Below, piece by piece: positions 1 through 64,000 of a stretch of DNA of 64,000 nt. Under the pieces are notes generated by a model. It was not told the DNA's origin. It did no database searches and saw only the letters and a program-made list of their open reading frames with translations. The stretch is from Streptosporangium becharense. GTDB taxonomy: Bacteria > Actinomycetota > Actinomycetes > Streptosporangiales > Streptosporangiaceae. A program made the position numbers and the translations under genes. Each line of letters opens with the position of its first letter. The stretch's first letter is position 1. The DNA lies in contig NZ_JACHMP010000001.1 in NCBI RefSeq assembly GCF_014204985.1, positions 6,696,001 through 6,760,000 on the forward strand, written 5' to 3'.

Positions 1-315
1 GCCACCCAGCGGCTGGAGGAGTTCTGGGAGCGCCCGCGCGAGTTCGACCCCGAGCGGTTCGCGCCGGAGAACGGGGAGCGCAGGCACCGGTACGCCTACT
101 TCCCCTTCGGCGGCGGCCCGCACAAATGCCTGGGCGAGCACCTGTTCCATGTCGAGACGCCGCTCGTGGTGGCGTCCATCCTCAGCCGCTTCCGCCTGTC
201 GGTGCGGACCCCGGGGCCGTTCAGCACCTCGTGGGCCGCCTCGCTGCGTCCCAGGCAGCGGGTCGAGCTGGGCCTGTCCTTCGCCGGCCGCGACCGGAGC
301 GGGGCTTGCCGATGA
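1..315 (+). CDS. Cytochrome P450, C-terminal part (5' end outside window)
   Basis: Only the last 104 residues are present; the reading frame is already open at base 1. The fragment holds the heme-binding loop F-G-G-G-P-H-K-C-L-G (cysteine thiolate ligand, residues about 37-46 of the fragment), preceded by the usual P-x-x-F-x-P-E-R-F segment. The stop overlaps the start of the next gene by 4 bp (ATGA), so it is translated with the two downstream terpene cyclases. From this context the likely job is oxidation of the terpene skeleton they make. The I-helix and ExxR motifs lie outside the window, so the CYP family cannot be assigned. Confidence 0.93.
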   Translation, partial: ATQRLEEFWERPREFDPERFAPENGERRHRYAYFPFGGGPHKCLGEHLFHVETPLVVASILSRFRLSVRTPGPFSTSWAASLRPRQRVELGLSFAGRDRSGACR

Positions 316-1193
316 CGACCCGGCCCCTTCCCGGCGGCCGGCCGACGGCCGCGGAGTGCGGGGCGATCTGCGCCGGAGCCGGGCGGGCCCAGCGGGACAT
401 GCGCGAATGGGCGGAGACCTACCCCGGCCTCTTCTCGGCCCGCCCCTTCGACGCCGCCCTGTACAGCACGCTCTCACTCGCCATGGCGTTCAGCGGACCC
501 TGGTTCACCGCCGGGCAACTGCGGATGGCGAACAAGACCTCCCTCTGGGCGTTCGGACTGGACTGGCTCGTCGACTACGCCGCCACCTCGCGGCAGGAGG
601 TCGGCGACATCGCCCGGCGATGCCTGGAGGTGGCCGCGGGCGGCCCGCCGTCACCCGGCGACGACCTCACCCGCATGCTCGCCGACATCCGGGACGAGCT
701 CTCCTGCTCACCCGCGTTCCCCGAACTCGGCCCGGTCTGGCGCGACGAGCTGCGGCGCATGCTGGACGGGATGCTCGTGGAGTGGGACTGGAGGAGCGAG
801 AAGGCCGCGCCGACGTTCGAGGAGTACCTCGGCAACGCCGACAACCTCGGTTTCTCCTTCGCGTTCACCGCCCACTGGATCCACGTCACGGGCCATGGCC
901 CGGTGACGGACGTCGAACGGATGCGTGAGGCGGGCCGGGCCGTGCAACGGGTCATCCGCCTCCTCAACGACCTGGGCACCTACGAGCGGGACGTCGTCTG
1001 GGGAGACCTCAACGTGCTCCTGCTCGGCGACGACCGCGCCGCGGTCGAGCGGCGGATAACCGAGCTGACGGCCCACGCCCGGGGACTGCTCGCCTCGCTG
1101 GACACCCATCCGGAACTGGCCGGTTACATGGAACGGCAGATGGACTTCTGCGCCGGGTTCTACCGGGTCGGTGACTACTGGGGGACGCTGTGA
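312..1193 (+). CDS. Class I terpene synthase (probable diterpene synthase)
   Basis: A 293-residue all-alpha protein of bacterial class I terpene synthase size. Class I enzymes ionise the diphosphate of a prenyl or copalyl-type substrate using Mg2+. The usual DDxxD is replaced by D84-W-L-V-D88 in the sequence F-G-L-D-W-L-V-D-Y. A recognisable NSE-type motif, N219-D-L-G-T-Y-E-R-D227, follows, with A-H-W-I upstream of it. Its start overlaps the P450 stop (ATGA) and its stop overlaps the next start (GTGA). Pairing with a class II cyclase suggests that it takes the bicyclic diphosphate made by that enzyme. Product identity cannot be read from sequence; a sesquiterpene synthase is a less likely alternative given the partner. 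Confidence 0.85.
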   Translation: MTTRPLPGGRPTAAECGAICAGAGRAQRDMREWAETYPGLFSARPFDAALYSTLSLAMAFSGPWFTAGQLRMANKTSLWAFGLDWLVDYAATSRQEVGDIARRCLEVAAGGPPSPGDDLTRMLADIRDELSCSPAFPELGPVWRDELRRMLDGMLVEWDWRSEKAAPTFEEYLGNADNLGFSFAFTAHWIHVTGHGPVTDVERMREAGRAVQRVIRLLNDLGTYERDVVWGDLNVLLLGDDRAAVERRITELTAHARGLLASLDTHPELAGYMERQMDFCAGFYRVGDYWGTL

Positions 1194-2908
1194 GGCCCGG
1201 CCTCCCGGCCGCCCGGCCGGCGTCCGGAGTCCCGGCGGACATCGACGTGGCCGACGCGGCACGGGAACTGGTCGCCGGGCTGTCGGCCACGCCGTGGGGC
1301 CGGGTGTCCGCCTCCCCCTACGAGACCGGCCGGGTGGTGAGCCTGGCGCCGTGGCTGGACGGTCACGCCGAGCGGGTCGACTTCCTGCTCACCACCCAGC
1401 GAGCGGACGGCTGCTGGGGTCCCCCCGAGGGCTACGGTCTCGTCCCGACCCTGAGCGCCGTCGAGGCGCTCCTGGCCGAGCGCCGGCGGGAGCACCCCTG
1501 CGTCGATCCCGATCTCCTGGCCAAGGTCGCCGGCCGCGGACTGGAGGTCGTGCGGGGCTGGTCGCTCGAGGGCGTGGGAGCCTGCCTGCCGGACATGCCG
1601 GCGATCGAACTGATCGTGCCGTCCCTGCTCTCTCTGATCGACGGCCACCTCGGCGGGGAACCGCCGGGCACGGTCGGCGGACTCCCCGGCGCTCCGGGGC
1701 CGTTGCCGGGTGTCGGCGGCGCCAAGCTGGCGAAGGTCAGGGAGCGGCTGGCGTCGGGTGCGCCGGTGCCCCAGAAACTGGTTCACGCGCTGGAGGTCGC
1801 GGACGGGGAGACGGTGGCCGCCGCCGGAGTCGTCCCCACACCGATGCCAGGCCGGATGGCGGCCGTCGGGGCCTCCCCCGGGGCGAGCGCCGCCTGGCTG
1901 GCCGCGCTGGGAGAGAGCGCGGTGCGGGGTGAGGATGCCTCTGACGGCTCGGCGGGGCCCGCCGGGGCGGGAGCGGCCGTGCGACGGTATCTGGAGGCGG
2001 TCGTATCCGCCTTCGGCGGGCCGGTGCCGTGCGCCGTCCCCATCACGGTGTTCGAGCGCGGCTGGGTGCTGAGCTGGCTGCTGCGCGCCGGAGTTCCGCT
2101 GGAGGTGCCGGCCGGACTGGTGACCGGCCTGCGTGAGGCGCTCGGTCCCGAGGGCACTCCCACCGGCCCCGGGCTGCCGCCGGACGCCGACACCACGTCC
2201 GTCGCCCTCCACGCGCTGGCGCTGCTGGGCGACCCCGTCGAGCCGTCCGGGCTGTGGCCCTACGAGACCGGTACCCACTTCTGCACCTGGCAGGGGGAGG
2301 AAGGCGCGTCCCCGACGGTCAACGCGCACGTGCTCGACGCCGTCGGAGAGTATCTGCGCCGCGGCGGGAACCCCGCTCCCCGCTACGCCGCCGTCGTGCC
2401 CAGGCTCTCCGCGTGGCTGCGCGCGCGGCAGGCCGCCGACGGAAGCTGGCTGGACCGCTGGCACGCCTCGCCGTACTACGCGACGGCGTGCTGCGCGCTC
2501 GCGCTGGAGGACTTCGGCGGTGCCGAGTCGAGGGCCGCGGTGCGCGGGGCCGCCCGCTGGGTGCTCGGCAGCCAGCGGGCGGACGGGTCGTGGGGGCGGT
2601 GGGAGGGAACGGCGGAGGAGACCGCGTACGCGTTGCAGACGCTGCTGCTGGCCGGTGACTCGCTGGGTGAGGAGCGGCGCGCGGCGGCCGTGCGCCGCGG
2701 ACACCGCTATCTCCTGGGGGCCGTCACCGAGGACGGCGGCCCCGTCGACGCCCCGCCGCTCTGGCACGACAAGGACCTCTACTGCCCGGAGACCGTCGTG
2801 CGGGCGGTCGTGCTGGGTGCCCTCCACCTCGCACGGCGGTATCCGCTCACCGAGTCCGCCGCGTCCGTGTCGTCGCCCGGTGGGTGCCCGCCTGCCACCC
2901 GACCATGA
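1190..2908 (+). CDS. Class II diterpene cyclase (copalyl diphosphate synthase-like)
   Basis: A 572-residue protein starting at a GTG that overlaps the terpene synthase stop by 4 bp. Class II cyclases protonate geranylgeranyl diphosphate to a bicyclic labdane diphosphate without losing the diphosphate. The acid motif appears as D332-A-D-T-T, a bacterial D-x-D-T variant of DxDD. Prenyltransferase/squalene-cyclase repeats are visible: Q-R-A-D-G-C-W-G near residue 65, then D-G-S-W-L-D-R-W-H-A-S-P-Y-Y and Q-R-A-D-G-S-W-G in the C-terminal third. No aspartate-rich class I motif is present, so the next step must come from the coupled class I enzyme. A hopene cyclase is unlikely because of the shorter length and the CPS-like D-R-W-H-x-S-P-Y-Y motif. 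Confidence 0.88.
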   Translation: MRPGLPAARPASGVPADIDVADAARELVAGLSATPWGRVSASPYETGRVVSLAPWLDGHAERVDFLLTTQRADGCWGPPEGYGLVPTLSAVEALLAERRREHPCVDPDLLAKVAGRGLEVVRGWSLEGVGACLPDMPAIELIVPSLLSLIDGHLGGEPPGTVGGLPGAPGPLPGVGGAKLAKVRERLASGAPVPQKLVHALEVADGETVAAAGVVPTPMPGRMAAVGASPGASAAWLAALGESAVRGEDASDGSAGPAGAGAAVRRYLEAVVSAFGGPVPCAVPITVFERGWVLSWLLRAGVPLEVPAGLVTGLREALGPEGTPTGPGLPPDADTTSVALHALALLGDPVEPSGLWPYETGTHFCTWQGEEGASPTVNAHVLDAVGEYLRRGGNPAPRYAAVVPRLSAWLRARQAADGSWLDRWHASPYYATACCALALEDFGGAESRAAVRGAARWVLGSQRADGSWGRWEGTAEETAYALQTLLLAGDSLGEERRAAAVRRGHRYLLGAVTEDGGPVDAPPLWHDKDLYCPETVVRAVVLGALHLARRYPLTESAASVSSPGGCPPATRP

Positions 2909-3122
2909 CGGAGAGTCGCTAGAAACGTTCCAAAAATGTCCAAAAAAGGACATAGGTACTATGTAACCAATGTCGCCTTGAGCCTATTTGTGGACATTGC
3001 TAAGGTTCACCGGGTGTGATGCGGGATGCCGCCGCCCAATGCGATGGGGCGTTGAGTCATTCGTATGTTGGTCGCCGTTAAGCGCGTCCCGCGTTTATTT
3101 TACTTTCGTCAGGATGGATGCT
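2909..3122 (+). promoter_or_regulatory. AT-rich intergenic region with palindromes ahead of conservon
   Basis: A 214-bp gap far richer in A/T than its surroundings. It holds a perfect 16-bp inverted repeat TGTCC-AAAAAA-GGACA (2937-2952) and a second half-site GGACATT at 2992-2998. It lies just after the cyclase stop and before cvnA, so it could be an operator for the conservon or a rho-independent-like end of the terpene operon. The run of A inside the loop argues more for a protein-binding site than a terminator. No regulator can be named. Confidence 0.5.
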
Positions 3123-5558
3123 ATGCGCGCGCGCAACGAGCGATTGCGGGCCAAGGTGACGGCACTGCTGGTGTCGTTGATCGCGCTCTGGGCGTTCACC
3201 GCATGGGTTACGGTCCGTGACGGTCTGAACATGCTGGGCGTGACGACCCTCAACGCCAATGTGGCCGACCCGAGCGAGCGGCTCATCGTCGAGTTGCAGG
3301 CCGAACGCCGGCTCAGCATGATCGCGCTGGGCAGACCGGGAACGGAGCGCCGGCGGCACGAGGCGCTGGCCGCCCAGCGCAAGCGCACCGACGAGAGCGG
3401 CGCGGACTTCCGGGAGCTCACCGCCGGCAGCGGCGTGGAACTGCTGGGAAGCGCGCCGCTGAAGCGCCGCATCGCGGAGACCGTCCGGCTGCTGGACTCG
3501 CTGGCCGCCACGCGCAAGGCGATCGACAGCGGACAGGCGGAGCGGGCCCAGGCCGCCACGGCGTTCACCGAGATCCTCGGCGCCGTCTTCCGCGTCTACG
3601 ACTCGATGGCCACCCTGGACGACGAGGAGATCGCCAAGGACACCCGGACGCTCATCACGATGAACCGGGCCCGCGACCTGTTGTCGCAGGAGGACGCGCT
3701 GGTGATCGGTGCCCTGACGGCGGGCCGGCTGACCGCCGGTGAGCGTGTCCAGCTCGCGGAGATCAGCGGCACTCGGCGGTTCCTGCTCGACCAGGCGGTG
3801 TTGGACCTGCCCGCCGCCGACCGGGACGCCTACCGGAAACTGGCCGGCACCGAGCAGTTCACCCAGCTGCACGCCATGGAGTCGCTACTGATCGACGACG
3901 CGAACGCGGTGCTGACCGGCCTGGTCGACGCCCGGCGCTGGAGCGCCGCCGCGCAACCGGCGCATGCCGAGCTGGCGAAGGTCGTGCTCACCGCCGGCAG
4001 CGGCGTGGTCGAGCGGTCCGGCCCGGTGGCCACCGGCGTCATCGTGCGGCTCGCCCTCGCCGGTGGCCTGGGCCTGCTGGCCGTCATCGCCTCCGTCGTC
4101 CTGTCCATCACCACGGCCCGAGCACTGGTCCGGCAGCTGGAGAAGCTCCGCGTGGCGGCCTGGGAGCTGGCCAACGAACGGCTGCCCTCGGTGGTCGAGC
4201 GGATCGGTCACGGGGAGACGGTCGACGTCGCCGCGGAGGCGCCGCCGCTCAAGTTCGGCGACGACCAGATCGGCCAGGTCGGCCAGGCGTTCAACGCCGT
4301 GCAGCGGACCGCCGTCAAGGTCGCGGCGGAGCAGGCCCAGCTGCGGCGCGACATCGCCGACATCCTGCGCAACCTGGCCCGTCGCACCCAGTCGCTCGTG
4401 CACCGCCAGCTGAGCGTGCTCGACGTCATGGAGCGGCGCGAGAACGATCCGCAGGAGCTGCGCGACCTGTTCCGGCTCGACCACCTGGCCACCCGCATGC
4501 GCCGCTACGCGGAGAACCTGCTCGTGCTGTCCGGCGCGTCACCGGGCCGCACCTGGCGCGAGGCCGTCCCGATGATCGACGTGGTCCGCGGCTCCCTCGC
4601 CGAGATCGAGGACTACACCCGCATCGACGTGATGCCGCTGGGAGACGTCTCGCTGGACGGCCGGGCGGTCAGCGACGTCATCCACCTGATCGCCGAGCTG
4701 GTCGAGAACGCCGCGTCCTTCTCACCCCCCTACACCACGGTGCAGGTCAGCGGTCGCACGGTGGCCCACGGCTACGCACTGGAGATCGAGGACCGGGGCC
4801 TGGGCATGAGCGCGGCGGACATCGCCGCGACCAACGAGCGGATCGCCGACCCGCCCGAGCTGAAACTGTCCGGCAACGCCCGCCTCGGCCTGTACGTCGT
4901 CAGCCGCCTGGCCGAGCGGCACGACATCCGGGTGACCTTCAAGGCGTCCCCGTACGGCGGCACGACCGTCGTCGTCCTCATCCCGAAGGAACTGGTCACC
5001 GAAGAGGAGGAGGGCGGCCACCACGCCGGGGTCGGCGTGCCGCAGGCCCGCACGGCGGGCGCCGGAGAGATGAACGGCACCACGGCCGCGGTCGCCGCCG
5101 TGCGCAACCGGGTCGGTGAGCCGTCGGCGTTCACCGACACGATCGCCCCGGCCGAGGAGAACGGCGTGGAGGAGCCGGACACCGGGTACTCCGACGGCGC
5201 CGGGTACTCCGGAGGTCCGGGCCGCGCCGCGTCCCCCGGCCGGACCGGCGGCCCCTCGAAGAAACCGGCGCGAGCGGTGAACGGGACGACGATTCCCCCC
5301 GTGCTGCCTCCCCCCGACAGCACGCACACCCCCGGCGGCCTGCCGCGGCGGGTCCCGCAGACCCACCTGGCCGCCCCCCTGCAGGAGGCCGACCCCGCCC
5401 CCGTGCCGCCCCCGCCGGCCGACGACGACGAGCGCTCGCCGGAGCAGGTCCGCGCCGCCATGGCGTCCTTCCAGAGCGGCACGCGCCGAGGCCGCGACGA
5501 CGCGGCGCGGTTGCTGACCGGAGGCGCCACCGCGGACGAGGACGGACCCGCCGTGTGA
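3123..5558 (+). CDS. cvnA: Conservon sensor, nitrate/sulfonate-sensing-type histidine kinase-like ATPase
   Basis: An 811-residue CvnA-type membrane sensor. A hydrophobic segment at about residues 11-28 and a second one near 305-330 bracket an extracytoplasmic helical sensor region. A HAMP-like stretch, a helical region with D-H-L-A-T-R, and a HATPase_c domain follow; its N box (E-L-V-E-N-A-A-S-F-S-P-P) is near residue 530 and its G box is D-R-G-L-G-M. The last 170 or so residues are Pro/Gly-rich and probably disordered. ATG 3123 was chosen because AGGA sits 8 nt upstream; ATG 3114 is the alternative. It heads the cvnABCD operon. CvnA proteins act as receptor-like ATPases with CvnB-D at the membrane; whether this one autophosphorylates is unknown. 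Confidence 0.9.
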   Translation: MRARNERLRAKVTALLVSLIALWAFTAWVTVRDGLNMLGVTTLNANVADPSERLIVELQAERRLSMIALGRPGTERRRHEALAAQRKRTDESGADFRELTAGSGVELLGSAPLKRRIAETVRLLDSLAATRKAIDSGQAERAQAATAFTEILGAVFRVYDSMATLDDEEIAKDTRTLITMNRARDLLSQEDALVIGALTAGRLTAGERVQLAEISGTRRFLLDQAVLDLPAADRDAYRKLAGTEQFTQLHAMESLLIDDANAVLTGLVDARRWSAAAQPAHAELAKVVLTAGSGVVERSGPVATGVIVRLALAGGLGLLAVIASVVLSITTARALVRQLEKLRVAAWELANERLPSVVERIGHGETVDVAAEAPPLKFGDDQIGQVGQAFNAVQRTAVKVAAEQAQLRRDIADILRNLARRTQSLVHRQLSVLDVMERRENDPQELRDLFRLDHLATRMRRYAENLLVLSGASPGRTWREAVPMIDVVRGSLAEIEDYTRIDVMPLGDVSLDGRAVSDVIHLIAELVENAASFSPPYTTVQVSGRTVAHGYALEIEDRGLGMSAADIAATNERIADPPELKLSGNARLGLYVVSRLAERHDIRVTFKASPYGGTTVVVLIPKELVTEEEEGGHHAGVGVPQARTAGAGEMNGTTAAVAAVRNRVGEPSAFTDTIAPAEENGVEEPDTGYSDGAGYSGGPGRAASPGRTGGPSKKPARAVNGTTIPPVLPPPDSTHTPGGLPRRVPQTHLAAPLQEADPAPVPPPPADDDERSPEQVRAAMASFQSGTRRGRDDAARLLTGGATADEDGPAV

Positions 5559-5654
5559 CCACAGTGACGATCGCGATTCGCGCGTGCCGACCGCCGGCGC
5601 CGACGATCCGCCAGACTCCGCCGCCGGACGTCTGCGGGTAAAGGAGGACAACGA

Positions 5655-6086
5655 GTGGTGCAGGGAACAGGATCTTTCACCGACCTGGCCTGGTTGCTGG
5701 ACGACCTGGTCAAGCGCGTGGACGACGCTCATCACGGGGTCGTCTTCTCCACCGACGGCCTGTTGCTGGCCGCGTCGGCGGACTTCTCCCCGGCCGACGC
5801 CGAGCACCTGGCCGCCGTGGGATCGGCGGTCCAGAGCCTGGGACGCGGGGTCAGCGAGCGTGTCGGCGGCGGTCCCGTGCGCCAGACCATCATCGAGATG
5901 CGGGCGGCCTACCTGATCGTCACCGCCGCCGGGCAGAACGCCTGCCTGGCGGTGCTCTGCGGCACCGAGGCCGACGTGGGCCTGGTGGCCTACGAGATGG
6001 CCATGCTCGTCACCCGCGTCGGCCAGTACCTCACCGCGCCGACCCGGACGGCCGAGTCCTCCCTCGGGGACGACGCCACGCGATGA
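5655..6086 (+). CDS. cvnB: Roadblock/LC7 domain protein of conservon
   Basis: A 143-residue Roadblock/LC7-family protein, with the typical start L-A-W-L-L-D-D-L and the core G-V-V-F-S-T-D-G-L-L-L-A-A-S. In conservons and in the related MglA/MglB pair, roadblock proteins bind the small GTPase and modulate its cycle, so the partner here should be CvnD. A strong AAGGAGG lies 9 nt before the GTG start. The stop overlaps cvnC by 4 bp (ATGA). The 96-bp gap after cvnA contains no other gene. Confidence 0.93.
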   Translation: MVQGTGSFTDLAWLLDDLVKRVDDAHHGVVFSTDGLLLAASADFSPADAEHLAAVGSAVQSLGRGVSERVGGGPVRQTIIEMRAAYLIVTAAGQNACLAVLCGTEADVGLVAYEMAMLVTRVGQYLTAPTRTAESSLGDDATR

Positions 6087-6469
6087 GCCGGTCCGAGGAG
6101 CAGCCAGAGGCGCAGTGGGTCGGGGACGAGGCGGGACCGATCGTCCGGCCGTACATCCTCACGCGGGGCAGGACCGAACCGAGCCTCGGCAGGTTCGACC
6201 TCATCACCCTCGCGGTCGCCATCCGTCCCGTCTCGCCCCGTGAACCCGGCATGGACCCGGAGTGTCTCGCCATCGTCCGGTTCTGCCGCCAGGCCCAGTC
6301 CGTCGCGGAGATCGCCGCCCACCTCAACCTTCCCGCGGGCACCGTCCGTGTCCTGCTCGGCGACCTGCTCGACCAGGGGTACATCGCACTGCAAGAACCT
6401 CACTCGGAGACGGACATGCATGATGAGAGGCTGTACAGGGCGGTGCTGGATGGACTCCGTGCGCTCTGA
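6083..6469 (+). CDS. cvnC: DUF742 protein of conservon
   Basis: A 128-residue DUF742 (CvnC) protein. The family signature V-R-P-Y-I-L-T-R-G-R-T is visible near residues 26-36, followed by a winged-helix-like part (V-A-E-I-A-A-H-L-N-L-P-A-G-T-V-R-V-L). It could bind DNA or bridge conservon partners; the role is not established for the family. It overlaps cvnB by 4 bp at its start and cvnD by 20 bp at its end, so all of cvnB-D are translationally coupled. Confidence 0.92.
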   Translation: MSRSEEQPEAQWVGDEAGPIVRPYILTRGRTEPSLGRFDLITLAVAIRPVSPREPGMDPECLAIVRFCRQAQSVAEIAAHLNLPAGTVRVLLGDLLDQGYIALQEPHSETDMHDERLYRAVLDGLRAL

Positions 6470-7097
6470 CCGTGACCCGGACCCGGTGCGCTCCGGCCGC
6501 GACGCCGGGCGGGTGAAACTCCCCACGGCGGTCAAGATCCTGGTCGCCGGCGGGTTCGGGGCGGGGAAGACCACACTGGTCGGCGCGGTCTCCGAGATCG
6601 AGCCGCTGCGCACCGAGGAGACCCTGAGCGACCGCGGCATCGGGGTCGACGACCTGTCCGGGGTGGAGACCAAGCAGACCACCACGGTCGCCATGGACTT
6701 CGGCCGCATCACCATCGGTGACGCCTACCGGCTCTACCTGTTCGGCACCCCGGGGCAGGAGCGCTTCTGGTTCCTCTGGGACGAGCTGGCCCTGGGTGCG
6801 CTGGGGGCGGTGGTCCTGGCCGACACCCGCAGGCTGGCCGACTGCTTCCCCTCCCTCGACTACTTCGAGCGGCGTGAGACGCCGTTCGTCGTCGCCGTCA
6901 ACTGCTTCGAGGGGGCCCGCCGCTACGACCTCGACGAGGTCAGGCTCGGCCTGACCCTCCACCCGGACGTCCCGATCATCCTGTGCGACGCCCGGAAACG
7001 GGAGTCGGGCAAGGAGGTGCTGATCACCCTCGTGGAGCACGCGATGCGGATGCGCCTGGGTGCGGAACCGCCACGGGAGCCGGCCCCGGCCCGCTGA
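6450..7097 (+). CDS. cvnD: Small GTP/ATP-binding protein of conservon
   Basis: A 215-residue Ras-like GTPase of the CvnD type. Readable motifs are the P-loop G-G-F-G-A-G-K-T-T (residues about 33-41), the switch II region F-G-T-P-G-Q-E-R-F-W, and a degenerate G4 element V-N-C-F-E in place of NKxD, as is usual in this family. ATG 6450 lies inside the end of cvnC; a GTG at 6459 is also possible. It should act with CvnB (roadblock) at the membrane sensor CvnA. Conservons are often linked to P450 genes, and the preceding operon does contain one. Confidence 0.92.
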   Translation: MDSVRSDRDPDPVRSGRDAGRVKLPTAVKILVAGGFGAGKTTLVGAVSEIEPLRTEETLSDRGIGVDDLSGVETKQTTTVAMDFGRITIGDAYRLYLFGTPGQERFWFLWDELALGALGAVVLADTRRLADCFPSLDYFERRETPFVVAVNCFEGARRYDLDEVRLGLTLHPDVPIILCDARKRESGKEVLITLVEHAMRMRLGAEPPREPAPAR

Positions 7098-7202
7098 CCC
7101 GGTGGCCGGGGCGCCGGGCCAGCGGGCCGGGGCCGCGCCTCTGCGGCCCGCCGGCGGGATGGGGCCGACGGCCGAGAAGCGGAACATGCGAGGCTGGTCG
7201 GC

Positions 7203-7979
7203 ATGAAACGCCTCTCCGAAGTCGACCTGTCCGGGAAGCTCCCCAAGAAGGAGGCCGCCGAACGCCTCGACGCCGCGCTCGAACGCCTGCTCCGCCTGCG
7301 GCTCATCCTGGGCGGCCAGATCGGTGACAAGCGCATCGGCCCGCCGCTGTGCGTGGTCTTCGAGGGATGGGACGCCTCCGGCAAGGGAGGGGCCATCAAG
7401 CGCCTGGTGCGTCCGCTCGACCCACGCCACGTGCGCGTCGCCCAGTTCTCCGCGCCGACGTACGACGAGAAACGCCACCACTTCCTGTGGCGGTTCTGGC
7501 CGGCGCTGCCCGGCTGGGGCGGCATGGCCGTGTTCGACCGGTCCTGGTACGGGCGGGTGCTGGTGGAGCGGGTCGAGGGTTTCGCCACCCCGGAACAGTG
7601 GTCCCGCGCGTACGAGGAGATCGTGGAGTTCGAGCGGACCCTCGTCGCCGAGGGCATGATCATGGTCAAGTTCTGGCTGCACGTGTCCGACGCCGAGCAG
7701 CTGCGCCGTTTCCAGGACCGGGCCACCGACCCGCTGCGGACCTGGAAACTCACCGACGAGGACTGGCGCAACAGGGCCAAGCGTCCGGAGTACGAGGCCG
7801 CGGTGGAGGACATGCTCGCCCGCACCGACCATCCGAAGGCCCCGTGGCACGTGGTCCCCGGCGATGACAAGCGCCTGGCCCGGGTCATGGTGGTGGAGAC
7901 GGTCTGCGCCGCCGTCGAGGCCGAGCTCACCGCCCGCGGCCACACGCTGGACGTCCCGTCCCCGCAGCTGGACGACTGA
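7203..7979 (+). CDS. Polyphosphate kinase 2 family protein
   Basis: A 258-residue PPK2-family enzyme. PPK2 proteins transfer phosphate between polyphosphate and nucleotides (AMP, ADP or GDP). The Walker A motif E-G-W-D-A-S-G-K-G-G is at residues 54-63 and the Walker B/lid motif V-F-D-R-S-W-Y-G-R is near 109. The later W-K-L-T-x-x-D-W and R-x-x-Y sequences are typical of class I or III members; which nucleotide is preferred cannot be decided here. ATG 7203 has a weak GAGG about 9 nt upstream. The 105-bp gap to cvnD is extremely GC-rich and can form hairpins that may end the conservon transcript. Confidence 0.9.
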   Translation: MKRLSEVDLSGKLPKKEAAERLDAALERLLRLRLILGGQIGDKRIGPPLCVVFEGWDASGKGGAIKRLVRPLDPRHVRVAQFSAPTYDEKRHHFLWRFWPALPGWGGMAVFDRSWYGRVLVERVEGFATPEQWSRAYEEIVEFERTLVAEGMIMVKFWLHVSDAEQLRRFQDRATDPLRTWKLTDEDWRNRAKRPEYEAAVEDMLARTDHPKAPWHVVPGDDKRLARVMVVETVCAAVEAELTARGHTLDVPSPQLDD

Positions 7980-8009
7980 ACCCGGCGCCGGCGCGCTCGC
8001 CGACCCGGC

Positions 8010-8085
8010 GGGGAGGCGGCGGCACGCGGGCCGGGGAGCCACTGGGAGGCGGCGGCGCGGGCCGGGGACCGGCGGGGAGGCGCGC
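8010..8085 (+). repeat. Imperfect GC-rich direct repeats between ppk2 and the PAP2 gene
   Basis: Three imperfect copies of a unit beginning G-G-G-A-G-G-C-G and containing G-G-G-C-C-G-G-G-G-A-C/G lie in the 173-bp intergenic region. Nothing suggests coding. They could be simple slippage products. Confidence 0.4.
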
Positions 8086-8152
8086 CGCAGGGCCGGGCAG
8101 GCGACAGAATGAGGGGTTGTCCGTTCGCTCGTCTTTTCAGGAGGGTGCGCGC

Positions 8153-9604
8153 ATGCGCTTGAGCTCGCGGCTGGGCAGGCTGGACCGGCGGCTGTTCGCC
8201 ATGGTGGCGGGCGCGAGGCTGCGCGGTCTCGAACGGGTCGTGCCCGCGCTCTCGCGTGCGGCCGACAACTCGCTCCTGTGGGCGGGGCTGGCCGGTGCGC
8301 TGGCGGTCAGCGGACGCCGGCCGCTGCGCCGCGCGGCGACCCGGAGCCTGCTCGCGGTCAGCCTGGCCAGCCCGCTGGTCAACCTGGTGGGCAAGCAGGC
8401 GTTCGGCCGGAACCGGCCGTCGGTGGACGGTCTGCCACTGCCCCGGCTGGTCAGGATGCCCACCTCGGCGTCGTTCCCCTCGGGCCACTCGGCGTCGGCC
8501 GCGGCCTTCGCCACCGCCGTGGCCCTGGAGGCGCCGCGCGCCGTCGCGACCCCGGTGGCGGTCCTCGCCGCGGCGGTCTGCTTCTCCCGGGTCTACACCG
8601 GGGTGCACTACCCGGGCGACGTGCTCGCCGGCGCCGGGATCGGCCTGGCCGCCGGGTTGCTCACCCGGCGCATCTGGCCCGACGCCTCCGAGGCCGGTCA
8701 CGCCCGGGCGGCCGTCACGGCGCCGTCCGCGCGGCTCGACCCGGAGGGCGAGGGGACGGTCGCCGTGGTCGACAGCTCGGCGGGTGACGCCGCGTCGGTC
8801 GCCGGGACGCTCGGGGCCGCGCTGCCGGACGCCGAGATCGTCGAGGTGGAGCCGGGCGCCGACCTGGCGGACGCGGTGCGCCGGGCCGCCTCACGCGCCA
8901 AGGTGCTCGCCGTCGCCGGCGGGGACGACATGGTGAACTTCGCCGCCCAGGAGACGGCGGGCGGGGTCACCCCGCTGCTGGTCGTCCCGGCGGGCACCAC
9001 CGGCCATTTCGCCCGCACGCTCGGCGTGGAGAGCGCGGAGGAGGCCGTGGCCGCCTACCGGGGCGGGGACGTCGTGGCCGTCGACGTCGCCGAGGTCGCC
9101 GGCCGGACCTTCGTCAACACTGCGAGTCTGGGCGTCTACCCGGAAGTGGTCAAGCGCCGGGAGCGCAGGCAGGGACGCATCGGCAAGTGGCCCGCGCTGT
9201 TCTGGGCCATGGCGGAGGTGCTCGGCCCGGGTGGCGCGCAGCCGGTCGCCCTCGTCGTGGACGGCGTACCCCGGCGGGTCTGGATGATCGTCGTCGGCAA
9301 CTGCCGCTACGAGGCGCGGGGTGCCGCGCCGACCCGGCGCCAGCGGCTGGAGGACGGGCTGCTGGACATCCGCGTGCTCGCCGCGGCCGACCGGCTGCCC
9401 CGGCTGCGCGTCTTCCTCAGCCTGCTCGCCGGCCGGGTGAAGCTGTCGCGCCACTACCAGCAGTGGCAGGCCGACACGCTGCGGGTGTCGTCCCCGTCGG
9501 GCCGGCTGGCCCTGGCCCGCGACGGTGAGACGTTCGAGGTGAGCGGCGAGGCCGAGTTCACCAAGCGTCCCCGTTCGCTGCTCGTGATCCGGCCGGGCGG
9601 CTGA
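8153..9604 (+). CDS. PAP2 phosphatase / diacylglycerol kinase-like fusion
   Basis: A 483-residue two-domain protein. The N-terminal membrane PAP2 lipid phosphatase carries all three motifs: K-Q-A-F-G-R-N-R-P, S-F-P-S-G-H and S-R-V-Y-T-G-V-H-Y-P-G-D. The C-terminal half resembles a DAGK/sphingosine-kinase catalytic domain. Its ATP-binding signature reads G-G-D-D-M-V-N where G-G-D-G-T-x-N is expected, and the second loop is P-A-G-T-T-G-H, so kinase activity is doubtful. AGGAGGG lies 7 nt before ATG 8153. The fusion is known in actinobacteria and probably acts on isoprenoid or lipid phosphates at the membrane. The TetR gene starts 5 bp after it. Confidence 0.88.
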   Translation: MRLSSRLGRLDRRLFAMVAGARLRGLERVVPALSRAADNSLLWAGLAGALAVSGRRPLRRAATRSLLAVSLASPLVNLVGKQAFGRNRPSVDGLPLPRLVRMPTSASFPSGHSASAAAFATAVALEAPRAVATPVAVLAAAVCFSRVYTGVHYPGDVLAGAGIGLAAGLLTRRIWPDASEAGHARAAVTAPSARLDPEGEGTVAVVDSSAGDAASVAGTLGAALPDAEIVEVEPGADLADAVRRAASRAKVLAVAGGDDMVNFAAQETAGGVTPLLVVPAGTTGHFARTLGVESAEEAVAAYRGGDVVAVDVAEVAGRTFVNTASLGVYPEVVKRRERRQGRIGKWPALFWAMAEVLGPGGAQPVALVVDGVPRRVWMIVVGNCRYEARGAAPTRRQRLEDGLLDIRVLAAADRLPRLRVFLSLLAGRVKLSRHYQQWQADTLRVSSPSGRLALARDGETFEVSGEAEFTKRPRSLLVIRPGG

Positions 9605-9608
9605 GACC

Positions 9609-10181
9609 GTGGCCAGAGGTGACACCCGGCGCGCGATCCTGACGGCGGCCCTGGCGATCGTGACCGAGTCCGGGCTGGAGGCGATGACGGTCAGCCGTCT
9701 CGCGGAGGTCTCGGGTGCCTCCAACGGGAGCATCTACCACCATTTCGGCAGCCGGGGCGGGGTCGTCGCGGCGCTCTACCGGGAGAGCTTCGCCGATCTC
9801 GTCGACGCCATGACACCCGCCCTCGACGGACGCCCGGCCGAGGTCGTCGTGCCCGAGATCGCCGCACGGTTCCTCGACTGGATCCGCGACAACCCGGCCA
9901 GGGGAGGGTTCGTCTACCTGGCCTCGGCCGGAGGGGTGGCCTGGAGCGAGGAGGTGGCAGGGTTCAAGGCCGGGATCATGGCGCCGCTGGCGGCCTGGTT
10001 CGCCGCCCGCGCCGCCTCGGGAGAGGTCCGGGCCCTCCCGGCCTGGGCGCTCGACGCGGTCGTCATGGGTCCGGCCCACGAGTGCGCCCGCCGCTATCTC
10101 GCCGCGCCCGGCTCCTTCGACCTCGATCTCGCCGGGCCCGAGGTGACCCGCGCGGTCTGGGCCATCGTTCGGCCCGGCTGA
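9609..10181 (+). CDS. TetR family transcriptional regulator
   Basis: A 190-residue TetR protein starting at GTG 9609. The helix-turn-helix lies at about residues 25-46 (V-S-R-L-A-E-V-S-G-A-S-N-G-S-I-Y-H-H-F), with the usual Y-H-H-F end. The C-terminal ligand domain is not recognisable. It lies 4 bp after the PAP2/DAGK gene, so it is probably cotranscribed with it and may regulate it. Confidence 0.9.
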   Translation: MARGDTRRAILTAALAIVTESGLEAMTVSRLAEVSGASNGSIYHHFGSRGGVVAALYRESFADLVDAMTPALDGRPAEVVVPEIAARFLDWIRDNPARGGFVYLASAGGVAWSEEVAGFKAGIMAPLAAWFAARAASGEVRALPAWALDAVVMGPAHECARRYLAAPGSFDLDLAGPEVTRAVWAIVRPG

Positions 10182-10293
10182 CCGTTCACCCGCCCCGGAC
10201 CGCCCCGGACCGCCGTGGCCCGGTGCGGTCCCCCGGACCGTCCGCGCCGGGTGCGGACCGCCCTGGTCGGCTCCGGCCCGGCGCGGTGCGAAC

Positions 10294-10324
10294 TTGACAT
10301 CGCCGCGGGCGTCCGACGTAGGAT
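10294..10324 (+). promoter_or_regulatory. Predicted promoter of ABC-F leader transcript
   Basis: TTGACA at 10294-10299 and TAGGAT at 10319-10324 match the vegetative actinomycete -35 and -10 elements. The spacer of 19 bp is slightly long. Transcription should begin near 10331, giving a leader of about 210 nt. Confidence 0.55.
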
Positions 10325-10356
10325 CTTCCCGTCACATCGCCGTCCCACAGGAGAGC

Positions 10357-10371
10357 GTGTTGGAGTTCTGA
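10357..10371 (+). CDS. Four-codon leader ORF (M-L-E-F) upstream of the ABC-F gene
   Basis: GTG-TTG-GAG-TTC-TGA begins about 26 nt after the predicted transcription start, with AGGAG ending 3 nt before the GTG. A tiny ORF near the start of a long leader ahead of an antibiotic-resistance-type ABC-F gene is the arrangement seen in ribosome-mediated attenuation, where antibiotic-stalled ribosomes change leader folding. That this peptide is translated is inference. Confidence 0.4.
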   Translation: MLEF

Positions 10372-10540
10372 GGTCCCGACACCGCGCCACACGAGCCGCC
10401 CTCGCGGCCAGGCGCGCATCCGACCTCGGCTGACTCCGCTCTCATACCGGCGACGGTTCCCGGTGGAATCCCCAGTGCACGCGTGCGCGCCCGCGGTGTC
10501 TCTCGTGTCCGATCACCACGACACTCACGGGAGCCGCTTC

Positions 10541-12187
10541 ATGCCTTCTACCGCCGCACCCTTCTCCGTCGTCGTCGACGGGCTGTCGTTCGCCTGGCCG
10601 GACGGGACCCCCGTCCTCGACGACGTCGACGCCGCCTTCCCCGCCGGACGCATCGGCCTGATCGGGGTCAACGGCTCGGGCAAGTCCACCCTGATCAAGC
10701 TGATCGCCGGTGAGCTCACCCCCCTGTCCGGCACGGTCAGCGTCGCGGGCCGGGTGGGCTACCTCCCCCAGGACCTGCCGCTCGACACCGGCCGCACCGT
10801 CGCGGAGCTGCTGGGCATCGCCGGGCGCCGGGCCGCCCTGCTCGCCATCGAGCGCGGGGAGGTCGCCGAGGAGAACTTCGCCGTCCTCGGCGACGACTGG
10901 GACATCGAGGAACGCGCCCGTGCCCAGCTCGACCGGCTCGGCCTGGACCACGTGGGCCTCGACCGCACGGTGGCCACCCTCTCCGGAGGGGAGACCGTCA
11001 TGGTCGGGCTGGCCGCGCTGTTCCTGGACGCCCCCGAGGTCCTGCTGCTGGACGAGCCGACCAACAACCTCGACCTCGACGCGCGACGCAGGCTCTACGC
11101 CGCGGTGGAGTCGTGGCCCGGGGTGCTGGTGGTGGTCAGCCACGACCGGGCCCTGCTGGAGCTGATGGACGGCATCGCCGACCTGAACGACGGCGTCGTA
11201 CGCATGTACGGCGGCAACCTCTCCGCCTACGAGGAGATGCTCGCCGCCGAGCAGGAGGCCGCCGAGCGGATGGTCCGGGTCGCGGAGTCGGACGTACGGC
11301 GCCAGAAACGCGAGTGGGAGGAGGCCCAGGTCAAGCTCGCGCGGCGGGCCCGTTACGCCGACACGATGTACGAGCGGAAGAGCCGGCCGAAGATCGTCAT
11401 GCAGACGCGCAAGCGGGAGGCCCAGGAGTCGGCGGGCAAGCACCGCAACCTGCACGCCGGCAAGCTCGCGGAGGCACGCGAGCGGCTCACCGAGGCGGAG
11501 CGGGCCGTCCGCGACGAGTCCGGGATCCGGATCGAGCTGCCGGAGACCGAGGTTCCCGCCGGGCGGGTCGTGCTGACCGCGACCGGGCTGCGGACGGCGG
11601 GCGGAAAGGCGCCCGGGGACCTGGTGGTCCGCGGGCCCGAGCGGATCGCGCTGCTCGGGCCCAACGGGGCGGGCAAGACCACGTTTTTGCGCACCGTCGC
11701 GGGGGAACTGGAGCCGGCCGGGGGCTCGGTCGCGGTGACCGTGCCCGGCGTGCGGTATCTGCCGCAGCGGCTGGACCTGCTGGACGACGCGCTCAGCGTG
11801 GTCGACAACGTCCGCCGTTTCGCCCCCTCCGCCTCGGTCAACGCCGTCAGGGCCCGCCTGGCCAGGTTCCTGTTCCGGGGGGACCGCGCCGAGCGGCCGG
11901 CGGGCACCCTGTCGGGCGGTGAGCGGTTCCGCGCGGTGCTCGCGGCACTGCTGTCCGCCGAGCCGCCGCCCCAACTGCTGCTGCTGGACGAACCGACCAA
12001 CAACCTGGACATGGCCAGCGTCCGGCAGCTCGCGCAGGCGCTGGCGGCCTACCGGGGCGCGCTGATCGTGGCAGGTCACGATCTGCCGTTCCTGCGGTCG
12101 ATCGGGATAACCAGGTGGCTCTTCATCGACAATCAGGGCATGCTGGTCGATGGCTTGGATTCCCCGCCTTTGTTTGACGGACAATGA
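10541..12187 (+). CDS. ABC-F family ATPase (ribosome protection type)
   Basis: A 548-residue soluble protein with two ABC domains and no membrane segments, which defines ABC-F. Walker A motifs are G-V-N-G-S-G-K-S-T (near residue 43) and G-P-N-G-A-G-K-T-T in the second half. Both halves show L-S-G-G-E signatures and L-L-L-D-E-P-T-N-N-L-D Walker B motifs. The charged interdomain linker (rich in K-R and E, around residues 245-335) corresponds to the P-site tRNA interaction arm. Family members displace ribosome-bound antibiotics or tune translation. ATG 10541 follows GGGAG by about 7 nt. The stop overlaps the following lipoprotein gene by 4 bp. Which drug, if any, is unknown. Confidence 0.9.
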   Translation: MPSTAAPFSVVVDGLSFAWPDGTPVLDDVDAAFPAGRIGLIGVNGSGKSTLIKLIAGELTPLSGTVSVAGRVGYLPQDLPLDTGRTVAELLGIAGRRAALLAIERGEVAEENFAVLGDDWDIEERARAQLDRLGLDHVGLDRTVATLSGGETVMVGLAALFLDAPEVLLLDEPTNNLDLDARRRLYAAVESWPGVLVVVSHDRALLELMDGIADLNDGVVRMYGGNLSAYEEMLAAEQEAAERMVRVAESDVRRQKREWEEAQVKLARRARYADTMYERKSRPKIVMQTRKREAQESAGKHRNLHAGKLAEARERLTEAERAVRDESGIRIELPETEVPAGRVVLTATGLRTAGGKAPGDLVVRGPERIALLGPNGAGKTTFLRTVAGELEPAGGSVAVTVPGVRYLPQRLDLLDDALSVVDNVRRFAPSASVNAVRARLARFLFRGDRAERPAGTLSGGERFRAVLAALLSAEPPPQLLLLDEPTNNLDMASVRQLAQALAAYRGALIVAGHDLPFLRSIGITRWLFIDNQGMLVDGLDSPPLFDGQ

Positions 12188-13170
12188 TCGATAGCGAAAT
12201 AGTTGGGCAAGTGACTACACCCCGTATCCTCACCTGTGCCGTGGTCACCCTGTTGACCCTCACCGCCTGCACCGCCACGGATCCCGTGGAGGGGCCGTCC
12301 ACCGCGGGAGGCGTAGCCGGGTTGGGCGGCTCCTCCGGCGGGCAGAACTCGGCACCCCCCAGCGCCGTGGCGCTCACCGCCGAGCAGTACCGGGCCGAGC
12401 TGGAGGAGGCGCGCGGGCCGGTGCGGAGCGCGGTGAAGAAGGTGGCCGCCACCACCAAGCTGACGAATCTCGGCAAGCGGCTGGACGAGACCGCCGCCGC
12501 GATCGACGGCGCCGTCACCCGGCTGGCCGCTCTGGCCCCGCCGCCCGAGGCCAAGGCGGGGCACGACGCCTACGTGCAGGCCCTGCGCGACCTTTCGGTG
12601 GCCTTCGGCCACGCCCGTCAGGACGCCGACGCCCAGAAGGTGTGCACCGGCCCGGCCGCGCTGAGCCGGATGGGCAAGGCGGGCGAGCTGGCCGACGTGG
12701 CGAAGGCGGCCGAGGCGCTGACCGGTTATCCGGCGGACGTCATCCCGGTCAAGGTGGCCGAGGAGCGCAAGCGCCGCCTGCCCAACGGCAGGTTCATCGT
12801 CTCCGAGAGCCTGCCCGCGGACGCGTACCTGGAGGTGAAGAACGGCTACGGGCTGGACTCCGTGGTCGTTCTGGTCCGCGGCGGCAAGAAGGCCATGAGC
12901 CTGTACGTCCGCGGCAAGTCGAAGTACCGGATCCAGGGGGTCCGCGACGGGAACTACAAGATCTACTACTCCCTCGGCGAGGACTGGGACGCAAGGAACC
13001 GCGTGTTCACCCGGTCGTGCACCTTCGAGCAGTTCGGCGAGCCCATCCGCTTCAAGACCACGACCTCCGGCGGGCAGATCCGCTGGAACAACTGGACGAT
13101 CACCATGAACGCCGGCAGAGGCGGCAACGTGCCGCCCAAGAAGGTCAAGCCCGGAGACTTCCCCGCCTGA
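12184..13170 (+). CDS. Hypothetical lipoprotein coupled to ABC-F gene
   Basis: A 328-residue protein with a lipoprotein signal: a hydrophobic stretch followed by the lipobox L-L-T-L-T-A-C (Cys about residue 29 from ATG 12184). ATG 12184 overlaps the ABC-F stop (ATGA); GTG 12211 would give a more conventional short, basic signal peptide. After a Gly/Ser-rich segment comes a helical region (about residues 65-190), then a beta-rich C-terminal half with V-V-L-V-R-G-G-K-K and repeated aromatic residues. I do not recognise a family. The coupling to an ABC-F ATPase is odd for an exported protein. Confidence 0.75.
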   Translation: MIDSEIVGQVTTPRILTCAVVTLLTLTACTATDPVEGPSTAGGVAGLGGSSGGQNSAPPSAVALTAEQYRAELEEARGPVRSAVKKVAATTKLTNLGKRLDETAAAIDGAVTRLAALAPPPEAKAGHDAYVQALRDLSVAFGHARQDADAQKVCTGPAALSRMGKAGELADVAKAAEALTGYPADVIPVKVAEERKRRLPNGRFIVSESLPADAYLEVKNGYGLDSVVVLVRGGKKAMSLYVRGKSKYRIQGVRDGNYKIYYSLGEDWDARNRVFTRSCTFEQFGEPIRFKTTTSGGQIRWNNWTITMNAGRGGNVPPKKVKPGDFPA

Positions 13171-13212
13171 CCGTGTCCGCCCCGGCGGGCACACGCCCGC
13201 CGGGAACGTGAA

Positions 13213-13241
13213 GGCCGCGACCCCCTCGGGGGATCGCGGTC
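13213..13241. terminator. Strong hairpin between convergent genes
   Basis: Arms GGCCGCGA-CCCCC and GGGGG-A-TCGCGGTC pair almost perfectly around a tight CTCG loop between the lipoprotein gene and the convergent zinc-finger gene. It can serve both strands. No U-run follows, as is common in high-GC actinomycetes. Confidence 0.65.
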
Positions 13242-13263
13242 TCGGCGTCGTCCCTGACCCGGA

Positions 13264-13536
13264 TCAGGTCGAGAAGAGCATTCCCACCCAGCTGCGCTGG
13301 CGGTGGTGGCCGTAGTGGCCGTGATGCGGAGCACCCCAGGCGGGAGCGCCGTGCACCGGCGGCGGAGGCGGGGGCGGGGGAGCGGCGTGCTGCTGAGACC
13401 ACTGGCTCTCGATGCGGGTCAGCGTCTCAAGCTCGCCGTAGTCGAGGAAGATTCCGCGACAGCTCTCGCACTGGTCGATGTGGACGCCGTTGCGCTCGTA
13501 CGTGCGCATCGGGCCCCGGCACTTCGGGCACTGCAT
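13264..13536 (-). CDS. TFIIB-type zinc-ribbon protein
   Basis: A 90-residue protein with a zf-TFIIB ribbon: C-P-K-C near residue 3 and C-E-S-C near residue 23 (C-x2-C...C-x2-C), followed by R-G-I-F-L-D-Y-G-E-L, the conserved family ending. A poly-proline run and a His/Gly-rich tail (H-H-G-H-Y-G-H-H) make up the rest. The proline/histidine tail may bind metal or mediate contacts; function unknown. It converges on the lipoprotein gene. Confidence 0.85.
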   Translation of the reverse strand: MQCPKCRGPMRTYERNGVHIDQCESCRGIFLDYGELETLTRIESQWSQQHAAPPPPPPPPVHGAPAWGAPHHGHYGHHRQRSWVGMLFST

Positions 13537-13579
13537 CTGGTTGGTCTCCTTGCTCGGTGGTTACCGACGTAACCACAAC

Positions 13580-14542
13580 TTACTGCGTGGGCACCCTATG
13601 ACGGGCGTCCCGGAACTGAACAATCCTCAGGCAGGCGTCCACCAGGATCTGCTCGACCTCGTCCAGCGGGCGTCCCTCCCGCTCCGCCGTGGCGACCGCC
13701 GCCGCGGTGAGCTGCACGGTCATCGCCTGCGCCGGGATCTCGAGCCGCTCCCACGGGTCGCCGGCCGGCGGGACGGCGGTCCCGCCGGCGGAGCGGTAGG
13801 CGTCCAGGAAACGGTGCCAGACCGCCGGGTCGAGCAGGCCGGCCGCGAACCAGGCCGCCGGCCTGGCCAGGTCCCACGCCGGATCGCCGAGACCCAGGTC
13901 GTCGATGTCGATGAGGATCCACTCCCCGGGTGCGCGGACCAGCTGGCCCATGTGCCAGTCGCCGTGGGTGAGGGTGCCGGGCCCGTCGCCGGCAACGGTT
14001 CCCGGTTCGGGCAGGGTGGTGAAGGCCCTGCGCACGACCAGCTCGGCGGCGGAGCCGCCGTCCAGCCGGGCGACGGTCGAGGCCACCCGCGCCGGGCCGC
14101 CCGCCGCCCGCAGCGGGGGGAGGTCGCCGGCCGGTACGGCGTGCAACCGGGCCAGCAGCCGGGCGGCGTCCTCCCAGGGGGCCGCGTCCGGGTCGCCGTG
14201 GTCGACCGGGGTCCCGGCCGGCCAGACGGTGACCAGCCGGTCTCCGACAGGGAAGACCTCCTCGGTCACCGGACGCAGCAGGATCCCGCGCAGCGCCGGG
14301 TGGGCGGCGGCCCGCATCCGCTCGGCCAGTGCCTCCGGCTCGGCTCCGGGGTTGTGCGCCTTGACCACCACAGGGCCGGCCCGCAGGATGATCACGTCTG
14401 GTCTGGTCGGCAGTACGGTGCCGGGGGCGCCGCCGTACCGGAGTCCGATCCGGTGCAGCTCGTCGATCAGGTCGTCGCTGTCCACCGGGTAAGTGAACCA
14501 CTGATCCACGGCGCGCCGGCGGGCCGCGTAGGGTGCGGGCAT
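13580..14542 (-). CDS. Aminoglycoside phosphotransferase-family (APH) protein
   Basis: About 320 residues with the APH/choline kinase-like fold. The catalytic loop is T-H-G-D-W-H-M-G-Q, with the metal-binding D in I-L-I-D-I-D-D-L-G-L-G-D-P-A-W-D-L, a recognisable Brenner-type loop. The usual N four residues after H-G-D is Q here. The N-terminal lobe has V-V-V-K-A (ATP lysine). Start is uncertain: ATG 14542 collides with the divergent start at 14541, ATG 14596 is longer, and GTG 14509 would leave room for a promoter. The substrate is unknown; genuine aminoglycoside resistance should not be assumed. Confidence 0.8.
   Translation of the reverse strand: MPAPYAARRRAVDQWFTYPVDSDDLIDELHRIGLRYGGAPGTVLPTRPDVIILRAGPVVVKAHNPGAEPEALAERMRAAAHPALRGILLRPVTEEVFPVGDRLVTVWPAGTPVDHGDPDAAPWEDAARLLARLHAVPAGDLPPLRAAGGPARVASTVARLDGGSAAELVVRRAFTTLPEPGTVAGDGPGTLTHGDWHMGQLVRAPGEWILIDIDDLGLGDPAWDLARPAAWFAAGLLDPAVWHRFLDAYRSAGGTAVPPAGDPWERLEIPAQAMTVQLTAAAVATAEREGRPLDEVEQILVDACLRIVQFRDARHRVPTQ
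14528..14533 (+). promoter_or_regulatory. Predicted -10 element of leaderless LLM oxidoreductase mRNA
   Basis: TAGGGT (TANNNT form) ends 7 nt before the ATG at 14541, the spacing expected when transcription starts on the start codon. No Shine-Dalgarno sequence is visible, which supports a leaderless mRNA. Confidence 0.45.
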
Positions 14543-15440
14543 GAGGATCGGATTCGCGGTTCCGGTGTCGGGGTCGTGGGCGACGCCGGCCAACATGGTG
14601 CGGGTCGCCCGCCGGGCCGAGGAGCTCGGGTACCACGAGCTGTGGACCTTCCAGCGCCTGCTCTATCCCCGCGGGCACGAGATGGGCCCGGTCTACCGCA
14701 GCGTGCACGATCCGGTGGTCACGCTGTCCTACCTGGCGGGGGTGACCGGCCGGATCCGGCTGGGGGTGGCGGTGCTCAACATGCCGTTCGTCTCGCCGGC
14801 GCTGCTGGCCAAGCAGCTGGCGAGCCTGCAGGCGGTCTCCGGCGGGCGGTTGGACGCCGGCCTCGGGCTCGGCTGGCTGCCGGAGGAGTTCGCCGCCTCG
14901 GGGGTGTCGCAGGAACGGCGCGGGCGGCGGGCGGAGGAGTTCATCCACCTGCTGCGGCGCCTGTGGTCGGAGGAGACCGTGGAGCACCGGGGCGAGTTCT
15001 ACCAGTTGCCGCCGGTGCACCAGGATCCCAAACCGGCCTCCCCGCCGCCGGTCCTGCTGGGCGGGTCGGCGGCGGTCGCGTTGCGGCGGGCGGGCCGGCT
15101 CGCGGACGGCTGGATCAGCTCCAGTCGTGAGGACCTCGACCGCATCGATGAAAAAATCTACATCGTAAAGGAAGCGGCCCGGGAAGCGGGCCGTGACCCG
15201 GAGGCCCTGCGCTTCGTCACCCGGGGGGTGACCCGGATCCGCCCCTCGGGAGCGGCCGACCGGTCCCCGCTGACCGGCTCGTTCGAGGAGATCCGGCGGG
15301 ACGTGGACGCGCTCGCGGCCAGGGGCGTCACCGACGTCTTCCACGACCTCAACTTCGATCCGGAGATCGGCTCGCCCGACGCCGATCCCGGGGAGTCGAT
15401 GCGCCGGGCGGAGGCGGCCCTGGAGGCCCTCGCGCCATGA
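14541..15440 (+). CDS. LLM class F420-dependent oxidoreductase
   Basis: A 299-residue luciferase-like (TIM-barrel) protein of the actinobacterial F420-dependent type. Typical features are the start M-R-I-G-F-A-V-P, the A-R-R-A-E-E-L-G-Y segment, R-I-R-L-G-V-A-V-L after the second strand, G-R-L-D-A-G-L-G-L-G-W and the later G-R-L-A-D-G-W-I. The cofactor could be F420 or FMN; the form fits F420. The substrate is unknown. Its start overlaps the presumed start of the divergent APH gene, and the mRNA is probably leaderless. Confidence 0.88.
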   Translation: MRIGFAVPVSGSWATPANMVRVARRAEELGYHELWTFQRLLYPRGHEMGPVYRSVHDPVVTLSYLAGVTGRIRLGVAVLNMPFVSPALLAKQLASLQAVSGGRLDAGLGLGWLPEEFAASGVSQERRGRRAEEFIHLLRRLWSEETVEHRGEFYQLPPVHQDPKPASPPPVLLGGSAAVALRRAGRLADGWISSSREDLDRIDEKIYIVKEAAREAGRDPEALRFVTRGVTRIRPSGAADRSPLTGSFEEIRRDVDALAARGVTDVFHDLNFDPEIGSPDADPGESMRRAEAALEALAP

Positions 15441-15464
15441 CCAAGCGTTTGGTTCGATAGGTGC

Positions 15465-15896
15465 ATGAGAGAACGGGAGATGGCGGACCGCCTGGAGATC
15501 GGCGAGTTACTCGCCCGGTACGCCTACGCGGTGGACACCGGAGACTGGGAGCGGCTCGACCTCGTCTTCACCCCCGACGCGGTGATCGACTACACCTCGG
15601 CCGGCGGCATCCGGGGCGGCCGGGACGAGGCCCGGCGATGGCTGGCCGAGACGCTGTCGGCCTGGCCGGGACGCCAGCACCTGATCGGGGCGGTGAGCGT
15701 CAGGTTCGACGGGGACGAGGCGGCGGTCACGGCCCCGTTCGCCGACACGCTCTCGCCGTCGAGGGACATGGTCGCCGCCGACGTCGCCGGGCTCGTCCGG
15801 GGCGGCGGGTGGTACCACCACCGGCTGGTCCGCACCATGTACGGCTGGCGAAGCAGGGGGATGGTCGCGGAGCAGGCTTGGCGGACCGTGCAGTGA
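15465..15896 (+). CDS. SnoaL-like / NTF2-fold protein
   Basis: A 143-residue protein of the SnoaL-like family. The pattern L-L-A-R-Y-A-Y-A-V-D-T-G-D-W-E-R-L-D-L-V-F-T-P-D near the N-terminus is characteristic; W-Y-H-H-R-L-V-R-T lies in the last strand. Members are small cone-shaped barrels used as isomerases, dehydratases or hydrolases. It follows the LLM oxidoreductase by 24 bp on the same strand and may act in the same pathway. ATG 15480 is an alternative start. Confidence 0.82.
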   Translation: MREREMADRLEIGELLARYAYAVDTGDWERLDLVFTPDAVIDYTSAGGIRGGRDEARRWLAETLSAWPGRQHLIGAVSVRFDGDEAAVTAPFADTLSPSRDMVAADVAGLVRGGGWYHHRLVRTMYGWRSRGMVAEQAWRTVQ

Positions 15897-16053
15897 CCGA
15901 GTGGTGTCGGGCGTCCTGTTGCCGATTAATGCGACTTGGGGCCTATGGGGCTTTCGGTCGATAATCCGGTAAGGTGCGGGGCTGGTGACGCAGTGTACGA
16001 CTGGTACCTGCCATCCTTGTCCCGTACCTAGTGGGCTCCGTGACGGGGGAACG

Positions 16054-16845
16054 GTGAACGTGCGCAAGCCGATCGAGTGCTGGCTGTCGGACATGGACGG
16101 CGTGCTCGTCCACGAAGGACACCCGGTCCCCGGTGCCGACGAGTTCATCCGCCGGCTGCGCGAGTCCGGAAAACGGTTCCTGGTGCTCACCAACAACTCG
16201 ATCTACACCCCGCGTGACCTGGCCGTCCGGCTGCGCGCGGCCGGCCTGGAGATCCCGCCGGAGTCGATCTGGACCTCGGCGCTGGCCACGGCCAGGTTCC
16301 TCGACGGCCAGCGTCCCGGCGGCTCGGCGTACGCGATCGGCGAGGCGGGGCTGACCACCGCGCTGCACGAGGTGGGCTACGTCCTGACCGACATCGACCC
16401 CGACTACGTGGTCCTCGGGGAGACCCGCACCTACAGCTTCACGCAGATCACCCGGGCCATCCGGCTGATCGAGGGCGGCGCCCGGTTCATCGCGACCAAC
16501 CCCGACCCGGTCGGGCCGTCGAATGAGGGCTCACTGCCCGCGTGCGGCGCGGTCGCGGCGATGATCACCAAGGCGACCGGGGTGGAGCCCTACTTCGTGG
16601 GCAAGCCCAACCCGATGATGATGCGCAGCGCGCTGCGCGCCATCGACGGGCACAGCGAGAGCACCGCCATGATCGGCGACCGGATGGACACCGACATCGT
16701 CTCCGGAATGGAGGCGGGGCTGCACACGATCCTGGTGCTGAGCGGGGTGGTGAGCGAGGGCCAGGTCGACCGCTACCCGTTCCGTCCCTCGCAGGTGGTC
16801 GACTCGATCGCCGACCTCATCCCGCTGATCGACGCCGATACCTGA
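16054..16845 (+). CDS. HAD superfamily IIA (NagD-like) phosphatase
   Basis: A 263-residue HAD phosphatase. Motif I is S-D-M-D-G-V-L (nucleophile D13), motif II L-T-N-N-S (near 44), and motif IV G-D-R-M-D-T-D-I, with the lysine in G-K-P-N-P. The cap type and P-D-P motif fit the IIA (NagD/AraL) group, which dephosphorylates small sugar or amino-sugar phosphates. GTG 16054 follows GGGGGA closely; GTG 16060 has the better 9-nt spacing. Confidence 0.87.
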   Translation: MNVRKPIECWLSDMDGVLVHEGHPVPGADEFIRRLRESGKRFLVLTNNSIYTPRDLAVRLRAAGLEIPPESIWTSALATARFLDGQRPGGSAYAIGEAGLTTALHEVGYVLTDIDPDYVVLGETRTYSFTQITRAIRLIEGGARFIATNPDPVGPSNEGSLPACGAVAAMITKATGVEPYFVGKPNPMMMRSALRAIDGHSESTAMIGDRMDTDIVSGMEAGLHTILVLSGVVSEGQVDRYPFRPSQVVDSIADLIPLIDADT

Positions 16846-16881
16846 CGGAACCTGGCAGGTGGGGCTGCCGTGCTGCCGGGT

Positions 16882-17082
16882 ATGACACGCGTTCATCCCT
16901 AGGTCGGCCCGAAGAAGGTCTTCGCCTGCTCCACCGAGTGGCCGGGATGGTGCCGGATCGGCAGGTCGCAGGAGGCGCTGGAGAACCTGGCGGCCTACAC
17001 GCCACGCCACCGAGTGGTGGCCGAGCGGACGTACGCCCGCAAGCTCGGAGTCCGGCAGAGGATCGCCGCGCCTGATCGCCGT
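16882..17082 (+). pseudogene. Remnant of a small WPGWCR-motif protein gene with in-frame stop
   Basis: ATG 16882 opens M-T-R-V-H-P and is then closed by TAG at 16900-16902. The same frame continues V-G-P-K-K-V-F-A-C-S-T-E-W-P-G-W-C-R, followed by a helix (E-A-L-E-N-L-A-A-Y) with normal high third-position GC. After about residue 60 it turns into Arg/Gly-rich, shadow-like sequence. The W-P-G-W-x-R pattern with a following E-A-L helix is one I associate with small uncharacterised actinobacterial proteins. It looks like a decayed gene, with a nonsense codon near the start and a lost C-terminus. Readthrough or a GTG start inside cannot be excluded. Confidence 0.55.
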
Positions 17083-17128
17083 TGCGGACGTGGGCTCCGA
17101 GGGGCCGGTGCCCTCCCGGCGGGGGAAC

Positions 17129-17551
17129 CTAGTCGTGGGTCCCGCGTAGGCGCTTGAGCTCGGAGCGGTGTTTTTTGGCGGCGATGCGCCGCTCGACGGC
17201 GCCTCTGCCGGGCTTGGTCGGGCGGCGCCTCTTGGGCGGCGGGGCGATGGCCTCCCGCAGGAGCTGGGCCAGGCGCATCCCGGCGGCCTCGCGGTTGCGC
17301 AGCTGGGAGCGGAACTCCGAGGCGGCGATGGTGATCACCCCGTTCACCAGGCGCGGGCCGAGGCGCTCCAGCGCGCGGGCCTTGAGAGCCGGGCCCAGTG
17401 CCTCACTGGCGGCCAGGTCGAAGCTCAGCTCCACCCGGCTGTCGGTGGTGTTGACCCCCTGCCCGCCGGGGCCCGAGGAGCGGGAGAAGCGCCAGCCGAG
17501 CTCGGTCTCGGGGATGGAGATCGAGCCGCTGATGTGGAGCGGGCCGGGCAT
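17129..17551 (-). CDS. arfB: Alternative ribosome-rescue factor / peptidyl-tRNA hydrolase
   Basis: A 140-residue ArfB (YaeJ) homologue. The class-1 release factor core is clear: R-S-S-G-P-G-G-Q-G-V-N (catalytic GGQ near residue 29), then T-T-D-S-R-V-E-L. The C-terminal tail is rich in Lys/Arg (K-K-H-R-S-E-L-K-R-L-R), as required for insertion into an empty mRNA channel. ArfB hydrolyses peptidyl-tRNA on stalled non-stop ribosomes. It stands alone on the minus strand. Confidence 0.93.
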   Translation of the reverse strand: MPGPLHISGSISIPETELGWRFSRSSGPGGQGVNTTDSRVELSFDLAASEALGPALKARALERLGPRLVNGVITIAASEFRSQLRNREAAGMRLAQLLREAIAPPPKRRRPTKPGRGAVERRIAAKKHRSELKRLRGTHD

Positions 17552-17799
17552 GGCGGTGACGTCCTTCGGGTGGGAGGAGTGCTGGTGGCGGGGTGTGGTC
17601 TCAGGTTAGCCGGGGGTCACGGGTGCCGATCAAATGAATTTATGCCCGTTTCATGAGTGTTGATGAGTTCTGTACCGCAGATGCTCCGGCCGGTTCCACC
17701 GCGCTCTTGTGACGCCGGGATCCGTCCGCCACAGTGGCTCGGGGGCGGGCCGAGGGTGCCCGCGGACCGGGCGGATCCGGCAATCGGGAGGCGGGGAGC

Positions 17800-18639
17800 A
17801 TGAGTGTGATCGTCGGCGTGCACGGGATCGGGAAGTACCGCTACTACCGCGGCGCCGGCAACTCCGTCACCGGCGCCGCCGCCGCGATGCGCGGCAAGTG
17901 GGACCGCTACCTGCACCGGGGCCTGGGAGGCGGCAGGCCGCACGCCGGGGAGCGTTACATCGCCGAGGTCGCCTACTACGCCCACCTGCTCGGCGAGCGC
18001 AAGGACGACTCGCCGCGCGCCGTGCAGGCCATGGACGCCGGAACCCAGGAGGTGTTCGCCGCCTGGGCCGCCCAGCTCGACGCGGTGGGGGAGGGGCTGA
18101 CCGGGGCCCTGCACCGGGTGACCGGCTGGCTCCTCGACCGTCTGGACGCGGGCGCCGCCGACTTCGCCGGGTTCTTCTGCCCGGAGGTCGCCGCTTACAT
18201 GGCGGCCGGGGGTGAGACGCGCGCGGGGTGCCGGTCCGCGGTGGCCGAGGTGATCCGGCGCAACCGGCCGAAGGTGGTGATCGCCCACTCGCTGGGCAGC
18301 GTGGTGACGTACGAGACGCTGTGGGCCCATCCGGACCTGGAGGTGGAGCTGCTGGTCACGCTCGGCAGCCCGCTCGGCATGCGTGATGTGATCTTCGAAC
18401 GTCTGGTGCCGGCCCCGGTCGGCGGCAGGGGCGGGCGGCCCCCGGGAGTGCGGCGCTGGGTCAACATCGCCGACAAGGACGACATCGCGGCCATCCCGCC
18501 GAACCTGCGCGGCTGCTTCACCGGCGTCGACCAGGAGGTCCTCGTCGACCTCGACTGGATCGACTTCCACACGGCCGAGAAGTATCTGGGCTGCGAGGCG
18601 CTCATCCCCCACCTCACGCCGTACCTGGACCGACAGTGA
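17800..18639 (+). CDS. Alpha/beta hydrolase-fold protein
   Basis: A 279-residue protein beginning V-I-V-G-V-H-G-I-G, a typical first strand plus oxyanion-hole loop. The nucleophile elbow is I-A-H-S-L-G-S (Ser about residue 166) followed by a helix. A catalytic Asp or His could be provided by D-K-D-D or the later D-F-H (near residue 258). There is no signal peptide, so the protein is cytosolic. Substrate unknown. ATG 17800 was chosen because a G-rich GGAGGCGGGGAG stretch precedes it. Confidence 0.75.
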   Translation: MSVIVGVHGIGKYRYYRGAGNSVTGAAAAMRGKWDRYLHRGLGGGRPHAGERYIAEVAYYAHLLGERKDDSPRAVQAMDAGTQEVFAAWAAQLDAVGEGLTGALHRVTGWLLDRLDAGAADFAGFFCPEVAAYMAAGGETRAGCRSAVAEVIRRNRPKVVIAHSLGSVVTYETLWAHPDLEVELLVTLGSPLGMRDVIFERLVPAPVGGRGGRPPGVRRWVNIADKDDIAAIPPNLRGCFTGVDQEVLVDLDWIDFHTAEKYLGCEALIPHLTPYLDRQ

Positions 18640-18818
18640 GGATGTAGGTGAACGCCTCCCGGTAGAGCTCGGCTCTTGGCCTGACTGACCATAGGAGCAT
18701 CCCCCGGACTGACGGTTGCGCGGTCCCCGGGTCCTTCGCGGTCCCTTCACGGCCCCTTCGCGCGTCCTTCGCCCGCCGGCCGGGCGGGGTTCGATCACGG
18801 TGGGTAACGCGCCCGCCT

Positions 18819-18847
18819 GTGCAGCGGCTGTTCACCCTGCCTTGACG
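18819..18847 (+). promoter_or_regulatory. Candidate PHO box ahead of phoD
   Basis: Three heptamers spaced exactly 11 bp apart read GTGCAGC (18819), GTTCACC (18830) and CTTGACG (18841). Streptomycete PhoP sites are direct repeats of 11-bp units with a GTTCACC core. The middle unit is a perfect core; the flanking ones are imperfect. Its position 44-72 bp before the phoD start fits phosphate control. Confidence 0.45.
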
Positions 18848-18890
18848 CACGGGCCACAGCGGGGAAAGCTCGGGCGGCTGCACTGGCGGT

Positions 18891-20432
18891 GTGGAGCAGA
18901 CGCCGTCACGCAGAGTGTTCCTTTCCGCCGCCGCAGCCAGTGCGGGCGGCCTGTTGCTGACCGGGGCCGGGCTCGGCCCGAGCCGGACCCTCGCCACTGA
19001 CCCGTTCACCCTGGGCGTCGCCTCCGGTGACCCGTCCGGGGACGGGGTCGTGCTGTGGACCCGCCTCGCCCTCGACCCGCTCGGGACGAACGGCCGGGGC
19101 GGGATGCCGGTCCGGGACGTGGACGTGCAGTGGCAGCTCGCCACCGACGAGCGGTTCGCCAAGGTGGTCCGCAGGGGCACCGAGACCGCGCGCTGGAAGC
19201 GGGCGCACAGCGTCCACGTCGAGCTGGAGGGGCTGGAGCCCGGCCGGGAGTACTTCTACCGTTTCCGGGCCGAAGGCCACCTGTCACCGGTCGGCCGCAC
19301 CCGCACCGCCCCGGCCGCACTGTCGCCGCTGACCTTCGCCGTCGCCGCCTGTGCCCACTACGAGCACGGTTTCTACACGGCGTACCGCCGACTGGCCGAG
19401 CAGGACCCCGATCTGGTCGTGCACCTGGGCGACTACATCTACGAGTACGCACCCAAGGGGTACACCGCGCTGGGCGGCAGCGTCCGCCGGCACACCTCGG
19501 GCAAGTGCGCCACGCTGGCCGACTACCGGATCCGGCACGCGCAGTACAAGAGCGACCCGGACCTGCAGGCGGCGCACGCGGTCGCGCCATGGCTGGTCGC
19601 CTTCGACGACCACGAGATCGAGAACAACTGGGCCGCCGACGTCTCCAGCACCGGCGCGCCGTCCTTCGCCCGGCGCAGGGCCAACGCCTTCCAGGCCTAC
19701 TACGAGAACATGCCGCTGCGCCGCTCCAGCGTGCCCGGGGGGACGTCGATGCGGGTCCACCGGCGGGTGGACTGGGGGCCGCTGGCCCGCTTCCACCTGC
19801 TCGACACCCGGCAGTTCCGCGACGACCAGGCGTGCGAGGACGGGATCAGGGCGGGCTGCGACGACCGGCTCGACACCGGGCGTACCTTGCTGGGGGAGGA
19901 CCAGCGGCGCTGGCTGCTGGACGGCCTCGCCGAGTCCGGCACCCGCTGGAACCTGGTGGGCCAGCAGATCCTGATGGCCCAGCGCGACGTCAAGGCCGGT
20001 CCGGGCACCGAGGTCAACATGGACTCCTGGGACGGTTACGCCGCCGAGCGCACCCGGCTGCTGACCGGGTTCCGCGACTCCGGCGCGGCCAACCCGGTGG
20101 TGCTGACCGGTGACGCGCACATGCACCACGCCGCAGACCTCAAGCTCGACTTCGACGACCCCGACTCCCCCCGGGTAGCGGTGGAACTGGTCACCTCGTC
20201 GATCGCCAGCGACGGTGACGGCTACCGGGACGAGGCGCGCGTCGCCGAGACGATCGCGGAGAACCCGCACATCTCCTACCTGGACCAGCGCCGCGGCTAC
20301 CTGGTCTGCCGCCTGGAGGCGGAGGAACTGCGGGCCGACTTCCGCACGCTGGACTACATCAGCCGCCGCGGAGCCCCGGCGAAGACGGGCGCCACGTTCA
20401 CCATCCCCGCGGGGGAGTCTGCCCTGACCTGA
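18891..20432 (+). CDS. phoD: PhoD-type alkaline phosphatase / phosphodiesterase (Tat-exported)
   Basis: A 513-residue exported phosphatase. The N-terminus has a twin-arginine motif S-R-R-V-F-L followed by an Ala/Gly/Leu-rich h-region. An N-terminal fibronectin-like PhoD domain (F-T-L-G-V-A-S-G-D-P) precedes the metallophosphatase core. Metal-ligand motifs include V-H-L-G-D-Y-I-Y-E, F-D-D-H-E-I-E-N-N-W and L-T-G-D-A-H. PhoD enzymes use Fe/Ca to release phosphate from mono- and diesters outside the cell. GTG 18891 is the start. A PhoP-like repeat lies upstream. Confidence 0.92.
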   Translation: MEQTPSRRVFLSAAAASAGGLLLTGAGLGPSRTLATDPFTLGVASGDPSGDGVVLWTRLALDPLGTNGRGGMPVRDVDVQWQLATDERFAKVVRRGTETARWKRAHSVHVELEGLEPGREYFYRFRAEGHLSPVGRTRTAPAALSPLTFAVAACAHYEHGFYTAYRRLAEQDPDLVVHLGDYIYEYAPKGYTALGGSVRRHTSGKCATLADYRIRHAQYKSDPDLQAAHAVAPWLVAFDDHEIENNWAADVSSTGAPSFARRRANAFQAYYENMPLRRSSVPGGTSMRVHRRVDWGPLARFHLLDTRQFRDDQACEDGIRAGCDDRLDTGRTLLGEDQRRWLLDGLAESGTRWNLVGQQILMAQRDVKAGPGTEVNMDSWDGYAAERTRLLTGFRDSGAANPVVLTGDAHMHHAADLKLDFDDPDSPRVAVELVTSSIASDGDGYRDEARVAETIAENPHISYLDQRRGYLVCRLEAEELRADFRTLDYISRRGAPAKTGATFTIPAGESALT

Positions 20433-20462
20433 ACCGCAGCGGAATTTCGCGGTATTTGATGG

Positions 20463-21089
20463 ATGATGCCGCCTATGAGGTCCATCGCTACGAGGCTCAC
20501 CGCCGCGGCCGTCGCCGCCGCGCTGGGCGGCTCCCTCCTCGTCCAGAACCCCGCCGCGGCCGTCACGGTCTCCGCCGCGGCCTCCCCCGCCGACGTCGCG
20601 TCCTCAGCGGAGGCTGTGCCTTCGGTGGCGGCCGTGTCCTCGGCGGAGGCCGTGCTCTCCGCCGAGGCCGTGTCGCCGGCCGCGGCCGGGCCCGCCGCCG
20701 CCGACTTCCGTTACGAGATCTCCTTCCCCAAGCACGTCCGGCGCGGCCAGTCGCTCGTCTTCACGGTCAAGGTCCGCAACCGCAAGGCCCGCGGCCAGCA
20801 CTACGTGGCGCTCGTCGGCGACTTCCCCGGACGCTTCCGCAGGATCAAGGTGATCTCCAAGCCGCGCAGCGTGAAGTGCGGGGTCAAGCGCCTCGACCTG
20901 TCGTGCTGGATCACCTCCCTCGACAGGGGCGACTCGACGACCGTGCGGATCCGCGCCTGGGCCGGAACCCGCCGCGGCACGGCCACGGTCCGGTTCGGGG
21001 CTCTGGTCACCGAGGACGCGAAGGCCGATCTCCGCAAGCTCACCAAGAAGATCCGCCGCACCATCAAGGCCGGCATACGGATCCGTTAG
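20463..21089 (+). CDS. Secreted protein of unknown function
   Basis: About 208 residues. A Sec signal peptide (R-S-I-A-T-R-L then an Ala/Leu-rich core, cleavage near A-A-A-V) is followed by an Ala/Ser/Val/Glu-rich stretch with repeated S-A-E-A-V. Then comes a beta-rich domain (residues about 80-185) reminiscent of DUF11-like repeats (V-F-T-V-K-V-R-N-R-K-A). Two Cys in the domain (K-C-G-V, S-C-W-I) could form a disulfide. The C-terminal tail is strongly basic. ATG 20463, 20466 or 20475 could be used. It ends 4 bp inside the convergent FG-GAP gene. Confidence 0.7.
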   Translation: MMPPMRSIATRLTAAAVAAALGGSLLVQNPAAAVTVSAAASPADVASSAEAVPSVAAVSSAEAVLSAEAVSPAAAGPAAADFRYEISFPKHVRRGQSLVFTVKVRNRKARGQHYVALVGDFPGRFRRIKVISKPRSVKCGVKRLDLSCWITSLDRGDSTTVRIRAWAGTRRGTATVRFGALVTEDAKADLRKLTKKIRRTIKAGIRIR

Positions 21090-22513
21090 GAGGCCGGTCC
21101 CGCCATGGCGTAGCCGAACAGGGAGGCGCCGTCGACGGTGGCCAGGGTCTTGGCCGTCGACGGGCGGACGCCCGGGTAGGAGCCCTGCCTGGCGGACGTC
21201 CGCAGCAGGGTGAGCCTGCCGTCGCCGGGGGCGGCGACGACCAGCCCGCGGCCGGCGACCGCGAGCGCGCCGCCGAAGTGTCCCCCCTTGCCGGTGAACA
21301 ACAGATTGTGGTTCTTCGTCAGGCCGCCGGACCGGGTCCCGGCGAGCACCTGCACGGCGTTCTCACCCGGCACCCCGATCACCAGTTCGTCGTCCCCGTC
21401 GCCGTTGAGGTCCCCGGCGGCCAGGGCGGCGCCGAACCGGTCGAAGTAACGCGGGGTGCCCTTGAGGGCCCGCTGCGACCACGCCTCCGAGCGCGCCGTC
21501 CGCAGCCCGCCACGGGAGCCGTACACGACGTTGACGGTGCCGTCGCCGTACTCCATCGCCCGCTGGTTGTCGGTCAGGCCCTCCCCCGGCACCCCGATCG
21601 CCAGGTCGTCGCGGCCGTCGGCGTCGAAGTCGCCGGTCGCCAGGGCCGCGCCGAAGGAGTCCCACGCCTCGGCGAGGCCGGTGATCCACGGGCTGTCCTG
21701 GGTGAGCAGGACGGCCTTCCTGCGGCGGACGTCGAGCACGGTGACCGAACCCTGACCGTTCTTCAGGATCGTGTCCGCGGGGGCGCCCGCGGCGATCTCG
21801 TCACGGCCGTCGCCGTCGAAGTCGCCGGTGGCGAGCACCGCGCCGAACTGGTCGGTGGTCCGCTCGTTCTGGCCGATCCACCCGGTCTCCTGCGTGACCA
21901 GGTACGGGCGGCGGCCCTTGAACCCGTACACGCCGACCGCGCCGCCGCGCAGCCCGGGAGCGCCGATCACCAGCTCGTCGTCGCCGTCCCCGTCCAGGTC
22001 CCCGGCGGCCAGGGCCGCGCCGAACCGGGCCGATCCCCGCTTGCCGCCCAGATCCCCGATGTCGATCGTCCTGCCGGGACGTAGGCCGCCGGAAGAGCCG
22101 TGGAACAGTTGCACGGCCCCGTCCCCGTCGGCGCCGACCCTGGCGCGGTCCTCCTCGGAGACGCCCACGGCCAGGTCCGCGCAGCCGTCGCCGTCGAAGT
22201 CGCCGGTCGCCAGGGCGGAGCCGAAGGAGTCCGCGGTCTCGGCCTCCCCGGGCACACCGGGGCCGTCCTGGGTCAGCCGCCTCTCGGCGCGCATGCCGTA
22301 CAGCACGGTGACGGAACCCGCGCGGGCGTGCCCGCCCACCTCGGCGTACGGGGCGGCGACCACGAGGTCGGCCCGTCCGTCGCCGTCGAAGTCGGCGGCG
22401 CGGCCGGAGCAGGCACGTGCCGCGGGGTCCGCGGTCACCGGGACCGCCGAGGCGGGCGAGGCCGGGACGAGCAGGGAGGCCAGAACGGCGGGGGCGAGAA
22501 ACGCTGCTCTCAT
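21086..22513 (-). CDS. Secreted FG-GAP (integrin-like beta-propeller) repeat protein
   Basis: A 475-residue exported protein. A signal peptide is followed by about seven FG-GAP/VCBS-type repeats, each with a Ca-binding D-x-D-G-D-G-x-D-D/A-L loop (D-F-D-G-D-G-R-A-D-L, D-L-D-G-D-G-D-D-E-L and so on) and F-G-A-A-L-A-T-G-D-F before it. These build a beta-propeller as in integrin alpha chains and typically mediate ligand or polysaccharide contacts. No catalytic domain is attached. ATG 22513 was chosen over 22552 because the signal peptide starts there. Confidence 0.9.
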   Translation of the reverse strand: MRAAFLAPAVLASLLVPASPASAVPVTADPAARACSGRAADFDGDGRADLVVAAPYAEVGGHARAGSVTVLYGMRAERRLTQDGPGVPGEAETADSFGSALATGDFDGDGCADLAVGVSEEDRARVGADGDGAVQLFHGSSGGLRPGRTIDIGDLGGKRGSARFGAALAAGDLDGDGDDELVIGAPGLRGGAVGVYGFKGRRPYLVTQETGWIGQNERTTDQFGAVLATGDFDGDGRDEIAAGAPADTILKNGQGSVTVLDVRRRKAVLLTQDSPWITGLAEAWDSFGAALATGDFDADGRDDLAIGVPGEGLTDNQRAMEYGDGTVNVVYGSRGGLRTARSEAWSQRALKGTPRYFDRFGAALAAGDLNGDGDDELVIGVPGENAVQVLAGTRSGGLTKNHNLLFTGKGGHFGGALAVAGRGLVVAAPGDGRLTLLRTSARQGSYPGVRPSTAKTLATVDGASLFGYAMAGPAS

Positions 22514-22608
22514 ACCGACGATGGTTTCCGGGCATTCGGACACGCGGCCCACCGGAACATGAAATCCACGTGGCCGGTGCGGGTAAAGAACATGCCAGGA
22601 TTGGGGGC

Positions 22609-23838
22609 ATGGAAATCGATCTGGCGGATCTGGATTTCTGGCGGCGGCCGCTCAAGGAGCGGCATGAGGCGTTCGCGCGGCTGCGCGAGCTGGACCGGCC
22701 GGTGTTCTTCCAGGAGAAACGGATCCCGCTGCTCCGCTCAGGCGGAGGATTCTACGCGCTCGTCCGCCACGCGGATGTGGTCGAGGCCAGCCGGAACGCC
22801 AAGGTGTTCTCCAGTGAACCCGCGGTGACCAGCCCCGAGCCGCCGGGCTGGGTCAAGCACGTGTTCGGCGAGTCCATGGTCAACATGGACGACCCCCGGC
22901 ACGCCCGTCTGCGCCGCATCGTCTCCCGCGCGTTCAGCCCGAAGATGCTGAGCAACCTGCAGGGCGACATCGAGGCCGCGTGCACGCGGATCGTCGACGA
23001 CGTGGTGGCCTCCGGACCGCGCGACTTCGTCCGCCAGGTGGCCGCCCGACTGCCCATCAACGTCATCTGCGACATGATGAACATCCCCGGCGAGATCAGG
23101 GAACGGGTTCACCGGCACGTCGACATCTCCACCGCCTACTCCGGCGTCCGGCCCAGCCTGGCGCACACGGTCAGAATGGCCGGGCAGAACACGCTCGCGC
23201 TGCTCGCCCTGCAACGCCTGGTGATCAACCTCGGCAGGGAGCGTGCCGCGAACCCCGGCGGCGACCTCGTCTCCGCGCTGGTCACCGCCAACGTCGACGG
23301 TGAGAGGCTGACCGACCGGGAACTGGGCTCGTTCTTCACACTCCTGCTCGTGGCGGGCAACGAGACGGCCCGCAACACCATGGCGCACGGCATCAAGCTG
23401 CTCACCGACAACCCGGAGCAGCGGCGCCTGCTGGTCGAGGACTTCGACGCGCACATCGGCGGCGCGATCGAGGAGATCGTCCGCCACGTCTCGCCGATCA
23501 TCCAGTTCCGCCGGACCGTCACCCAGGACTACGACCTGCGCGGCCTGCACCTGAAGGCCGGGGACAAGGTGGTGCTCTTCTACGGCTCGGCCAACCGCGA
23601 CGAGGACGTCTTCCCCGATCCCGACCGGTTCGACATCACCCGCGACACCAAGCCGCACGTCGGTTTCGGCGGTCCCGGGCCCCACTTCTGCCTGGGTGCC
23701 AACCTCGCCCGCCAGGAGATCAGGACCATGTTCCGGGAGCTGTTCACCCGGCTGCCGGAGATCTGCTCGGTCGGCGAGCCCGAGCTGCTGCTCTCCAACT
23801 TCGACAACAGCGTCCGCAGCCAGGCGTTCGCCTTCTGA
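22609..23838 (+). CDS. Cytochrome P450
   Basis: A 409-residue soluble bacterial P450. Motifs: M-D-D-P-R-H-A-R-L-R-R-I-V-S-R-A-F (helix C region, near residue 95), I-helix A-G-N-E-T-A-R in which the usual Thr-Thr/Ser is Thr-Ala, E-E-I-V-R (ExxR), and heme loop F-G-G-P-G-P-H-F-C-L-G (Cys near residue 363). The style resembles the CYP124/125/142 group of lipid- and sterol-oxidising actinobacterial P450s. No ferredoxin gene is adjacent. GGGGG lies just before ATG 22609. Confidence 0.92.
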   Translation: MEIDLADLDFWRRPLKERHEAFARLRELDRPVFFQEKRIPLLRSGGGFYALVRHADVVEASRNAKVFSSEPAVTSPEPPGWVKHVFGESMVNMDDPRHARLRRIVSRAFSPKMLSNLQGDIEAACTRIVDDVVASGPRDFVRQVAARLPINVICDMMNIPGEIRERVHRHVDISTAYSGVRPSLAHTVRMAGQNTLALLALQRLVINLGRERAANPGGDLVSALVTANVDGERLTDRELGSFFTLLLVAGNETARNTMAHGIKLLTDNPEQRRLLVEDFDAHIGGAIEEIVRHVSPIIQFRRTVTQDYDLRGLHLKAGDKVVLFYGSANRDEDVFPDPDRFDITRDTKPHVGFGGPGPHFCLGANLARQEIRTMFRELFTRLPEICSVGEPELLLSNFDNSVRSQAFAF

Positions 23839-23871
23839 TCCCGGCGTCCGCCCGCCGGACACGGCTCGGGT

Positions 23872-23892
23872 GGGCGGATGACCGGTCCGCCC
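23872..23892. terminator. Hairpin between convergent P450 and MFS genes
   Basis: GGGCGGA (23872-23878) pairs with TCCGCCC (23886-23892) around a 7-nt loop in the 77-bp gap between convergent genes. Confidence 0.5.
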
Positions 23893-23915
23893 GCCCGCTC
23901 ACCCGTCCGGGCCGG

Positions 23916-25400
23916 TCACCCACGTGTCCGGCCCGGTCCGGTCGGAGCGTCGTCACCGGACGGTTCGTCGTCGGCTCCGGCCGGACCGGTCGGCTCCGGC
24001 CGGACCAGGACGTTCTCCCGGATGGCCGCGAAGGCGATCAGTGCGGAGACGCCCATCATCGCCGCGCCGATCAGCATCGTCGTACGGAACCCCGCGGTGA
24101 ACGTCGCGGGGGAGGTGAAGGCGTCACCGGTCAGGCCCGCCAGCGGGGGGATCGCAGCCACCGCGAGCAGCCCGCCGGTCCGGGCGACGGCGTTGTTGAC
24201 GCCGCTGGCCACCCCCGCGTGCCGATCGTCCGCGGTGGCCAGGACGGTCGCGGTGAGCGGCGCGACCGCCGCCGACAGACCGAGGCCGAACAGGCTCACC
24301 GGGAGCAGCACGTCGACCACGTACGACGATCCGGGGCCGATCCGCGCCATCAGCAGCAGCGCCGCGGCGCACATCAGGATGCCCGCGGTCATCGGCGCCC
24401 GCGGCCCGATCCGCCTGGCCACCTCACCCGCGCGCGACGACAGCAGCAGCATCAGGACCGTGACCGGGATGATCGCCGAGCCCGCCGCGAGCGGGAGGAA
24501 CCCCGCCGAGACCTGGAGCTGGACGACCAGCAGGAAGAACACCACGCCCATCGCCGCGTACATGACGAACGTGACGGCGTTGACCGCGGTGAACACCCGG
24601 GAGGCGAAGACCTCGACCGGGACGAGCGCGGCGGGGGAGCGTCTGATCTCCAGCCGGACGAACGCGGCGCCCAGCAGCGCGCCGGCCGCCAGCGGGACCG
24701 GCCGCAGGTCGACCAGGCCGTAGGTGATCCCGGCCAGCGCCAGCGCGGCCAGCGCCGTGCCGAGCACGTCGAACCGGCCGGTGGCCTCGGGGTTGCGGCT
24801 CTCCGGGACGTGCCGCACGGTCACCGCGACCACCAGCGCGGCCACCGGCAGATTGATCAGGAACACCCAGCGCCAGCCGGCCGTCTCCACCAGCCACCCG
24901 CCGAGCAGCGGGCCGACGGCCGCGGCCACCCCGCCCAGCCCCGACCAGGCCCCGATCGCCCTGGGCCGGTCGTCGCGGTCGAAGGACGCCTGGATGATGG
25001 CGAGGGAGCCCGGGGTGAGCAGCGCGCCGCCGATCCCCTGGAGCGCGCGGGCCGCCACGAGCGTCTCCACGCTGGGTGCCAGCCCGCACAGGGCCGAGGC
25101 GACCGCGAACCAGATCACGCCGGCCAGGAAGACCCCGCGCCTGCCGTACCGGTCGCCCAGTGAACCGCCCAGCAGGATCAGGCCCGCCAGCGTGAGGGTG
25201 TAGGCGTTGACGGTCCACTGCAGGCCGGCCATGTCGGCGTCCAGGTCGGCGCCGAGCGCGGGCAGGGCCACGTTGACGACGGTGCCGTCCAGCAGGGCGA
25301 TGCCCGACCCGAGCACGGTGGCGAGCAGCACCCGCCGGCCCGCCGGGGAGCCGAGACGGATGTGACCGTTCTCCGGGGCGCTGTCCACGCCGCTCATCAT
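23916..25400 (-). CDS. MFS drug:H+ antiporter, DHA2 (14-TM, EmrB/QacA-like)
   Basis: A 494-residue 14-helix transporter. The DHA2 signatures are visible: L-D-G-T-V-V-N-V-A-L-P in TM1, W-T-V-N-A-Y-T-L after it, G-D-R-Y-G-R-R in loop 2-3 and a motif C-like A-V-G-P-L-L-G-G-W. The family expels drugs or natural products using the proton gradient. GAGAGG precedes ATG 25400. It is transcribed divergently from the STM4015 gene with a 97-bp shared promoter region, but no local regulator is adjacent. The substrate is unknown. Confidence 0.9.
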   Translation of the reverse strand: MMSGVDSAPENGHIRLGSPAGRRVLLATVLGSGIALLDGTVVNVALPALGADLDADMAGLQWTVNAYTLTLAGLILLGGSLGDRYGRRGVFLAGVIWFAVASALCGLAPSVETLVAARALQGIGGALLTPGSLAIIQASFDRDDRPRAIGAWSGLGGVAAAVGPLLGGWLVETAGWRWVFLINLPVAALVVAVTVRHVPESRNPEATGRFDVLGTALAALALAGITYGLVDLRPVPLAAGALLGAAFVRLEIRRSPAALVPVEVFASRVFTAVNAVTFVMYAAMGVVFFLLVVQLQVSAGFLPLAAGSAIIPVTVLMLLLSSRAGEVARRIGPRAPMTAGILMCAAALLLMARIGPGSSYVVDVLLPVSLFGLGLSAAVAPLTATVLATADDRHAGVASGVNNAVARTGGLLAVAAIPPLAGLTGDAFTSPATFTAGFRTTMLIGAAMMGVSALIAFAAIRENVLVRPEPTGPAGADDEPSGDDAPTGPGRTRG

Positions 25401-25497
25401 CACCGACCTCTCGCCCGTCGGGCCCACGCCGATTCGGGAAGCGTCGGCGGTCTCTGGTAGGACGGGTCCTGTCACGTTAACCCCGACGGGAGCCCCG

Positions 25498-26454
25498 ATG
25501 GACCACTCCGAGTTCAACGACGACGTCGACGGTCTCCACCGCGGAGACTACGCCGGCCTGCCGATCGTCGGCCTTCGCCCGCCGGGTGCCCCCATGCCCG
25601 CCGCGGGCGAGGCGGCCTGGCGCGTCTCGGTCGAGACCTACGACGCCGAGGAGACGTTCGAGGAGCACTTCGCGCGTTTCGCCGAGACCGTCGACACCAC
25701 CGAGGTCAGGGCGCTCATCGTCGGCGGCTGGGAGGACGCCTACGAGAACGACTCGTCGGTGCCCGTCCGGCTCCTGGTGGAGAACGCGCCGCGCTTCCCC
25801 GCGCTGCGTTCGCTCTTCCTCGGCGCGATGCCCGCCGAGGAGTGCGAGATCTCCTGGATCCAGCAGAGCGACGTCACGCCCCTGCTGGAGGCGTTCCCGC
25901 TGCTGGAACGGCTGGAGGTGCGCGGCGGCTCCGGGCTGGCGCTCCGGCCGGTCGGCCACGACCGCCTGCGGATGCTGCGGCTGGAGTCGGGCGGGCTGCC
26001 CGCCGAGGTGGTCAGGGCGGTCGGCGACAGCGAGCTGCCCGCGCTCGAATACCTGGAACTCTGGCTCGGCGTGAGCGAGTACGGCGGCGACGTCGCCGTG
26101 ACCGACATGGAGGCCGTCCTGTCCGGCGCCCGGCTGCCCGCGCTCAGGCACCTGGGGCTGCAGGACAGCGAGATCCAGGACCAGGTGGCCGCGGCGGTGG
26201 CGGCGGCGCCGGTCGTGGACCGGCTGGAGTCGCTCGCCCTGTCCATGGGCACGCTGACCGACACCGGCGCCGAGGCGCTGCTGTCCGGCCGGTCGCTGGC
26301 CCACCTCAAGCGCCTCGACCTGCACCACCACTTCCTGTCCGACGCCATGCAGCGGCGCCTGCGGGAGGCGTTCGCGGGCACCGGCGTCGAGCTCGACCTC
26401 TCCGGCCGGGAGCGGCCCGACGGCACCCGGCGTTACGTCGCGGTCTCCGAGTGA
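25498..26454 (+). CDS. STM4015 family protein (leucine-rich-repeat-like)
   Basis: A 318-residue protein of the STM4015 family. The pattern of L-x-x-L-x-L spacing (for example L-P-A-L-E-Y-L-E-L, L-P-A-L-R-H-L-G-L, L-A-H-L-K-R-L-D-L) shows irregular leucine-rich repeats through the C-terminal two thirds. The acidic N-terminus contains D-Y-A-G-L-P-I-V. No catalytic motif is visible. It is the first gene of a five-gene operon with GTGA/ATGA overlaps that matches the STM4011-STM4015 set named after Salmonella genes. It probably serves as a binding or scaffold partner for the enzymes. GGGAG precedes ATG 25498. Confidence 0.82.
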   Translation: MDHSEFNDDVDGLHRGDYAGLPIVGLRPPGAPMPAAGEAAWRVSVETYDAEETFEEHFARFAETVDTTEVRALIVGGWEDAYENDSSVPVRLLVENAPRFPALRSLFLGAMPAEECEISWIQQSDVTPLLEAFPLLERLEVRGGSGLALRPVGHDRLRMLRLESGGLPAEVVRAVGDSELPALEYLELWLGVSEYGGDVAVTDMEAVLSGARLPALRHLGLQDSEIQDQVAAAVAAAPVVDRLESLALSMGTLTDTGAEALLSGRSLAHLKRLDLHHHFLSDAMQRRLREAFAGTGVELDLSGRERPDGTRRYVAVSE

Positions 26455-27695
26455 CCGCCCTCGCCGTCGTCGGGACCCCCGGTGACCGGCGGGTGGACCT
26501 GTTCGCCGCGGCGTGCACCCGGCACGGCCTGGCCGCGCCGGCGGTCGTGCCGTGGGTCCGCGTGCTGCGCGGCGAGGAGATCCGGCTGGAGCCCGGCGCG
26601 CTCGTGCGGATCGACTCACCCGGGGAGGACCCCGGAGCCGACGAACTGCTGCGCGGGCCCGGCGAGCCGTCCCGGGTCGGCGGTGGGGCCCGCTGGCACG
26701 CGGCGTTCACCGCGGGGATGGCGCGCGTGCGGGAGGCGGCCGGCCGCACGCCCGGCGCGGTGCTGCTCGCCGACCCCGATGAGATCGCGGTGATGTTCGA
26801 CAAGCGGCTCTGTCACGCCAGGCTCGCGGCGGCGGGGGTGCCGGTCCCGCCCGCGCTCCCCGGGCCGGTCCGCGACTACGCCGAGCTGCGACGGCGGATG
26901 GGCGAGGCACGCTGGGGCCGGGTGTTCGTCAAACCGGCCCACGGCTCGTCGGCGTCCGGGGTCGTCGCCCTGCACGCCTCCGGCCACCGGGTCAAAGCGG
27001 TGACCTCGGCCGACCTGTCCGGCGGGGAGCTGTACAACTCGCTGCGGGTCAGGTCCTACGAGGACGAGCGCGACCTGGCGGTCATCGTCGACCGGCTGGC
27101 CGCCGACGGGCTCCACGTCGAGCGCTGGTTCCCCAAGGCGAGCATCGGCGGGCGGGTGATCGACCTGCGGGTGGTCGTCGTGGACGGCACGCCCACCCAC
27201 GCGGTCGTCCGCGCCGGCCGTGCCCCGATGACCAACCTGCACCTCGGCGGCGTCCGGGGCGACCTCGACGCGGTCACGGCCGGGCTGGGCCCGGCGGGGT
27301 GGGCACGCGCGCTGGAGGTGTGCGCGGGGGCGGCGGCGTGCTTCCCCCGCAGTCTCGCGGTCGGGGTCGACCTGATGATCGGGGCCGACTGGCGGGGCCT
27401 CGCGGTGGCGGAGGTGAACGCCTTCGGCGACCTGCTGCCCCGGCTGGAGGGTCTGCCGGGCGGCGGAGCGGAGGGGCTCGACACCTACGACGCCCAGGTC
27501 CGCGCGATCCTCGGCGGGTACGCGGCGGGGCGTGTGCACCTCGGCCGGCACACGGTGGGGCGTGTGCACCTCGGGCGGCACGCGGTGGGGCCGGTGATCC
27601 GGCCCGCGCGGCCGGAGCCCGGCGTCCGGGGAACGCCCGGGGGAGGGCCGGTGCGACGGGCGGCCCGGAAACCGGAAGGAGAGGCCGGTGCGTGA
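26451..27695 (+). CDS. STM4014 family protein (ATP-grasp)
   Basis: A 414-residue ATP-grasp protein starting at a GTG that overlaps the STM4015 stop by 4 bp. Readable ATP-grasp elements: V-F-V-K-P-A-H-G-S-S-A-S-G (ATP lysine, near residue 163), R-V-I-D-L-R-V-V-V-V and the metal-binding A-V-A-E-V-N-A-F-G-D. Such enzymes usually join a carboxylate to an amine through an acyl phosphate. The C-terminal 65 residues are low complexity, with a 30-bp tandem duplication, and are probably dispensable. It overlaps the next gene by 8 bp. Confidence 0.82.
   Translation: MTALAVVGTPGDRRVDLFAAACTRHGLAAPAVVPWVRVLRGEEIRLEPGALVRIDSPGEDPGADELLRGPGEPSRVGGGARWHAAFTAGMARVREAAGRTPGAVLLADPDEIAVMFDKRLCHARLAAAGVPVPPALPGPVRDYAELRRRMGEARWGRVFVKPAHGSSASGVVALHASGHRVKAVTSADLSGGELYNSLRVRSYEDERDLAVIVDRLAADGLHVERWFPKASIGGRVIDLRVVVVDGTPTHAVVRAGRAPMTNLHLGGVRGDLDAVTAGLGPAGWARALEVCAGAAACFPRSLAVGVDLMIGADWRGLAVAEVNAFGDLLPRLEGLPGGGAEGLDTYDAQVRAILGGYAAGRVHLGRHTVGRVHLGRHAVGPVIRPARPEPGVRGTPGGGPVRRAARKPEGEAGA
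27527..27586 (+). repeat. 30-bp tandem duplication in STM4014 C-terminus
   Basis: Two 30-bp copies (27527-27556 and 27557-27586) differ at two positions and encode two decapeptides of the type G-R-V-H-L-G-R-H-T/A-V. They lie beyond the recognisable ATP-grasp core. Confidence 0.85.
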
Positions 27696-28503
27696 CATGA
27701 ACGAGGTCGTGGGCAGCCACGACCTGCTGCTGGTGACCCTCGACACGCTCCGCTACGACGTGGCCGAGGAGCTCATGGCCGCGGGGCGGCTGCCCACCCT
27801 GGCGCGGGTGCTGCCCGGTGGGCGGTGGGAGCGCCGGCACAGCCCCGGCAACTTCACCTACGCCGCCCACGCGGCGATCCTCGCCGGTTTCCTACCGACC
27901 CCGGCCGCACCCGGCCCGCATCCGCGGCCGTTCGCCGCGGCCTTCCCCGGCAGCGAGACCACGGCCGCGGGCACGTGGGTGTTCGACGCGGCCGACCTGC
28001 CCGGCGGGCTGGCCCGCGTGGGCTACCGCACGATCTGCGTCGGGGGAGTGGGGTTCTTCAACGGGCTCACCCCGCTCGGGTCCGTCCTGCCGGGGCTGTT
28101 CGCCGAGAGTCACTGGGAACCGGAGTTCGGGGTCACCTCGCCCACGTCGTTCGAGGCGCAGATCGCCCGCGCCGAGCGGGCCGTGGCGGGGGCGGACGGC
28201 CCGGTGTTCCTGTTCGTCAACGTCTCGGCGCTGCACCAGCCCAACTGGTTCCACCTGCCGGGGGCCACCCGCGACGACGGTGACAGCCGGGCCAGCCACG
28301 CCGCCGCGCTGGAGTACGTCGACCGGCACATCGGCAGGCTGTTCGCGCTGGTGAGCGAGCGACGCCCGGGGTACGCGATCGTCTGCTCCGATCACGGCAC
28401 CGCCTACGGTGAAGACGGATATGTCGGGCACCGGATCGGACACGAGGTCGTCTGGACCGTGCCCTACGGGGAGTTCACGATCGAGCGGGGGCGGTGGCGG
28501 TGA
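27688..28503 (+). CDS. STM4013/SEN3800 family hydrolase
   Basis: A 271-residue alkaline-phosphatase-superfamily protein. The first metal site appears as L-L-V-T-L-D-T-L-R-Y-D, and the second as V-C-S-D-H-G-T-A-Y-G followed by G-H-R-I-G-H. The nucleophile region is probably N-F-T-Y-A-A-H; the C/S-x-P-x-R sulfatase motif is absent. It therefore looks like a sulfatase-fold phosphohydrolase or phosphotransferase. GTG 27688 has AAGGAG 6 nt upstream. It overlaps STM4014 by 8 bp and STM4012 by 4 bp. Confidence 0.82.
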   Translation: MRDMNEVVGSHDLLLVTLDTLRYDVAEELMAAGRLPTLARVLPGGRWERRHSPGNFTYAAHAAILAGFLPTPAAPGPHPRPFAAAFPGSETTAAGTWVFDAADLPGGLARVGYRTICVGGVGFFNGLTPLGSVLPGLFAESHWEPEFGVTSPTSFEAQIARAERAVAGADGPVFLFVNVSALHQPNWFHLPGATRDDGDSRASHAAALEYVDRHIGRLFALVSERRPGYAIVCSDHGTAYGEDGYVGHRIGHEVVWTVPYGEFTIERGRWR

Positions 28504-30086
28504 CGCCGGGACCGGGCCAGGAGGCGAAGGCGGCGCAGGCGGCGCGGGAACCGGATCGGACGGTGGCGTCAGGGCCGGTGGAGGGGCTCGAACCGGGACG
28601 GGCAGTGGAAGGGCTCGAACCGGGACGGGCGGTGACGGTGCGACCGGTGGAAGGGGCGGCACCGGGACGGGCGGTGACGGTGCGGTCGGTGGAAGGACCG
28701 GGACGGGCGGTCGTGGCGGGCGGCGCCGCGGCGGACGTGAGACCGCCCCGGGAAGGGGAGGCGGACACGGGCCCGTACCAGGGATACGTCTACGCGTACC
28801 CGCACAAGACGGCCTACCGTCCCCTGGAGCCGCGTCCCCCGCTGGCCGAGGTGTGGGCGGACGAGCCGCTGCACAGTCTCTTCCTCTACCTGCACATCCC
28901 GTTCTGCGAGATGCGCTGCGGGTTCTGCAACCTGTTCACCCGGACCGGCGCGCCCGAGGAACTCGTGGCCGCCTACCTCGACGCGCTGGAACGCCAGGCC
29001 ACGGCCGTGCGCGACGCCCTGGACGGCCCGCGCTTCGCCGCCGCGGCGGTCGGCGGCGGCACGCCCACCTACCTGAGCGCCGCCGAGCTCACCCGGATGT
29101 TCGACCTCACCGAGCGTGTCATGGGAACCGACCTACGGGCCGTCCCCATGTCGGTGGAGACCTCCCCGGCGACCGCGACGGCCGATCGGCTCGCCGTCCT
29201 GGCCGAGCGGGGCACCACCCGGATCTCGATCGGCGTGCAGAGCTTCGTCGACGCCGAGGCCCGTGCGGCGGTCCGGCCGCAGCGGCGGCAGGAGGTCGAG
29301 GCGGCGCTCGACCGGATCCGGGCGGCCGGGTTCGACACGCTCAACATCGACCTGATCTACGGGATCGACGGGCAGACCGGGGAAACCTGGCGGCACTCGC
29401 TGGACGCGGCGCTCGTCTGGAAGCCCGAGGAGCTCTACCTCTACCCGCTGTACGTCCGCCCGCTCACCGGCCTCGCCAAGCGTGCCCGCGACTGGGACGA
29501 CCACCGGCTCACCCTCTACCGCCAGGGCCGCGACCACCTGCTGGCCGCCGGGTACGAGCAGGTCTCCATGCGGATGTTCCGGCTGCCCGGCAGACAGTCC
29601 CCGGCCGAGTACACCTGCCAGAGCGACGGCATGGTCGGCCTCGGCTGCGGCGCCCGCTCCTACACCTCCGGGCTGCACTACTCCTACGAGTACGCCGTCG
29701 CCGCCGGCCGGGTGCGCGCCATCGTCGACGAGTACGTGCGCCTGGCCGCCGGGGAGTTCGCCGTCGCCAACGTGGGCTTCCGGCTGGACGAGGAGGAGCG
29801 GCGCCGCCGTCACCTGATCCAGTCGCTGCTCCAGGCAGGGGGACTCGACCCGGTCCTCTACCGCGACCGTTTCGGCGCCGGCCCGGAGGAGCATTTCGGG
29901 GACGATCTGGAACGCCTGGCCGACCGGGGCTGGCTGGAACGCGACGCCCCGCCGCCCGGCGGCGGGGACCCCCGCCCCGGATGGCTCCGGCTCACCGCCG
30001 AGGGCCTCGCCCACTCCGACGCGGTCGGCCCGGCCCTGTTCTCCGGCCGGGTCCGCACGCTGATGGCCTCCTACGAGGAGCGATGA
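28500..30086 (+). CDS. STM4012 family radical SAM protein
   Basis: A 528-residue radical SAM enzyme related to oxygen-independent coproporphyrinogen oxidase (HemN-like). The cluster motif is C-E-M-R-C-G-F-C (CxxxCxxC) after Y-L-H-I-P-F; G-G-G-T-P-T follows. A HemW/HemN-like C-terminal winged-helix region (L-I-Q-S-L-L-Q) is present. GTG 28500 gives a 4-bp overlap with STM4013. Residues 1-80 are low-complexity repeats; family similarity begins at about G-P-Y-Q-G-Y-V-Y-A-Y-P-H-K, so GTG 28737 is a serious alternative start. The substrate is unknown; a peptide or a metabolite handled by the ATP-grasp partner is possible. Confidence 0.87.
   Translation: MTPGPGQEAKAAQAAREPDRTVASGPVEGLEPGRAVEGLEPGRAVTVRPVEGAAPGRAVTVRSVEGPGRAVVAGGAAADVRPPREGEADTGPYQGYVYAYPHKTAYRPLEPRPPLAEVWADEPLHSLFLYLHIPFCEMRCGFCNLFTRTGAPEELVAAYLDALERQATAVRDALDGPRFAAAAVGGGTPTYLSAAELTRMFDLTERVMGTDLRAVPMSVETSPATATADRLAVLAERGTTRISIGVQSFVDAEARAAVRPQRRQEVEAALDRIRAAGFDTLNIDLIYGIDGQTGETWRHSLDAALVWKPEELYLYPLYVRPLTGLAKRARDWDDHRLTLYRQGRDHLLAAGYEQVSMRMFRLPGRQSPAEYTCQSDGMVGLGCGARSYTSGLHYSYEYAVAAGRVRAIVDEYVRLAAGEFAVANVGFRLDEEERRRRHLIQSLLQAGGLDPVLYRDRFGAGPEEHFGDDLERLADRGWLERDAPPPGGGDPRPGWLRLTAEGLAHSDAVGPALFSGRVRTLMASYEER
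28578..28709 (+). repeat. Tandem 27/42-bp repeats at 5' end of STM4012
   Basis: Units start at 28578 (27 bp), 28605 (42 bp), 28647 (42 bp) and 28689 (partial). Each contains GTGGAAGG and CCGGGACGGGCG and encodes V-E-G-x-x-P-G-R-A-V. They lie before the conserved domain. Confidence 0.85.
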
Positions 30087-31054
30087 GGACGATGACCGCC
30101 GTTCCCGGCCCTCCTGACGTGCCCGGTACGCCCGGCGTATCTCCCGGGTTCACCGTTTCCGCTGCGCGCGGCGTCTCGACCGCCCCGACACCGCGCGGCC
30201 CGGGGGAGCCGGGTCACCTGACGGTCCTCTACCGGGGGCCGCTGGCGAGCTGCGACTACGACTGCCCCTACTGCCCGTTCGCCAAGCGCCGCGACGACCC
30301 GGAGAAGCTGCGGCGCGACCGGGCGGCGCTGGAACGGTTCGCCGCCTGGGTGACCGGGCGGGATCACCCCGTCTCGGTGCTGTTCACCCCCTGGGGCGAA
30401 GGGCTCGTCCGCTCCTGGTACCGCCGGGCGATGGTCGAGCTCAGCCGCCTCCCGCACGTGCGGCGCGTCGCCATCCAGACCAACCTCAGCCGCCGCCCCG
30501 GCTGGCTGGACGGCGCCGACCTGGACACGCTCGCCCTGTGGGCCACCTATCACCCCGGCCAGGTCTCCTACGGGCGCTTCCTCGACCGCTGCCGTGACCT
30601 GTCGGCGCGCGGGGTGCGTTTCAGCGTCGGCGTCGTCGGCCTGCCCGAGCACCTGGAGCCGGCCCGCCGCCTGCGGGCGGACCTGCCGGAGGGGGTCTAC
30701 CTGTGGGTGAACGCCGCCGAGGGGCTGATCTACACCGACGAGGAGGCGGCCGCCTGGACGGCGATCGACCCGTTGTTCCGCCACAGCCGGTTCCCGCACC
30801 GCAGCGCCGGTATGCCCTGCCGCACCGGGGAGAGCGTCGTCTCCGTCGACGGCGACGGCACTGTGCGGCGCTGCCACTTCGTCCCGGAGACGCTCGGTAA
30901 CCTGTACGACGGCACCTTCCGGCCCCGCGCCGCGCCGTGCCCGGCGGCGGTGTGCGACTGTCACATCGGCTATGTGCACCTGGAGCCGACCGGCCTGTAC
31001 GACGTCTTCGCCGGCGGCGTCCTGGAGCGGATCCCGGCCCGGCTCTCCCGGTAG
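30083..31054 (+). CDS. STM4011 family radical SAM protein
   Basis: A 323-residue radical SAM protein whose ATG overlaps the STM4012 stop by 4 bp. The cluster motif is C-D-Y-D-C-P-Y-C (CxxxCxxC) near residue 57. A second set of cysteines near the C-terminus (M-P-C-R-T-G-E, R-R-C-H-F, C-P-A-A-V-C-D-C-H-I-G-Y) looks like an auxiliary, SPASM-like iron-sulfur site, with the typical V-D-G-D-G-T-V-R-R-C-H-F-x-x-E-T-L-G-N-L. The first 45 residues are Pro/Gly-rich and variable. Two radical SAM enzymes in one operon point to a multi-step modification. It is the last gene of the coupled set. Confidence 0.87.
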   Translation: MRTMTAVPGPPDVPGTPGVSPGFTVSAARGVSTAPTPRGPGEPGHLTVLYRGPLASCDYDCPYCPFAKRRDDPEKLRRDRAALERFAAWVTGRDHPVSVLFTPWGEGLVRSWYRRAMVELSRLPHVRRVAIQTNLSRRPGWLDGADLDTLALWATYHPGQVSYGRFLDRCRDLSARGVRFSVGVVGLPEHLEPARRLRADLPEGVYLWVNAAEGLIYTDEEAAAWTAIDPLFRHSRFPHRSAGMPCRTGESVVSVDGDGTVRRCHFVPETLGNLYDGTFRPRAAPCPAAVCDCHIGYVHLEPTGLYDVFAGGVLERIPARLSR

Positions 31055-31194
31055 CCACGCCGGCCTGTTCCGTCCGGTCCGCTTCGCTCGGCCTGCTTCG
31101 TCCGCTCGGCCGGTATCGGGGATTATTCGGTGGCTCAACCCCCCTTCTCCCTTCTACCCTCACCGGAGCATCACGTCGTCACCGGGAGCAGACC

Positions 31195-33090
31195 ATGCGA
31201 GTGCACTACCCCCGCACTCCCCACCTGCCCTGGTCGCCGGGAGCGTCCTCGGACGACGTGCGCGCCGGCGGCCTGTCGGGACTGGTGGGCCGGGAGGTCG
31301 TCGTCACCGAGAAGCTCGACGGGGAGAACACCACCCTGTATCCGGACGGGCTGCACGCCCGGTCGCTCGACTCGGCGCACCATCCGTCCCGCGCGTGGGT
31401 CAAGGCCCTGCACGGCAGAATCGCCCGTTTCATCCCGCCGGGCCGGCGGGTGTGCGGGGAGAACCTGTACGCCCGGCACTCGGTCGGGTACGAGGACCTG
31501 GAGAGCTGGTTCTACGCCTTCTCGGTCTGGGACGGCGACCACTGCCTCGACTGGGATCCGACCGTCCGCTTCGTGCGGGGACTGGGTCTGCCGGTCCCGC
31601 GGGTGCTGTGGCGTGGCGTCTTCGACGAACGGGCGCTGCGGGCACTGCGCCTGGACACGGCGCGGCAGGAGGGATACGTCGTCCGGACCGTCGAGGGGTT
31701 CCGCCGGGAGGAGTTCGCGTACCGCGTGGCCAAATGGGTACGCGCCGGGCATGTGGCGACGGACGGGCACTGGATGTTCGCACCCGTCGTCGAGAACGGC
31801 CTGAGCCCGGCCGCCGCGCTGTGGGAGGTGCGTTCGGGGGCGGTTCCCGGCGTTCCGTCGCTGCTGGCGGCGCTGGGGATGACGGCCGACGACCCCGGTG
31901 AGCCCGGCGGGGCGGAACCGTTCGCCGCCGGGAACGTCACAGCCGGGCTCGACGTCGCCGGGCCCGGCGGGGCCGATGCCGAGCGCGCCGAGGCGGCCGT
32001 GGCCGACGTCTCCGCCCGGCTCGGCCTGCTGGGCAGGACGGGGGACGCCAGGCTGGCGGGCGTACTGGCGGCCCTGCTGCACGACGTGGGCAGGGCCCGC
32101 CTGGCGCCCCGGCTGGTGGCCCCCCTCGGCATGCCCCTGGCGCGGCGCGTCGCCGACCTGGCCGGGCTGCACGCGATCCTGCACCGGCCCTTCCCCGACG
32201 AGGAGCGCCGGGGCGGCCTGGTGCGGCTGGCAGCCGCGGCAGACCTGGGGGTCCTGCACGCGGTCGCCGCCGCGGTCCTGGCCGGGTGCGGCGACGGTGA
32301 CGCCGTCGCCGCCCGCGAGCAGGTCGACTGGTCCGAACTGCACGCGGAGGAGGCCGGGCTGCTCGGCGAGGCGCCGCTGGAGCCGTTGCGCGCGGGCCTG
32401 CGCCTGGCACTCGGCGGGCAGGGCTCCGGGGCGGCCGGTGACGGGCCGGCACCCGGCGGGGACGGTTCCGGAGGGGACGGTTCCGGAGGGGACGCCCCCG
32501 ACGTGGCGGACCGGTGCTGGGCCGAGACCCGCGAGGCGTACGCGCTGGGCCGCATCGCCACGGCGGCGGAGGCGTCGGCGCTGACCTGGCGGTGGAGATC
32601 CGGCGGATTCCCCCGGCTCGTCGTCATGGTGGGGCCGTCGGGCAGTGGGAAGAGCACCTTCGCCCGGAACATCCCGAGCACCGGCGTCGTCTCGCTCGAC
32701 GACCTGCGCCAGGCCCGCGGGTCCCGGTCGGACCAGCGGGCCAACCCGGAGGTCCTCCGTGAGGGCCTGCACCGCCTCGACACGCTCCTGTCGGGTGGCG
32801 GGACCGTCGTCTGGGACGCCACCGCCCTGAACGCGGCCCAGCGTTCCCTGGTGCACGCCGTGGCCCGCCGCCGCGACGCGCTCACGACGCACGCGGTCAT
32901 GCTGGTCCCCGAGGAGACGCTGACCCGGCGCAACGCCGGCCGCGCGGACCGGGTGCCGCCGGAGGTGCTCTCCGCCCAGCTCCGCCGTTTCTCCCCGCCC
33001 TACCCCGGGGAGGCGCACCGCACGTGGTACATCGGACCGGAGGGGGACGTACGCGACGTCGCCGGAGCCCTCGACGGCGGGGAGGGGTGA
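31195..33090 (+). CDS. RNA repair protein: RNA ligase - HD - polynucleotide kinase fusion
   Basis: A 631-residue fusion. Residues 1-220 form an RNA ligase nucleotidyltransferase: motif I is T-E-K40-L-D-G-E-N-T (KxDG, AMP-lysine), motif IV E-G-Y-V-V-R, and motif V A-K-W-V-R. A middle part contains L-L-H296-D-V-G, an HD-type phosphohydrolase signature. After a Gly-rich linker (with G-G-D-G-S repeats) comes a P-loop kinase: G-P-S-G-S-G-K486-S-T, S-L-D-D-L-R-Q and V-V-W-D-A-T, like T4-type 5'-OH polynucleotide kinases. Together these could heal and seal broken RNA. GGGAG precedes ATG 31195. The next gene starts 2 bp after its stop. Confidence 0.83.
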   Translation: MRVHYPRTPHLPWSPGASSDDVRAGGLSGLVGREVVVTEKLDGENTTLYPDGLHARSLDSAHHPSRAWVKALHGRIARFIPPGRRVCGENLYARHSVGYEDLESWFYAFSVWDGDHCLDWDPTVRFVRGLGLPVPRVLWRGVFDERALRALRLDTARQEGYVVRTVEGFRREEFAYRVAKWVRAGHVATDGHWMFAPVVENGLSPAAALWEVRSGAVPGVPSLLAALGMTADDPGEPGGAEPFAAGNVTAGLDVAGPGGADAERAEAAVADVSARLGLLGRTGDARLAGVLAALLHDVGRARLAPRLVAPLGMPLARRVADLAGLHAILHRPFPDEERRGGLVRLAAAADLGVLHAVAAAVLAGCGDGDAVAAREQVDWSELHAEEAGLLGEAPLEPLRAGLRLALGGQGSGAAGDGPAPGGDGSGGDGSGGDAPDVADRCWAETREAYALGRIATAAEASALTWRWRSGGFPRLVVMVGPSGSGKSTFARNIPSTGVVSLDDLRQARGSRSDQRANPEVLREGLHRLDTLLSGGGTVVWDATALNAAQRSLVHAVARRRDALTTHAVMLVPEETLTRRNAGRADRVPPEVLSAQLRRFSPPYPGEAHRTWYIGPEGDVRDVAGALDGGEG

Positions 33091-33092
33091 GC

Positions 33093-36000
33093 ATGCGGAC
33101 GAGCGAGGAGATCTACCACCGGATCCGCTGGGACGCGCGCTTCGATCCGGCGCGGTTCGTGCTGGGAGTCAACGTGCGTGGCGCCGCTCCCAAGCGTGTG
33201 CCGTTGCCCGCGTTCGTCCCCGGAGGGGACATCCCCTGGCACCGGATCCTGTTCGTCGAGGCGGACGGCGAGGTGGTCTGGGACCGGGCGTCGGGTGTCG
33301 ACCGCGTCGACTCCTCGGGTGCCGGCCGGGTGCGGGAGCCGCGCAGGCTCCGGGCGCCGTTCTTCACGGCCGGGACACCGTTCGCCTGGGATCCGGTCGC
33401 CGGGTGGCGTCCCGCGGAAGCCGTGCCGCCCGGCAGGGCGACGGCGACGGCGGCGCGGTTGCGCGTGCTCACCTGGAACACCCTGTGGGACCGCTACGAC
33501 GGCGACCGGATCGACACCGCCCGGCGCAGGCCGCTGCTGCTGGAGGCGTTGGAGCGGGCCGACGCCGACGTCATCGCGTTGCAGGAGGTCGAGACCGGAC
33601 TGCTCGACATGCTGCTGCGGGCCTCGTGGGTCCGCTCCGGCTACACGCTGGGCACCGACCCCAGGCGCCGGGACGTCGACGACAGCGGGCTGCTCATCCT
33701 CAGCCGCCTGCCCGTGCGGGAGGCGGGCGGATGCGTCCTCGGACCGTTCAAGGCCGTGGCGGCCGTCACCGTGGAGTCCGCCGCCGGGCCGGTCGTGGTG
33801 GCGGCCACGCACCTGACCAGTGACCACACCCAGGACGGCCCCGCCAGGCGCGAGGCCGAACTCGCCCGGCTCGCCGACGCGCTGGCCGGTGTGGACGGGG
33901 ACGTGATCCTGCTGGGCGACTTCAACGACGGCGGGAGCGGGCCTGAGACGGCGCTGGGCCTGCGGGACGCCTGGACGGAGGTCCGCGGGCCCGGCGACGC
34001 GACCGCGACCTTCGACCCGCTGGTCAACCCGCTGGCGGCGATCTCGACGATCTCCGGCCGGGCGGTCCGGCTCGACCGTGTCCTGCTGCGCGGCCCCGGC
34101 CTGCGGGCCGTCGCCGCGACGCTGAAAGGCGATTCACCCGCGACCGCGGACGGCCTGTTCGTGTCGGACCACTACGGTGTCGCCGCGGACATCGCCGTCG
34201 GCGACGGCGCCGACGAGCCGGAGGAGCCCGGGAAGCCCGCCGTCCTCGACATGTGGCCGACGGCGCGGACGGCACTGGCGTGGATCCCGCCGGAGGACCT
34301 CTGGCCGGCGATCCAGGAGATCCGGCGCAGGCACGATCCGCAGGCCGGCAGATGGCCGCCGCACGTCACGGTGATGTTCGGCTTCGTCCCGGAGTCCGCC
34401 TTCGAGGAGGCGGCCCCGATCGTGGCCGCCGCAGCGGCCGCGACCGCCCCGTTCACCGCCCGGCTCGAAGGCGTGCGCGCCTTCTCGCACGGGGACGACT
34501 CCACGGTCTGGCTCGACCCGGCCGCGGCCGGGCCGGAGGAATGGGCCGCGCTGCGCCACGCGCTGGAGCGGGGGTTCCCCCGTTGCCGGGGCCGCGCCGA
34601 GGGCTACACCCCGCACCTGACCCTCGGCAGGACGCGGGAGCCGGAGCGGGTCGCCGCCGAATGCGCGGCACGACTCGGCGGAGTCTCCACGCGGGTGGAG
34701 GAACTGGTCCTGCTGTCACGCCGGGGTGCGGAACCCATGCTTCCCCGGGCGAGCGTGGCCCTGGGAACGGGAGAGGTGCGCTGGCTCGACCACGAACCGC
34801 GCACCACGGAGCCCGGACCGCGCACCACGGAGCCCGGACCGCGCACCACGGAGCCCGGACCGCGCACCACGGAGCCCGGACCGCGTACTCCGGGGTCCGG
34901 CCCGCGGGCGGAGGACGGCCGCGGGGAGACACGGGCGCTCCGCGTCGCGGAACGGGTGCGGGCCGCGCTGCCGGAGGGCGTCGTCCACGTCACCGGGTCG
35001 CGGCGCCTGGACTGCGCCTTGCCCGGCGCCGACCTGGACCTGGTGGCGGCGCTGCCCGGGGAGGCCGACCTCGGCGACGTCCGGGCCCGGGTGGAGGCGG
35101 CGCTGCCGGAGGCGGCGGGGATGCGGTACGTGACCGGTGCCCGGGTTCCAGGGCTGCGGCTGCGGGCCGGCGACCTGGACGTCGACCTGATCGTCGTCTC
35201 GACCGGGGACGTCGCCCCCGCGGAGGCGGTCGCGCGCCGCGCCGAGCTGGGAGAGGCCGCCGCGATCGCGCTCAGCGCGGTCGCCGACGCCGACGCGGTG
35301 CTCGCCGCGGCCGGTGAGCACCGGGCCGCCTTCGTCTCCCTGGCCGTGGAGGTGAAGGCGTGGGCGAAGGCGCGAGGGCTGGACTCGGCCCCGTTCGGCG
35401 GGCTGCCGGGCGTGGCCTGGGCGGTCCTGGCGGCGCGGACGGTGCGCGAGGCCGGCGATCTCCCGCCCGGCGACCTGCTCCGTCACTTCTTCGGCACGTG
35501 GGCCGCGTGGGACTGGCGGCACCCGGTCGCGCTCCTTCCGGCGGCCCTCCCGCCGGAGCCGGGGGAGCCGCAGACCGGACACACGAAGGGGGAGTCGCCG
35601 GCCGGCCCGGAGGAGGTCGTCGGCGCGGCCGTCACGATCATGACTCCCACGGCCCCGGTCCGCTCCTGCACCGAGCAGGTCGGCGCCGGCTGGAGGGACC
35701 TGCTGACGCGGGAGCTCTACGACGCCTGGGAGATCACCGAGGCGGCGGCGGAGAGCCGCCGCGACCCCAGGCCCGAACTGCCGGCGCCTCCGCCGCACCG
35801 GCGGCACGCGGCGTGGGCGGTCGTGACCGTACGAGGGGCACCCGGCGAGGATCTCGGCGTGATGCTGGGCCGCGTCCGGGGGCGGGTGCGTGCCCTGCTC
35901 ACCTCGCTGGAGCGTGCCGGGGTCCGCGACGCGCACGCCTGGCCCCGGCCGTCCGAGACCGGGCCGGAGCTGGTGCGGTTCGCGATCGGGCTCGGCCGCA

Positions 36001-36110
36001 CGCCGCCGGACGCTGCGGGGCTCGCCGAGATCGCCGGCCCGTGGGCGGAGGGCCTGCGCGGGGTCACCGTCGAGTGGGCGGAGTGCGGCGAGGTGCCGAC
36101 GCTCCGCTGA
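33093..36110 (+). CDS. RNA repair protein: MJ1316 - EEP - 2H phosphoesterase - nucleotidyltransferase fusion
   Basis: A 1005-residue multidomain protein. Residues 1-80 match the MJ1316 (former DUF504) RNA cyclic-end recognition domain (S-E-E-I-Y-H-R-I-R-W-D, with I-P-W-H-R-I). Residues about 122-370 are an endonuclease/exonuclease/phosphatase domain (L-T-W-N-T-L-W-D, A-L-Q-E-V-E, L-L-G-D-F-N-D, S-D-H-Y). Residues about 385-565 are a 2H (2'-5' RNA ligase-like) phosphoesterase with H424-V-T-V and H508-L-T-L. After a repetitive linker, residues about 610-1005 resemble a poly(A) polymerase/CCA-type nucleotidyltransferase with its RNA-binding end (G635-S-R-R, A-D-L-D-L-V). It follows the ligase gene with GGAGGGG before ATG. 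Predicted role: processing 2',3'-cyclic phosphate ends before sealing. Confidence 0.8.
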   Translation: MRTSEEIYHRIRWDARFDPARFVLGVNVRGAAPKRVPLPAFVPGGDIPWHRILFVEADGEVVWDRASGVDRVDSSGAGRVREPRRLRAPFFTAGTPFAWDPVAGWRPAEAVPPGRATATAARLRVLTWNTLWDRYDGDRIDTARRRPLLLEALERADADVIALQEVETGLLDMLLRASWVRSGYTLGTDPRRRDVDDSGLLILSRLPVREAGGCVLGPFKAVAAVTVESAAGPVVVAATHLTSDHTQDGPARREAELARLADALAGVDGDVILLGDFNDGGSGPETALGLRDAWTEVRGPGDATATFDPLVNPLAAISTISGRAVRLDRVLLRGPGLRAVAATLKGDSPATADGLFVSDHYGVAADIAVGDGADEPEEPGKPAVLDMWPTARTALAWIPPEDLWPAIQEIRRRHDPQAGRWPPHVTVMFGFVPESAFEEAAPIVAAAAAATAPFTARLEGVRAFSHGDDSTVWLDPAAAGPEEWAALRHALERGFPRCRGRAEGYTPHLTLGRTREPERVAAECAARLGGVSTRVEELVLLSRRGAEPMLPRASVALGTGEVRWLDHEPRTTEPGPRTTEPGPRTTEPGPRTTEPGPRTPGSGPRAEDGRGETRALRVAERVRAALPEGVVHVTGSRRLDCALPGADLDLVAALPGEADLGDVRARVEAALPEAAGMRYVTGARVPGLRLRAGDLDVDLIVVSTGDVAPAEAVARRAELGEAAAIALSAVADADAVLAAAGEHRAAFVSLAVEVKAWAKARGLDSAPFGGLPGVAWAVLAARTVREAGDLPPGDLLRHFFGTWAAWDWRHPVALLPAALPPEPGEPQTGHTKGESPAGPEEVVGAAVTIMTPTAPVRSCTEQVGAGWRDLLTRELYDAWEITEAAAESRRDPRPELPAPPPHRRHAAWAVVTVRGAPGEDLGVMLGRVRGRVRALLTSLERAGVRDAHAWPRPSETGPELVRFAIGLGRTPPDAAGLAEIAGPWAEGLRGVTVEWAECGEVPTLR
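34801..34905 (+). repeat. 21-bp tandem repeat (4 perfect copies plus 1 diverged) in linker
   Basis: Four identical 21-bp units at 34801, 34822, 34843 and 34864 encode the heptapeptide R-T-T-E-P-G-P. A diverged fifth unit (34885-34905) follows. They sit between the 2H and nucleotidyltransferase domains and keep the frame, so the copy number only changes linker length. Confidence 0.95.
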
Positions 36111-36177
36111 GCACGGCCCTCACCCGCCCCGGGGGCTTGGACGCCGACCGGTCTGTCCGCGTGGGGCCCACGGCACC

Positions 36178-36780
36178 TCAGGCGGGCGGGCAGCCCAGGC
36201 CGCGCAGGACGAACCCGGAGACGAGCTCCTCGGCCTCGTCCGCCGTCACCGCGCCGCTGAGCAGGGGGACCCGCTCGGCGCCGATGACGGCGAGGATCAT
36301 GCGCGCGGTGGCGGTCACGTCGGCGGCCCGGAAGTCGCCGGACGCCACCCCGCTGTCGATGATTCCGGTCAGGATGCGTTGCATCGGCTCGACGTGGTCG
36401 GCCAGGCGCTGGTACGCGTCGGGGCCCAGCGCGGCCGACAGGTCGGCGGGGCCGGGGTGCGGGTGGGCGAGCAGCCCGGCCAGCTGGAGCCTGACGAACA
36501 CCCGCAGCCGCTCGGCGGGGGTCGCCCGCTCGGGCAGCTCCCGCTCGTAGCTGTCGATGAAGTAGTGCGTCACCCGCTCGGTGAAGGCCAGCAGCAGCGC
36601 GGCCTTGTCGGGGAAGTAGTTGTACAGGACGGTGCGGGTGATGCCGGCCTCGCCGGCCACGTCCGTCATCGAGATGGTGTCGATGCCCTGCTCGCGGATG
36701 AGACGCGAGACCGCCCGCAGGATGCGTTCACGCGTCTGAGTGCGGTGCTCGCCGATGGTCGCGGCCGAAATGCGGGGCAT
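36178..36780 (-). CDS. TetR family transcriptional regulator
   Basis: A 200-residue TetR protein. HTH: M-T-D-V-A-G-E-A-G-I-T-R-T-V-L-Y-N-Y-F-P-D-K, near residues 35-56. The C-terminal domain fits the common TetR_C type. ATG 36780 was preferred over the longer frame to 36876 because similarity starts at M-P-R-I-S. It is downstream of, and on the same strand as, heme oxygenase (196-bp gap) and may control it through the paired palindromes at 37660-37714. Confidence 0.9.
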   Translation of the reverse strand: MPRISAATIGEHRTQTRERILRAVSRLIREQGIDTISMTDVAGEAGITRTVLYNYFPDKAALLLAFTERVTHYFIDSYERELPERATPAERLRVFVRLQLAGLLAHPHPGPADLSAALGPDAYQRLADHVEPMQRILTGIIDSGVASGDFRAADVTATARMILAVIGAERVPLLSGAVTADEAEELVSGFVLRGLGCPPA

Positions 36781-36976
36781 CGTCCCATGGTCGCACAGTG
36801 TCCGGAACCGTGGGCGGGCATCCCGGCGCACCTCGGCACCGCGACCGGGCGTCCCGGCGGGCCCGGGGAGGGGCACGTACGTTGCCGCGTAGACGTCGGT
36901 GGCGTCCGGGCGTCCTGGCGGGTCCCGGGAAGGGGCGGCCGGGCGGGACCTCGGGGGCGGACACCGGGAGGAGGGC

Positions 36977-37630
36977 TCAGGCGACGAGTTCGGCGCGCGC
37001 CACCCGGCCCAGTTCGGCCAGGACCTCGGTGTTGAGCAGGTAGGCGAGCTTCGTCTCGCGGACCAGCCGGCGCTTCTCCGCCTCGTCGAGGGGCAGCGCG
37101 TCCAGCCGGGCCCGGTACTCGTTCTTGAATCGGGGCAGGCTGCCGATCCCGTCGAAGAGGTAGAAGTCGACGCCGCCGCCCGGCCGGTAGCCGTAAATCT
37201 TCTGCAGTTCCATCCGGATGAACTGCCCGCCGGACAGGTCCCCCATGTAGCGGGTGTAGTGGTGGGCGATGTAGCCGGCGGGCCAGTCGGCGACCTGGTT
37301 GATGCGGGCGACCAGGGTGAGCGTCGGCTTGGACGGCTCGATCCTGGATCGCCAGCCGGACCCGTAGACCGTCTCCAGGTCGCGGACCAGCGCCTCCTCC
37401 CGGTAGAGCTCGGGGAAGACGAACGATCCGGCGACGGGGTCGGCGGCGAGCGCGCGGGAGGCGCTCTCCAGGGCGACGTAGGCGAAGTAGTGCTGGGCGA
37501 CCAGTTCGCCGTACGCCTCCGGGCTGAGCCGGCCCGCCATCAGCGCTTTGAGGTAGCTGCCGTCCTCGGCGGACTCGTGGTCTCCCCAGGTGGCGTTCCT
37601 GAGGACTTCGGAGAACGGCGCATCGCTCAT
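36977..37630 (-). CDS. hmuO: Heme oxygenase (biliverdin-producing)
   Basis: A 217-residue HO-1-type heme oxygenase that opens heme to biliverdin, CO and Fe2+. The proximal-His segment is W-G-D-H-E-S-A-E, and the distal helix has the diagnostic Y-M-G-D-L-S-G-G-Q. A-H-H-Y-T-R-Y precedes it, as usual. GGAG lies 6 nt before ATG 37630. No heme-uptake genes are next to it in the window. It could serve iron recovery or supply heme degradation for stress control. Confidence 0.94.
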   Translation of the reverse strand: MSDAPFSEVLRNATWGDHESAEDGSYLKALMAGRLSPEAYGELVAQHYFAYVALESASRALAADPVAGSFVFPELYREEALVRDLETVYGSGWRSRIEPSKPTLTLVARINQVADWPAGYIAHHYTRYMGDLSGGQFIRMELQKIYGYRPGGGVDFYLFDGIGSLPRFKNEYRARLDALPLDEAEKRRLVRETKLAYLLNTEVLAELGRVARAELVA

Positions 37631-37659
37631 GATCACTCCGCGGCGAGGGGGAATTTTCA

Positions 37660-37714
37660 TGACAAAGTGTCACAAAGGCTGAGATGTCCGTCAAGTCGAT
37701 GACGACACCCTGTC
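37660..37714. promoter_or_regulatory. Paired GACA-N3-TGTC palindromes upstream of heme oxygenase
   Basis: TGACA-AAG-TGTCA (37660-37672) and GACA-CCC-TGTC (37704-37714) are the same operator-like design and lie 30 bp ahead of the hmuO start, 42 bp apart. The size fits a TetR-type dimer site, and a TetR gene is close by. Binding is inference. Confidence 0.5.
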
Positions 37715-37837
37715 ATCAACCGCTCTCACGTGCGGGAATGTCCGCAGTTGCCTGGGCTTTCGCGTCTTCGATTACAGAATTACGATCGCTCACGGCGAAC
37801 ACGCTCAAGCTCGGGAACAATCACGGACTCCCATTAA

Positions 37838-37856
37838 TTGAGTGTGTACAACTCAA
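37838..37856 (+). promoter_or_regulatory. HAIR element (HspR binding site) ahead of lon
   Basis: TTGAGT-GTGTACA-ACTCAA is a perfect inverted repeat with a 7-bp spacer and matches the HAIR consensus CTTGAGT-N7-ACTCAAG apart from the outermost base pair. It ends 14 bp before the lon ATG. HspR represses lon in streptomycetes, so heat-shock derepression is expected here. Confidence 0.85.
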
Positions 37857-37870
37857 CCTTTGGAGTGCAC

Positions 37871-40240
<2,370 letters not shown>

Positions 40241-40255
40241 CCCGGCCCACCCGCC

Positions 40256-40292
40256 GGGCGGCCCGTCCCCGGTTCTCGGGGGCGGGCCGCCC
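40256..40292 (+). terminator. Terminator hairpin of lon
   Basis: GGGCGGCCCGTCCCC and GGGGGCGGGCCGCCC pair over 14-15 bp around a short loop, 16 bp after the lon stop. It could also end the convergent gene at 40402. Confidence 0.75.
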
Positions 40293-40401
40293 GTCATGAC
40301 CGGCCCACCGAGCCGGGCCGCCGGACGCCCGGTCCGGCGGGCCGGGGTACCGGATAGCCGGTCCCGCGGGCCGGGACGCCGGTGACGGGACACCGCCCGG
40401 C

Positions 40402-41898
40402 CTACTCCTCCCCGGCCGCCTGCTTGCGGTAGACCTGGGTCTCGATGTCGAGGCTGATCTCGCATCCCGTGCGGAAGTAGTACTCCTCCGCCTCCTGGAA
40501 CATGTCCTCGGCGACCTTCTGCGAACGCACGAAGGACAGCAGGCTCCACCCCTCCCGCCGCCCCAGGAGGATCTCGTCCTGGCCGAGGACCGGTTCGGGG
40601 CCGCCGGTGTTGCGCAGCGTCGTCGCGAAACGTCTCTCCAGCACGAGACCGAACTCCCCGGCCCGCCGCGGCAGGTCGGTCAGGACGGTGCGGTCCCCGG
40701 TGTAGTGGCGGTCGTGCGCCTCCACCAGGGAGCGGATCTCGTCGGGTCCGCGGAAGCTGTCGTCGTTGACGTCGACCACGTACAGCAGCCCGCCGGGCCG
40801 CAGCACCCGCGCCATCTCCATCAGAGCCAGGTCAGGACTGCTGAGGTGGACGAAGAGGAAGTTCGCCGTGATCACATCGTGTGACGAGTCCGGCTCACCG
40901 GTGGCGTACGCGCTGCCCCGCCGGAAGGTCAGCTCCGGAAAGGCGGACCGTGCCCTGGCGAGCAGCTGGGAGGAGGGTTCGACACCCTGGACGCGATATC
41001 CGGAGAGGACCTTCTCCTTCGCGACCGCCGCCAGGTAGTCCCCGGGCCCGGTACCGATGTCGAGCAGCGACGCGGGCGCCGGGGGGAAGGGCGTCGCCGC
41101 CAGACGGGGACGCTGTTCGGCGATCATCATCTGCCCCTGCGCGGCCAGCCGGGGCAGTTCGTCCGTCAGCGACAGCGGCTCCAGGTAGTTGTTCTCGGTC
41201 ATGAGGGTGTTCCAGGCCAGCAGGTCGTCACGCCCGCTGTCGGCGAGGAACCGGACGAGCGAGGGGACCGTCAGCCGGCGGCCGTCACTCGCTGCTCTCT
41301 TGCTCAGCGCCCGGTGCTCGGCGTAGAACTCCTCCATGGCCTCGCGGCCCTCCACCACCATCACCGTCATGGCGTCGTCACCGGAGCCGATGTCGGCGTG
41401 CCGGACGAAACCGCGGCGGACGTACCGGTCGGCGAGCCGACGATGGGATCCCCGGATGATGAGGAAGAAACGGGCCGGTCGCAGGGATTCGCAGATCTGC
41501 CGCATCATCGCGGTGCCGAGCTGCTCGGTGACGAGGCGGCCCCGGTACTCGGCGAGCTCCACCCGCTTGCCGATCTGGACGCTCAGCCCGTCCACCTTGG
41601 GCAGGCGCAGGTCGGCCAGTTCGGGTGCCCCCGGCTCGTAGAGGTAGGCGGCTATCGCCCCCACCATCGTCTCGCCGGACATGGCGCACAGGTGAAGGGC
41701 GTCCGCATCCCTCTCGTGATGCACCATGTCCTCGCCGAAGCCCTGCTCGCCGGTGAACACGCGCCGTCGGAGCTCGATGATCTGCTCCCGGGCCTCATGC
41801 CCCTCAACCCATCGCGCCTGGATCTCGGCCTCGTCCTGCATCGTTGACAACTCCCACGGACCGGAATGCTGGTCCTGCGAGACTCGCCGACGGCGCAT
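40402..41898 (-). CDS. GNAT-like acyltransferase fused to SAM-dependent methyltransferase
   Basis: A 498-residue protein with two parts. Residues about 25-200 resemble a GNAT/autoinducer-synthase-like acyltransferase (E-L-R-R-R-V-F-T-G-E-Q-G near residue 39, L-G-T-A-M-M-R near 124, and R-R-L-A-D-R-Y). Residues about 270-440 are a class I methyltransferase: L-L-D-I-G-T-G-P-G-D-Y (motif I), V-E-P-S-S, and V-L-R-P-G-G-L-L-Y-V-V-D. The last 50 residues do not resemble either domain. AAGGAG lies 6 nt before ATG 41898. There are no pathway neighbours. Substrates are unknown; a small-molecule or signal biosynthesis role is possible. Confidence 0.72.
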   Translation of the reverse strand: MRRRRVSQDQHSGPWELSTMQDEAEIQARWVEGHEAREQIIELRRRVFTGEQGFGEDMVHHERDADALHLCAMSGETMVGAIAAYLYEPGAPELADLRLPKVDGLSVQIGKRVELAEYRGRLVTEQLGTAMMRQICESLRPARFFLIIRGSHRRLADRYVRRGFVRHADIGSGDDAMTVMVVEGREAMEEFYAEHRALSKRAASDGRRLTVPSLVRFLADSGRDDLLAWNTLMTENNYLEPLSLTDELPRLAAQGQMMIAEQRPRLAATPFPPAPASLLDIGTGPGDYLAAVAKEKVLSGYRVQGVEPSSQLLARARSAFPELTFRRGSAYATGEPDSSHDVITANFLFVHLSSPDLALMEMARVLRPGGLLYVVDVNDDSFRGPDEIRSLVEAHDRHYTGDRTVLTDLPRRAGEFGLVLERRFATTLRNTGGPEPVLGQDEILLGRREGWSLLSFVRSQKVAEDMFQEAEEYYFRTGCEISLDIETQVYRKQAAGEE

Positions 41899-42095
41899 GG
41901 CATCTCCTTGGTGGCGTTTGGAGAAACTTGTAACTGCTTGTGGTTGAGACCGACCGGCCGTGCCGCGACGGATTCCCGTCGGTCGCAGCCGGCGGCACCG
42001 GGTACCGGGGCCGGGCGGGAAAAACACCGGAGGAGTGATCACTGTCACATTAGATGTCGGGAATAAGGGGAAGAAAGGGTTATGTTGAGGGAGGC

Positions 42096-42221
42096 GTGAA
42101 CGTGGCACCCGATGTCGGCATGACCCCGCAGGGCCGGGTCATCTGTCGTCGCATGCGTGTGTGCCGGAGCTCGGAGACGGCCGGCACGCGCGCCATGGCG
42201 CGCGCGTGTCGCATGTGCTGA
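42096..42221 (+). CDS. Cysteine-rich leader peptide ORF upstream of metNIQ
   Basis: A 41-codon ORF from GTG 42096 (shorter starts at GTG 42102, ATG 42120 or ATG 42153) with Cys at positions 17, 23, 38 and 41; it ends A-C-R-M-C-stop, the last sense codon being Cys. TATGTT at 42081-42086 could be a -10 placing the transcript start near the GTG. A perfect 18-bp palindrome (42187-42204) lies just before the terminal Cys codons. Short cysteine-codon ORFs act as cysteine-responsive attenuators in mycobacteria; the gene set downstream is a sulfur amino-acid transporter. A role as a functional small protein cannot be excluded. Confidence 0.6.
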   Translation: MNVAPDVGMTPQGRVICRRMRVCRSSETAGTRAMARACRMC

Positions 42222-42404
42222 GCGCCGCCCCGCCCGTTCCCGCCCAGAAGTCACGAAGGCCCGAGACCATGACCTGCCCCGCGGACGACCTCGTTCTGCG
42301 CCGCCTGAGCCACCTGCCGTTTCCCCCCGGCACCCGGTAGGCACCCGCCCGCCGGAAGCCGTGCCGTGAATTTCGTCGATGTCGTCGATGTTGGGAAGAC
42401 AGCA
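42222..42404 (+). promoter_or_regulatory. Leader between cysteine-rich ORF and metN
   Basis: A 183-nt spacer, with no further ORF of clear quality, links the leader peptide to metN. If the attenuation model is right this spacer carries the alternative RNA structures. I could not recognise the core of a SAM riboswitch in it. Confidence 0.4.
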
Positions 42405-43367
42405 GTGATCGAAGTGTCGGGCCTGCGCAAGGTCTATGAGGTCAAGGGCCGCAAGGCGGTGGTCGCCCTCGGCGGCGTCGACCTGCGCGTCCGCGAGGGG
42501 GAGATCTACGGTGTGCTCGGGCAGAGCGGTGCCGGCAAGAGCACGTTGTTGCGCTGCGTGAACCTCCTCGAGCGGCCCACCGAGGGCACCGTCTCGGTGG
42601 CCGGACGGGAGCTGACCACGCTGGGGGAGCGGGAACTGCGCGAGGCGCGCCAGCGGATCGGCATGATCCACCAGCACTTCGCCCTGCTGTCCTCCCGGAC
42701 GGTCGCGGGGAACGTGGCGTTTCCGCTGGAGGTCATGAAGGTCGGCAAGGCCGAGCGCGCCAGGCGTGTCGCCGAGCTGCTGGAGCTGGTCGGGCTGGCC
42801 GACAAGGCGAAGGCGCATCCCGGGCAGCTGTCCGGCGGGCAGAAGCAACGGGTGGGCATCGCCCGCGCGCTGGCGGGCAACCCCTCGGTCCTGCTGTCGG
42901 ACGAGGCCACCTCGGCGCTGGACCCGGGCACCACGCAGTCGATCCTCGCCCTGCTCAAGCGCCTCAACCGCGAGCTCGGCCTGACGATCCTGCTGATCAC
43001 CCACGAGATGTCCGTCGTCAAGGCGATCTGCGACTCGGTCGCCATCATGCGCGACGGTCTCATCGAGGAGTCCGGCACCATCCCCGAGCTGATCGCCCGG
43101 CCCGGCTCCCGGCTCGCCGCCGAGCTGTTCCCGCTGCCCGAGCCGGAGCCCGGCACCGTCACGGTCACTTTCACCGGGCAGGCCGACGAGCCGGTGGTCT
43201 CCCGGGTGGTCCGCAAGTTCGACGTCGACGTCAACATCCTCGGCGGGGCACTGGAGGAGGTGGCCGGTGTCGCGACCGGGCGCCTGCTCCTGCGTCTCAC
43301 CGGTGACGAGCGCGCCGCGGCGCTCACCTACCTGGCCGAGCGCGGCCTGCTGGTTCAGGAGGCGTGA
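42405..43367 (+). CDS. metN: Methionine ABC transporter ATP-binding protein
   Basis: A 320-residue ABC ATPase of the MetN type. Walker A is G-Q-S-G-A-G-K-S-T, the signature is L-S-G-G-Q-K-Q-R-V, and Walker B is L-L-S-D-E-A-T-S-A-L-D (S-D-E-A-T-S-A-L-D is typical of MetN). The C-terminal NIL domain, which senses methionine, is present (about residues 245-320). GTG 42405 gives the usual V-I-E-V-S-G-L start with GGGAAG 6 nt upstream; GTG 42366 adds 13 residues. It overlaps metI by a base. Sulfur-responsive control through the upstream cysteine ORF is suggested. Confidence 0.92.
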   Translation: MIEVSGLRKVYEVKGRKAVVALGGVDLRVREGEIYGVLGQSGAGKSTLLRCVNLLERPTEGTVSVAGRELTTLGERELREARQRIGMIHQHFALLSSRTVAGNVAFPLEVMKVGKAERARRVAELLELVGLADKAKAHPGQLSGGQKQRVGIARALAGNPSVLLSDEATSALDPGTTQSILALLKRLNRELGLTILLITHEMSVVKAICDSVAIMRDGLIEESGTIPELIARPGSRLAAELFPLPEPEPGTVTVTFTGQADEPVVSRVVRKFDVDVNILGGALEEVAGVATGRLLLRLTGDERAAALTYLAERGLLVQEA

Positions 43368-44023
43368 TGACCTGGGACGACATGCTTCCGCTGCTGCTGG
43401 AGTCGACCGGGCAGACCGTCGAGATGGTCCTGTGGTCGACCCTGTTCACCGTGGTCCTGGGGCTTCCGCTCGGGGTGGCGCTGGTCGTCACCGACCGCGG
43501 CGGGCTGTTCCCCTCGCCCGTGCTCAACCGGGTGCTCGGATTCGTGGTCAACGTCGGCCGCTCGCTGCCGTTCATCATCCTGATGATCGCGGTGATCCCG
43601 CTGACCAGGCTGATCGTCGGGACCACCATCGGCAGCAGCGCCTCGGTGGTCCCGCTGACCCTCGGCGCCGCGCCGTTCTTCGCCCGCCTGGTGGAGACCG
43701 CGCTACGTGAGGTGGGCAGGGACAAGGTTCAGGCGGCCCAGGCGATGGGGGCCAGCCGCTCGACCGTTGTGGCCAAGGTCCTGCTGCCGGAGGCGATGCC
43801 CGGTCTGATCGCCGGGCTCACGGTCACCGTGGTGGCGCTGATCTCGTACTCGGCGATGGCCGGGGCGATCGGCGGGGGCGGACTGGGAGACCTGGCCATC
43901 CGCTACGGCTACCACCGTTTCGAGACCACGCTCATGATCGTCACGGTCGTGGTGCTGGTCGTCGTGGTCCAGCTCGTGCAGACCCTGGGCGACATGGTGG
44001 CCCGCCGCCTCGCCCGTAACTGA
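43367..44023 (+). CDS. metI: Methionine ABC transporter permease
   Basis: A 218-residue permease with about five membrane helices and the EAA loop A-A-Q-A-M-G-A-S-R-S-T-V-V-A-K-V-L-L-P-E-A, the site that contacts MetN. AGGAGG lies 4 nt before ATG 43367, and the start overlaps the metN stop by one base. It imports methionine delivered by MetQ. Confidence 0.94.
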   Translation: MTWDDMLPLLLESTGQTVEMVLWSTLFTVVLGLPLGVALVVTDRGGLFPSPVLNRVLGFVVNVGRSLPFIILMIAVIPLTRLIVGTTIGSSASVVPLTLGAAPFFARLVETALREVGRDKVQAAQAMGASRSTVVAKVLLPEAMPGLIAGLTVTVVALISYSAMAGAIGGGGLGDLAIRYGYHRFETTLMIVTVVVLVVVVQLVQTLGDMVARRLARN

Positions 44024-44096
44024 ATCTCTCCCTTTCCTCCCGGGATCCGGCCACGAGCGGGATCCCGTGGCTTCTCATACCCACAAGGAGCGCATA

Positions 44097-44936
44097 ATGC
44101 GTAGATTGTCGGCTTTTACGGCTGTTGTAACAGCACTCGTCCTGACACTCGCCGCCTGCGGATCGGACGAGTCCACCTCCACCGCCGGCGGGGGAGCCGC
44201 CCCGGCCGGTGAGGTGCTCAGGGTCGGCGCGAGCCCGGTCCCGCACGCGGCGATCCTCACGTTCGTCAAGGACAAGCTCGCCGCCAAGGAGGGCCTGAAT
44301 CTGGAGATCGTCGAGTTCACCGACTACGTCCAGCCGAACGTGCAGCTCGACGAGGGCCAGCTCGGCGCCAACTACTTCCAGCACAAGCCGTACCTGGACG
44401 ATTTCAACGCCTCCAAGGGCACCAAGCTGAGCTTCGTCCAGCCGGTGCACCTGGAGCCGCTGGGGCTGTACTCCAAGAAGGTGACCGAGGCCGCCGCCCT
44501 GGGCCAGGGGGCCACCGTGGCCGTGCCGAACGACGCCACCAACCTCGGCCGGGCCCTGAAGCTGCTGGCCGACAACTCGCTGATCACGCTGAAGGACGGC
44601 GTCGGCACCGCCGCCACCGAGCGCGACGTGACCGGCAACCCCAAGGGGCTGAAGTTCCAGCCGCTGGAGGCCGCGCAGCTGCCCCGTTCCCTCCAGGACG
44701 TGGACGCCGCGGTGATCAACGGCAACTACGCCCTGGAGGGCGGCCTGAACCCGGCCTCCGACGCTCTGCTGGTGGAGAAGGCCGAGGGCAACCCGTACGC
44801 CAACGGCCTGGTGGTGGCCGTGGGCAAGGAGAAGGACCCGCGTGTGACCAAGCTCGCCGCGCTGCTCTCCGGGCCCGAGGTGAAGCAGTTCATCGAGCAG
44901 ACCTACAAGGGGGCGGTCATCCCCGCCACGAGCTGA
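44097..44936 (+). CDS. metQ: Methionine-binding lipoprotein
   Basis: A 279-residue NlpA/MetQ lipoprotein. A signal peptide with lipobox L-T-L-A-A-C (Cys near residue 21) is followed by the family motifs L-R-V-G-A-S-P-V-P-H-A, E-F-T-D-Y-V-Q-P-N and L-G-A-N-Y-F-Q-H-K-P-Y-L-D. AAGGAG precedes ATG 44097. It binds D/L-methionine outside the membrane and passes it to MetI. Confidence 0.95.
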   Translation: MRRLSAFTAVVTALVLTLAACGSDESTSTAGGGAAPAGEVLRVGASPVPHAAILTFVKDKLAAKEGLNLEIVEFTDYVQPNVQLDEGQLGANYFQHKPYLDDFNASKGTKLSFVQPVHLEPLGLYSKKVTEAAALGQGATVAVPNDATNLGRALKLLADNSLITLKDGVGTAATERDVTGNPKGLKFQPLEAAQLPRSLQDVDAAVINGNYALEGGLNPASDALLVEKAEGNPYANGLVVAVGKEKDPRVTKLAALLSGPEVKQFIEQTYKGAVIPATS

Positions 44937-45173
44937 CGCCGCCCGGGGGCGGGGCACGATGCGGAGGCGTGGGCGACGACGATCACGCCGCCCGCCGCCG
45001 TCCGGGAGCGAGGGGCCGTCGTCCGGCGCCGGGCGTCCGGCATCGGATGTCGGGTGCCCGGCGCTCGGCGCCGGGGGATCCGGTGTCCGTCGCCGGCCTC
45101 CCGGCGCGGGACGACCGACGGCGGATAAGTGAACACTTCTCAGCGAAGAGTGGGCCGAGTAATGTTCGGTTTC

Positions 45174-46712
45174 ATGCACCCGGGAGCCATCGCCGCAGTC
45201 TCGCCGGACAAGCCCGCTGTGATCATGGCGGGCTCCGGGCGGGTCGTGACCTATCGTGAGCTGGACGAGGAGTCCAACCGCCTTGCCCACCTCCTCCGCG
45301 CCGCCGGGCTCCGGCCGGGCGACCACATCGCCTTCATGCTGGAGAACCACCCGCTGTTCCTTGCGGTCGCCTGGGCGGCGCACCGCTCCGGCCTGTACTA
45401 CACCGCCATCAGCTCCCGGCTGAAGGCCGACGAACTCGCCTACATCGTCGACAACTGCGGGGCCCGGGTCTTCATCTCCTCCGCCGCCCTCGCCGAGGTG
45501 GCCGTCTCCATCACGGACGCCACGCCGGGGGTCGAGCGCAGGCTCATGCTGGACGGCGTCGCCCCCGGCTTCGACTCTTACGAGGAAGCCGTCGCGGCCC
45601 ACCCCGCCACACCCGTCGACGACGAGTGCCAGGGCGTGGACATGCTCTACTCCTCCGGCACCACCGGGCGGCCCAAGGGGGTCAAGCCGACGCTGTCGAA
45701 GGCGCCGCTGGACGTGCCCGGTCCGCTGCTCCAGCTCATCCAGTTCCTCTTCGCCCCCTCGGCCGACAGCGTCTACCTCTCCCCGGCGCCGCTCTACCAC
45801 GCGGCCCCGCTGCGCTACTGCCTGAGCTTCCAGCGTCTGGGTGCCACGATCGTCGTCATGGAGCGGTTCGACCCCGAACAGGCGCTCGCGCTCATCGAAA
45901 GACACCGGGTCACGCACTCGCAGTGGGTGCCGACCATGTTCATCAAGATGCTCAAGCTGCCCGAGGAGACCCGCGCCCGCTACGACCTCTCCGCCCTGAC
46001 GTGCGCCGTCCACGCCGCAGCCCCCTGCCCGGTCCCGGTCAAGGAACAGATGATCGACTGGTGGGGGCCGATAATCCACGAGTACTACGCGGGAACCGAG
46101 GGCAACGGCTTCCTCTATGTCGGCTCCGAAGACTGGCTCAAGCACAAGGGCACCGTCGGCCGCCCCCTGCTCGGGGTGACGCACATCTGCGACGAGGACG
46201 GCAACGAACTGCCGCCGGGCGAGCACGGCACCGTCTACTTCTCCGACGGCCCCGACTTCGTCTACCACGGTGACGAGGACAGGACGAGAGCCTCCCGCGA
46301 CCCGCGGGGACGAGGCTGGACCACCCTCGGCGACATCGGCTACCTCGACGAGGAGGGCTTCCTCTACCTCACCGACCGCCGCTCGTACATGATCATCTCT
46401 GGCGGGGTCAACGTCTACCCGCAGGAGGCCGAGAACGTCCTGGCCGTCCATCCGAAGGTGGCGGACGTGGCCGTCTTCGGCGTCCCCGACGAGGAGATGG
46501 GAGAGCAGGTCAAAGCAGTCGTCGAGCCGGTCTCCATGGACCTGGCCGGTCCGGAGCTGGAGGCCGAGCTGATCGAATACTGCCGGGCCCGGCTCGCGGC
46601 GTACAAGTGTCCCCGGTCGGTCGACTTCAGGCAGGAGCTCCCCCGCCATCCGACGGGAAAGCTCTACAAGCGCCTGCTCCGCGACGAGTACTGGCCCGCG
46701 AAGTCGTCCTGA
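45174..46712 (+). CDS. Acyl-CoA synthetase (AMP-forming, FadD-type)
   Basis: A 512-residue adenylate-forming enzyme. A3: Y-S-S-G-T-T-G-R-P-K-G-V (phosphate loop). A5: Y-Y-A-G-T-E-G-N. A7/A8: L-G-D-I-G-Y-L-D-E-E-G-F-L-Y-L-T-D-R and M-I-I-S-G-G-V-N-V-Y-P-Q-E. A10: P-T-G-K-L-Y-K-R. This fits a fatty or aromatic acyl-CoA ligase. ATG 45174 is preferred because TAATGT ends 7 nt before it (leaderless pattern) and M-H-P-G is a usual beginning; ATG 45162 and GTG 45129 are alternatives. It lies alone after metQ; the substrate is unknown. Confidence 0.88.
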   Translation: MHPGAIAAVSPDKPAVIMAGSGRVVTYRELDEESNRLAHLLRAAGLRPGDHIAFMLENHPLFLAVAWAAHRSGLYYTAISSRLKADELAYIVDNCGARVFISSAALAEVAVSITDATPGVERRLMLDGVAPGFDSYEEAVAAHPATPVDDECQGVDMLYSSGTTGRPKGVKPTLSKAPLDVPGPLLQLIQFLFAPSADSVYLSPAPLYHAAPLRYCLSFQRLGATIVVMERFDPEQALALIERHRVTHSQWVPTMFIKMLKLPEETRARYDLSALTCAVHAAAPCPVPVKEQMIDWWGPIIHEYYAGTEGNGFLYVGSEDWLKHKGTVGRPLLGVTHICDEDGNELPPGEHGTVYFSDGPDFVYHGDEDRTRASRDPRGRGWTTLGDIGYLDEEGFLYLTDRRSYMIISGGVNVYPQEAENVLAVHPKVADVAVFGVPDEEMGEQVKAVVEPVSMDLAGPELEAELIEYCRARLAAYKCPRSVDFRQELPRHPTGKLYKRLLRDEYWPAKSS

Positions 46713-46905
46713 CCCGCGGAGCCGGTGTCCCCGCACGGCCCGCTGATCCGGGCCGTCCCTGCGTCGGCTCCGGCTCCGGTGCGGCGAGGGCGGGTCCGTG
46801 GATTCTCCCGGGGCCCGGTAGCCGAGCGAGATGTCGTGTCCGTTGCGAGTGGTTGGCATGGGTGGCTGTTCCGGGGTTTTGGGGTGGATTGTCATGCGGA
46901 AGGCG

Positions 46906-46911
46906 TATAGT
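46906..46911 (+). promoter_or_regulatory. -10 element of probable leaderless transcript
   Basis: TATAGT ends 6 nt before the GTG at 46918, so transcription would start on or next to the start codon. The surrounding stretch is AT-richer than average and lacks a Shine-Dalgarno site. Confidence 0.5.
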
Positions 46912-46917
46912 GCGCGA

Positions 46918-47739
46918 GTGCATCCTCCGCAGGAACCCCAGCAGTGGCCGGGTCGACAGGACCAGCCGACCCGGCAGTTTCCGCAGGCCGGCCAACCCCA
47001 TCAGCCGTACGGGCAGCCGACCCACCAGTTTCCGCAGGGCGGTCAGCCCCATCAGCCGTACGGGCAGCCGACCCAGGCGTACCCGCAGGCCGGCCCGCAC
47101 TACCAGCAGGGGGGGCCGCCCCAGGGCTGGCAGCAGCCCCCGCTGGGTCCGCCGCCCGGGTGGCCCCAGGGCCCGCCCCAGCCGCCCAAGAAGCGCGGGT
47201 TCGGGCTCGCGGTGGCCGGTGGCGTGCTGCTCGTGCTCGCCCTGGTCGGTGGTGGCGTGGTCCTGCTGAACGGGGAGGACGCAGGCGCGTCCCGGCCGAC
47301 GGTGGCGAAGCCGAGCACGTCGGCCGGAGCCGGGCAGGACGAGAGGACCGCGGAACCGACGGAACCGACGGAACCGACGGCGGAGCCTACCGGGGAGCCG
47401 ACCGCCGGGTCCGTGCCGGAGCAGAGCCTCCAGCCCAGCACGCCACCCACCACTCAGCCCACCACGCAGCCCAGCGAGACGGCCGGCTCGGGGAACCAGA
47501 AGGGGCAGGAGGCCCTGTTCATAGCCGCGTTGCGGCAGAACAACGCGCTGCGGAACATCCCCAGCGTCAAGTTGATCCAGATCGGCAAGCAGATGTGCGC
47601 GTCCCTCGACGGCGGTAGCAGCTTGACGGACGTGGCGACCAGCGGTGCCGGCGGTCTGGAGTTGGAGTCGGCCGCCTACGTGGCGGGTGCGGCGATCGTC
47701 ACCCTGTGCCCCCGTCACCGGGACAAGATCCCCAACTAG
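46918..47739 (+). CDS. Pro/Gln-rich single-span membrane protein with DUF732-like end
   Basis: A 273-residue protein. A cytoplasmic Pro/Gln/Gly-rich N-terminus (residues 1-95) contains two 17-residue repeats (Q-F-P-Q-x-G-Q-P-H-Q-P-Y-G-Q-P-T). One membrane helix (G-L-A-V-A-G-G-V-L-L-V-L-A-L-V-G-G-G-V-V, about 100-120) follows, then a Thr/Pro/Glu-rich spacer. The extracytoplasmic end of about 75 residues has two Cys and resembles a DUF732-type helical domain (F-I-A-A-L-R-Q-N-N). GTG 46918 fits the leaderless -10. Function unknown. Confidence 0.78.
   Translation: MHPPQEPQQWPGRQDQPTRQFPQAGQPHQPYGQPTHQFPQGGQPHQPYGQPTQAYPQAGPHYQQGGPPQGWQQPPLGPPPGWPQGPPQPPKKRGFGLAVAGGVLLVLALVGGGVVLLNGEDAGASRPTVAKPSTSAGAGQDERTAEPTEPTEPTAEPTGEPTAGSVPEQSLQPSTPPTTQPTTQPSETAGSGNQKGQEALFIAALRQNNALRNIPSVKLIQIGKQMCASLDGGSSLTDVATSGAGGLELESAAYVAGAAIVTLCPRHRDKIPN
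46975..47076 (+). repeat. Two 51-bp tandem repeats (17 aa) in Pro/Gln-rich region
   Basis: Units 46975-47025 and 47026-47076 are nearly identical in frame; a partial third begins G-C-G-T-A-C-C-C-G-C-A-G-G at 47077. Confidence 0.9.
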
Positions 47740-47889
47740 GCCATGCGGTCCTGATCGGACGGTCCGAAGCCGGTGACCGGCCGTTCTCGGCCGCGGCCGG
47801 GCAGGCGGGACCGTCTTTCTCCGTCGGCCGGGGCGCCGGAGCCGGCCGGTCCCGGCGCAACGCCCCGGCACACACCCGGCCGTAGGTCT

Positions 47890-48069
47890 TCAGGGCCAGT
47901 GGACGCCGCGCCGCTCGCCGTGGCAACTGCCCATCCACCGGGAGTCGACGTAGAGGGTTCCGAACCCGCTGTCGACGGGGACGATCGGGCGACGGCAGGC
48001 GGCGCAGACCTGTTCGCCGCGCTTCCACATCTCGTGGAACTCCTCCCGGGTCGGCCGATGGCTTCTCAT
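47890..48069 (-). CDS. Small zinc-ribbon-like protein (59 aa)
   Basis: ATG 48069 (minus) opens a 59-codon gene with GC-rich third positions. It contains C-A-A-C at residues 22-25 and a further C-H at 49-50, which could bind Zn; the C-terminus is W-M-G-S-C-H-G-E-R-R-G-V-H-W-P. The motif F-H-E-M-W-K-R-G-E-Q precedes the cysteines. Its ATG overlaps the stop of the preceding small gene (ATGA). I do not recognise a family. Confidence 0.6.
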   Translation of the reverse strand: MRSHRPTREEFHEMWKRGEQVCAACRRPIVPVDSGFGTLYVDSRWMGSCHGERRGVHWP

Positions 48070-48197
48070 GCCTCGACCTGGGCCCGTTCGTCGCCGGTGA
48101 CGCGCCTCACGCCGAGCGCGCCGACCGTGGAGTCCAGGTCCCCGCGGGACAGGTGCCGACGGCGGGCGAGCGTGATGGCCGGCCTCTGCGGGGTCAT
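48066..48197 (-). CDS. Small basic protein (43 aa) in three-gene mini-operon
   Basis: ATG 48197 overlaps the stop of the first small gene and its own TGA overlaps the start of the third. The product is Arg-rich at its N-terminal half (A-R-R-R-H-L-S-R-G-D-L-D) and ends E-R-A-Q-V-E-A. The segment L-D-S-T-V-G-A-L-G-V-R-R-V looks like one helix. Function unknown; existence rests on the coupling pattern. Confidence 0.5.
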   Translation of the reverse strand: MTPQRPAITLARRRHLSRGDLDSTVGALGVRRVTGDERAQVEA

Positions 48198-48343
48198 GCG
48201 GCGCGCCGTCCGGGCCGGCCCTGCCTGACGGCCGCGATGACGCGGTCGGGTACGCCCTCCGTCTCCCGGGTGACCTCGATCCGGCCCGGCCGGCGGTGGA
48301 GAACGGCCGATGAGACGCCGTCGGGGAGTGCGTCGAAGCTCAT
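48194..48343 (-). CDS. Small protein (49 aa), first gene of mini-operon
   Basis: ATG 48343 opens M-S-F-D-A-L-P-D-G-V-S-S, then a beta-like segment R-I-E-V-T-R-E-T and a helix V-P-D-R-V-I-A-A-V-R-Q-G. The stop is overlapped by the next ATG. It is preceded by an AT-richer stretch (48344-48400) that could hold the promoter. No family recognised. Confidence 0.5.
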   Translation of the reverse strand: MSFDALPDGVSSAVLHRRPGRIEVTRETEGVPDRVIAAVRQGRPGRRAA

Positions 48344-48589
48344 GGCACGACGTTATGAACCGCCGGGTGTCATCCTCAACGAAGTTGCTTCAGGTTTCTC
48401 CACGACCGGCTGCCCGGCGAAACAGGTCCTGATGATCGGGCACCTGGTGAGAGGTGTGCTCCCGCTTCCCGTGCACCGTCGGCCGTGGAACGGTGCGCAC
48501 AAGTAATGAGCCAGCAAAGCAGACGCATGCCATGTATCTACTCGGGAAGGGGAGAGTCTTACCAAGACGGACATACAGAAGGGATGATC

Positions 48590-48766
48590 ATGGCTGCGCG
48601 CTACGTGCTCAAGAAGGCATCCAACGGTTACCGCTTCAACCTCGTCGCCCCCAACGGGCAGATCATCGCCACCAGCGAGTCCTACACGACGAAGGCGAAC
48701 GCCCTGGCGGGCATCGAGTCGGTCCGCGCCAACGCCGACGCGCCGGTCGACGACCAGACCGGCTGA
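48590..48766 (+). CDS. DUF1508 (YegP-like) small protein
   Basis: A 58-residue protein with a single DUF1508 unit: Y-V-L-K-K-A-S-N-G-Y-R-F-N-L-V-A-P-N-G-Q, then I-I-A-T-S-E-S-Y-T-T-K-A-N-A-L-A-G-I. E. coli YegP has two such units, so this is a half-length, probably dimeric, version. AAGGG lies 6 nt before ATG 48590. Function of the family is unclear. Confidence 0.9.
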   Translation: MAARYVLKKASNGYRFNLVAPNGQIIATSESYTTKANALAGIESVRANADAPVDDQTG

Positions 48767-49243
48767 CTCTGTGCCGCTTTCCAGTGGGGAGCGGACGACC
48801 GACGTCCCGGGTTCCGTATGCCCGGATCCCGCCCCCGGACGCGTCCGTGTCCTGGTTGCCGGCCTTGACCGGCGTGTCCCCGCCCCCGGCCGACGCGGCC
48901 GGCTCTTCGTCGATGAGGCGCCGGCGGGCCTCCTCCGGAACGTGCGGCCGGTCGGCCTCGGGGGCCGGGAGGGGGTTCCCGCTTCTCTTCGCCTGTCGAC
49001 TCCTTCCTCCTCTCCGGTCGTCGGCCCCTTCTCCCACATCCAGATCCGCAGGGGGCGGCGGAAACCCGTTCCGGATCTCCGACACCACCTCTGACCAGGG
49101 AAGATAAGACCACTGTCAGTGGAAGGCGATCAAGTCGATCATCCCCTTAGCCGGGTCTTACGCGCGGTGAGGCATTGTTTCTCATAGCCGGTGAGCACCG
49201 GTCTTGGCCCTGGGGATCCGGGGCGTAGGACATGGGGGAAGAC
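48767..49243. other. 477-bp gap between YegP-like gene and htrA
   Basis: No convincing gene. On the minus strand a frame from GTG 49088 to 48663 has good third-position GC and a plausible middle part (A-D-R-P-H-V-P-E-E-A-R-R-R-L-I-D-E-E-P), but it would overlap the YegP gene by about 100 bp. It may be a decayed or wrongly bounded small gene. The last 130 bp are less GC-rich and should carry the htrA promoter. Confidence 0.5.
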
Positions 49244-50707
49244 ATGGAAGCGAACAGAGACGATCAGGAGAACGCGCCGGCCGAGGCCGCCCCCGGGAAC
49301 GATGGCTGGACCCAGTTCGGGAAGGTCCCGCCGCGTGCCGGGGCCTACCGTCCCGGTGGTGCCGCCCATGGTTCCGTTGGTGACACCGCACCGCAGCCGA
49401 CGTTGGTCCCCCCGGTGCCCGTACAGCCCGCCGCCGGGACGCCTGAGGCGTGGGAGACTCCGGGCTCCGGGGTCCGGGGGGCTTCGGGGGCCCCGGGAGC
49501 GCCGTGGGCGACGGGGACACCCGCAGTGGCCGGAGCGCTCGGAGCGCCGGGGATGCCGGGGATGCCGGGAGCACCCGCCGTGGTGCCCGCACCCCGGGCC
49601 AGGCTCACCGTGGGGCAGAGGCTCGGCGCCGGCCTCGCGCTGGCCGCCATGGCCGTCGGGGGTGGGGCGGTGGGGGCCTTCACCGCCACGAGCTTCGGGC
49701 AGTCCACCACGGTCGCCGCGTCCAGCCCGATCGCCGGCACCGCGGTGAGCGGCACGGCCACGGTCGCCGACATCGCCCAGGCCGTCCAGCCCGCGGTGGT
49801 CTCCATCGAGGTCAGGACCTCCAACAGTGCGGGAGGAGGGTCCGGCGTGGTGCTCTCGGCCGATGGCCTGATCCTCACCAACAACCACGTCGTGGACGGC
49901 GTCGGCCAGGGGGGTCAGGTGATCGTCAGGTTCAGCGACGGCAAGACCGCCAACGCCAAGATCGTCGGCACCGACCCGGCCACCGACCTCGCGGTCATCA
50001 AGGCGGACGGCGTCTCCGGGCTCACCAAGGCGGCCATCGGCGACAGCGACCGGCTCAAGGTGGGCGACTCCGTCCTGGCCATCGGCAGTCCGCTCGGCCT
50101 GTCGGGTTCGGTCACCGCCGGGATCGTCAGCGCGCTGAACCGCACGCTGACCGTGGGCGGCGACCAGGGCCGTCAGCAGCTGCCGCCGGGCTGGGGCGGG
50201 GGGGAGTCCCGGGGAAGCGCGCCCACCACCATCGGAGGGGCCATCCAGACCGACGCGGCGATCAACCCCGGCAACTCCGGCGGCGCACTGGTCAACGCGA
50301 AGGGTGAGGTGGTCGGGATCAACACCGCCATCTTCACCAACGGCGGCGAGGGCAACATCGGCGTCGGCTTCGCCATCCCGATCAACACCGCGAGCCAGGT
50401 CGCCCAGCAGCTCATCACGACCGGCAAGGTCTCCCACGCCTTCCTGGGCGTCAGCGTCACCGACGCGCTGGGCGACGCCGGCGGCGCCCTGATCGGCCAG
50501 ATCACCGAGGGCAGCCCGGCGGCCCAGGCGGGTCTCAAGCAGGGCGACCTGATCACCAAGATCAACAACACGGCCGTCGAGGAGGCCGCCACCGTGGTCG
50601 GCGCGGTCCGCGGCTTCAAGCCCGGCCAGCAGGTGACCATCACCTACGTTCGCGACGGGCGCTCCCAGACCGTCACCGTGACCCTCGTCGAGAAGACCGG
50701 CGAGTAA
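49244..50707 (+). CDS. HtrA-like serine protease with PDZ domain
   Basis: A 487-residue membrane-anchored protease. A long Pro/Ala/Gly-rich cytoplasmic N-terminus (about 1-120) precedes one membrane helix (G-Q-R-L-G-A-G-L-A-L-A-A-M-A-V-G-G-G). The trypsin-like domain has His in L-T-N-N-H-V-V, Asp in D-P-A-T-D-L-A-V-I and Ser in N-P-G-N-S-G-G-A-L. A C-terminal PDZ domain follows (A-G-L-K-Q-G-D-L-I-T-K-I-N). These enzymes degrade misfolded envelope proteins. ATG 49244 has GGGGGA 4 nt upstream; ATG 49232 is an alternative. A terminator hairpin follows. Confidence 0.93.
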   Translation: MEANRDDQENAPAEAAPGNDGWTQFGKVPPRAGAYRPGGAAHGSVGDTAPQPTLVPPVPVQPAAGTPEAWETPGSGVRGASGAPGAPWATGTPAVAGALGAPGMPGMPGAPAVVPAPRARLTVGQRLGAGLALAAMAVGGGAVGAFTATSFGQSTTVAASSPIAGTAVSGTATVADIAQAVQPAVVSIEVRTSNSAGGGSGVVLSADGLILTNNHVVDGVGQGGQVIVRFSDGKTANAKIVGTDPATDLAVIKADGVSGLTKAAIGDSDRLKVGDSVLAIGSPLGLSGSVTAGIVSALNRTLTVGGDQGRQQLPPGWGGGESRGSAPTTIGGAIQTDAAINPGNSGGALVNAKGEVVGINTAIFTNGGEGNIGVGFAIPINTASQVAQQLITTGKVSHAFLGVSVTDALGDAGGALIGQITEGSPAAQAGLKQGDLITKINNTAVEEAATVVGAVRGFKPGQQVTITYVRDGRSQTVTVTLVEKTGE

Positions 50708-50733
50708 AGGACCCTTGGTTGCCCCCTTGGGGG

Positions 50734-50768
50734 ATGCGCCGCCTGACCGTGACGGTCCGGCGGCGCAT
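50734..50768. terminator. Bidirectional terminator between htrA and cydC
   Basis: ATGCGCCGCC (50734-50743) pairs perfectly with GGCGGCGCAT (50759-50768); the loop contains a second small stem GACCGT/ACGGTC. It separates two convergent operons. Confidence 0.75.
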
Positions 50769-50791
50769 TCGTGTCTCTCTCCCTCCCGGGA

Positions 50792-52507
50792 TCAGCGCCC
50801 GGCGGTCAGAGCCTCCGAACGCCACAGGTCGCGGTAGTAACCGGGGGAGGAGACCAGCTGTTCGTGGGTGCCCCGCTGGATCACCGAGCCGTTCTCCAGC
50901 ACGACGATCTCGTCCACCCGTTCCAGCCCGCGCAGGCGGTGTGTGACGAGCAGCGTGGTGCGTCCGTGCGTGGCGTCCAGCAGATCGGCCATGAGGGCGT
51001 CCGCGGTCGTCTCGTCCAGGGCCTCGGCGGGCTCGTCCAGCAACAGGACCGGAGGGTCGTGCAGCAGGGCCCGCGCCAGCGCCAGGCGCTGGAGCTGGCC
51101 GCCGGAGACCGTCCGGCCGTCCTCGCCGAGCACGGCGTCCCAGCCGGTGCGCTCCACCCACCGCTCCAGCCGCGCCCGCCGCACGGCCTCGTCCAGTTCC
51201 CCCTGGCCCACGTCGGGACCGGCCAGCCGCAGGTTGTCGCGCAGGGACGTCTGGAACACGTACGGGTCCTGGGTGAGCCCCGTCATCAGCCGCCGGGCGT
51301 CGTCGGCGGACAGTTCCCCCAGCTCGACGCCGTTCACCCGGATCGTCCCCGACTCGGGCTCGACCAGGCGCATCAGGGCGGACAGCAGCGTGCTCTTCCC
51401 TGCGCCGCTGGGCCCGACCAGGGCGACACGCCTGCCGGGGGTGAGGGTCAGGCTGACGCCGTCCAGCGCGGGAGCGCGATCGGCGCCGTGGCGGACCACC
51501 AGGTTCTCGACCTCGACCGTCAGCGGCCCCGTGGGAGGCGCCGCGGGCGTGGCCGGGTCGGTCACCGCGGGCGGCGTCGAACGGATCTCCCGCAGCCGCC
51601 GCAGGGCGGCGAGCACGCCGGTCAGCCGCTCCCCGGCCGCGGCCATCGGCAGCACGGGCTCGAACGACACCAGCGACGTCAGCGCCAGCACCGTGGTGGC
51701 GACGGTGCCCACCCCGGCGCCCTGCGCGACCAGGACGACCGCCACCACCGTCAGACCCTGGACGAGCACGCCCAAGGTCGCCGCCAGCGCGTTCGCCCGT
51801 GCCCGGCGGCCCTCCAGCCGCGCCAGGCGGGCGTCCGCCTCGTCCGCCGCGGCCAGCGCCCGCCCGTTGGCCCCGTACGCGGCCAGGTCGGCCGCGCCGT
51901 GCACCAGATCGGCGACCCTGGCGGCCAGGTCGGCGCGGGCCGGGGCGATGCGTGCCGCCCAGCGCCGTGCGGCGGCGGCCGTGCCGGCCGGGATCAGGAC
52001 CCCGCCCACCACCAGCCCGGCCAGCAGCACCAGCGCCGCGGCCGGCAGCACGAACAACCCGATCACGACCGCCGTCACCCCGGTCACCAGCGCCGCGGCG
52101 GCCGGCAGCAGGCAGCGCACCCACAGGTCCTGGACGGCGTCGGTGTCGTCGACCATCCGGCTCAGCAGGTCGGCTCCGCGCTGGTTCAGCGGCCCGGCGG
52201 GAATGAGCGCCCGGTAGAGCCCTTCCCTGGTCGTGGCCTGGGCACGCAGTGCGACGTCGTGCCCGGCCAGGCGTTCGGCGTACCGGAAGACGCCCTTGCT
52301 CGTCGCGAACGCCCTGACCCCGACGATCGCCACGCTCAGCGCCGCCAGTGGAGGCTGTTCGGCGGCCCGGGCGATCAGCCACGCGGCGGACCCGATCAGC
52401 CCGAGCCCGGCCAGCTCGGCGGCGGCGCCCGCCGCCGCGGCGAGGCCCAGCCGCCGGCCCATCCGGTCGGTGCGGATGCCGGGATCGAGATCCCTGATTC
52501 CTGTCAT
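50792..52507 (-). CDS. cydC: Thiol reductant ABC exporter subunit CydC
   Basis: A 571-residue ABC half-transporter with six membrane helices then an ATPase domain: Walker A G-P-S-G-A-G-K-S-T, signature V-S-G-G-Q-L-Q-R, Walker B L-L-L-D-E-P-A-E-A-L-D. CydDC exports cysteine/glutathione and is needed to assemble cytochrome bd. Its start overlaps the cydD stop by 4 bp (ATGA). It is the last gene of cydABDC. Confidence 0.92.
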   Translation of the reverse strand: MTGIRDLDPGIRTDRMGRRLGLAAAAGAAAELAGLGLIGSAAWLIARAAEQPPLAALSVAIVGVRAFATSKGVFRYAERLAGHDVALRAQATTREGLYRALIPAGPLNQRGADLLSRMVDDTDAVQDLWVRCLLPAAAALVTGVTAVVIGLFVLPAAALVLLAGLVVGGVLIPAGTAAAARRWAARIAPARADLAARVADLVHGAADLAAYGANGRALAAADEADARLARLEGRRARANALAATLGVLVQGLTVVAVVLVAQGAGVGTVATTVLALTSLVSFEPVLPMAAAGERLTGVLAALRRLREIRSTPPAVTDPATPAAPPTGPLTVEVENLVVRHGADRAPALDGVSLTLTPGRRVALVGPSGAGKSTLLSALMRLVEPESGTIRVNGVELGELSADDARRLMTGLTQDPYVFQTSLRDNLRLAGPDVGQGELDEAVRRARLERWVERTGWDAVLGEDGRTVSGGQLQRLALARALLHDPPVLLLDEPAEALDETTADALMADLLDATHGRTTLLVTHRLRGLERVDEIVVLENGSVIQRGTHEQLVSSPGYYRDLWRSEALTAGR

Positions 52508-54306
52508 CGGGACGGGACCTCCTTGCGCGTGCGGGCCGGGTTCTTCCCGTCGTCCCGGGTGCCGGCCCCGGCGCCGTTCCGCGTGCCGTCCGGTGTGCCG
52601 GCCCGCCTATCGCCCCCGCCGTCCGGTGTGCCGGCCCGGGTGTCGTCCACCACGCGGCCGTCGGCGATCCGGATCACCCGGTCGGCCAGGTCGATCATCG
52701 CCGGCCGGTGCGCGACGATCACGGCGGTGCGGCCCTCGGCGAGGTCACGGGTCGCGGTGACGACGGCGCTCTCACTGCGGCCGTCGAGGCGGGCGGTCGG
52801 CTCGTCCAGCAGGAGCAGCCCGGCCTCCGGCCGGCAGAACGCGCGGGCCAGCGCGACCCGCTGCCGCTGTCCGGCCGACAGGTTCGCCCCCCGCTCGCCC
52901 AGCACGGTGTCGTACCCGTCGGGCAGCGCCGCGACGAACTCGTCGGCGTACGCGGCCCGCGCCGCGGCTCTGACCTGGTCCGCCGTCGCCTCCGGCGCAC
53001 CCAGCCTGATGTTGTCGGCCACCGAGGCGGCGAACAGGTGCGGACGCTGGGGCACGAACGCCAGCCTGTCCCGCCAGGGGCCGTGGTCGGTCAGTTCGAC
53101 GCCGTCGACCAGCACCCGGCCCGAAGCGGGGCCGACGAAGCCCAGCAGCAGGTGGAGCAGGGTGCTCTTGCCCGCTCCGCTCTCGCCGACCAGCGCCACC
53201 CGCTCACCGGGCGCGATCACCAGCGAGACGTCCTCAAGCGCCGCCTCCTCGCGGTCCGGGTAGCGCACGGTGACGTTCTCCAGCCGGATCTCCGGCGCCC
53301 GGCCGTCCTTCCCGGAGGCGCCCGTTCCCACAGCGGCGGCCATGACGGGGGTGTCGGCGGTGCCGGTCGGCCGAGCCGTGCCGTCCAGCACGGCGAAGGC
53401 CTCGTCGGCGGCGGCGACCCCCTCCATCGCCGCGTGGAACTTGTTGCCCATGGCGCGCAGCGGCAGGTACGCCTCCGGGGCCAGGAGCAGCACCAGCAGC
53501 GCGGTCGGCAGGTCCAGCGAGCCGGACAGCAGCCGCAGGCCCACCGGGACGGCGACCAGCGCCAGCGACAGGGAGGCGGCGAGCTCCAACACCAGCGATG
53601 ACAGGAACGCCACCCGGAGCGTGCGCATCGTGGCGTTCCGGTGGGCGTCGGCGACCTGCCGGATCACCTCCGCCTGGTGGCGGGCCCGGCCGAAGGCGCG
53701 CAGGGTGGGCAGGCCCCGGACCACGTCCAGGAAGTGGCCGCCGAGGCGGGACAGGGCTTGCCACTGGCGTTCGGTGACGGCCTTGGTGTGCATGCCGACC
53801 AGCGCACCGAAGACCGGGATGAGCGGCAGGGTGACCAGCACGATCACCGCGCTGGTCAGGTCGGCGGCGAACAGGCGGACGAGCACCGCGACCGGGACGA
53901 CGCCGGCGACCGCCACCGAGGGCAGGTAGCCCGTCAGGTAGGGGTCGAGGGCGTCCAGCCCGCGGCCGGTCAGCGTGACCAGCTCGCCCGAGCGCTGCGC
54001 CGCCGGCCGTACCGGGCCCAGCTCCTGCAACCGTGACAGCAGGCGGTGTCGGAGCACGGACTTCACCCCGGTGGCCGCGCGGCCCGCGGCGACGCCCTGG
54101 AGGAGGGCGAGCAGCGCCCGCACGCCGACGACCAGTGCCAGCAGCAGCAGCGCGGAGGCGGCGAACCGCCCGGAGAGCACTCCGGCCAGCAGCTCCGCCT
54201 GGACCAGGACGAGCAGGCCGGCGAGGACGGCGGCGGCCAGACACAGGGCCAGGTGGCCGCGGACGGCCCGCTCGCTCCGTGCCAGCCTCACGAGATCCTT
54301 GTGCAT
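52504..54306 (-). CDS. cydD: Thiol reductant ABC exporter subunit CydD
   Basis: A 600-residue ABC exporter half with six membrane helices, Walker A G-E-S-G-A-G-K-S-T, signature L-S-A-G-Q-R-Q-R-V, and Walker B L-L-L-D-E-P-T-A-R-L-D. The last 45 residues are a hydrophilic Gly/Arg/Asp-rich tail (T-P-D-G repeats), probably disordered. ATG 54306 has GAGG 6 nt upstream. It sits 19 bp after cydB and is the heterodimer partner of CydC. Confidence 0.92.
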   Translation of the reverse strand: MHKDLVRLARSERAVRGHLALCLAAAVLAGLLVLVQAELLAGVLSGRFAASALLLLALVVGVRALLALLQGVAAGRAATGVKSVLRHRLLSRLQELGPVRPAAQRSGELVTLTGRGLDALDPYLTGYLPSVAVAGVVPVAVLVRLFAADLTSAVIVLVTLPLIPVFGALVGMHTKAVTERQWQALSRLGGHFLDVVRGLPTLRAFGRARHQAEVIRQVADAHRNATMRTLRVAFLSSLVLELAASLSLALVAVPVGLRLLSGSLDLPTALLVLLLAPEAYLPLRAMGNKFHAAMEGVAAADEAFAVLDGTARPTGTADTPVMAAAVGTGASGKDGRAPEIRLENVTVRYPDREEAALEDVSLVIAPGERVALVGESGAGKSTLLHLLLGFVGPASGRVLVDGVELTDHGPWRDRLAFVPQRPHLFAASVADNIRLGAPEATADQVRAAARAAYADEFVAALPDGYDTVLGERGANLSAGQRQRVALARAFCRPEAGLLLLDEPTARLDGRSESAVVTATRDLAEGRTAVIVAHRPAMIDLADRVIRIADGRVVDDTRAGTPDGGGDRRAGTPDGTRNGAGAGTRDDGKNPARTRKEVPSR

Positions 54307-54325
54307 GCCATCCTCGGAGGGCTCG

Positions 54326-55093
54326 TCAGAAGAACGATGGGACGGGGTCGGCGGCACGCCGGGGACCGAACGTGCGCCATACCCATACTTGCGCACCCAC
54401 CATCAGCGGTGTTAACGGCAGAATCATGACACTGAGCACATTCAGTGTCCCGGCCGGGGCGGCATGCCTCAGCAGCCACGGGGCCGCCGCGGCGAGCAAC
54501 GCCGCGGCGGGTGCGGCGGCGGCGCACGCGGAGAGCAGCAGGGCCCACCCGTTGCGGCGCCCGGCCGTCACCTGGCCGGGCAGCAGCCAGGAGACGAACG
54601 TCCGGCCGTGCAGGGCGAACAGGCCCGCGACCGCCGTCCCGCCCGCCAGGCCGGGCAGGACGGGCATCGGCCCGGTCAGGCCACCGGCCATCGCGACCAG
54701 CGCCGTGCCCCAGCTCAGGGCGAGACCGCAGGAGGCGCCGCAGATCGTCCAGTCCCAGGCGGCCCGCCACACGCGGCCGTCCGCGCGGCGGCGGAACCAG
54801 AGCCCGGCGTCCCGCAGGATCCACGAGACCAGCAGCGCGACCACCAGGGGGTAGAGACCGAACAGCACCTTCCCTTCGGCCTCGGGGAAGGCGCCGAACA
54901 GCACGCCGGCCGCGGCCACCAGCCACACCTCGTTCGCCAGGACGAACGGGGCCATGGCGGCGACGATCCGGTCCCGGTCCCGCTGGGACCGGCCGAGCAC
55001 GGGCAGCAGCATGCCCAGGCCGATGTCGAAGCCCTCCAGGGCGAAGTAACCGGTCAGCAGGAGGGCGAGCATGCCCAGCCAGAGGATGTCCAC
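54326..55093 (-). CDS. cydB: Cytochrome bd oxidase subunit II, short form
   Basis: A 255-residue CydB with the typical first helix (L-L-L-T-G-Y-F-A-L-E-G-F-D-I-G-L-G-M-L-L-P) and N-E-V-W-L. About seven hydrophobic segments can be counted. E. coli CydB has 379 residues and at least eight helices, so one or more segments are missing, apparently between helices 6 and 7. GTG 55093 was chosen as start by homology and spacing (11 bp after cydA). No frameshift is visible, so the shortness seems genuine. Confidence 0.87.
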   Translation of the reverse strand: MDILWLGMLALLLTGYFALEGFDIGLGMLLPVLGRSQRDRDRIVAAMAPFVLANEVWLVAAAGVLFGAFPEAEGKVLFGLYPLVVALLVSWILRDAGLWFRRRADGRVWRAAWDWTICGASCGLALSWGTALVAMAGGLTGPMPVLPGLAGGTAVAGLFALHGRTFVSWLLPGQVTAGRRNGWALLLSACAAAAPAAALLAAAAPWLLRHAAPAGTLNVLSVMILPLTPLMVGAQVWVWRTFGPRRAADPVPSFF

Positions 55094-55104
55094 GGTCTGT
55101 CTCC

Positions 55105-56310
55105 CTAGTGGGCCGATACGGGCACGTGCCCGGCGGATTCGACGGGCCCGAACGCGCCGAGGGCGACGGCGTCCGGGCCGCGCCGGACGGTCCGGACGAT
55201 CAGCGCGTAGTCGACTACCGCCAGCAGGCCGAGCACGCCGGTGAAGGCGACCAGGGACGCGGTGACCATCCCGGAGGTGAGGCCGGGTGACATGGCGTCG
55301 GCGACGGTGAGCCTGCCGTGGATCAGCCAGGGTTGCCGGCCGACCTCGCGGGCCAGCCAGCCGAGGATCGCGGCCAGGAACGGCAGCGGGGTGATCAGCA
55401 TCAGGATCGGGTGTGCCCACCGCCAGCGCGGCAGCCAGTACACGGTGGGTGCCAGGACGAACATGAGGGCCAGCTGGAGGATCTGGCCGATCAAGACCAT
55501 GAAACCGAGCCCGATCCCGGCCAGCGGGGACCCCTGGAACTTGCCCGGCTGGAACTCCAGCACCGGGGCGAGCTGGGCGTAGCCGAAGCCGACCGTGACC
55601 AGGGAGCCGACCAGGGCGGTCACCACGCCGGTCCGCAGCGATCGGGAGAAGAACTCCCGATCGTCGGTCCCGGTGAACAGCCGGTAGGCGCCGGCCCCCA
55701 TCATCACGAAGCCGCCGGCCCACAGGCCCGCACCGATCACATGGGGGAGCGCCGCGGTCAGCATCGGGTTGGTGAGCAGGGCGCCCACGTCGGTCAGGAC
55801 CAGCCGGCCGCCGCGCTCCACCGCACCCGCCGGGTTCTGCAGGAACGCGTTGGCCGCCATGATCCAGAACGCGGAGAGGTAGGCGGTCAGCGTCACCATC
55901 CAGATGCACGCCAGGTGGAGCCACCGGGGCAGCCGGTGCCAGCCGAAGATCCACAGGCCGAGGAACGTGGACTCCAGGAAGAAGGCGCCGAGCGTCTCGA
56001 TCGCGAGCGGCGCGCCGAATACGTCTCCGGCGTAGTGCGACAGCCCGCTCCATCCCATGCCGAACTGGAACTCCATCACGAGCCCGGTGGCGATCCCGAG
56101 CGCGTAGTTGATCACGTAGACCTGCCCCCAGAAGCGGGTCATCCGCTCGTGGACGGGAGCGCCGGTCATGACGTGACGGGTGTGCATGATCGCGACCAGG
56201 GGGGCCAGGCCCAGGGTCAGCATCACGAACAGGAAGTGGAGACCGCCCGTCACCGCGAACTGCGTCCGGGCCAGGTCGAGCACGTCCAAGGTTTTCACCT
56301 CCGTTGTCAT
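55105..56310 (-). CDS. cydA: Cytochrome bd oxidase subunit I, short form lacking Q-loop
   Basis: A 401-residue CydA. Probable heme ligands are H25 (T-G-G-L-H-F), H190 (A-L-P-H-V-I-G-A-G) and M271 (G-F-M-V-L-I-G). The conserved G-R-Q-P-W (near 324-328) is present. E. coli CydA has 522 residues; the missing part lies between Q-P-x-K (254-257) and the M271 helix, exactly where the extracytoplasmic quinol-binding Q-loop belongs. The enzyme reduces O2 to water with quinol under low oxygen or when the aa3 route is blocked. The start codon directly abuts palindromes that could be an operator; no Shine-Dalgarno site is visible. Confidence 0.9.
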   Translation of the reverse strand: MTTEVKTLDVLDLARTQFAVTGGLHFLFVMLTLGLAPLVAIMHTRHVMTGAPVHERMTRFWGQVYVINYALGIATGLVMEFQFGMGWSGLSHYAGDVFGAPLAIETLGAFFLESTFLGLWIFGWHRLPRWLHLACIWMVTLTAYLSAFWIMAANAFLQNPAGAVERGGRLVLTDVGALLTNPMLTAALPHVIGAGLWAGGFVMMGAGAYRLFTGTDDREFFSRSLRTGVVTALVGSLVTVGFGYAQLAPVLEFQPGKFQGSPLAGIGLGFMVLIGQILQLALMFVLAPTVYWLPRWRWAHPILMLITPLPFLAAILGWLAREVGRQPWLIHGRLTVADAMSPGLTSGMVTASLVAFTGVLGLLAVVDYALIVRTVRRGPDAVALGAFGPVESAGHVPVSAH

Positions 56311-56356
56311 GTCTGTCTACAGGTAGGCAATCTATATATAGACAGACTACATGTAG
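56311..56356. promoter_or_regulatory. Palindrome-rich operator region between cydA and padR
   Basis: Within 46 bp: CTAC-AG-GTAG (56317-56326) and CTAC-AT-GTAG (56347-56356) spaced exactly 30 bp; a perfect 12-bp palindrome TCTATATATAGA (56331-56342); and a long inverted repeat GTCTGTCTA (56311-56319) / TAGACAGAC (56339-56347). The block is the most AT-rich of the neighbourhood, touches the cydA start codon and must overlap its promoter. It lies between cydA and a divergent PadR gene, the likely ligand. Binding is inference. Confidence 0.65.
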
Positions 56357-56384
56357 CGTGCCTGCGCGGAGATAGGCTGACCCC

Positions 56385-56585
56385 GTGACGGAACGAAGCG
56401 AACGGGCCGCCGGACGCGGCCGGGCGATGTCCGGCCGGCGGGCGTGGGGAGGCGCGCCGTCGAAGGGGGACGCACCCGCCGGGAGGGCCGCGCCGACGGG
56501 TGGAGCGGCGGCCGTGCGGCAGGCCACGCGGGTGACGGGAACCGCGCCGGTGGAAGGCGCCGGACGGACGGAGGGGGCCGCGTGA
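56385..56585 (+). CDS. Possible small low-complexity protein ahead of padR
   Basis: GTG 56385 opens a 66-codon frame rich in Gly, Ala, Arg and Thr whose TGA overlaps the padR GTG (GTGA). The coupling geometry speaks for translation; the composition speaks against. It may simply be the padR leader. Confidence 0.25.
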   Translation: MTERSERAAGRGRAMSGRRAWGGAPSKGDAPAGRAAPTGGAAAVRQATRVTGTAPVEGAGRTEGAA

Positions 56586-56944
56586 ACGCCGACGCGCTGC
56601 GCGGGCACATGGACGCCCTGCTGCTCTCCGTGCTGGAACACGAGCCCCTGCACGGCTACGCGATCATCGATGCGCTGCAGGAGCGCAGCGGCGGCGCGCT
56701 GAACGTGCCGACCGGCACCGTCTACCCGGCGCTGCGCCGGCTGGAGCAGGCGGGATACCTGGCCGGCGAGTGGGTCACGGTGGGCGGGCGCCGGCGCCGC
56801 ACCTACCGCCTGACGTCCTCCGGCCGCGCGGCGCTCGCGAGCGAGCGCTCGGCCTGGCGCGAGTTCGCCGGGGTCATCGGCAGCGTCCTGGAACCGCGCG
56901 TCGTGCGCCGGGTCCGGGAAGAGTTCGGGGGGGCTACGCGGTGA
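56582..56944 (+). CDS. PadR family transcriptional regulator
   Basis: A 120-residue PadR winged-helix protein. Signature residues: L-L-L-S-V-L-E-H-E-P-L-H-G-Y-A-I-I, V-P-T-G-T-V-Y-P-A-L-R-R-L-E-Q-A-G-Y-L and R-R-R-R-T-Y-R-L-T. GGAGGGGG lies 5 nt before GTG 56582. It is divergent from cydA and is a natural candidate for binding the palindromes at 56311-56356; ligands of PadR proteins vary. Its 3' end overlaps the convergent HAAS gene by 11 bp. Confidence 0.93.
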   Translation: MNADALRGHMDALLLSVLEHEPLHGYAIIDALQERSGGALNVPTGTVYPALRRLEQAGYLAGEWVTVGGRRRRTYRLTSSGRAALASERSAWREFAGVIGSVLEPRVVRRVREEFGGATR

Positions 56945-57623
56945 CCGGAGCGGGAGCCCGCCGGGTGAGGCTCAGGCAGCGGGTGGCCGCATACAGCTGG
57001 ACCGTCCAGAACAGGTAGCTCACCAGCGACATGCCCACCCCGGGCGGGTAGTCGCCGAGGACCACGGGATGTCGCGACCCCGTCGTCAGGGCCACGGACA
57101 GCGCGAGCGTGACCGGCAGCATCAGCCAGACGAGCAGGGCCAGCCGGCGGGTGACCAGCAGTGGACGCCTGATCCTGCGCAGTCCCCGGCCCAGCGCGAA
57201 CAGCGCGGCGCCACCGACCAGGCCGACGAGCAGCTGCAGGATGTCCAGACCGCGGGCGACCGGCAGGAACCAGTCCGGCCGGGCCCCGTACTCCGTCAGG
57301 GAGGCCGGGTAGAGCCGCCAGATCACGCTCCACATGAGCGTGGTGAGCGGCACGGTGACGAACAGCACCGCGGCCAGCCTGCGGCCCGCCGCGATGGACA
57401 GCTCCTCCTGGTAGGCCGGGGCGATCACGCCGACCGGGCCGAACTCCTCCACGGCGACCCGCTCGGCCTCGGCCCGGTCCAGGCCGTCGCCCTCCAGCGC
57501 CTCGGCGGTGTCGAGCAGGCTGTCGCGGGCCTCGGCGACCAGGTCGAGCCGCAGGCGCCGGGGCCCCCTCAGGGCACGGCCGAGCCCGGCCACGTAGTCG
57601 TCGATGACCCCGGTGTTCGCCAT
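56934..57623 (-). CDS. Permease-prefix (HAAS-type) membrane protein
   Basis: A 229-residue membrane protein. The first 75 residues are the short helical domain seen in PadR partners (D-D-Y-V-A-G-L-G-R-A-L, E-A-R-D-S-L-L-D-T-A, A-V-E-E-F-G-P-V-G). Four to five membrane helices follow. Genes of this kind are usually beside PadR regulators, as here, although the orientation is convergent rather than co-directional. Role unknown; possibly a ligand or signal partner of PadR. GGAG precedes ATG 57623. Confidence 0.82.
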   Translation of the reverse strand: MANTGVIDDYVAGLGRALRGPRRLRLDLVAEARDSLLDTAEALEGDGLDRAEAERVAVEEFGPVGVIAPAYQEELSIAAGRRLAAVLFVTVPLTTLMWSVIWRLYPASLTEYGARPDWFLPVARGLDILQLLVGLVGGAALFALGRGLRRIRRPLLVTRRLALLVWLMLPVTLALSVALTTGSRHPVVLGDYPPGVGMSLVSYLFWTVQLYAATRCLSLTRRAPAPVTA

Positions 57624-57726
57624 GTGCTCTCCAGTCGGCCGGTCCCCGCCAGGGGCGGTCGGCCCCCATCCTGGCAGCGGCCGGCGGGCGGCGCATCCGG
57701 AACCTCCCTGAGACGACCCTGGCCCG

Positions 57727-58785
57727 TCAGGCGCCCGCCGGGCGGTGCCGGTGCCACCAGCGCAGCGCCAGCCGCACCCCGCGCGGGGCGGGAGCCAGCG
57801 CGCAACCGGTCAGCCGGATCCGCTCGGGGTGGCGCAGGCCGGTGAAGCGGCAGGCGCTGAGGTCCAGCGAGTCGAGCGCCAGTTCCTCGGCGTCCACCCC
57901 GTGCAGCGAGATGACCCGGGCGCCGCCCCGGCCGCGGACGGTGGCCGGACCGCTCAGGGTCGCCCCCTCCAGGTCGGCCACGGCGTCGTCGAGGCGTACG
58001 GTCAGTCGTCCGGCCACCCGCAGACGCCGCAGGTCCACCGAGCAGCGGCCGGCGGTCAGGTCGAGGTTCTTGCCCGCCCAGGCCCCGGCGAGCGTCAGGT
58101 GGCGGCCGACGGACACCGGGGTCAGGTAGCCGCCTCCCGAGAAGCGCGCCGCCTCGAACCCGGCGGCCCCGCCGAAACCCGCCCTGCGGAAGGAGACCGT
58201 GCGGCGGAACCGGCAGCCCCTGAAGGTCACGTCACCCGCGAAACGGGTGCCGTCGAAGGCGACGAAGCCACGGAAGTCGGCGCCCTCGAAGGACGCGGTC
58301 CGCCCGAACGCCGCCGCGCCGAACAGGGCGTCGCCGCCGACGCGCACCCCGTCCAGGGCCGCGTGCCCGGTGATGACGACGCCGTGCAGTGACAGCTCGC
58401 GGTCGAAGCGCGCCTCCCGGAACGAGACGTTGCGCGCGAAGCGGGCGTCGCAGAACGAGGCGAGGTGCTGGAAGCGGGCGTGGTCGAAGGAGACGTCCCC
58501 GTCGAACCGGACGTCGCCGAAGCGCAGGCTCTCCGGGAAGCTCGCCCAGTCGAAGCGGGCACGGCCCAGTCTGCCGCGTGCGGCGGTGAGGACACGCTCC
58601 AGCAGGGGCCTGTCGACGACGGTGGCCCGCAGGTCGACCGGGGAACCGGGGGAGAGGCGGCCGAGGACCTCGTCGAGCTCGGCGGCGTCCAGATGGGCCA
58701 GGCAGCGCCCGTACGGCCGCTGCGCCGCCCCGATGCACTCCGGAGAGGCGGTACAGGTGACCCAGCCCACATCCAGACTTCTCAT
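57727..58785 (-). CDS. Pentapeptide-repeat protein with N-terminal Cys/His motif
   Basis: A 352-residue protein. The N-terminus has C-T-A-S-P-E-C, then C-L-A-H (possible zinc site, residues about 8-28). From about 90 to 330 it consists of pentapeptide-like repeats with F or L every fifth residue (F-D-G-D-V, F-D-H-A-R, F-R-E-A-R, F-R-G-C-R and similar), which form a right-handed beta helix. Pentapeptide proteins are often adaptors or DNA mimics. ATG 58785 was chosen because the Cys motif follows closely. The window gives no partner. Confidence 0.85.
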   Translation of the reverse strand: MRSLDVGWVTCTASPECIGAAQRPYGRCLAHLDAAELDEVLGRLSPGSPVDLRATVVDRPLLERVLTAARGRLGRARFDWASFPESLRFGDVRFDGDVSFDHARFQHLASFCDARFARNVSFREARFDRELSLHGVVITGHAALDGVRVGGDALFGAAAFGRTASFEGADFRGFVAFDGTRFAGDVTFRGCRFRRTVSFRRAGFGGAAGFEAARFSGGGYLTPVSVGRHLTLAGAWAGKNLDLTAGRCSVDLRRLRVAGRLTVRLDDAVADLEGATLSGPATVRGRGGARVISLHGVDAEELALDSLDLSACRFTGLRHPERIRLTGCALAPAPRGVRLALRWWHRHRPAGA

Positions 58786-58948
58786 ACCTTGGTGATACCC
58801 GCACGGCACGATCGCACTGACTTCCAGGTCAAGGAAAGCCATATCTGGCGGCCCTGGATAGACATGAACTGTCAAGATTCGCCGATTTCACTTCCTATCC
58901 ACCCATAGGTAAGTGTGGTTAGATCAATTGGGCTCTACGCTCCCGGTC

Positions 58949-61339
58949 ATGCGTGCTTTATCGCGGGCGTTCGCCGCCCTCGCCGCCGTTGGCGTCACCG
59001 CCACCGGCGTCACGGCCCTCATCTCAGCCCCGGCCCTGGCCGAGCCGGGCACCGTCGTCATCAGTCAGGTCTACGGCGGAGGCGGCGGTAACGGTGCGCC
59101 GTTCACCCATGACTTCGTCGAACTGTTCAACCGCAGCTCCGCGCCCGTCGCCCTGGACGGCTGGTCCGTCCAGTACACCAGTGCCACCGGCACCGGGAAC
59201 TTCGCCGCGAACCCGGTCGTGCCGCTGTCCGGCACCCTCGCCCCCGGCCAGTACCACCTGGTGCAGCTGGCGGGCGGGGCCAACGGCGCCGCGCTGCCCG
59301 CACCGGACACCGTTGGAACGATCAACATGAGCGGCAGCGCCGGCAAGGCGGTCCTCGTCCGCTCCGCCGACGGCCTGGCGTGCAACGGCGGCTCCACCGC
59401 CTGCACACCGGAGCAGACGGCGCTGATCGCCGACCTCGTCGGGTACGGCACCGCGAACTACTACGAGGGCACCGCCGCCCCGGGCCTGTCGCCCACCACG
59501 GCGGGGCTGCGCAAGGACCACGGCTGCGCCGACACCGACGTCAACGGCGCGGACGTGGAGACCGGGGCTCCCGCGCCGCGCAACCGGGCCACCGCCCCCG
59601 CTCCCTGCGGCGGCGAGCCCTCGCCGACGCCGACGGTCACCCCGACCGTGGAGCCCACGCCCACGCCGACGGTCACCCCGACGGTGGAGCCCACGCCGAC
59701 GCCCACGGGCGAGCCGTGCCAGATCCCGGCCACCCACCAGATCGCCGAGGTCCAGGGGAACGGGGACGCCAGCCCGCTGGTCGGCAAGACCGTCCGTGTC
59801 GAGGGCGTGGTGACCGGCGACTTCCAGGCGACGAACCAGCTCAGCGGCTTCTTCCTCCAGGACCCGACCCCGGACGCCGACCCGGCGACCTCCGACGGCC
59901 TGTTCGCCTTCGCCCGCAGCTCCTTCAAGGACGTCAAGGTCGGCGACCGGGTGCTGGTCACCGGCAAGGTCGTGGAGTTCAACGGCTGGACCGAGCTGTC
60001 CCCGGTGACCGCGGTGGACGTCTGCGGCACGGGCACCGTCACGCCCACCCGGCAGAGCCTGCCGCGCGCCGAGGGTGCGACCTTCGAACCCGTCGAGAGC
60101 ATGCTCGTCACCTTCCCCGAGCCGCTGACCGTCACCGACCACTACAACCTCGGCCGCTACGGCGAGGTCACGGTCTCCTCCGAGGGGCGCCTGTACCAGC
60201 CGACCGACCGGCCCGGCGTCAGCGCCGAGCTGAACGCCCGGCGCAGCCTGCTCGTCGACGACGGCTCCTCCGCGGAGAACCCGCAGACGATCCCCTACAC
60301 CGACCCGCGCGTCGTCCGCCTGGGCGACACCGCGGTGGGCGTCACCGGGGTGGTGGGCTACGGGTTCGGCAAGTACCGCCTCCAGCCCACCAAGCAGATC
60401 AGGTTCCTGCCGCTCAACCCGCGGCTGCCCGTGCCGCTCCCGGTCGTCGGGAACGTCAAGGTGGCCAGCTTCAACACCCTCAACTGGTTCACCACCGTCG
60501 GCTCACGCGGCGCCACCACCCCCGAGGAGCAGCAGCGCCAGCTCGCCAAGCTGGTCGCCGCCCTGAAGGGCATCAACGCCGACGTGGTCGGCCTCATGGA
60601 GGTGGAGAACAACGGGCAGACCGCGGTCCAGGCCCTCGTCGACGCGCTCAACGCCGAGGTCGGCGCGGGCACCTACGCGGCGCTCGCCCACCCGCACCCC
60701 GGCACCGACGTGGTCCAGGTATCGATGATCTACAAGCCGGCCAAGCTCCGGCTGGTGGGCGCCACCCAGTCGTCGACCGACCCGGTCTTCAGCCGCCCCC
60801 CGCTGATCCAGACCTTCCGCCGCGTCAAGGGCGGCCAGCCCTTCACCGTGATGGTCAACCACTTCAAGTCCAAGCGCTGCGACGACGCCACCGGCCCGGA
60901 CACCGACCAGGGCGACGGCCAGAGCTGCTACAACGCCCGGCGCATCCTCCAGTCGAAGGCGACACTCGGCCTGATCGACAGCCTTGAGCTGCCCAACCCG
61001 ATGGTGCTCGGCGACCTCAACGCCTACGGCGAGGAGGACCCGATCGACACCCTGGAGGCCGGCGGCCTGTCCAGCGTGACGAAGAAGTTCGTCCCCGCGC
61101 CGCTGCGCTACAGCTACCTGTTCGACGGCCTGAGCGGTGAGCTCGACCACGCCATGGTCGGCAAGCAGCTGCTCAAGCGCGTCACCGGTGCGACGATCTG
61201 GCACATCAACTCCGACGAGAGCCGGATCACCGACTACAACACCGAGTACAACCCGCCGGGCCTCTACCGGCCCGACGCGTTCCGCTCCTCCGACCACGAC
61301 CCCGTGATCGTCGGCCTCACCATTCCCGGCGGACGCTAG
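58949..61339 (+). CDS. Secreted ExeM/NucH-type endonuclease
   Basis: A 796-residue exported nuclease. A signal peptide (cleavage near A-L-A-E) is followed by a lamin-tail domain (V-V-I-S-Q-V-Y-G-G-G-G-G-N, F-V-E-L-F-N-R). A Thr/Pro/Val repeat linker (T-P-T-V-T-P-T-V-E-P) leads to an OB-fold region (R-V-E-G-V-V-T-G-D-F). The C-terminal EEP nuclease domain has F-N-T-L-N-W-F, L-M-E-V-E-N-N, N-H-F-K-S-K, L-G-D-L-N-A-Y and S-S-D-H-D-P. This is the ExeM/NucH architecture for degradation of extracellular DNA. ATG 58949 begins the signal peptide. Two strong hairpins follow. Confidence 0.93.
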   Translation: MRALSRAFAALAAVGVTATGVTALISAPALAEPGTVVISQVYGGGGGNGAPFTHDFVELFNRSSAPVALDGWSVQYTSATGTGNFAANPVVPLSGTLAPGQYHLVQLAGGANGAALPAPDTVGTINMSGSAGKAVLVRSADGLACNGGSTACTPEQTALIADLVGYGTANYYEGTAAPGLSPTTAGLRKDHGCADTDVNGADVETGAPAPRNRATAPAPCGGEPSPTPTVTPTVEPTPTPTVTPTVEPTPTPTGEPCQIPATHQIAEVQGNGDASPLVGKTVRVEGVVTGDFQATNQLSGFFLQDPTPDADPATSDGLFAFARSSFKDVKVGDRVLVTGKVVEFNGWTELSPVTAVDVCGTGTVTPTRQSLPRAEGATFEPVESMLVTFPEPLTVTDHYNLGRYGEVTVSSEGRLYQPTDRPGVSAELNARRSLLVDDGSSAENPQTIPYTDPRVVRLGDTAVGVTGVVGYGFGKYRLQPTKQIRFLPLNPRLPVPLPVVGNVKVASFNTLNWFTTVGSRGATTPEEQQRQLAKLVAALKGINADVVGLMEVENNGQTAVQALVDALNAEVGAGTYAALAHPHPGTDVVQVSMIYKPAKLRLVGATQSSTDPVFSRPPLIQTFRRVKGGQPFTVMVNHFKSKRCDDATGPDTDQGDGQSCYNARRILQSKATLGLIDSLELPNPMVLGDLNAYGEEDPIDTLEAGGLSSVTKKFVPAPLRYSYLFDGLSGELDHAMVGKQLLKRVTGATIWHINSDESRITDYNTEYNPPGLYRPDAFRSSDHDPVIVGLTIPGGR

Positions 61340-61349
61340 CCGTGGCGGG

Positions 61350-61439
61350 CCGGCCCGGCCTGCGCGCCGGGCCGGTCCCCATCACGCGACGGCGATCCCG
61401 CTCCCGTCGGCCCCGGAAGGCTCTCCGGGGCCGACGGGA
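61350..61439 (+). terminator. Two successive terminator hairpins after nuclease gene
   Basis: CCGGCCCGGC (61350-61359) / GCCGGGCCGG (61366-61375) and a perfect 16-bp stem 61402-61417 / 61424-61439 with loop AGGCTC. Both lie between the nuclease and the thioredoxin gene. Confidence 0.85.
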
Positions 61440-61538
61440 ATCCGGCCGCGTCCGGTAGGCCGGGCACGGGATGGAATGCCCAGGGCGGGGAACTGGTTAT
61501 GCCACGCGTACAGGAGTGAGAGACAAGAGGAGCCACCG

Positions 61539-61910
61539 GTGGCGACCATCGAGGTAACCGAGAAGAACTTCAACGAGATCGCCGACGAGGGGATCGTCCT
61601 GCTGGACTTCTGGGCGGCCTGGTGCGGGCCGTGCCGCACCTTCGGACCGATCTTCGAGAAGGCGTCGGAGAAGCACGCCGACATCAAGTTCGGCAAGATC
61701 GACACCGAGGCCGAGCAGGCGCTGGCCCAGGGCTTCGAGATCACCTCGATCCCGACGGTCATGGCCATCCGTGACGGCATCGTGGTCTTCGCCCAGCCCG
61801 GCGCGTTGCCCGCCCCGGCCCTGGAAGACCTGATCGGCCAGGTTCGCGCGCTCGACATGGAGGCCATCCGCGCCGAGCTGGCCAACGAGCTGGGTGTGCA
61901 GAAGGGCTGA
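61539..61910 (+). CDS. trxA: Thioredoxin
   Basis: A 123-residue thioredoxin with the redox site W-A-A-W-C-G-P-C (Cys near residues 32 and 35) and the cis-proline in I-T-S-I-P-T-V. The C-terminal 18 residues extend beyond the standard fold. AGGAG lies 7 nt before GTG 61539. It reduces protein disulfides with thioredoxin reductase (not in the window). Confidence 0.95.
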   Translation: MATIEVTEKNFNEIADEGIVLLDFWAAWCGPCRTFGPIFEKASEKHADIKFGKIDTEAEQALAQGFEITSIPTVMAIRDGIVVFAQPGALPAPALEDLIGQVRALDMEAIRAELANELGVQKG

Positions 61911-62293
61911 GGCCCCGGATCCCGAGGCCCCGGCACGCGGCCCCCGCCCGCCGTACGACGGCGCGCGGGGAAGGCCGCAGGAGCGGTCCGCCGCCCGGAC
62001 GGGGGCGATGACCTGCCACTTCGCGTCTCCGGACCAGGTGCTCGCCGAGGCGTTCACCCGGCACGCCGAATCGGCGACCCGCGTCTTCGACGAGTGGCCG
62101 GGTGCCGCCCAGGCCCCCGCCGCGGCGGCCGAGGAGGTGGGCCCGTGCTGCACAGCGCTCCGCCGGCCGACCCGATGACGCCCGAGCAGATCCGCCACGC
62201 CGTCCTCCGCCACCTGCGCCGAAGCCGCCACCTGCGCCGAAGCCACCGCCTGTGCTTACACCTCCCCCTGTCACCACGCGATCGGAATCACCG
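61911..62293 (+). other. 383-bp region with possible small ORF and gene remnants
   Basis: No certain gene. ATG 62008 to 62178 opens 56 codons with normal high third-position GC (beginning M-T-C-H-F-A-S-P-D-Q-V-L-A-E-A-F). A second frame from GTG 62144, preceded by GAGGAGG, reads M-T-P-E-Q-I-R-H-A-V-L-R-H-L from 62174, which resembles the beginning of an acyl carrier protein, but it turns into low-complexity sequence at an 18-bp tandem repeat. This may be the remnant of a small operon. The last part has no clear ribosome-binding site for the MFS gene. Confidence 0.4.
62207..62242 (+). repeat. 18-bp perfect tandem duplication
   Basis: Two identical 18-bp units (62207-62224, 62225-62242), each CCGCCACCTGCGCCGAAG, followed by a diverged third. 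They interrupt the ACP-like frame. Confidence 0.9.
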
Positions 62294-63580
62294 ATGTCCG
62301 CTGCCACCGCGTCCCCCACCGCGTCCGTCGAGTCCACGCGGCAGACGCGTCTGGCCCGCGTCGCCGTCGCCGCGTTGTTCCTCACCAACGGCGCCCTGTT
62401 CGCCAACGTCGTACCGCGATACCCGCAGATCAAGGCCGACCTCGGCCTGAGCAACGCCGTCCTCGGCGCCGCGCTGGCCGCGCTTCCGCTCGGCGCGCTG
62501 CTGGCCGGGCTCCTCGCGGCCGCCGCGATCCGCCGGTTCCGCTCCTCACGGGTGGCGGCGCTCGGGGTCGTGCTGCTCGCCGTCGCGACGTTCGTCATCC
62601 CGTTCGCGTCGAACGGGATCGCGTTCGGCGCCGTGCTGTTCGTCATCGGCGCACTGGACGCCGTCGTGGACGTCGCGCAGAACGCGCACGGCCTGCGGGT
62701 GCAGCGCCTCTACGGCCGGTCCATCGTCAACTCCTTCCACGGCGTGTGGAGCATCGGCGCCGTCCTGGGCGGCCTGATGGGCTCGGCCGCCGCCGGCCTC
62801 CGCGTCCCCCTCGCGATACACCTGAGCGTCTCCACGGCGCTGTTCGGCGTCGTCGCCCTCGTCGCCTACCGGTTCCTGCTCCCCGGGCCGGAAGACGCCG
62901 AACGTCCCGCCGTGACCCGCGTCCCGGGTGCGGACCACGACCCCGCCGCGACCCGTGACCCCGCCGCCGACGGCCACCCGGCCGCTCCGGCCGCCCATGA
63001 CGCGGGCCGGCGCGCCTTCGCCGGCTCGACCGCGCGGATGCTCGCCGCGCTCGGTGTGCTCGCCGCCTGTGGCGCACTCGTCGAGGACGCCGGCGCGTCC
63101 TGGGGTGCCATCTACCTCAGCGGTGACCTGCGTACCGATGCCGCCACCGCCGGCCTGGCCTTCGTGGCGCTGCAGGTCGCCATGACCGTCGGCCGTCTCA
63201 CCGGCGACCGCGCCGTTGACCGCTTCGGCCAGCGCACCGTCGTCCGCGCCGGAGGAGCCCTCGCCACCGTCGGCATGGGCGCCGCCCTTGCCGTCCCCAC
63301 CGTGGGCACCGCGCTGGCCGGCTTCGCCCTCGCCGGCCTCGGTGTCGCCACCCTCGTCCCCGCAGCCATGCACGCCGCGGACGAACTCCCCGGGCTTCCC
63401 GACGGCACCGGCCTGACCATCGTCAGCTGGCTGCTGCGGGGAGGATTCCTGCTGTCCCCACCCCTCGTCGGGTTCGTCGCCGACCTCGTCAGCCTGCGCG
63501 TGGGCCTGCTCAGCGTCGTGCTCGCCGGCCTCGTCACCGTCATCCTCGCCCGGGTCCTGGCCGACCGGCGCCAGGCCTGA
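62294..63580 (+). CDS. MFS transporter
   Basis: A 428-residue major facilitator with 12 predicted helices and a charged loop (Asp/Pro/His-rich, about residues 205-245) in the middle. The first helix has F-L-T-N-G-A-L-F-A-N-V-V-P-R-Y-P, and loop 2-3 has I-R-R-F-R-S-S-R. G-D-R-A-V-D-R-F-G is the equivalent loop of the second half. The overall look fits the sugar/FucP-like or YbjJ-type group. Substrate unknown. ATG 62294 was chosen since the first helix follows; no strong ribosome site is visible. Confidence 0.85.
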   Translation: MSAATASPTASVESTRQTRLARVAVAALFLTNGALFANVVPRYPQIKADLGLSNAVLGAALAALPLGALLAGLLAAAAIRRFRSSRVAALGVVLLAVATFVIPFASNGIAFGAVLFVIGALDAVVDVAQNAHGLRVQRLYGRSIVNSFHGVWSIGAVLGGLMGSAAAGLRVPLAIHLSVSTALFGVVALVAYRFLLPGPEDAERPAVTRVPGADHDPAATRDPAADGHPAAPAAHDAGRRAFAGSTARMLAALGVLAACGALVEDAGASWGAIYLSGDLRTDAATAGLAFVALQVAMTVGRLTGDRAVDRFGQRTVVRAGGALATVGMGAALAVPTVGTALAGFALAGLGVATLVPAAMHAADELPGLPDGTGLTIVSWLLRGGFLLSPPLVGFVADLVSLRVGLLSVVLAGLVTVILARVLADRRQA

Positions 63581-63686
63581 CCGCAGGCGGACCGCCGTCC
63601 GGATGAACGCTCACCTGCGGCCGACACCCGGGACCCTCGTGACCGTCAGGTCGTCCTGGAGAACGAGGCGGGAGGCTCCTCCCTGT

Positions 63687-63721
63687 CCCGTTCCCGCCCG
63701 GTGAACGGAGGCGGGAACGGG
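63687..63721. terminator. Bidirectional terminator between MFS and DAHP synthase genes
   Basis: CCCGTTCCCGCC (63687-63698) pairs perfectly with GGCGGGAACGGG (63710-63721) around an 11-nt loop between convergent genes. Confidence 0.85.
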
Positions 63722-63740
63722 GGAGGGGCCGGACGGCCGG

Positions 63741-64000
<260 letters not shown>

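Follow-up and report, generated by a model that had tools for sequence, protein, structure and literature searches.

Genes A and B, which lie next to each other in a 64,000-nucleotide stretch of Streptosporangium becharense DNA (the window), probably encode the two halves of a chromosomal pathway for the repair of broken RNA. This proposal is based on the domains of the two proteins, the conservation of their active sites, the loss of the HD signature in protein A, the coupling of the two genes and their co-occurrence among genomes. The enzyme activities, the order in which they would act and RNA as their substrate are predictions from sequence. The ligase, kinase, phosphoesterases and nucleotidyltransferase found in A and B follow the "syntax" that the accessible portions of two citing papers (PMC7824862, PMC9503650) describe for the RNA-repair systems in the 2016 survey by Burroughs and Aravind (NAR gkw722). 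The overall kind of system has already been predicted, and the A-B pair is a variant of it; we recognised no description of this pair in the literature searched, which lay mostly outside subscription journals.

Organization of the gene pair

Both open reading frames of the original prediction were found on the forward strand, as are all the features described below. Gene A (31195..33090, 631 aa; open reading frame, Pfam and alignments) codes for an RNA ligase, a decayed HD domain and a polynucleotide kinase, and gene B (33093..36110, 1005 aa; open reading frame and Pfam) for an MJ1316 domain, an EEP domain, a 2H phosphoesterase and a PAP-type nucleotidyltransferase. Only 2 bases separate them. 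At the junction (33087..33095) the stop codon of A occupies 33088-33090 and B starts with ATG at 33093, or alternatively with GTG at 33087, in which case it would overlap the stop of A. Similar spacing, from -14 to +4 bases, was obtained in 17 of 22 actinobacterial loci, where the gap was measurable by script.

The motifs originally noticed do sit at the residues given for them (K40-L-D-G-E, H296-D297, K486 in GPSGSGKS, H424 and H508), and profile searches with Pfam back RNA_ligase, AAA_33, MJ1316, Exo_endo_phos, 2_5_RNA_ligase2 and PAP_central. Conservation was counted, for each protein, in alignments of 121 rows containing the window protein and its 120 best-listed relatives. Residues K40, D42, G43, K486, H424, H508 and D647 were present in 121/121, D698 in 120/121 and D649 in 117/121, so that the motifs are far above chance, with the single exception of the H296-D dyad.

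Ligase and kinase of protein A

The RNA ligase (nucleotidyltransferase) domain covers residues 33-182 (31291..31740; PF09414, 7e-31) and has motif I, K40-L-D-G, at 31312..31323. Downstream EG and K motifs, typical of ATP-dependent RNA ligases of this family, are also present, and in an alignment of 11 diverse ligases E39-K40-x-D42-G43, E159-G160 and K180-x-V-R were invariant. Over residues 1-204 the ligase is 58% identical to DR_RS15960 of D. radiodurans, and among ligases that have been studied Deinococcus DRB0100 is its closest relative. The domain is minimal, about 200 residues, and no C-terminal ligase domain was recognised in A. Its small size, together with the reported absence of DNA and RNA ligase activity in purified DRB0100 (in the available part of PMC1978522), would suit an adenylyltransferase involved in end-capping or signalling, the module then protecting or marking ends with no sealing. 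We regard this as very improbable, given that the nucleotidyltransferase motifs of the ligase are conserved and that the fused kinase would supply its 5'-phosphate substrate.

The P-loop 5'-OH polynucleotide kinase domain, at residues 475-602 (32617..33000; PF13671, AAA_33, 2e-24; PHROG polynucleotide kinase, 9e-11), contains the Walker A motif G480-P-S-G-S-G-K486-S (32632..32655), and D502 and R583 are, like K486, found in 121/121 aligned proteins. The ligase and 5'-kinase domains that had been proposed from the letters alone were thus both upheld, and the P-loop kinase is the one expected in an HD-Pnk. Protein A also shares with bacterial Pnkp (TIGR04075, from systems of the Pnkp-Rnl-Hen1 type) the logic of mending RNA ends by a kinase and a ligase. 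It is not itself a member, since it reaches 50.8 bits where 750 are required, and does so by the kinase part alone; elsewhere the same genome does encode a true TIGR04075 protein (1331 bits). The fungal and plant tRNA ligase Trl1 joins a ligase, a kinase and a 2H cyclic phosphodiesterase in one protein, the same set as in A-B, but to our knowledge, unlike A-B, it has no EEP, MJ1316 or nucleotidyltransferase domain.

A relic HD domain

Alignment to Deinococcus HD-Pnk proteins identified the middle of A (about residues 265-400, 31987..32394) as a decayed HD-phosphohydrolase domain. In HMM comparisons with four Deinococcus HD domains this region gave E values of 1.1e-8, 1.2e-5, 0.0013 and 0.11, the best of 520 shuffles giving 24. 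The kinship is weak in places: hhalign assigned a probability of 28.5% (E 6e-4), cyanobacterial HD domains were non-significant and no Pfam HD family matched A at E values up to 0.5. The HD motif proposed originally did not hold as a catalytic signature. The dyad H296-D297 (32080..32085) is literally there, but it is unconserved (H in 101/121, D in 24/121), and the metal signature is gone, with HDxxK and HxEGxVxxH in 0/121 proteins, GHx(2-4)G in 3/121 and ADx(1-2)GR in 7/121. Protein A therefore lacks the metal ligands (H..H, HD, H, D) of HD-Pnk, and the 3'-end chemistry must depend on B. Among 29 distinct HD-Pnks, HDxxK is kept in 28, and the HD is intact in the four from Deinococcus; the only exception, in an Acidobacteria MAG where B is present too, appears to be a second loss of the HD. 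A simple explanation, that the HD was lost because of B, is weakened by the cyanobacterial loci, where the HD stays intact beside B, indicating that B alone does not render it dispensable.

The closest known arrangement is the D. radiodurans operon formed by DRB0100 (ddrP ligase), DRB0099 (PARG macrodomain) and DRB0098 (HD-Pnk). Besides the ligase identity given above (58%), the kinase of A is 42% identical over 169 aa to that of the DRB0098-type HD-Pnk, and the DRB0098-type HD aligns to the middle of A, which looks like a fusion of a DRB0100-type ligase and a DRB0098-type HD-Pnk with a relic HD. In the Deinococcus operon the genes are separate, the HD is intact, the PARG gene stands between them and B is missing from the locus, whereas in Actinobacteria ligase and HD-Pnk are fused, the HD is decayed and B is attached. 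No match to B was found on Deinococcus plasmids, the replicons covered by this search.

Domains of protein B

Protein B begins with an MJ1316 domain (residues 1-65, 33093..33287; PF04457, 4e-18) that scores 66.1 bits, above the curated cut-off of 26.3. MJ1316 is a predicted reader of cyclic RNA ends, for which Burroughs and Aravind 2016 is cited in the accessible text of PMC6514570. The EEP nuclease/phosphatase domain follows (residues 126-360, 33468..34172; PF03372, 8e-18), with N129, E165, H240, D276, N278, D359 and H360 invariant in 43 sequences, so that residues and profile agree in the assignment; its nearest solved structures are those of TDP2 (1.9e-17 by profile). The 2H phosphoesterase domain (residues 399-545, 34287..34727; PF13563, 8e-34) contains the two catalytic histidine motifs (HxT/S), with His 424 at 34362..34364 and His 508 at 34614..34616, each in 121/121. 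The window protein has HxT as its first motif (T426), where 99/121 have HxN. All three domains had been predicted for the second protein. In proteins that have MJ1316 and 2H without EEP or nucleotidyltransferase, both catalytic histidines are retained in 3/4, supporting that MJ1316 and 2H act as a single functional step.

TDP2 is a DNA-end enzyme, and this likeness brings up the possibility of a pair acting in the repair of DNA ends, the role originally suggested for DRB0098-0100. The correspondence of A to DRB0100- and DRB0098-type proteins fused into one would agree with it, and that operon is radiation-induced and predicted to take part in double-strand break repair, according to the available parts of PMC1274311 and PMC1978522. 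On the other hand, RNA is the substrate of MJ1316, 2H and canonical PAP domains in characterised or predicted relatives (partly from what is accessible of PMC6514570 and PMC9503650), and knocking out DRB0100 was reported to give no radiation phenotype in the portion of PMC1978522 available. We therefore find a role at DNA ends unlikely and favour RNA as the substrate.

A linker of 7-residue repeats (34796..34906; period 21, 5.3 copies, 93% matches) connects the 2H domain to the nucleotidyltransferase, at residues 628-951 (34974..35945; PF04928, 1e-11, and a match to PAP gamma). The original prediction left its type as PAP/CCA-like, and only the first half stood. The canonical, eukaryotic-type features are all present: a palm of the GS...DxD...D form (G635-S636, D647-x-D649 and D698), a PAP central domain (PAP_central, 753-888) and similarity to solved poly(A) polymerases, reaching 5e-18 by single sequence and 1e-65 by profile with PAP gamma (4lt6). 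The likeness takes in the palm and central regions and extends through much of the C-terminal one; the NTP_transf_2 match (0.015) is below the family cut-off. None of the rows obtained at E values up to 0.5 (7 from Pfam, 4 from NCBIfam) belongs to a family of the PcnB/CCA type (class II poly(A) polymerase/CCA), and this missing match together with the canonical similarity ruled out a CCA/PcnB-type enzyme. By its sequence, this part of B resembles the poly(A)-tailing enzyme of animals and fungi.

Co-occurrence and distribution

In a sample of 197 genomes of the class, where the presence of B was scored by an MJ1316 family search, 8 genomes had both the ligase and the kinase ends of A and 9 had MJ1316, the 8 lying within the 9. 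In all 8 the MJ1316 domain starts 5-26 bases past the last aligned residue of A and lies on the same strand; the open frames containing it are 957-1391 aa long. The chance of this co-occurrence is 2e-13 if kinship is ignored, the 8 genomes representing 5 genera. Relatives of A and B are listed in Streptomyces, Kitasatospora, Nonomuraea and other actinobacteria. Among the 79 loci kept, 27 were actinobacterial and in 22 of these A is directly upstream of B (three show the kinase end only, as the contig begins there); the other 5, without A before B, come from Dactylosporangium (4) and Actinocorallia (1).

Protein B is also found in Cyanobacteria, Bacteroidota, Acidobacteria and Myxococcota, and ligase and HD-Pnk genes often accompany it. 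These genes were near B in 16 non-actinobacterial loci (15 cyanobacterial and 1 from Bacteroidota, one ligase being cut by the contig end), and their ligase belongs to another subfamily (24-28% identity for the three that were aligned). The loci of Calothrix, Rivularia and Mastigocoleus have the same enzymatic parts and a B of like architecture, about 30% identical, but they differ in being made of three genes, with an intact HD and a ligase of the other subfamily (262 aa, EEKVDGAN). From the 41 B loci without such neighbours 12 genomes were sampled, and in 9 of them ligase and HD-Pnk adjoin elsewhere. The three Myxococcota genomes sampled, which carry B, had no clear HD-Pnk and only ligase-family matches elsewhere, so B may serve without A.

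This last observation, and the likeness to true poly(A) polymerases, which suits tailing more than the replacement of one or two nucleotides, would fit a B that works on its own in tailing RNA 3' ends: it would clean the cyclic-phosphate end and add a tail that singles out the fragment for decay or rescue, with A as a separate ligase/kinase that follows only sometimes. Such independence seems doubtful in view of the tight coupling of the genes, the 8/8 co-occurrence with the ligase/kinase in the class sample and the repeated pairing of B with ligase and HD-Pnk in other phyla. That A and B work together, as originally suggested, is still the best reading, equivalent genes being joined to B or accompanying it in many, not all, of the genomes from other phyla.

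Genomic neighbourhood

No neighbour other than A-B themselves is conserved when open reading frames of at least 100 aa are compared in 17 named loci and the window. Among the 25 largest clusters, only A, B and their overlapping frames were common to all 18 loci, one further overlapping-frame cluster being common to 9 of 18. The flanking frames of the window (at least 100 aa, within 8 kb, outside A-B) each recur in at most 1/17 of the relatives' flanks, which fits the earlier remark that no toxin is adjacent; a conserved toxin, immunity or regulator neighbour was dropped, with no flank frame of that size shared by more than one of the 17 loci. A phage-borne module was dropped as well. Single-protein queries, suited to close relatives only, found no relative of A or B in viral_contigs, and in the phages set 32 records matched A, each over less than 80% of its length; the 20 listed of these 32 match the ligase part alone and all are records above 200 kb. 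The PADLOC-DB anti-phage models gave weak P-loop matches only for A and none for B, with no system-specific match.

Proposed pathway and implications

In the repair pathway that we favour, an RNase would cut the RNA and so produce 2',3'-cyclic phosphate and 5'-OH ends. The MJ1316 domain of B would hold the cyclic end, the 2H domain would open the cyclic phosphate, the EEP domain would trim the phosphorylated end to a clean 3'-OH and the PAP-type nucleotidyltransferase would add back nucleotides, if any were lost. The kinase of A would then phosphorylate the 5'-OH and its ligase seal the break, while the HD region, a phosphoesterase in HD-Pnk relatives, would be inactive, leaving the 3'-end chemistry to B. 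Several observations weaken this scheme: the reported inactivity of DRB0100, the minimal ligase domain, the Myxococcota with B and no clear HD-Pnk, the predominance of HxN in the first 2H motif (99/121) and the weak HD kinship. The 2'-phosphate that 2H enzymes leave, according to the accessible part of PMC9503650, also counts against it.

A more specific and rather speculative version is a cut-back-and-refill machine, in which B would erase the damaged 3' end and refill it by means of its eukaryote-type poly(A) polymerase, after which A would seal the RNA. The nuclear poly(A) polymerase of eukaryotes would then have a bacterial relative, and possibly a source, in this part of B. If so, RNA that has lost bases would be repairable, beyond what simple healing-and-sealing systems do. 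With its HD decayed, the pair lends itself to a clear-cut test of where the phosphate chemistry takes place among the domains, and the part of B that resembles a poly(A) polymerase may serve as a bacterial model for the role of such an enzyme in repair. If the proposed pathway is true, this bacterium and many other actinobacteria would have an RNA-repair pathway with the 3'-end steps in one protein, in this genome beside a bacterial Pnkp.

Gene pair and genomic context

The pair comprises gene A (31195-33090, 631 aa) and gene B (33093-36110, 1005 aa), arranged head to tail on the forward strand with 2 bases between them. Pfam profiles confirmed the RNA ligase and P-loop kinase predicted for A and the MJ1316, EEP and 2H domains predicted for B, where the poly(A)-polymerase central domain was also matched. 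At an E value of 1e-3 at least 1306 relatives of A and at least 1283 of B were found (8000 candidates scored per search), named in databases as "RNA ligase family protein" and as "poly(A) polymerase" or "RNA repair domain-containing protein", respectively. A tandem repeat in B (34796-34906, period 21, 5.3 copies) encodes a linker of 7-residue repeats.

Just upstream of A are the STM4015-4014-4013-4012-4011 genes (25498-31054), including two radical SAM proteins and their partners, while a TetR-type regulator, and also Lon on the forward strand, are found downstream. Among the 17 named actinobacterial loci examined, no ORF of the window flanks outside A-B had a match in more than one. In six of these loci (L118, L125, L130, L131, L133 and L138) ribosomal-protein genes (among them L3, L4 and L2; identified by eye) were located upstream of A-B within ~8 kb. 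A tRNA-Gly(acc) predicted at 14429-14522 (minus strand, 94 bases) falls inside long ORFs, has no Rfam match and is probably spurious.

The 7.82 Mb host genome has a single match to B. It also carries a complete bacterial Pnkp (1331 bits to TIGR04075) at G000:C1:6134815-6137415 (locus L180, 2316-4916), giving it two predicted RNA end-repair kinases. Furthermore, an Rnl2-like ligase was detected (locus L181, 1620-2597) with 94.9 bits, under the family cut-off.

Conservation of the active sites

Each window protein was aligned with the best 120 of its relatives (121 rows; one B relative is identical to the window protein). The catalytic residues originally predicted for the ligase (K40), kinase (K486) and 2H domain (H424, H508) were present in 121/121, as were ligase D42, G43 and E44, kinase D502 and R583, and EEP N129, H240, D276 and N278. 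The nucleotidyltransferase residues were nearly as constant (D647 in 121, D649 in 117 and D698 in 120 of the 121). When B was aligned with relatives from Cyanobacteria and Acidobacteria (43 rows), the same B residues were invariant, D649 nearly so. One departure lies in the first 2H motif, whose third residue (T426 in the window) is N in 99/121.

Using the 43-row profile against solved structures, the EEP domain was nearest to TDP2 (1.9e-17), followed by sphingomyelinase-type enzymes (6e-10) and CCR4-type deadenylases (6e-6), and the 2H domain to B. subtilis BSU11850 (3e-7). The nucleotidyltransferase had been described as PAP/CCA-like, and only the first half of this name stands. PAP gamma (4lt6) was found with the single sequence (5e-18, residues 628-951) and headed the profile search (1e-65), followed by other canonical PAPs, with uridylyltransferases far lower (best 1e-8). 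By this ranking the domain is predicted to be canonical poly(A)-polymerase-like rather than CCA-like.

Decay of the HD domain in gene A

The H296-D pair had been taken for an HD motif, a reading that the alignment does not sustain. H296 is kept in 101/121 proteins and D297 in only 24 (G in 48), HDxxK and HxEGxVxxH were found in 0/121, and the A protein gave no match to Pfam HD. Two Deinococcus HD-Pnks (HD phosphoesterase domain plus polynucleotide kinase) match this family at 4e-13 and 1e-8. In Runella, HD-Pnk acts as a 2',3'-phosphoesterase.

On three Deinococcus plasmids the counterpart of A is two adjoining genes, one for a ligase (209-213 aa) and one for an HD-Pnk (417-422 aa). The D. radiodurans genes (ligase DR_RS15960, a TIGR02452-family protein and HD-Pnk DR_RS15950) are taken as the DRB0100-0099-0098 operon by order and description in the available text of PMC1997131 and PMC11833690, and the HD pair placed there at residues 81-82 also fits. 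Aligned to the Deinococcus HD-Pnk, A lacks the first His pair, the final Asp and a segment of ~27 residues that includes a further conserved His; the Asp of the HD pair is gone from most A relatives. An HMM built from the middle regions of the 121 A proteins recovered two of four Deinococcus HD domains at 1.1e-8 and 1.2e-5, the other two scoring 0.0013 and 0.11 (E values assuming 20,000 sequences; the best of 520 shuffled sequences had E 24), with no significant match to cyanobacterial HD domains. The reverse search put 3 of the 121 regions below 1e-3, and hhalign was weaker (E 6e-4, probability 28.5%).

Stand-alone HD-Pnks keep the HD pair in 26 of 27 sequences retrieved (four further loci gave none), and a second set has HDxxK in 8/9; since seven of these nine were already among the 27, the two sets together hold 29 distinct proteins, 28 of them with the motif. 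The sole exception, from an Acidobacteria MAG (L176, 4022-5146), has lost the HD signature in a gene separate from the ligase, apparently a second HD loss, in a genome also carrying B. A Dactylosporangium protein keeps HDGTK, but the remaining three elements of the signature are absent in the frame used.

Distribution and partners

Among 197 class genomes, A with both ligase and kinase ends occurred in 8, all within the 9 having MJ1316; in 8/8, MJ1316 starts 5-26 bases past the end of the aligned part of A and on its strand. The ninth genome, G443, has a short MJ1316-2H protein. Other matches to A were mostly the kinase part alone, and the wider phylum sample contained A in 2/296 genomes. The module is therefore scattered and rare across the phylum at large; A and B are nonetheless paired. 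MJ1316 fused straight to 2H, without EEP and nucleotidyltransferase (~230-310 aa), was found on three Streptomyces plasmids and in G443. Of these ORFs, L058 (4280-5161), L059 (5983-6909) and L056 (1477-2316) have both catalytic His; the second region is missing in L057 (5818-6513).

For B, named genomes were scanned with a 12-row alignment; of the 409 relatives obtained, the 80 best, at 79 loci, were retained, seemingly ranked by likeness to a cyanobacterial B so that Actinobacteria are under-represented. An A-type sequence lies directly upstream of B at 22 of the 27 actinobacterial loci. At 16 others (15 cyanobacterial, one Bacteroidota) B has nearby a ligase of another subfamily, one cut at a contig end, and an HD-Pnk. 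At the remaining 41 (15 of them Myxococcota) no ligase/HD-Pnk neighbour of B was seen within the flanking DNA covered, two showing a weak kinase match on the opposite strand. Twelve of these genomes and two controls were searched genome-wide with the cyanobacterial ligase and HD-Pnk: both were found adjoining elsewhere in 9/12, one with a weak ligase match only, and the other three, all Myxococcota, had ligase-family matches and no clear HD-Pnk. Our reading is that B may belong to a functional set with exchangeable ligases, some copies being free-standing.

In a B-bearing Myxococcus sp. (L150, 24-2181) a remote ligase lies two genes past an AAA_21/DUF3696 ATPase gene, possibly a different partner set. 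In Actinocorallia populi a NADAR (ADP-ribosyl hydrolase) gene (L179, 3034-3951) immediately precedes such a ligase - HD-Pnk pair, in parallel to the PARG gene of the Deinococcus operon; both families remove ADP-ribose from RNA, according to the available text of PMC11833690.

Relation to studied systems

The strongest caution on a repair role for the predicted A-B pair comes from the Deinococcus ligase DRB0100. The accessible part of PMC1978522 reports strong induction by radiation, a fully resistant knockout and a purified protein without DNA or RNA ligase activity. For the Deinococcus HD-Pnk, the portion available of PMC1997131 describes kinase activity and 3'-phosphatase assays unchanged in the H81A and D82E mutants.

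In the literature searched, which did not reach the Aravind group's 2016 survey, we did not find descriptions of HD decay in the fused protein, ligase-subfamily exchange around B or A-B co-occurrence counts. That group has set out a general repair plan of ATP-dependent ligase, kinase, 2H and other phosphoesterases and nucleotidyltransferase (PMC7824862, PMC9503650), and MJ1316 has been described as a cyclic-end reader (PMC6514570), in the sections accessible of these papers. This kind of system is thus counted as known, and the predicted A-B module would differ from the described ones in its details.
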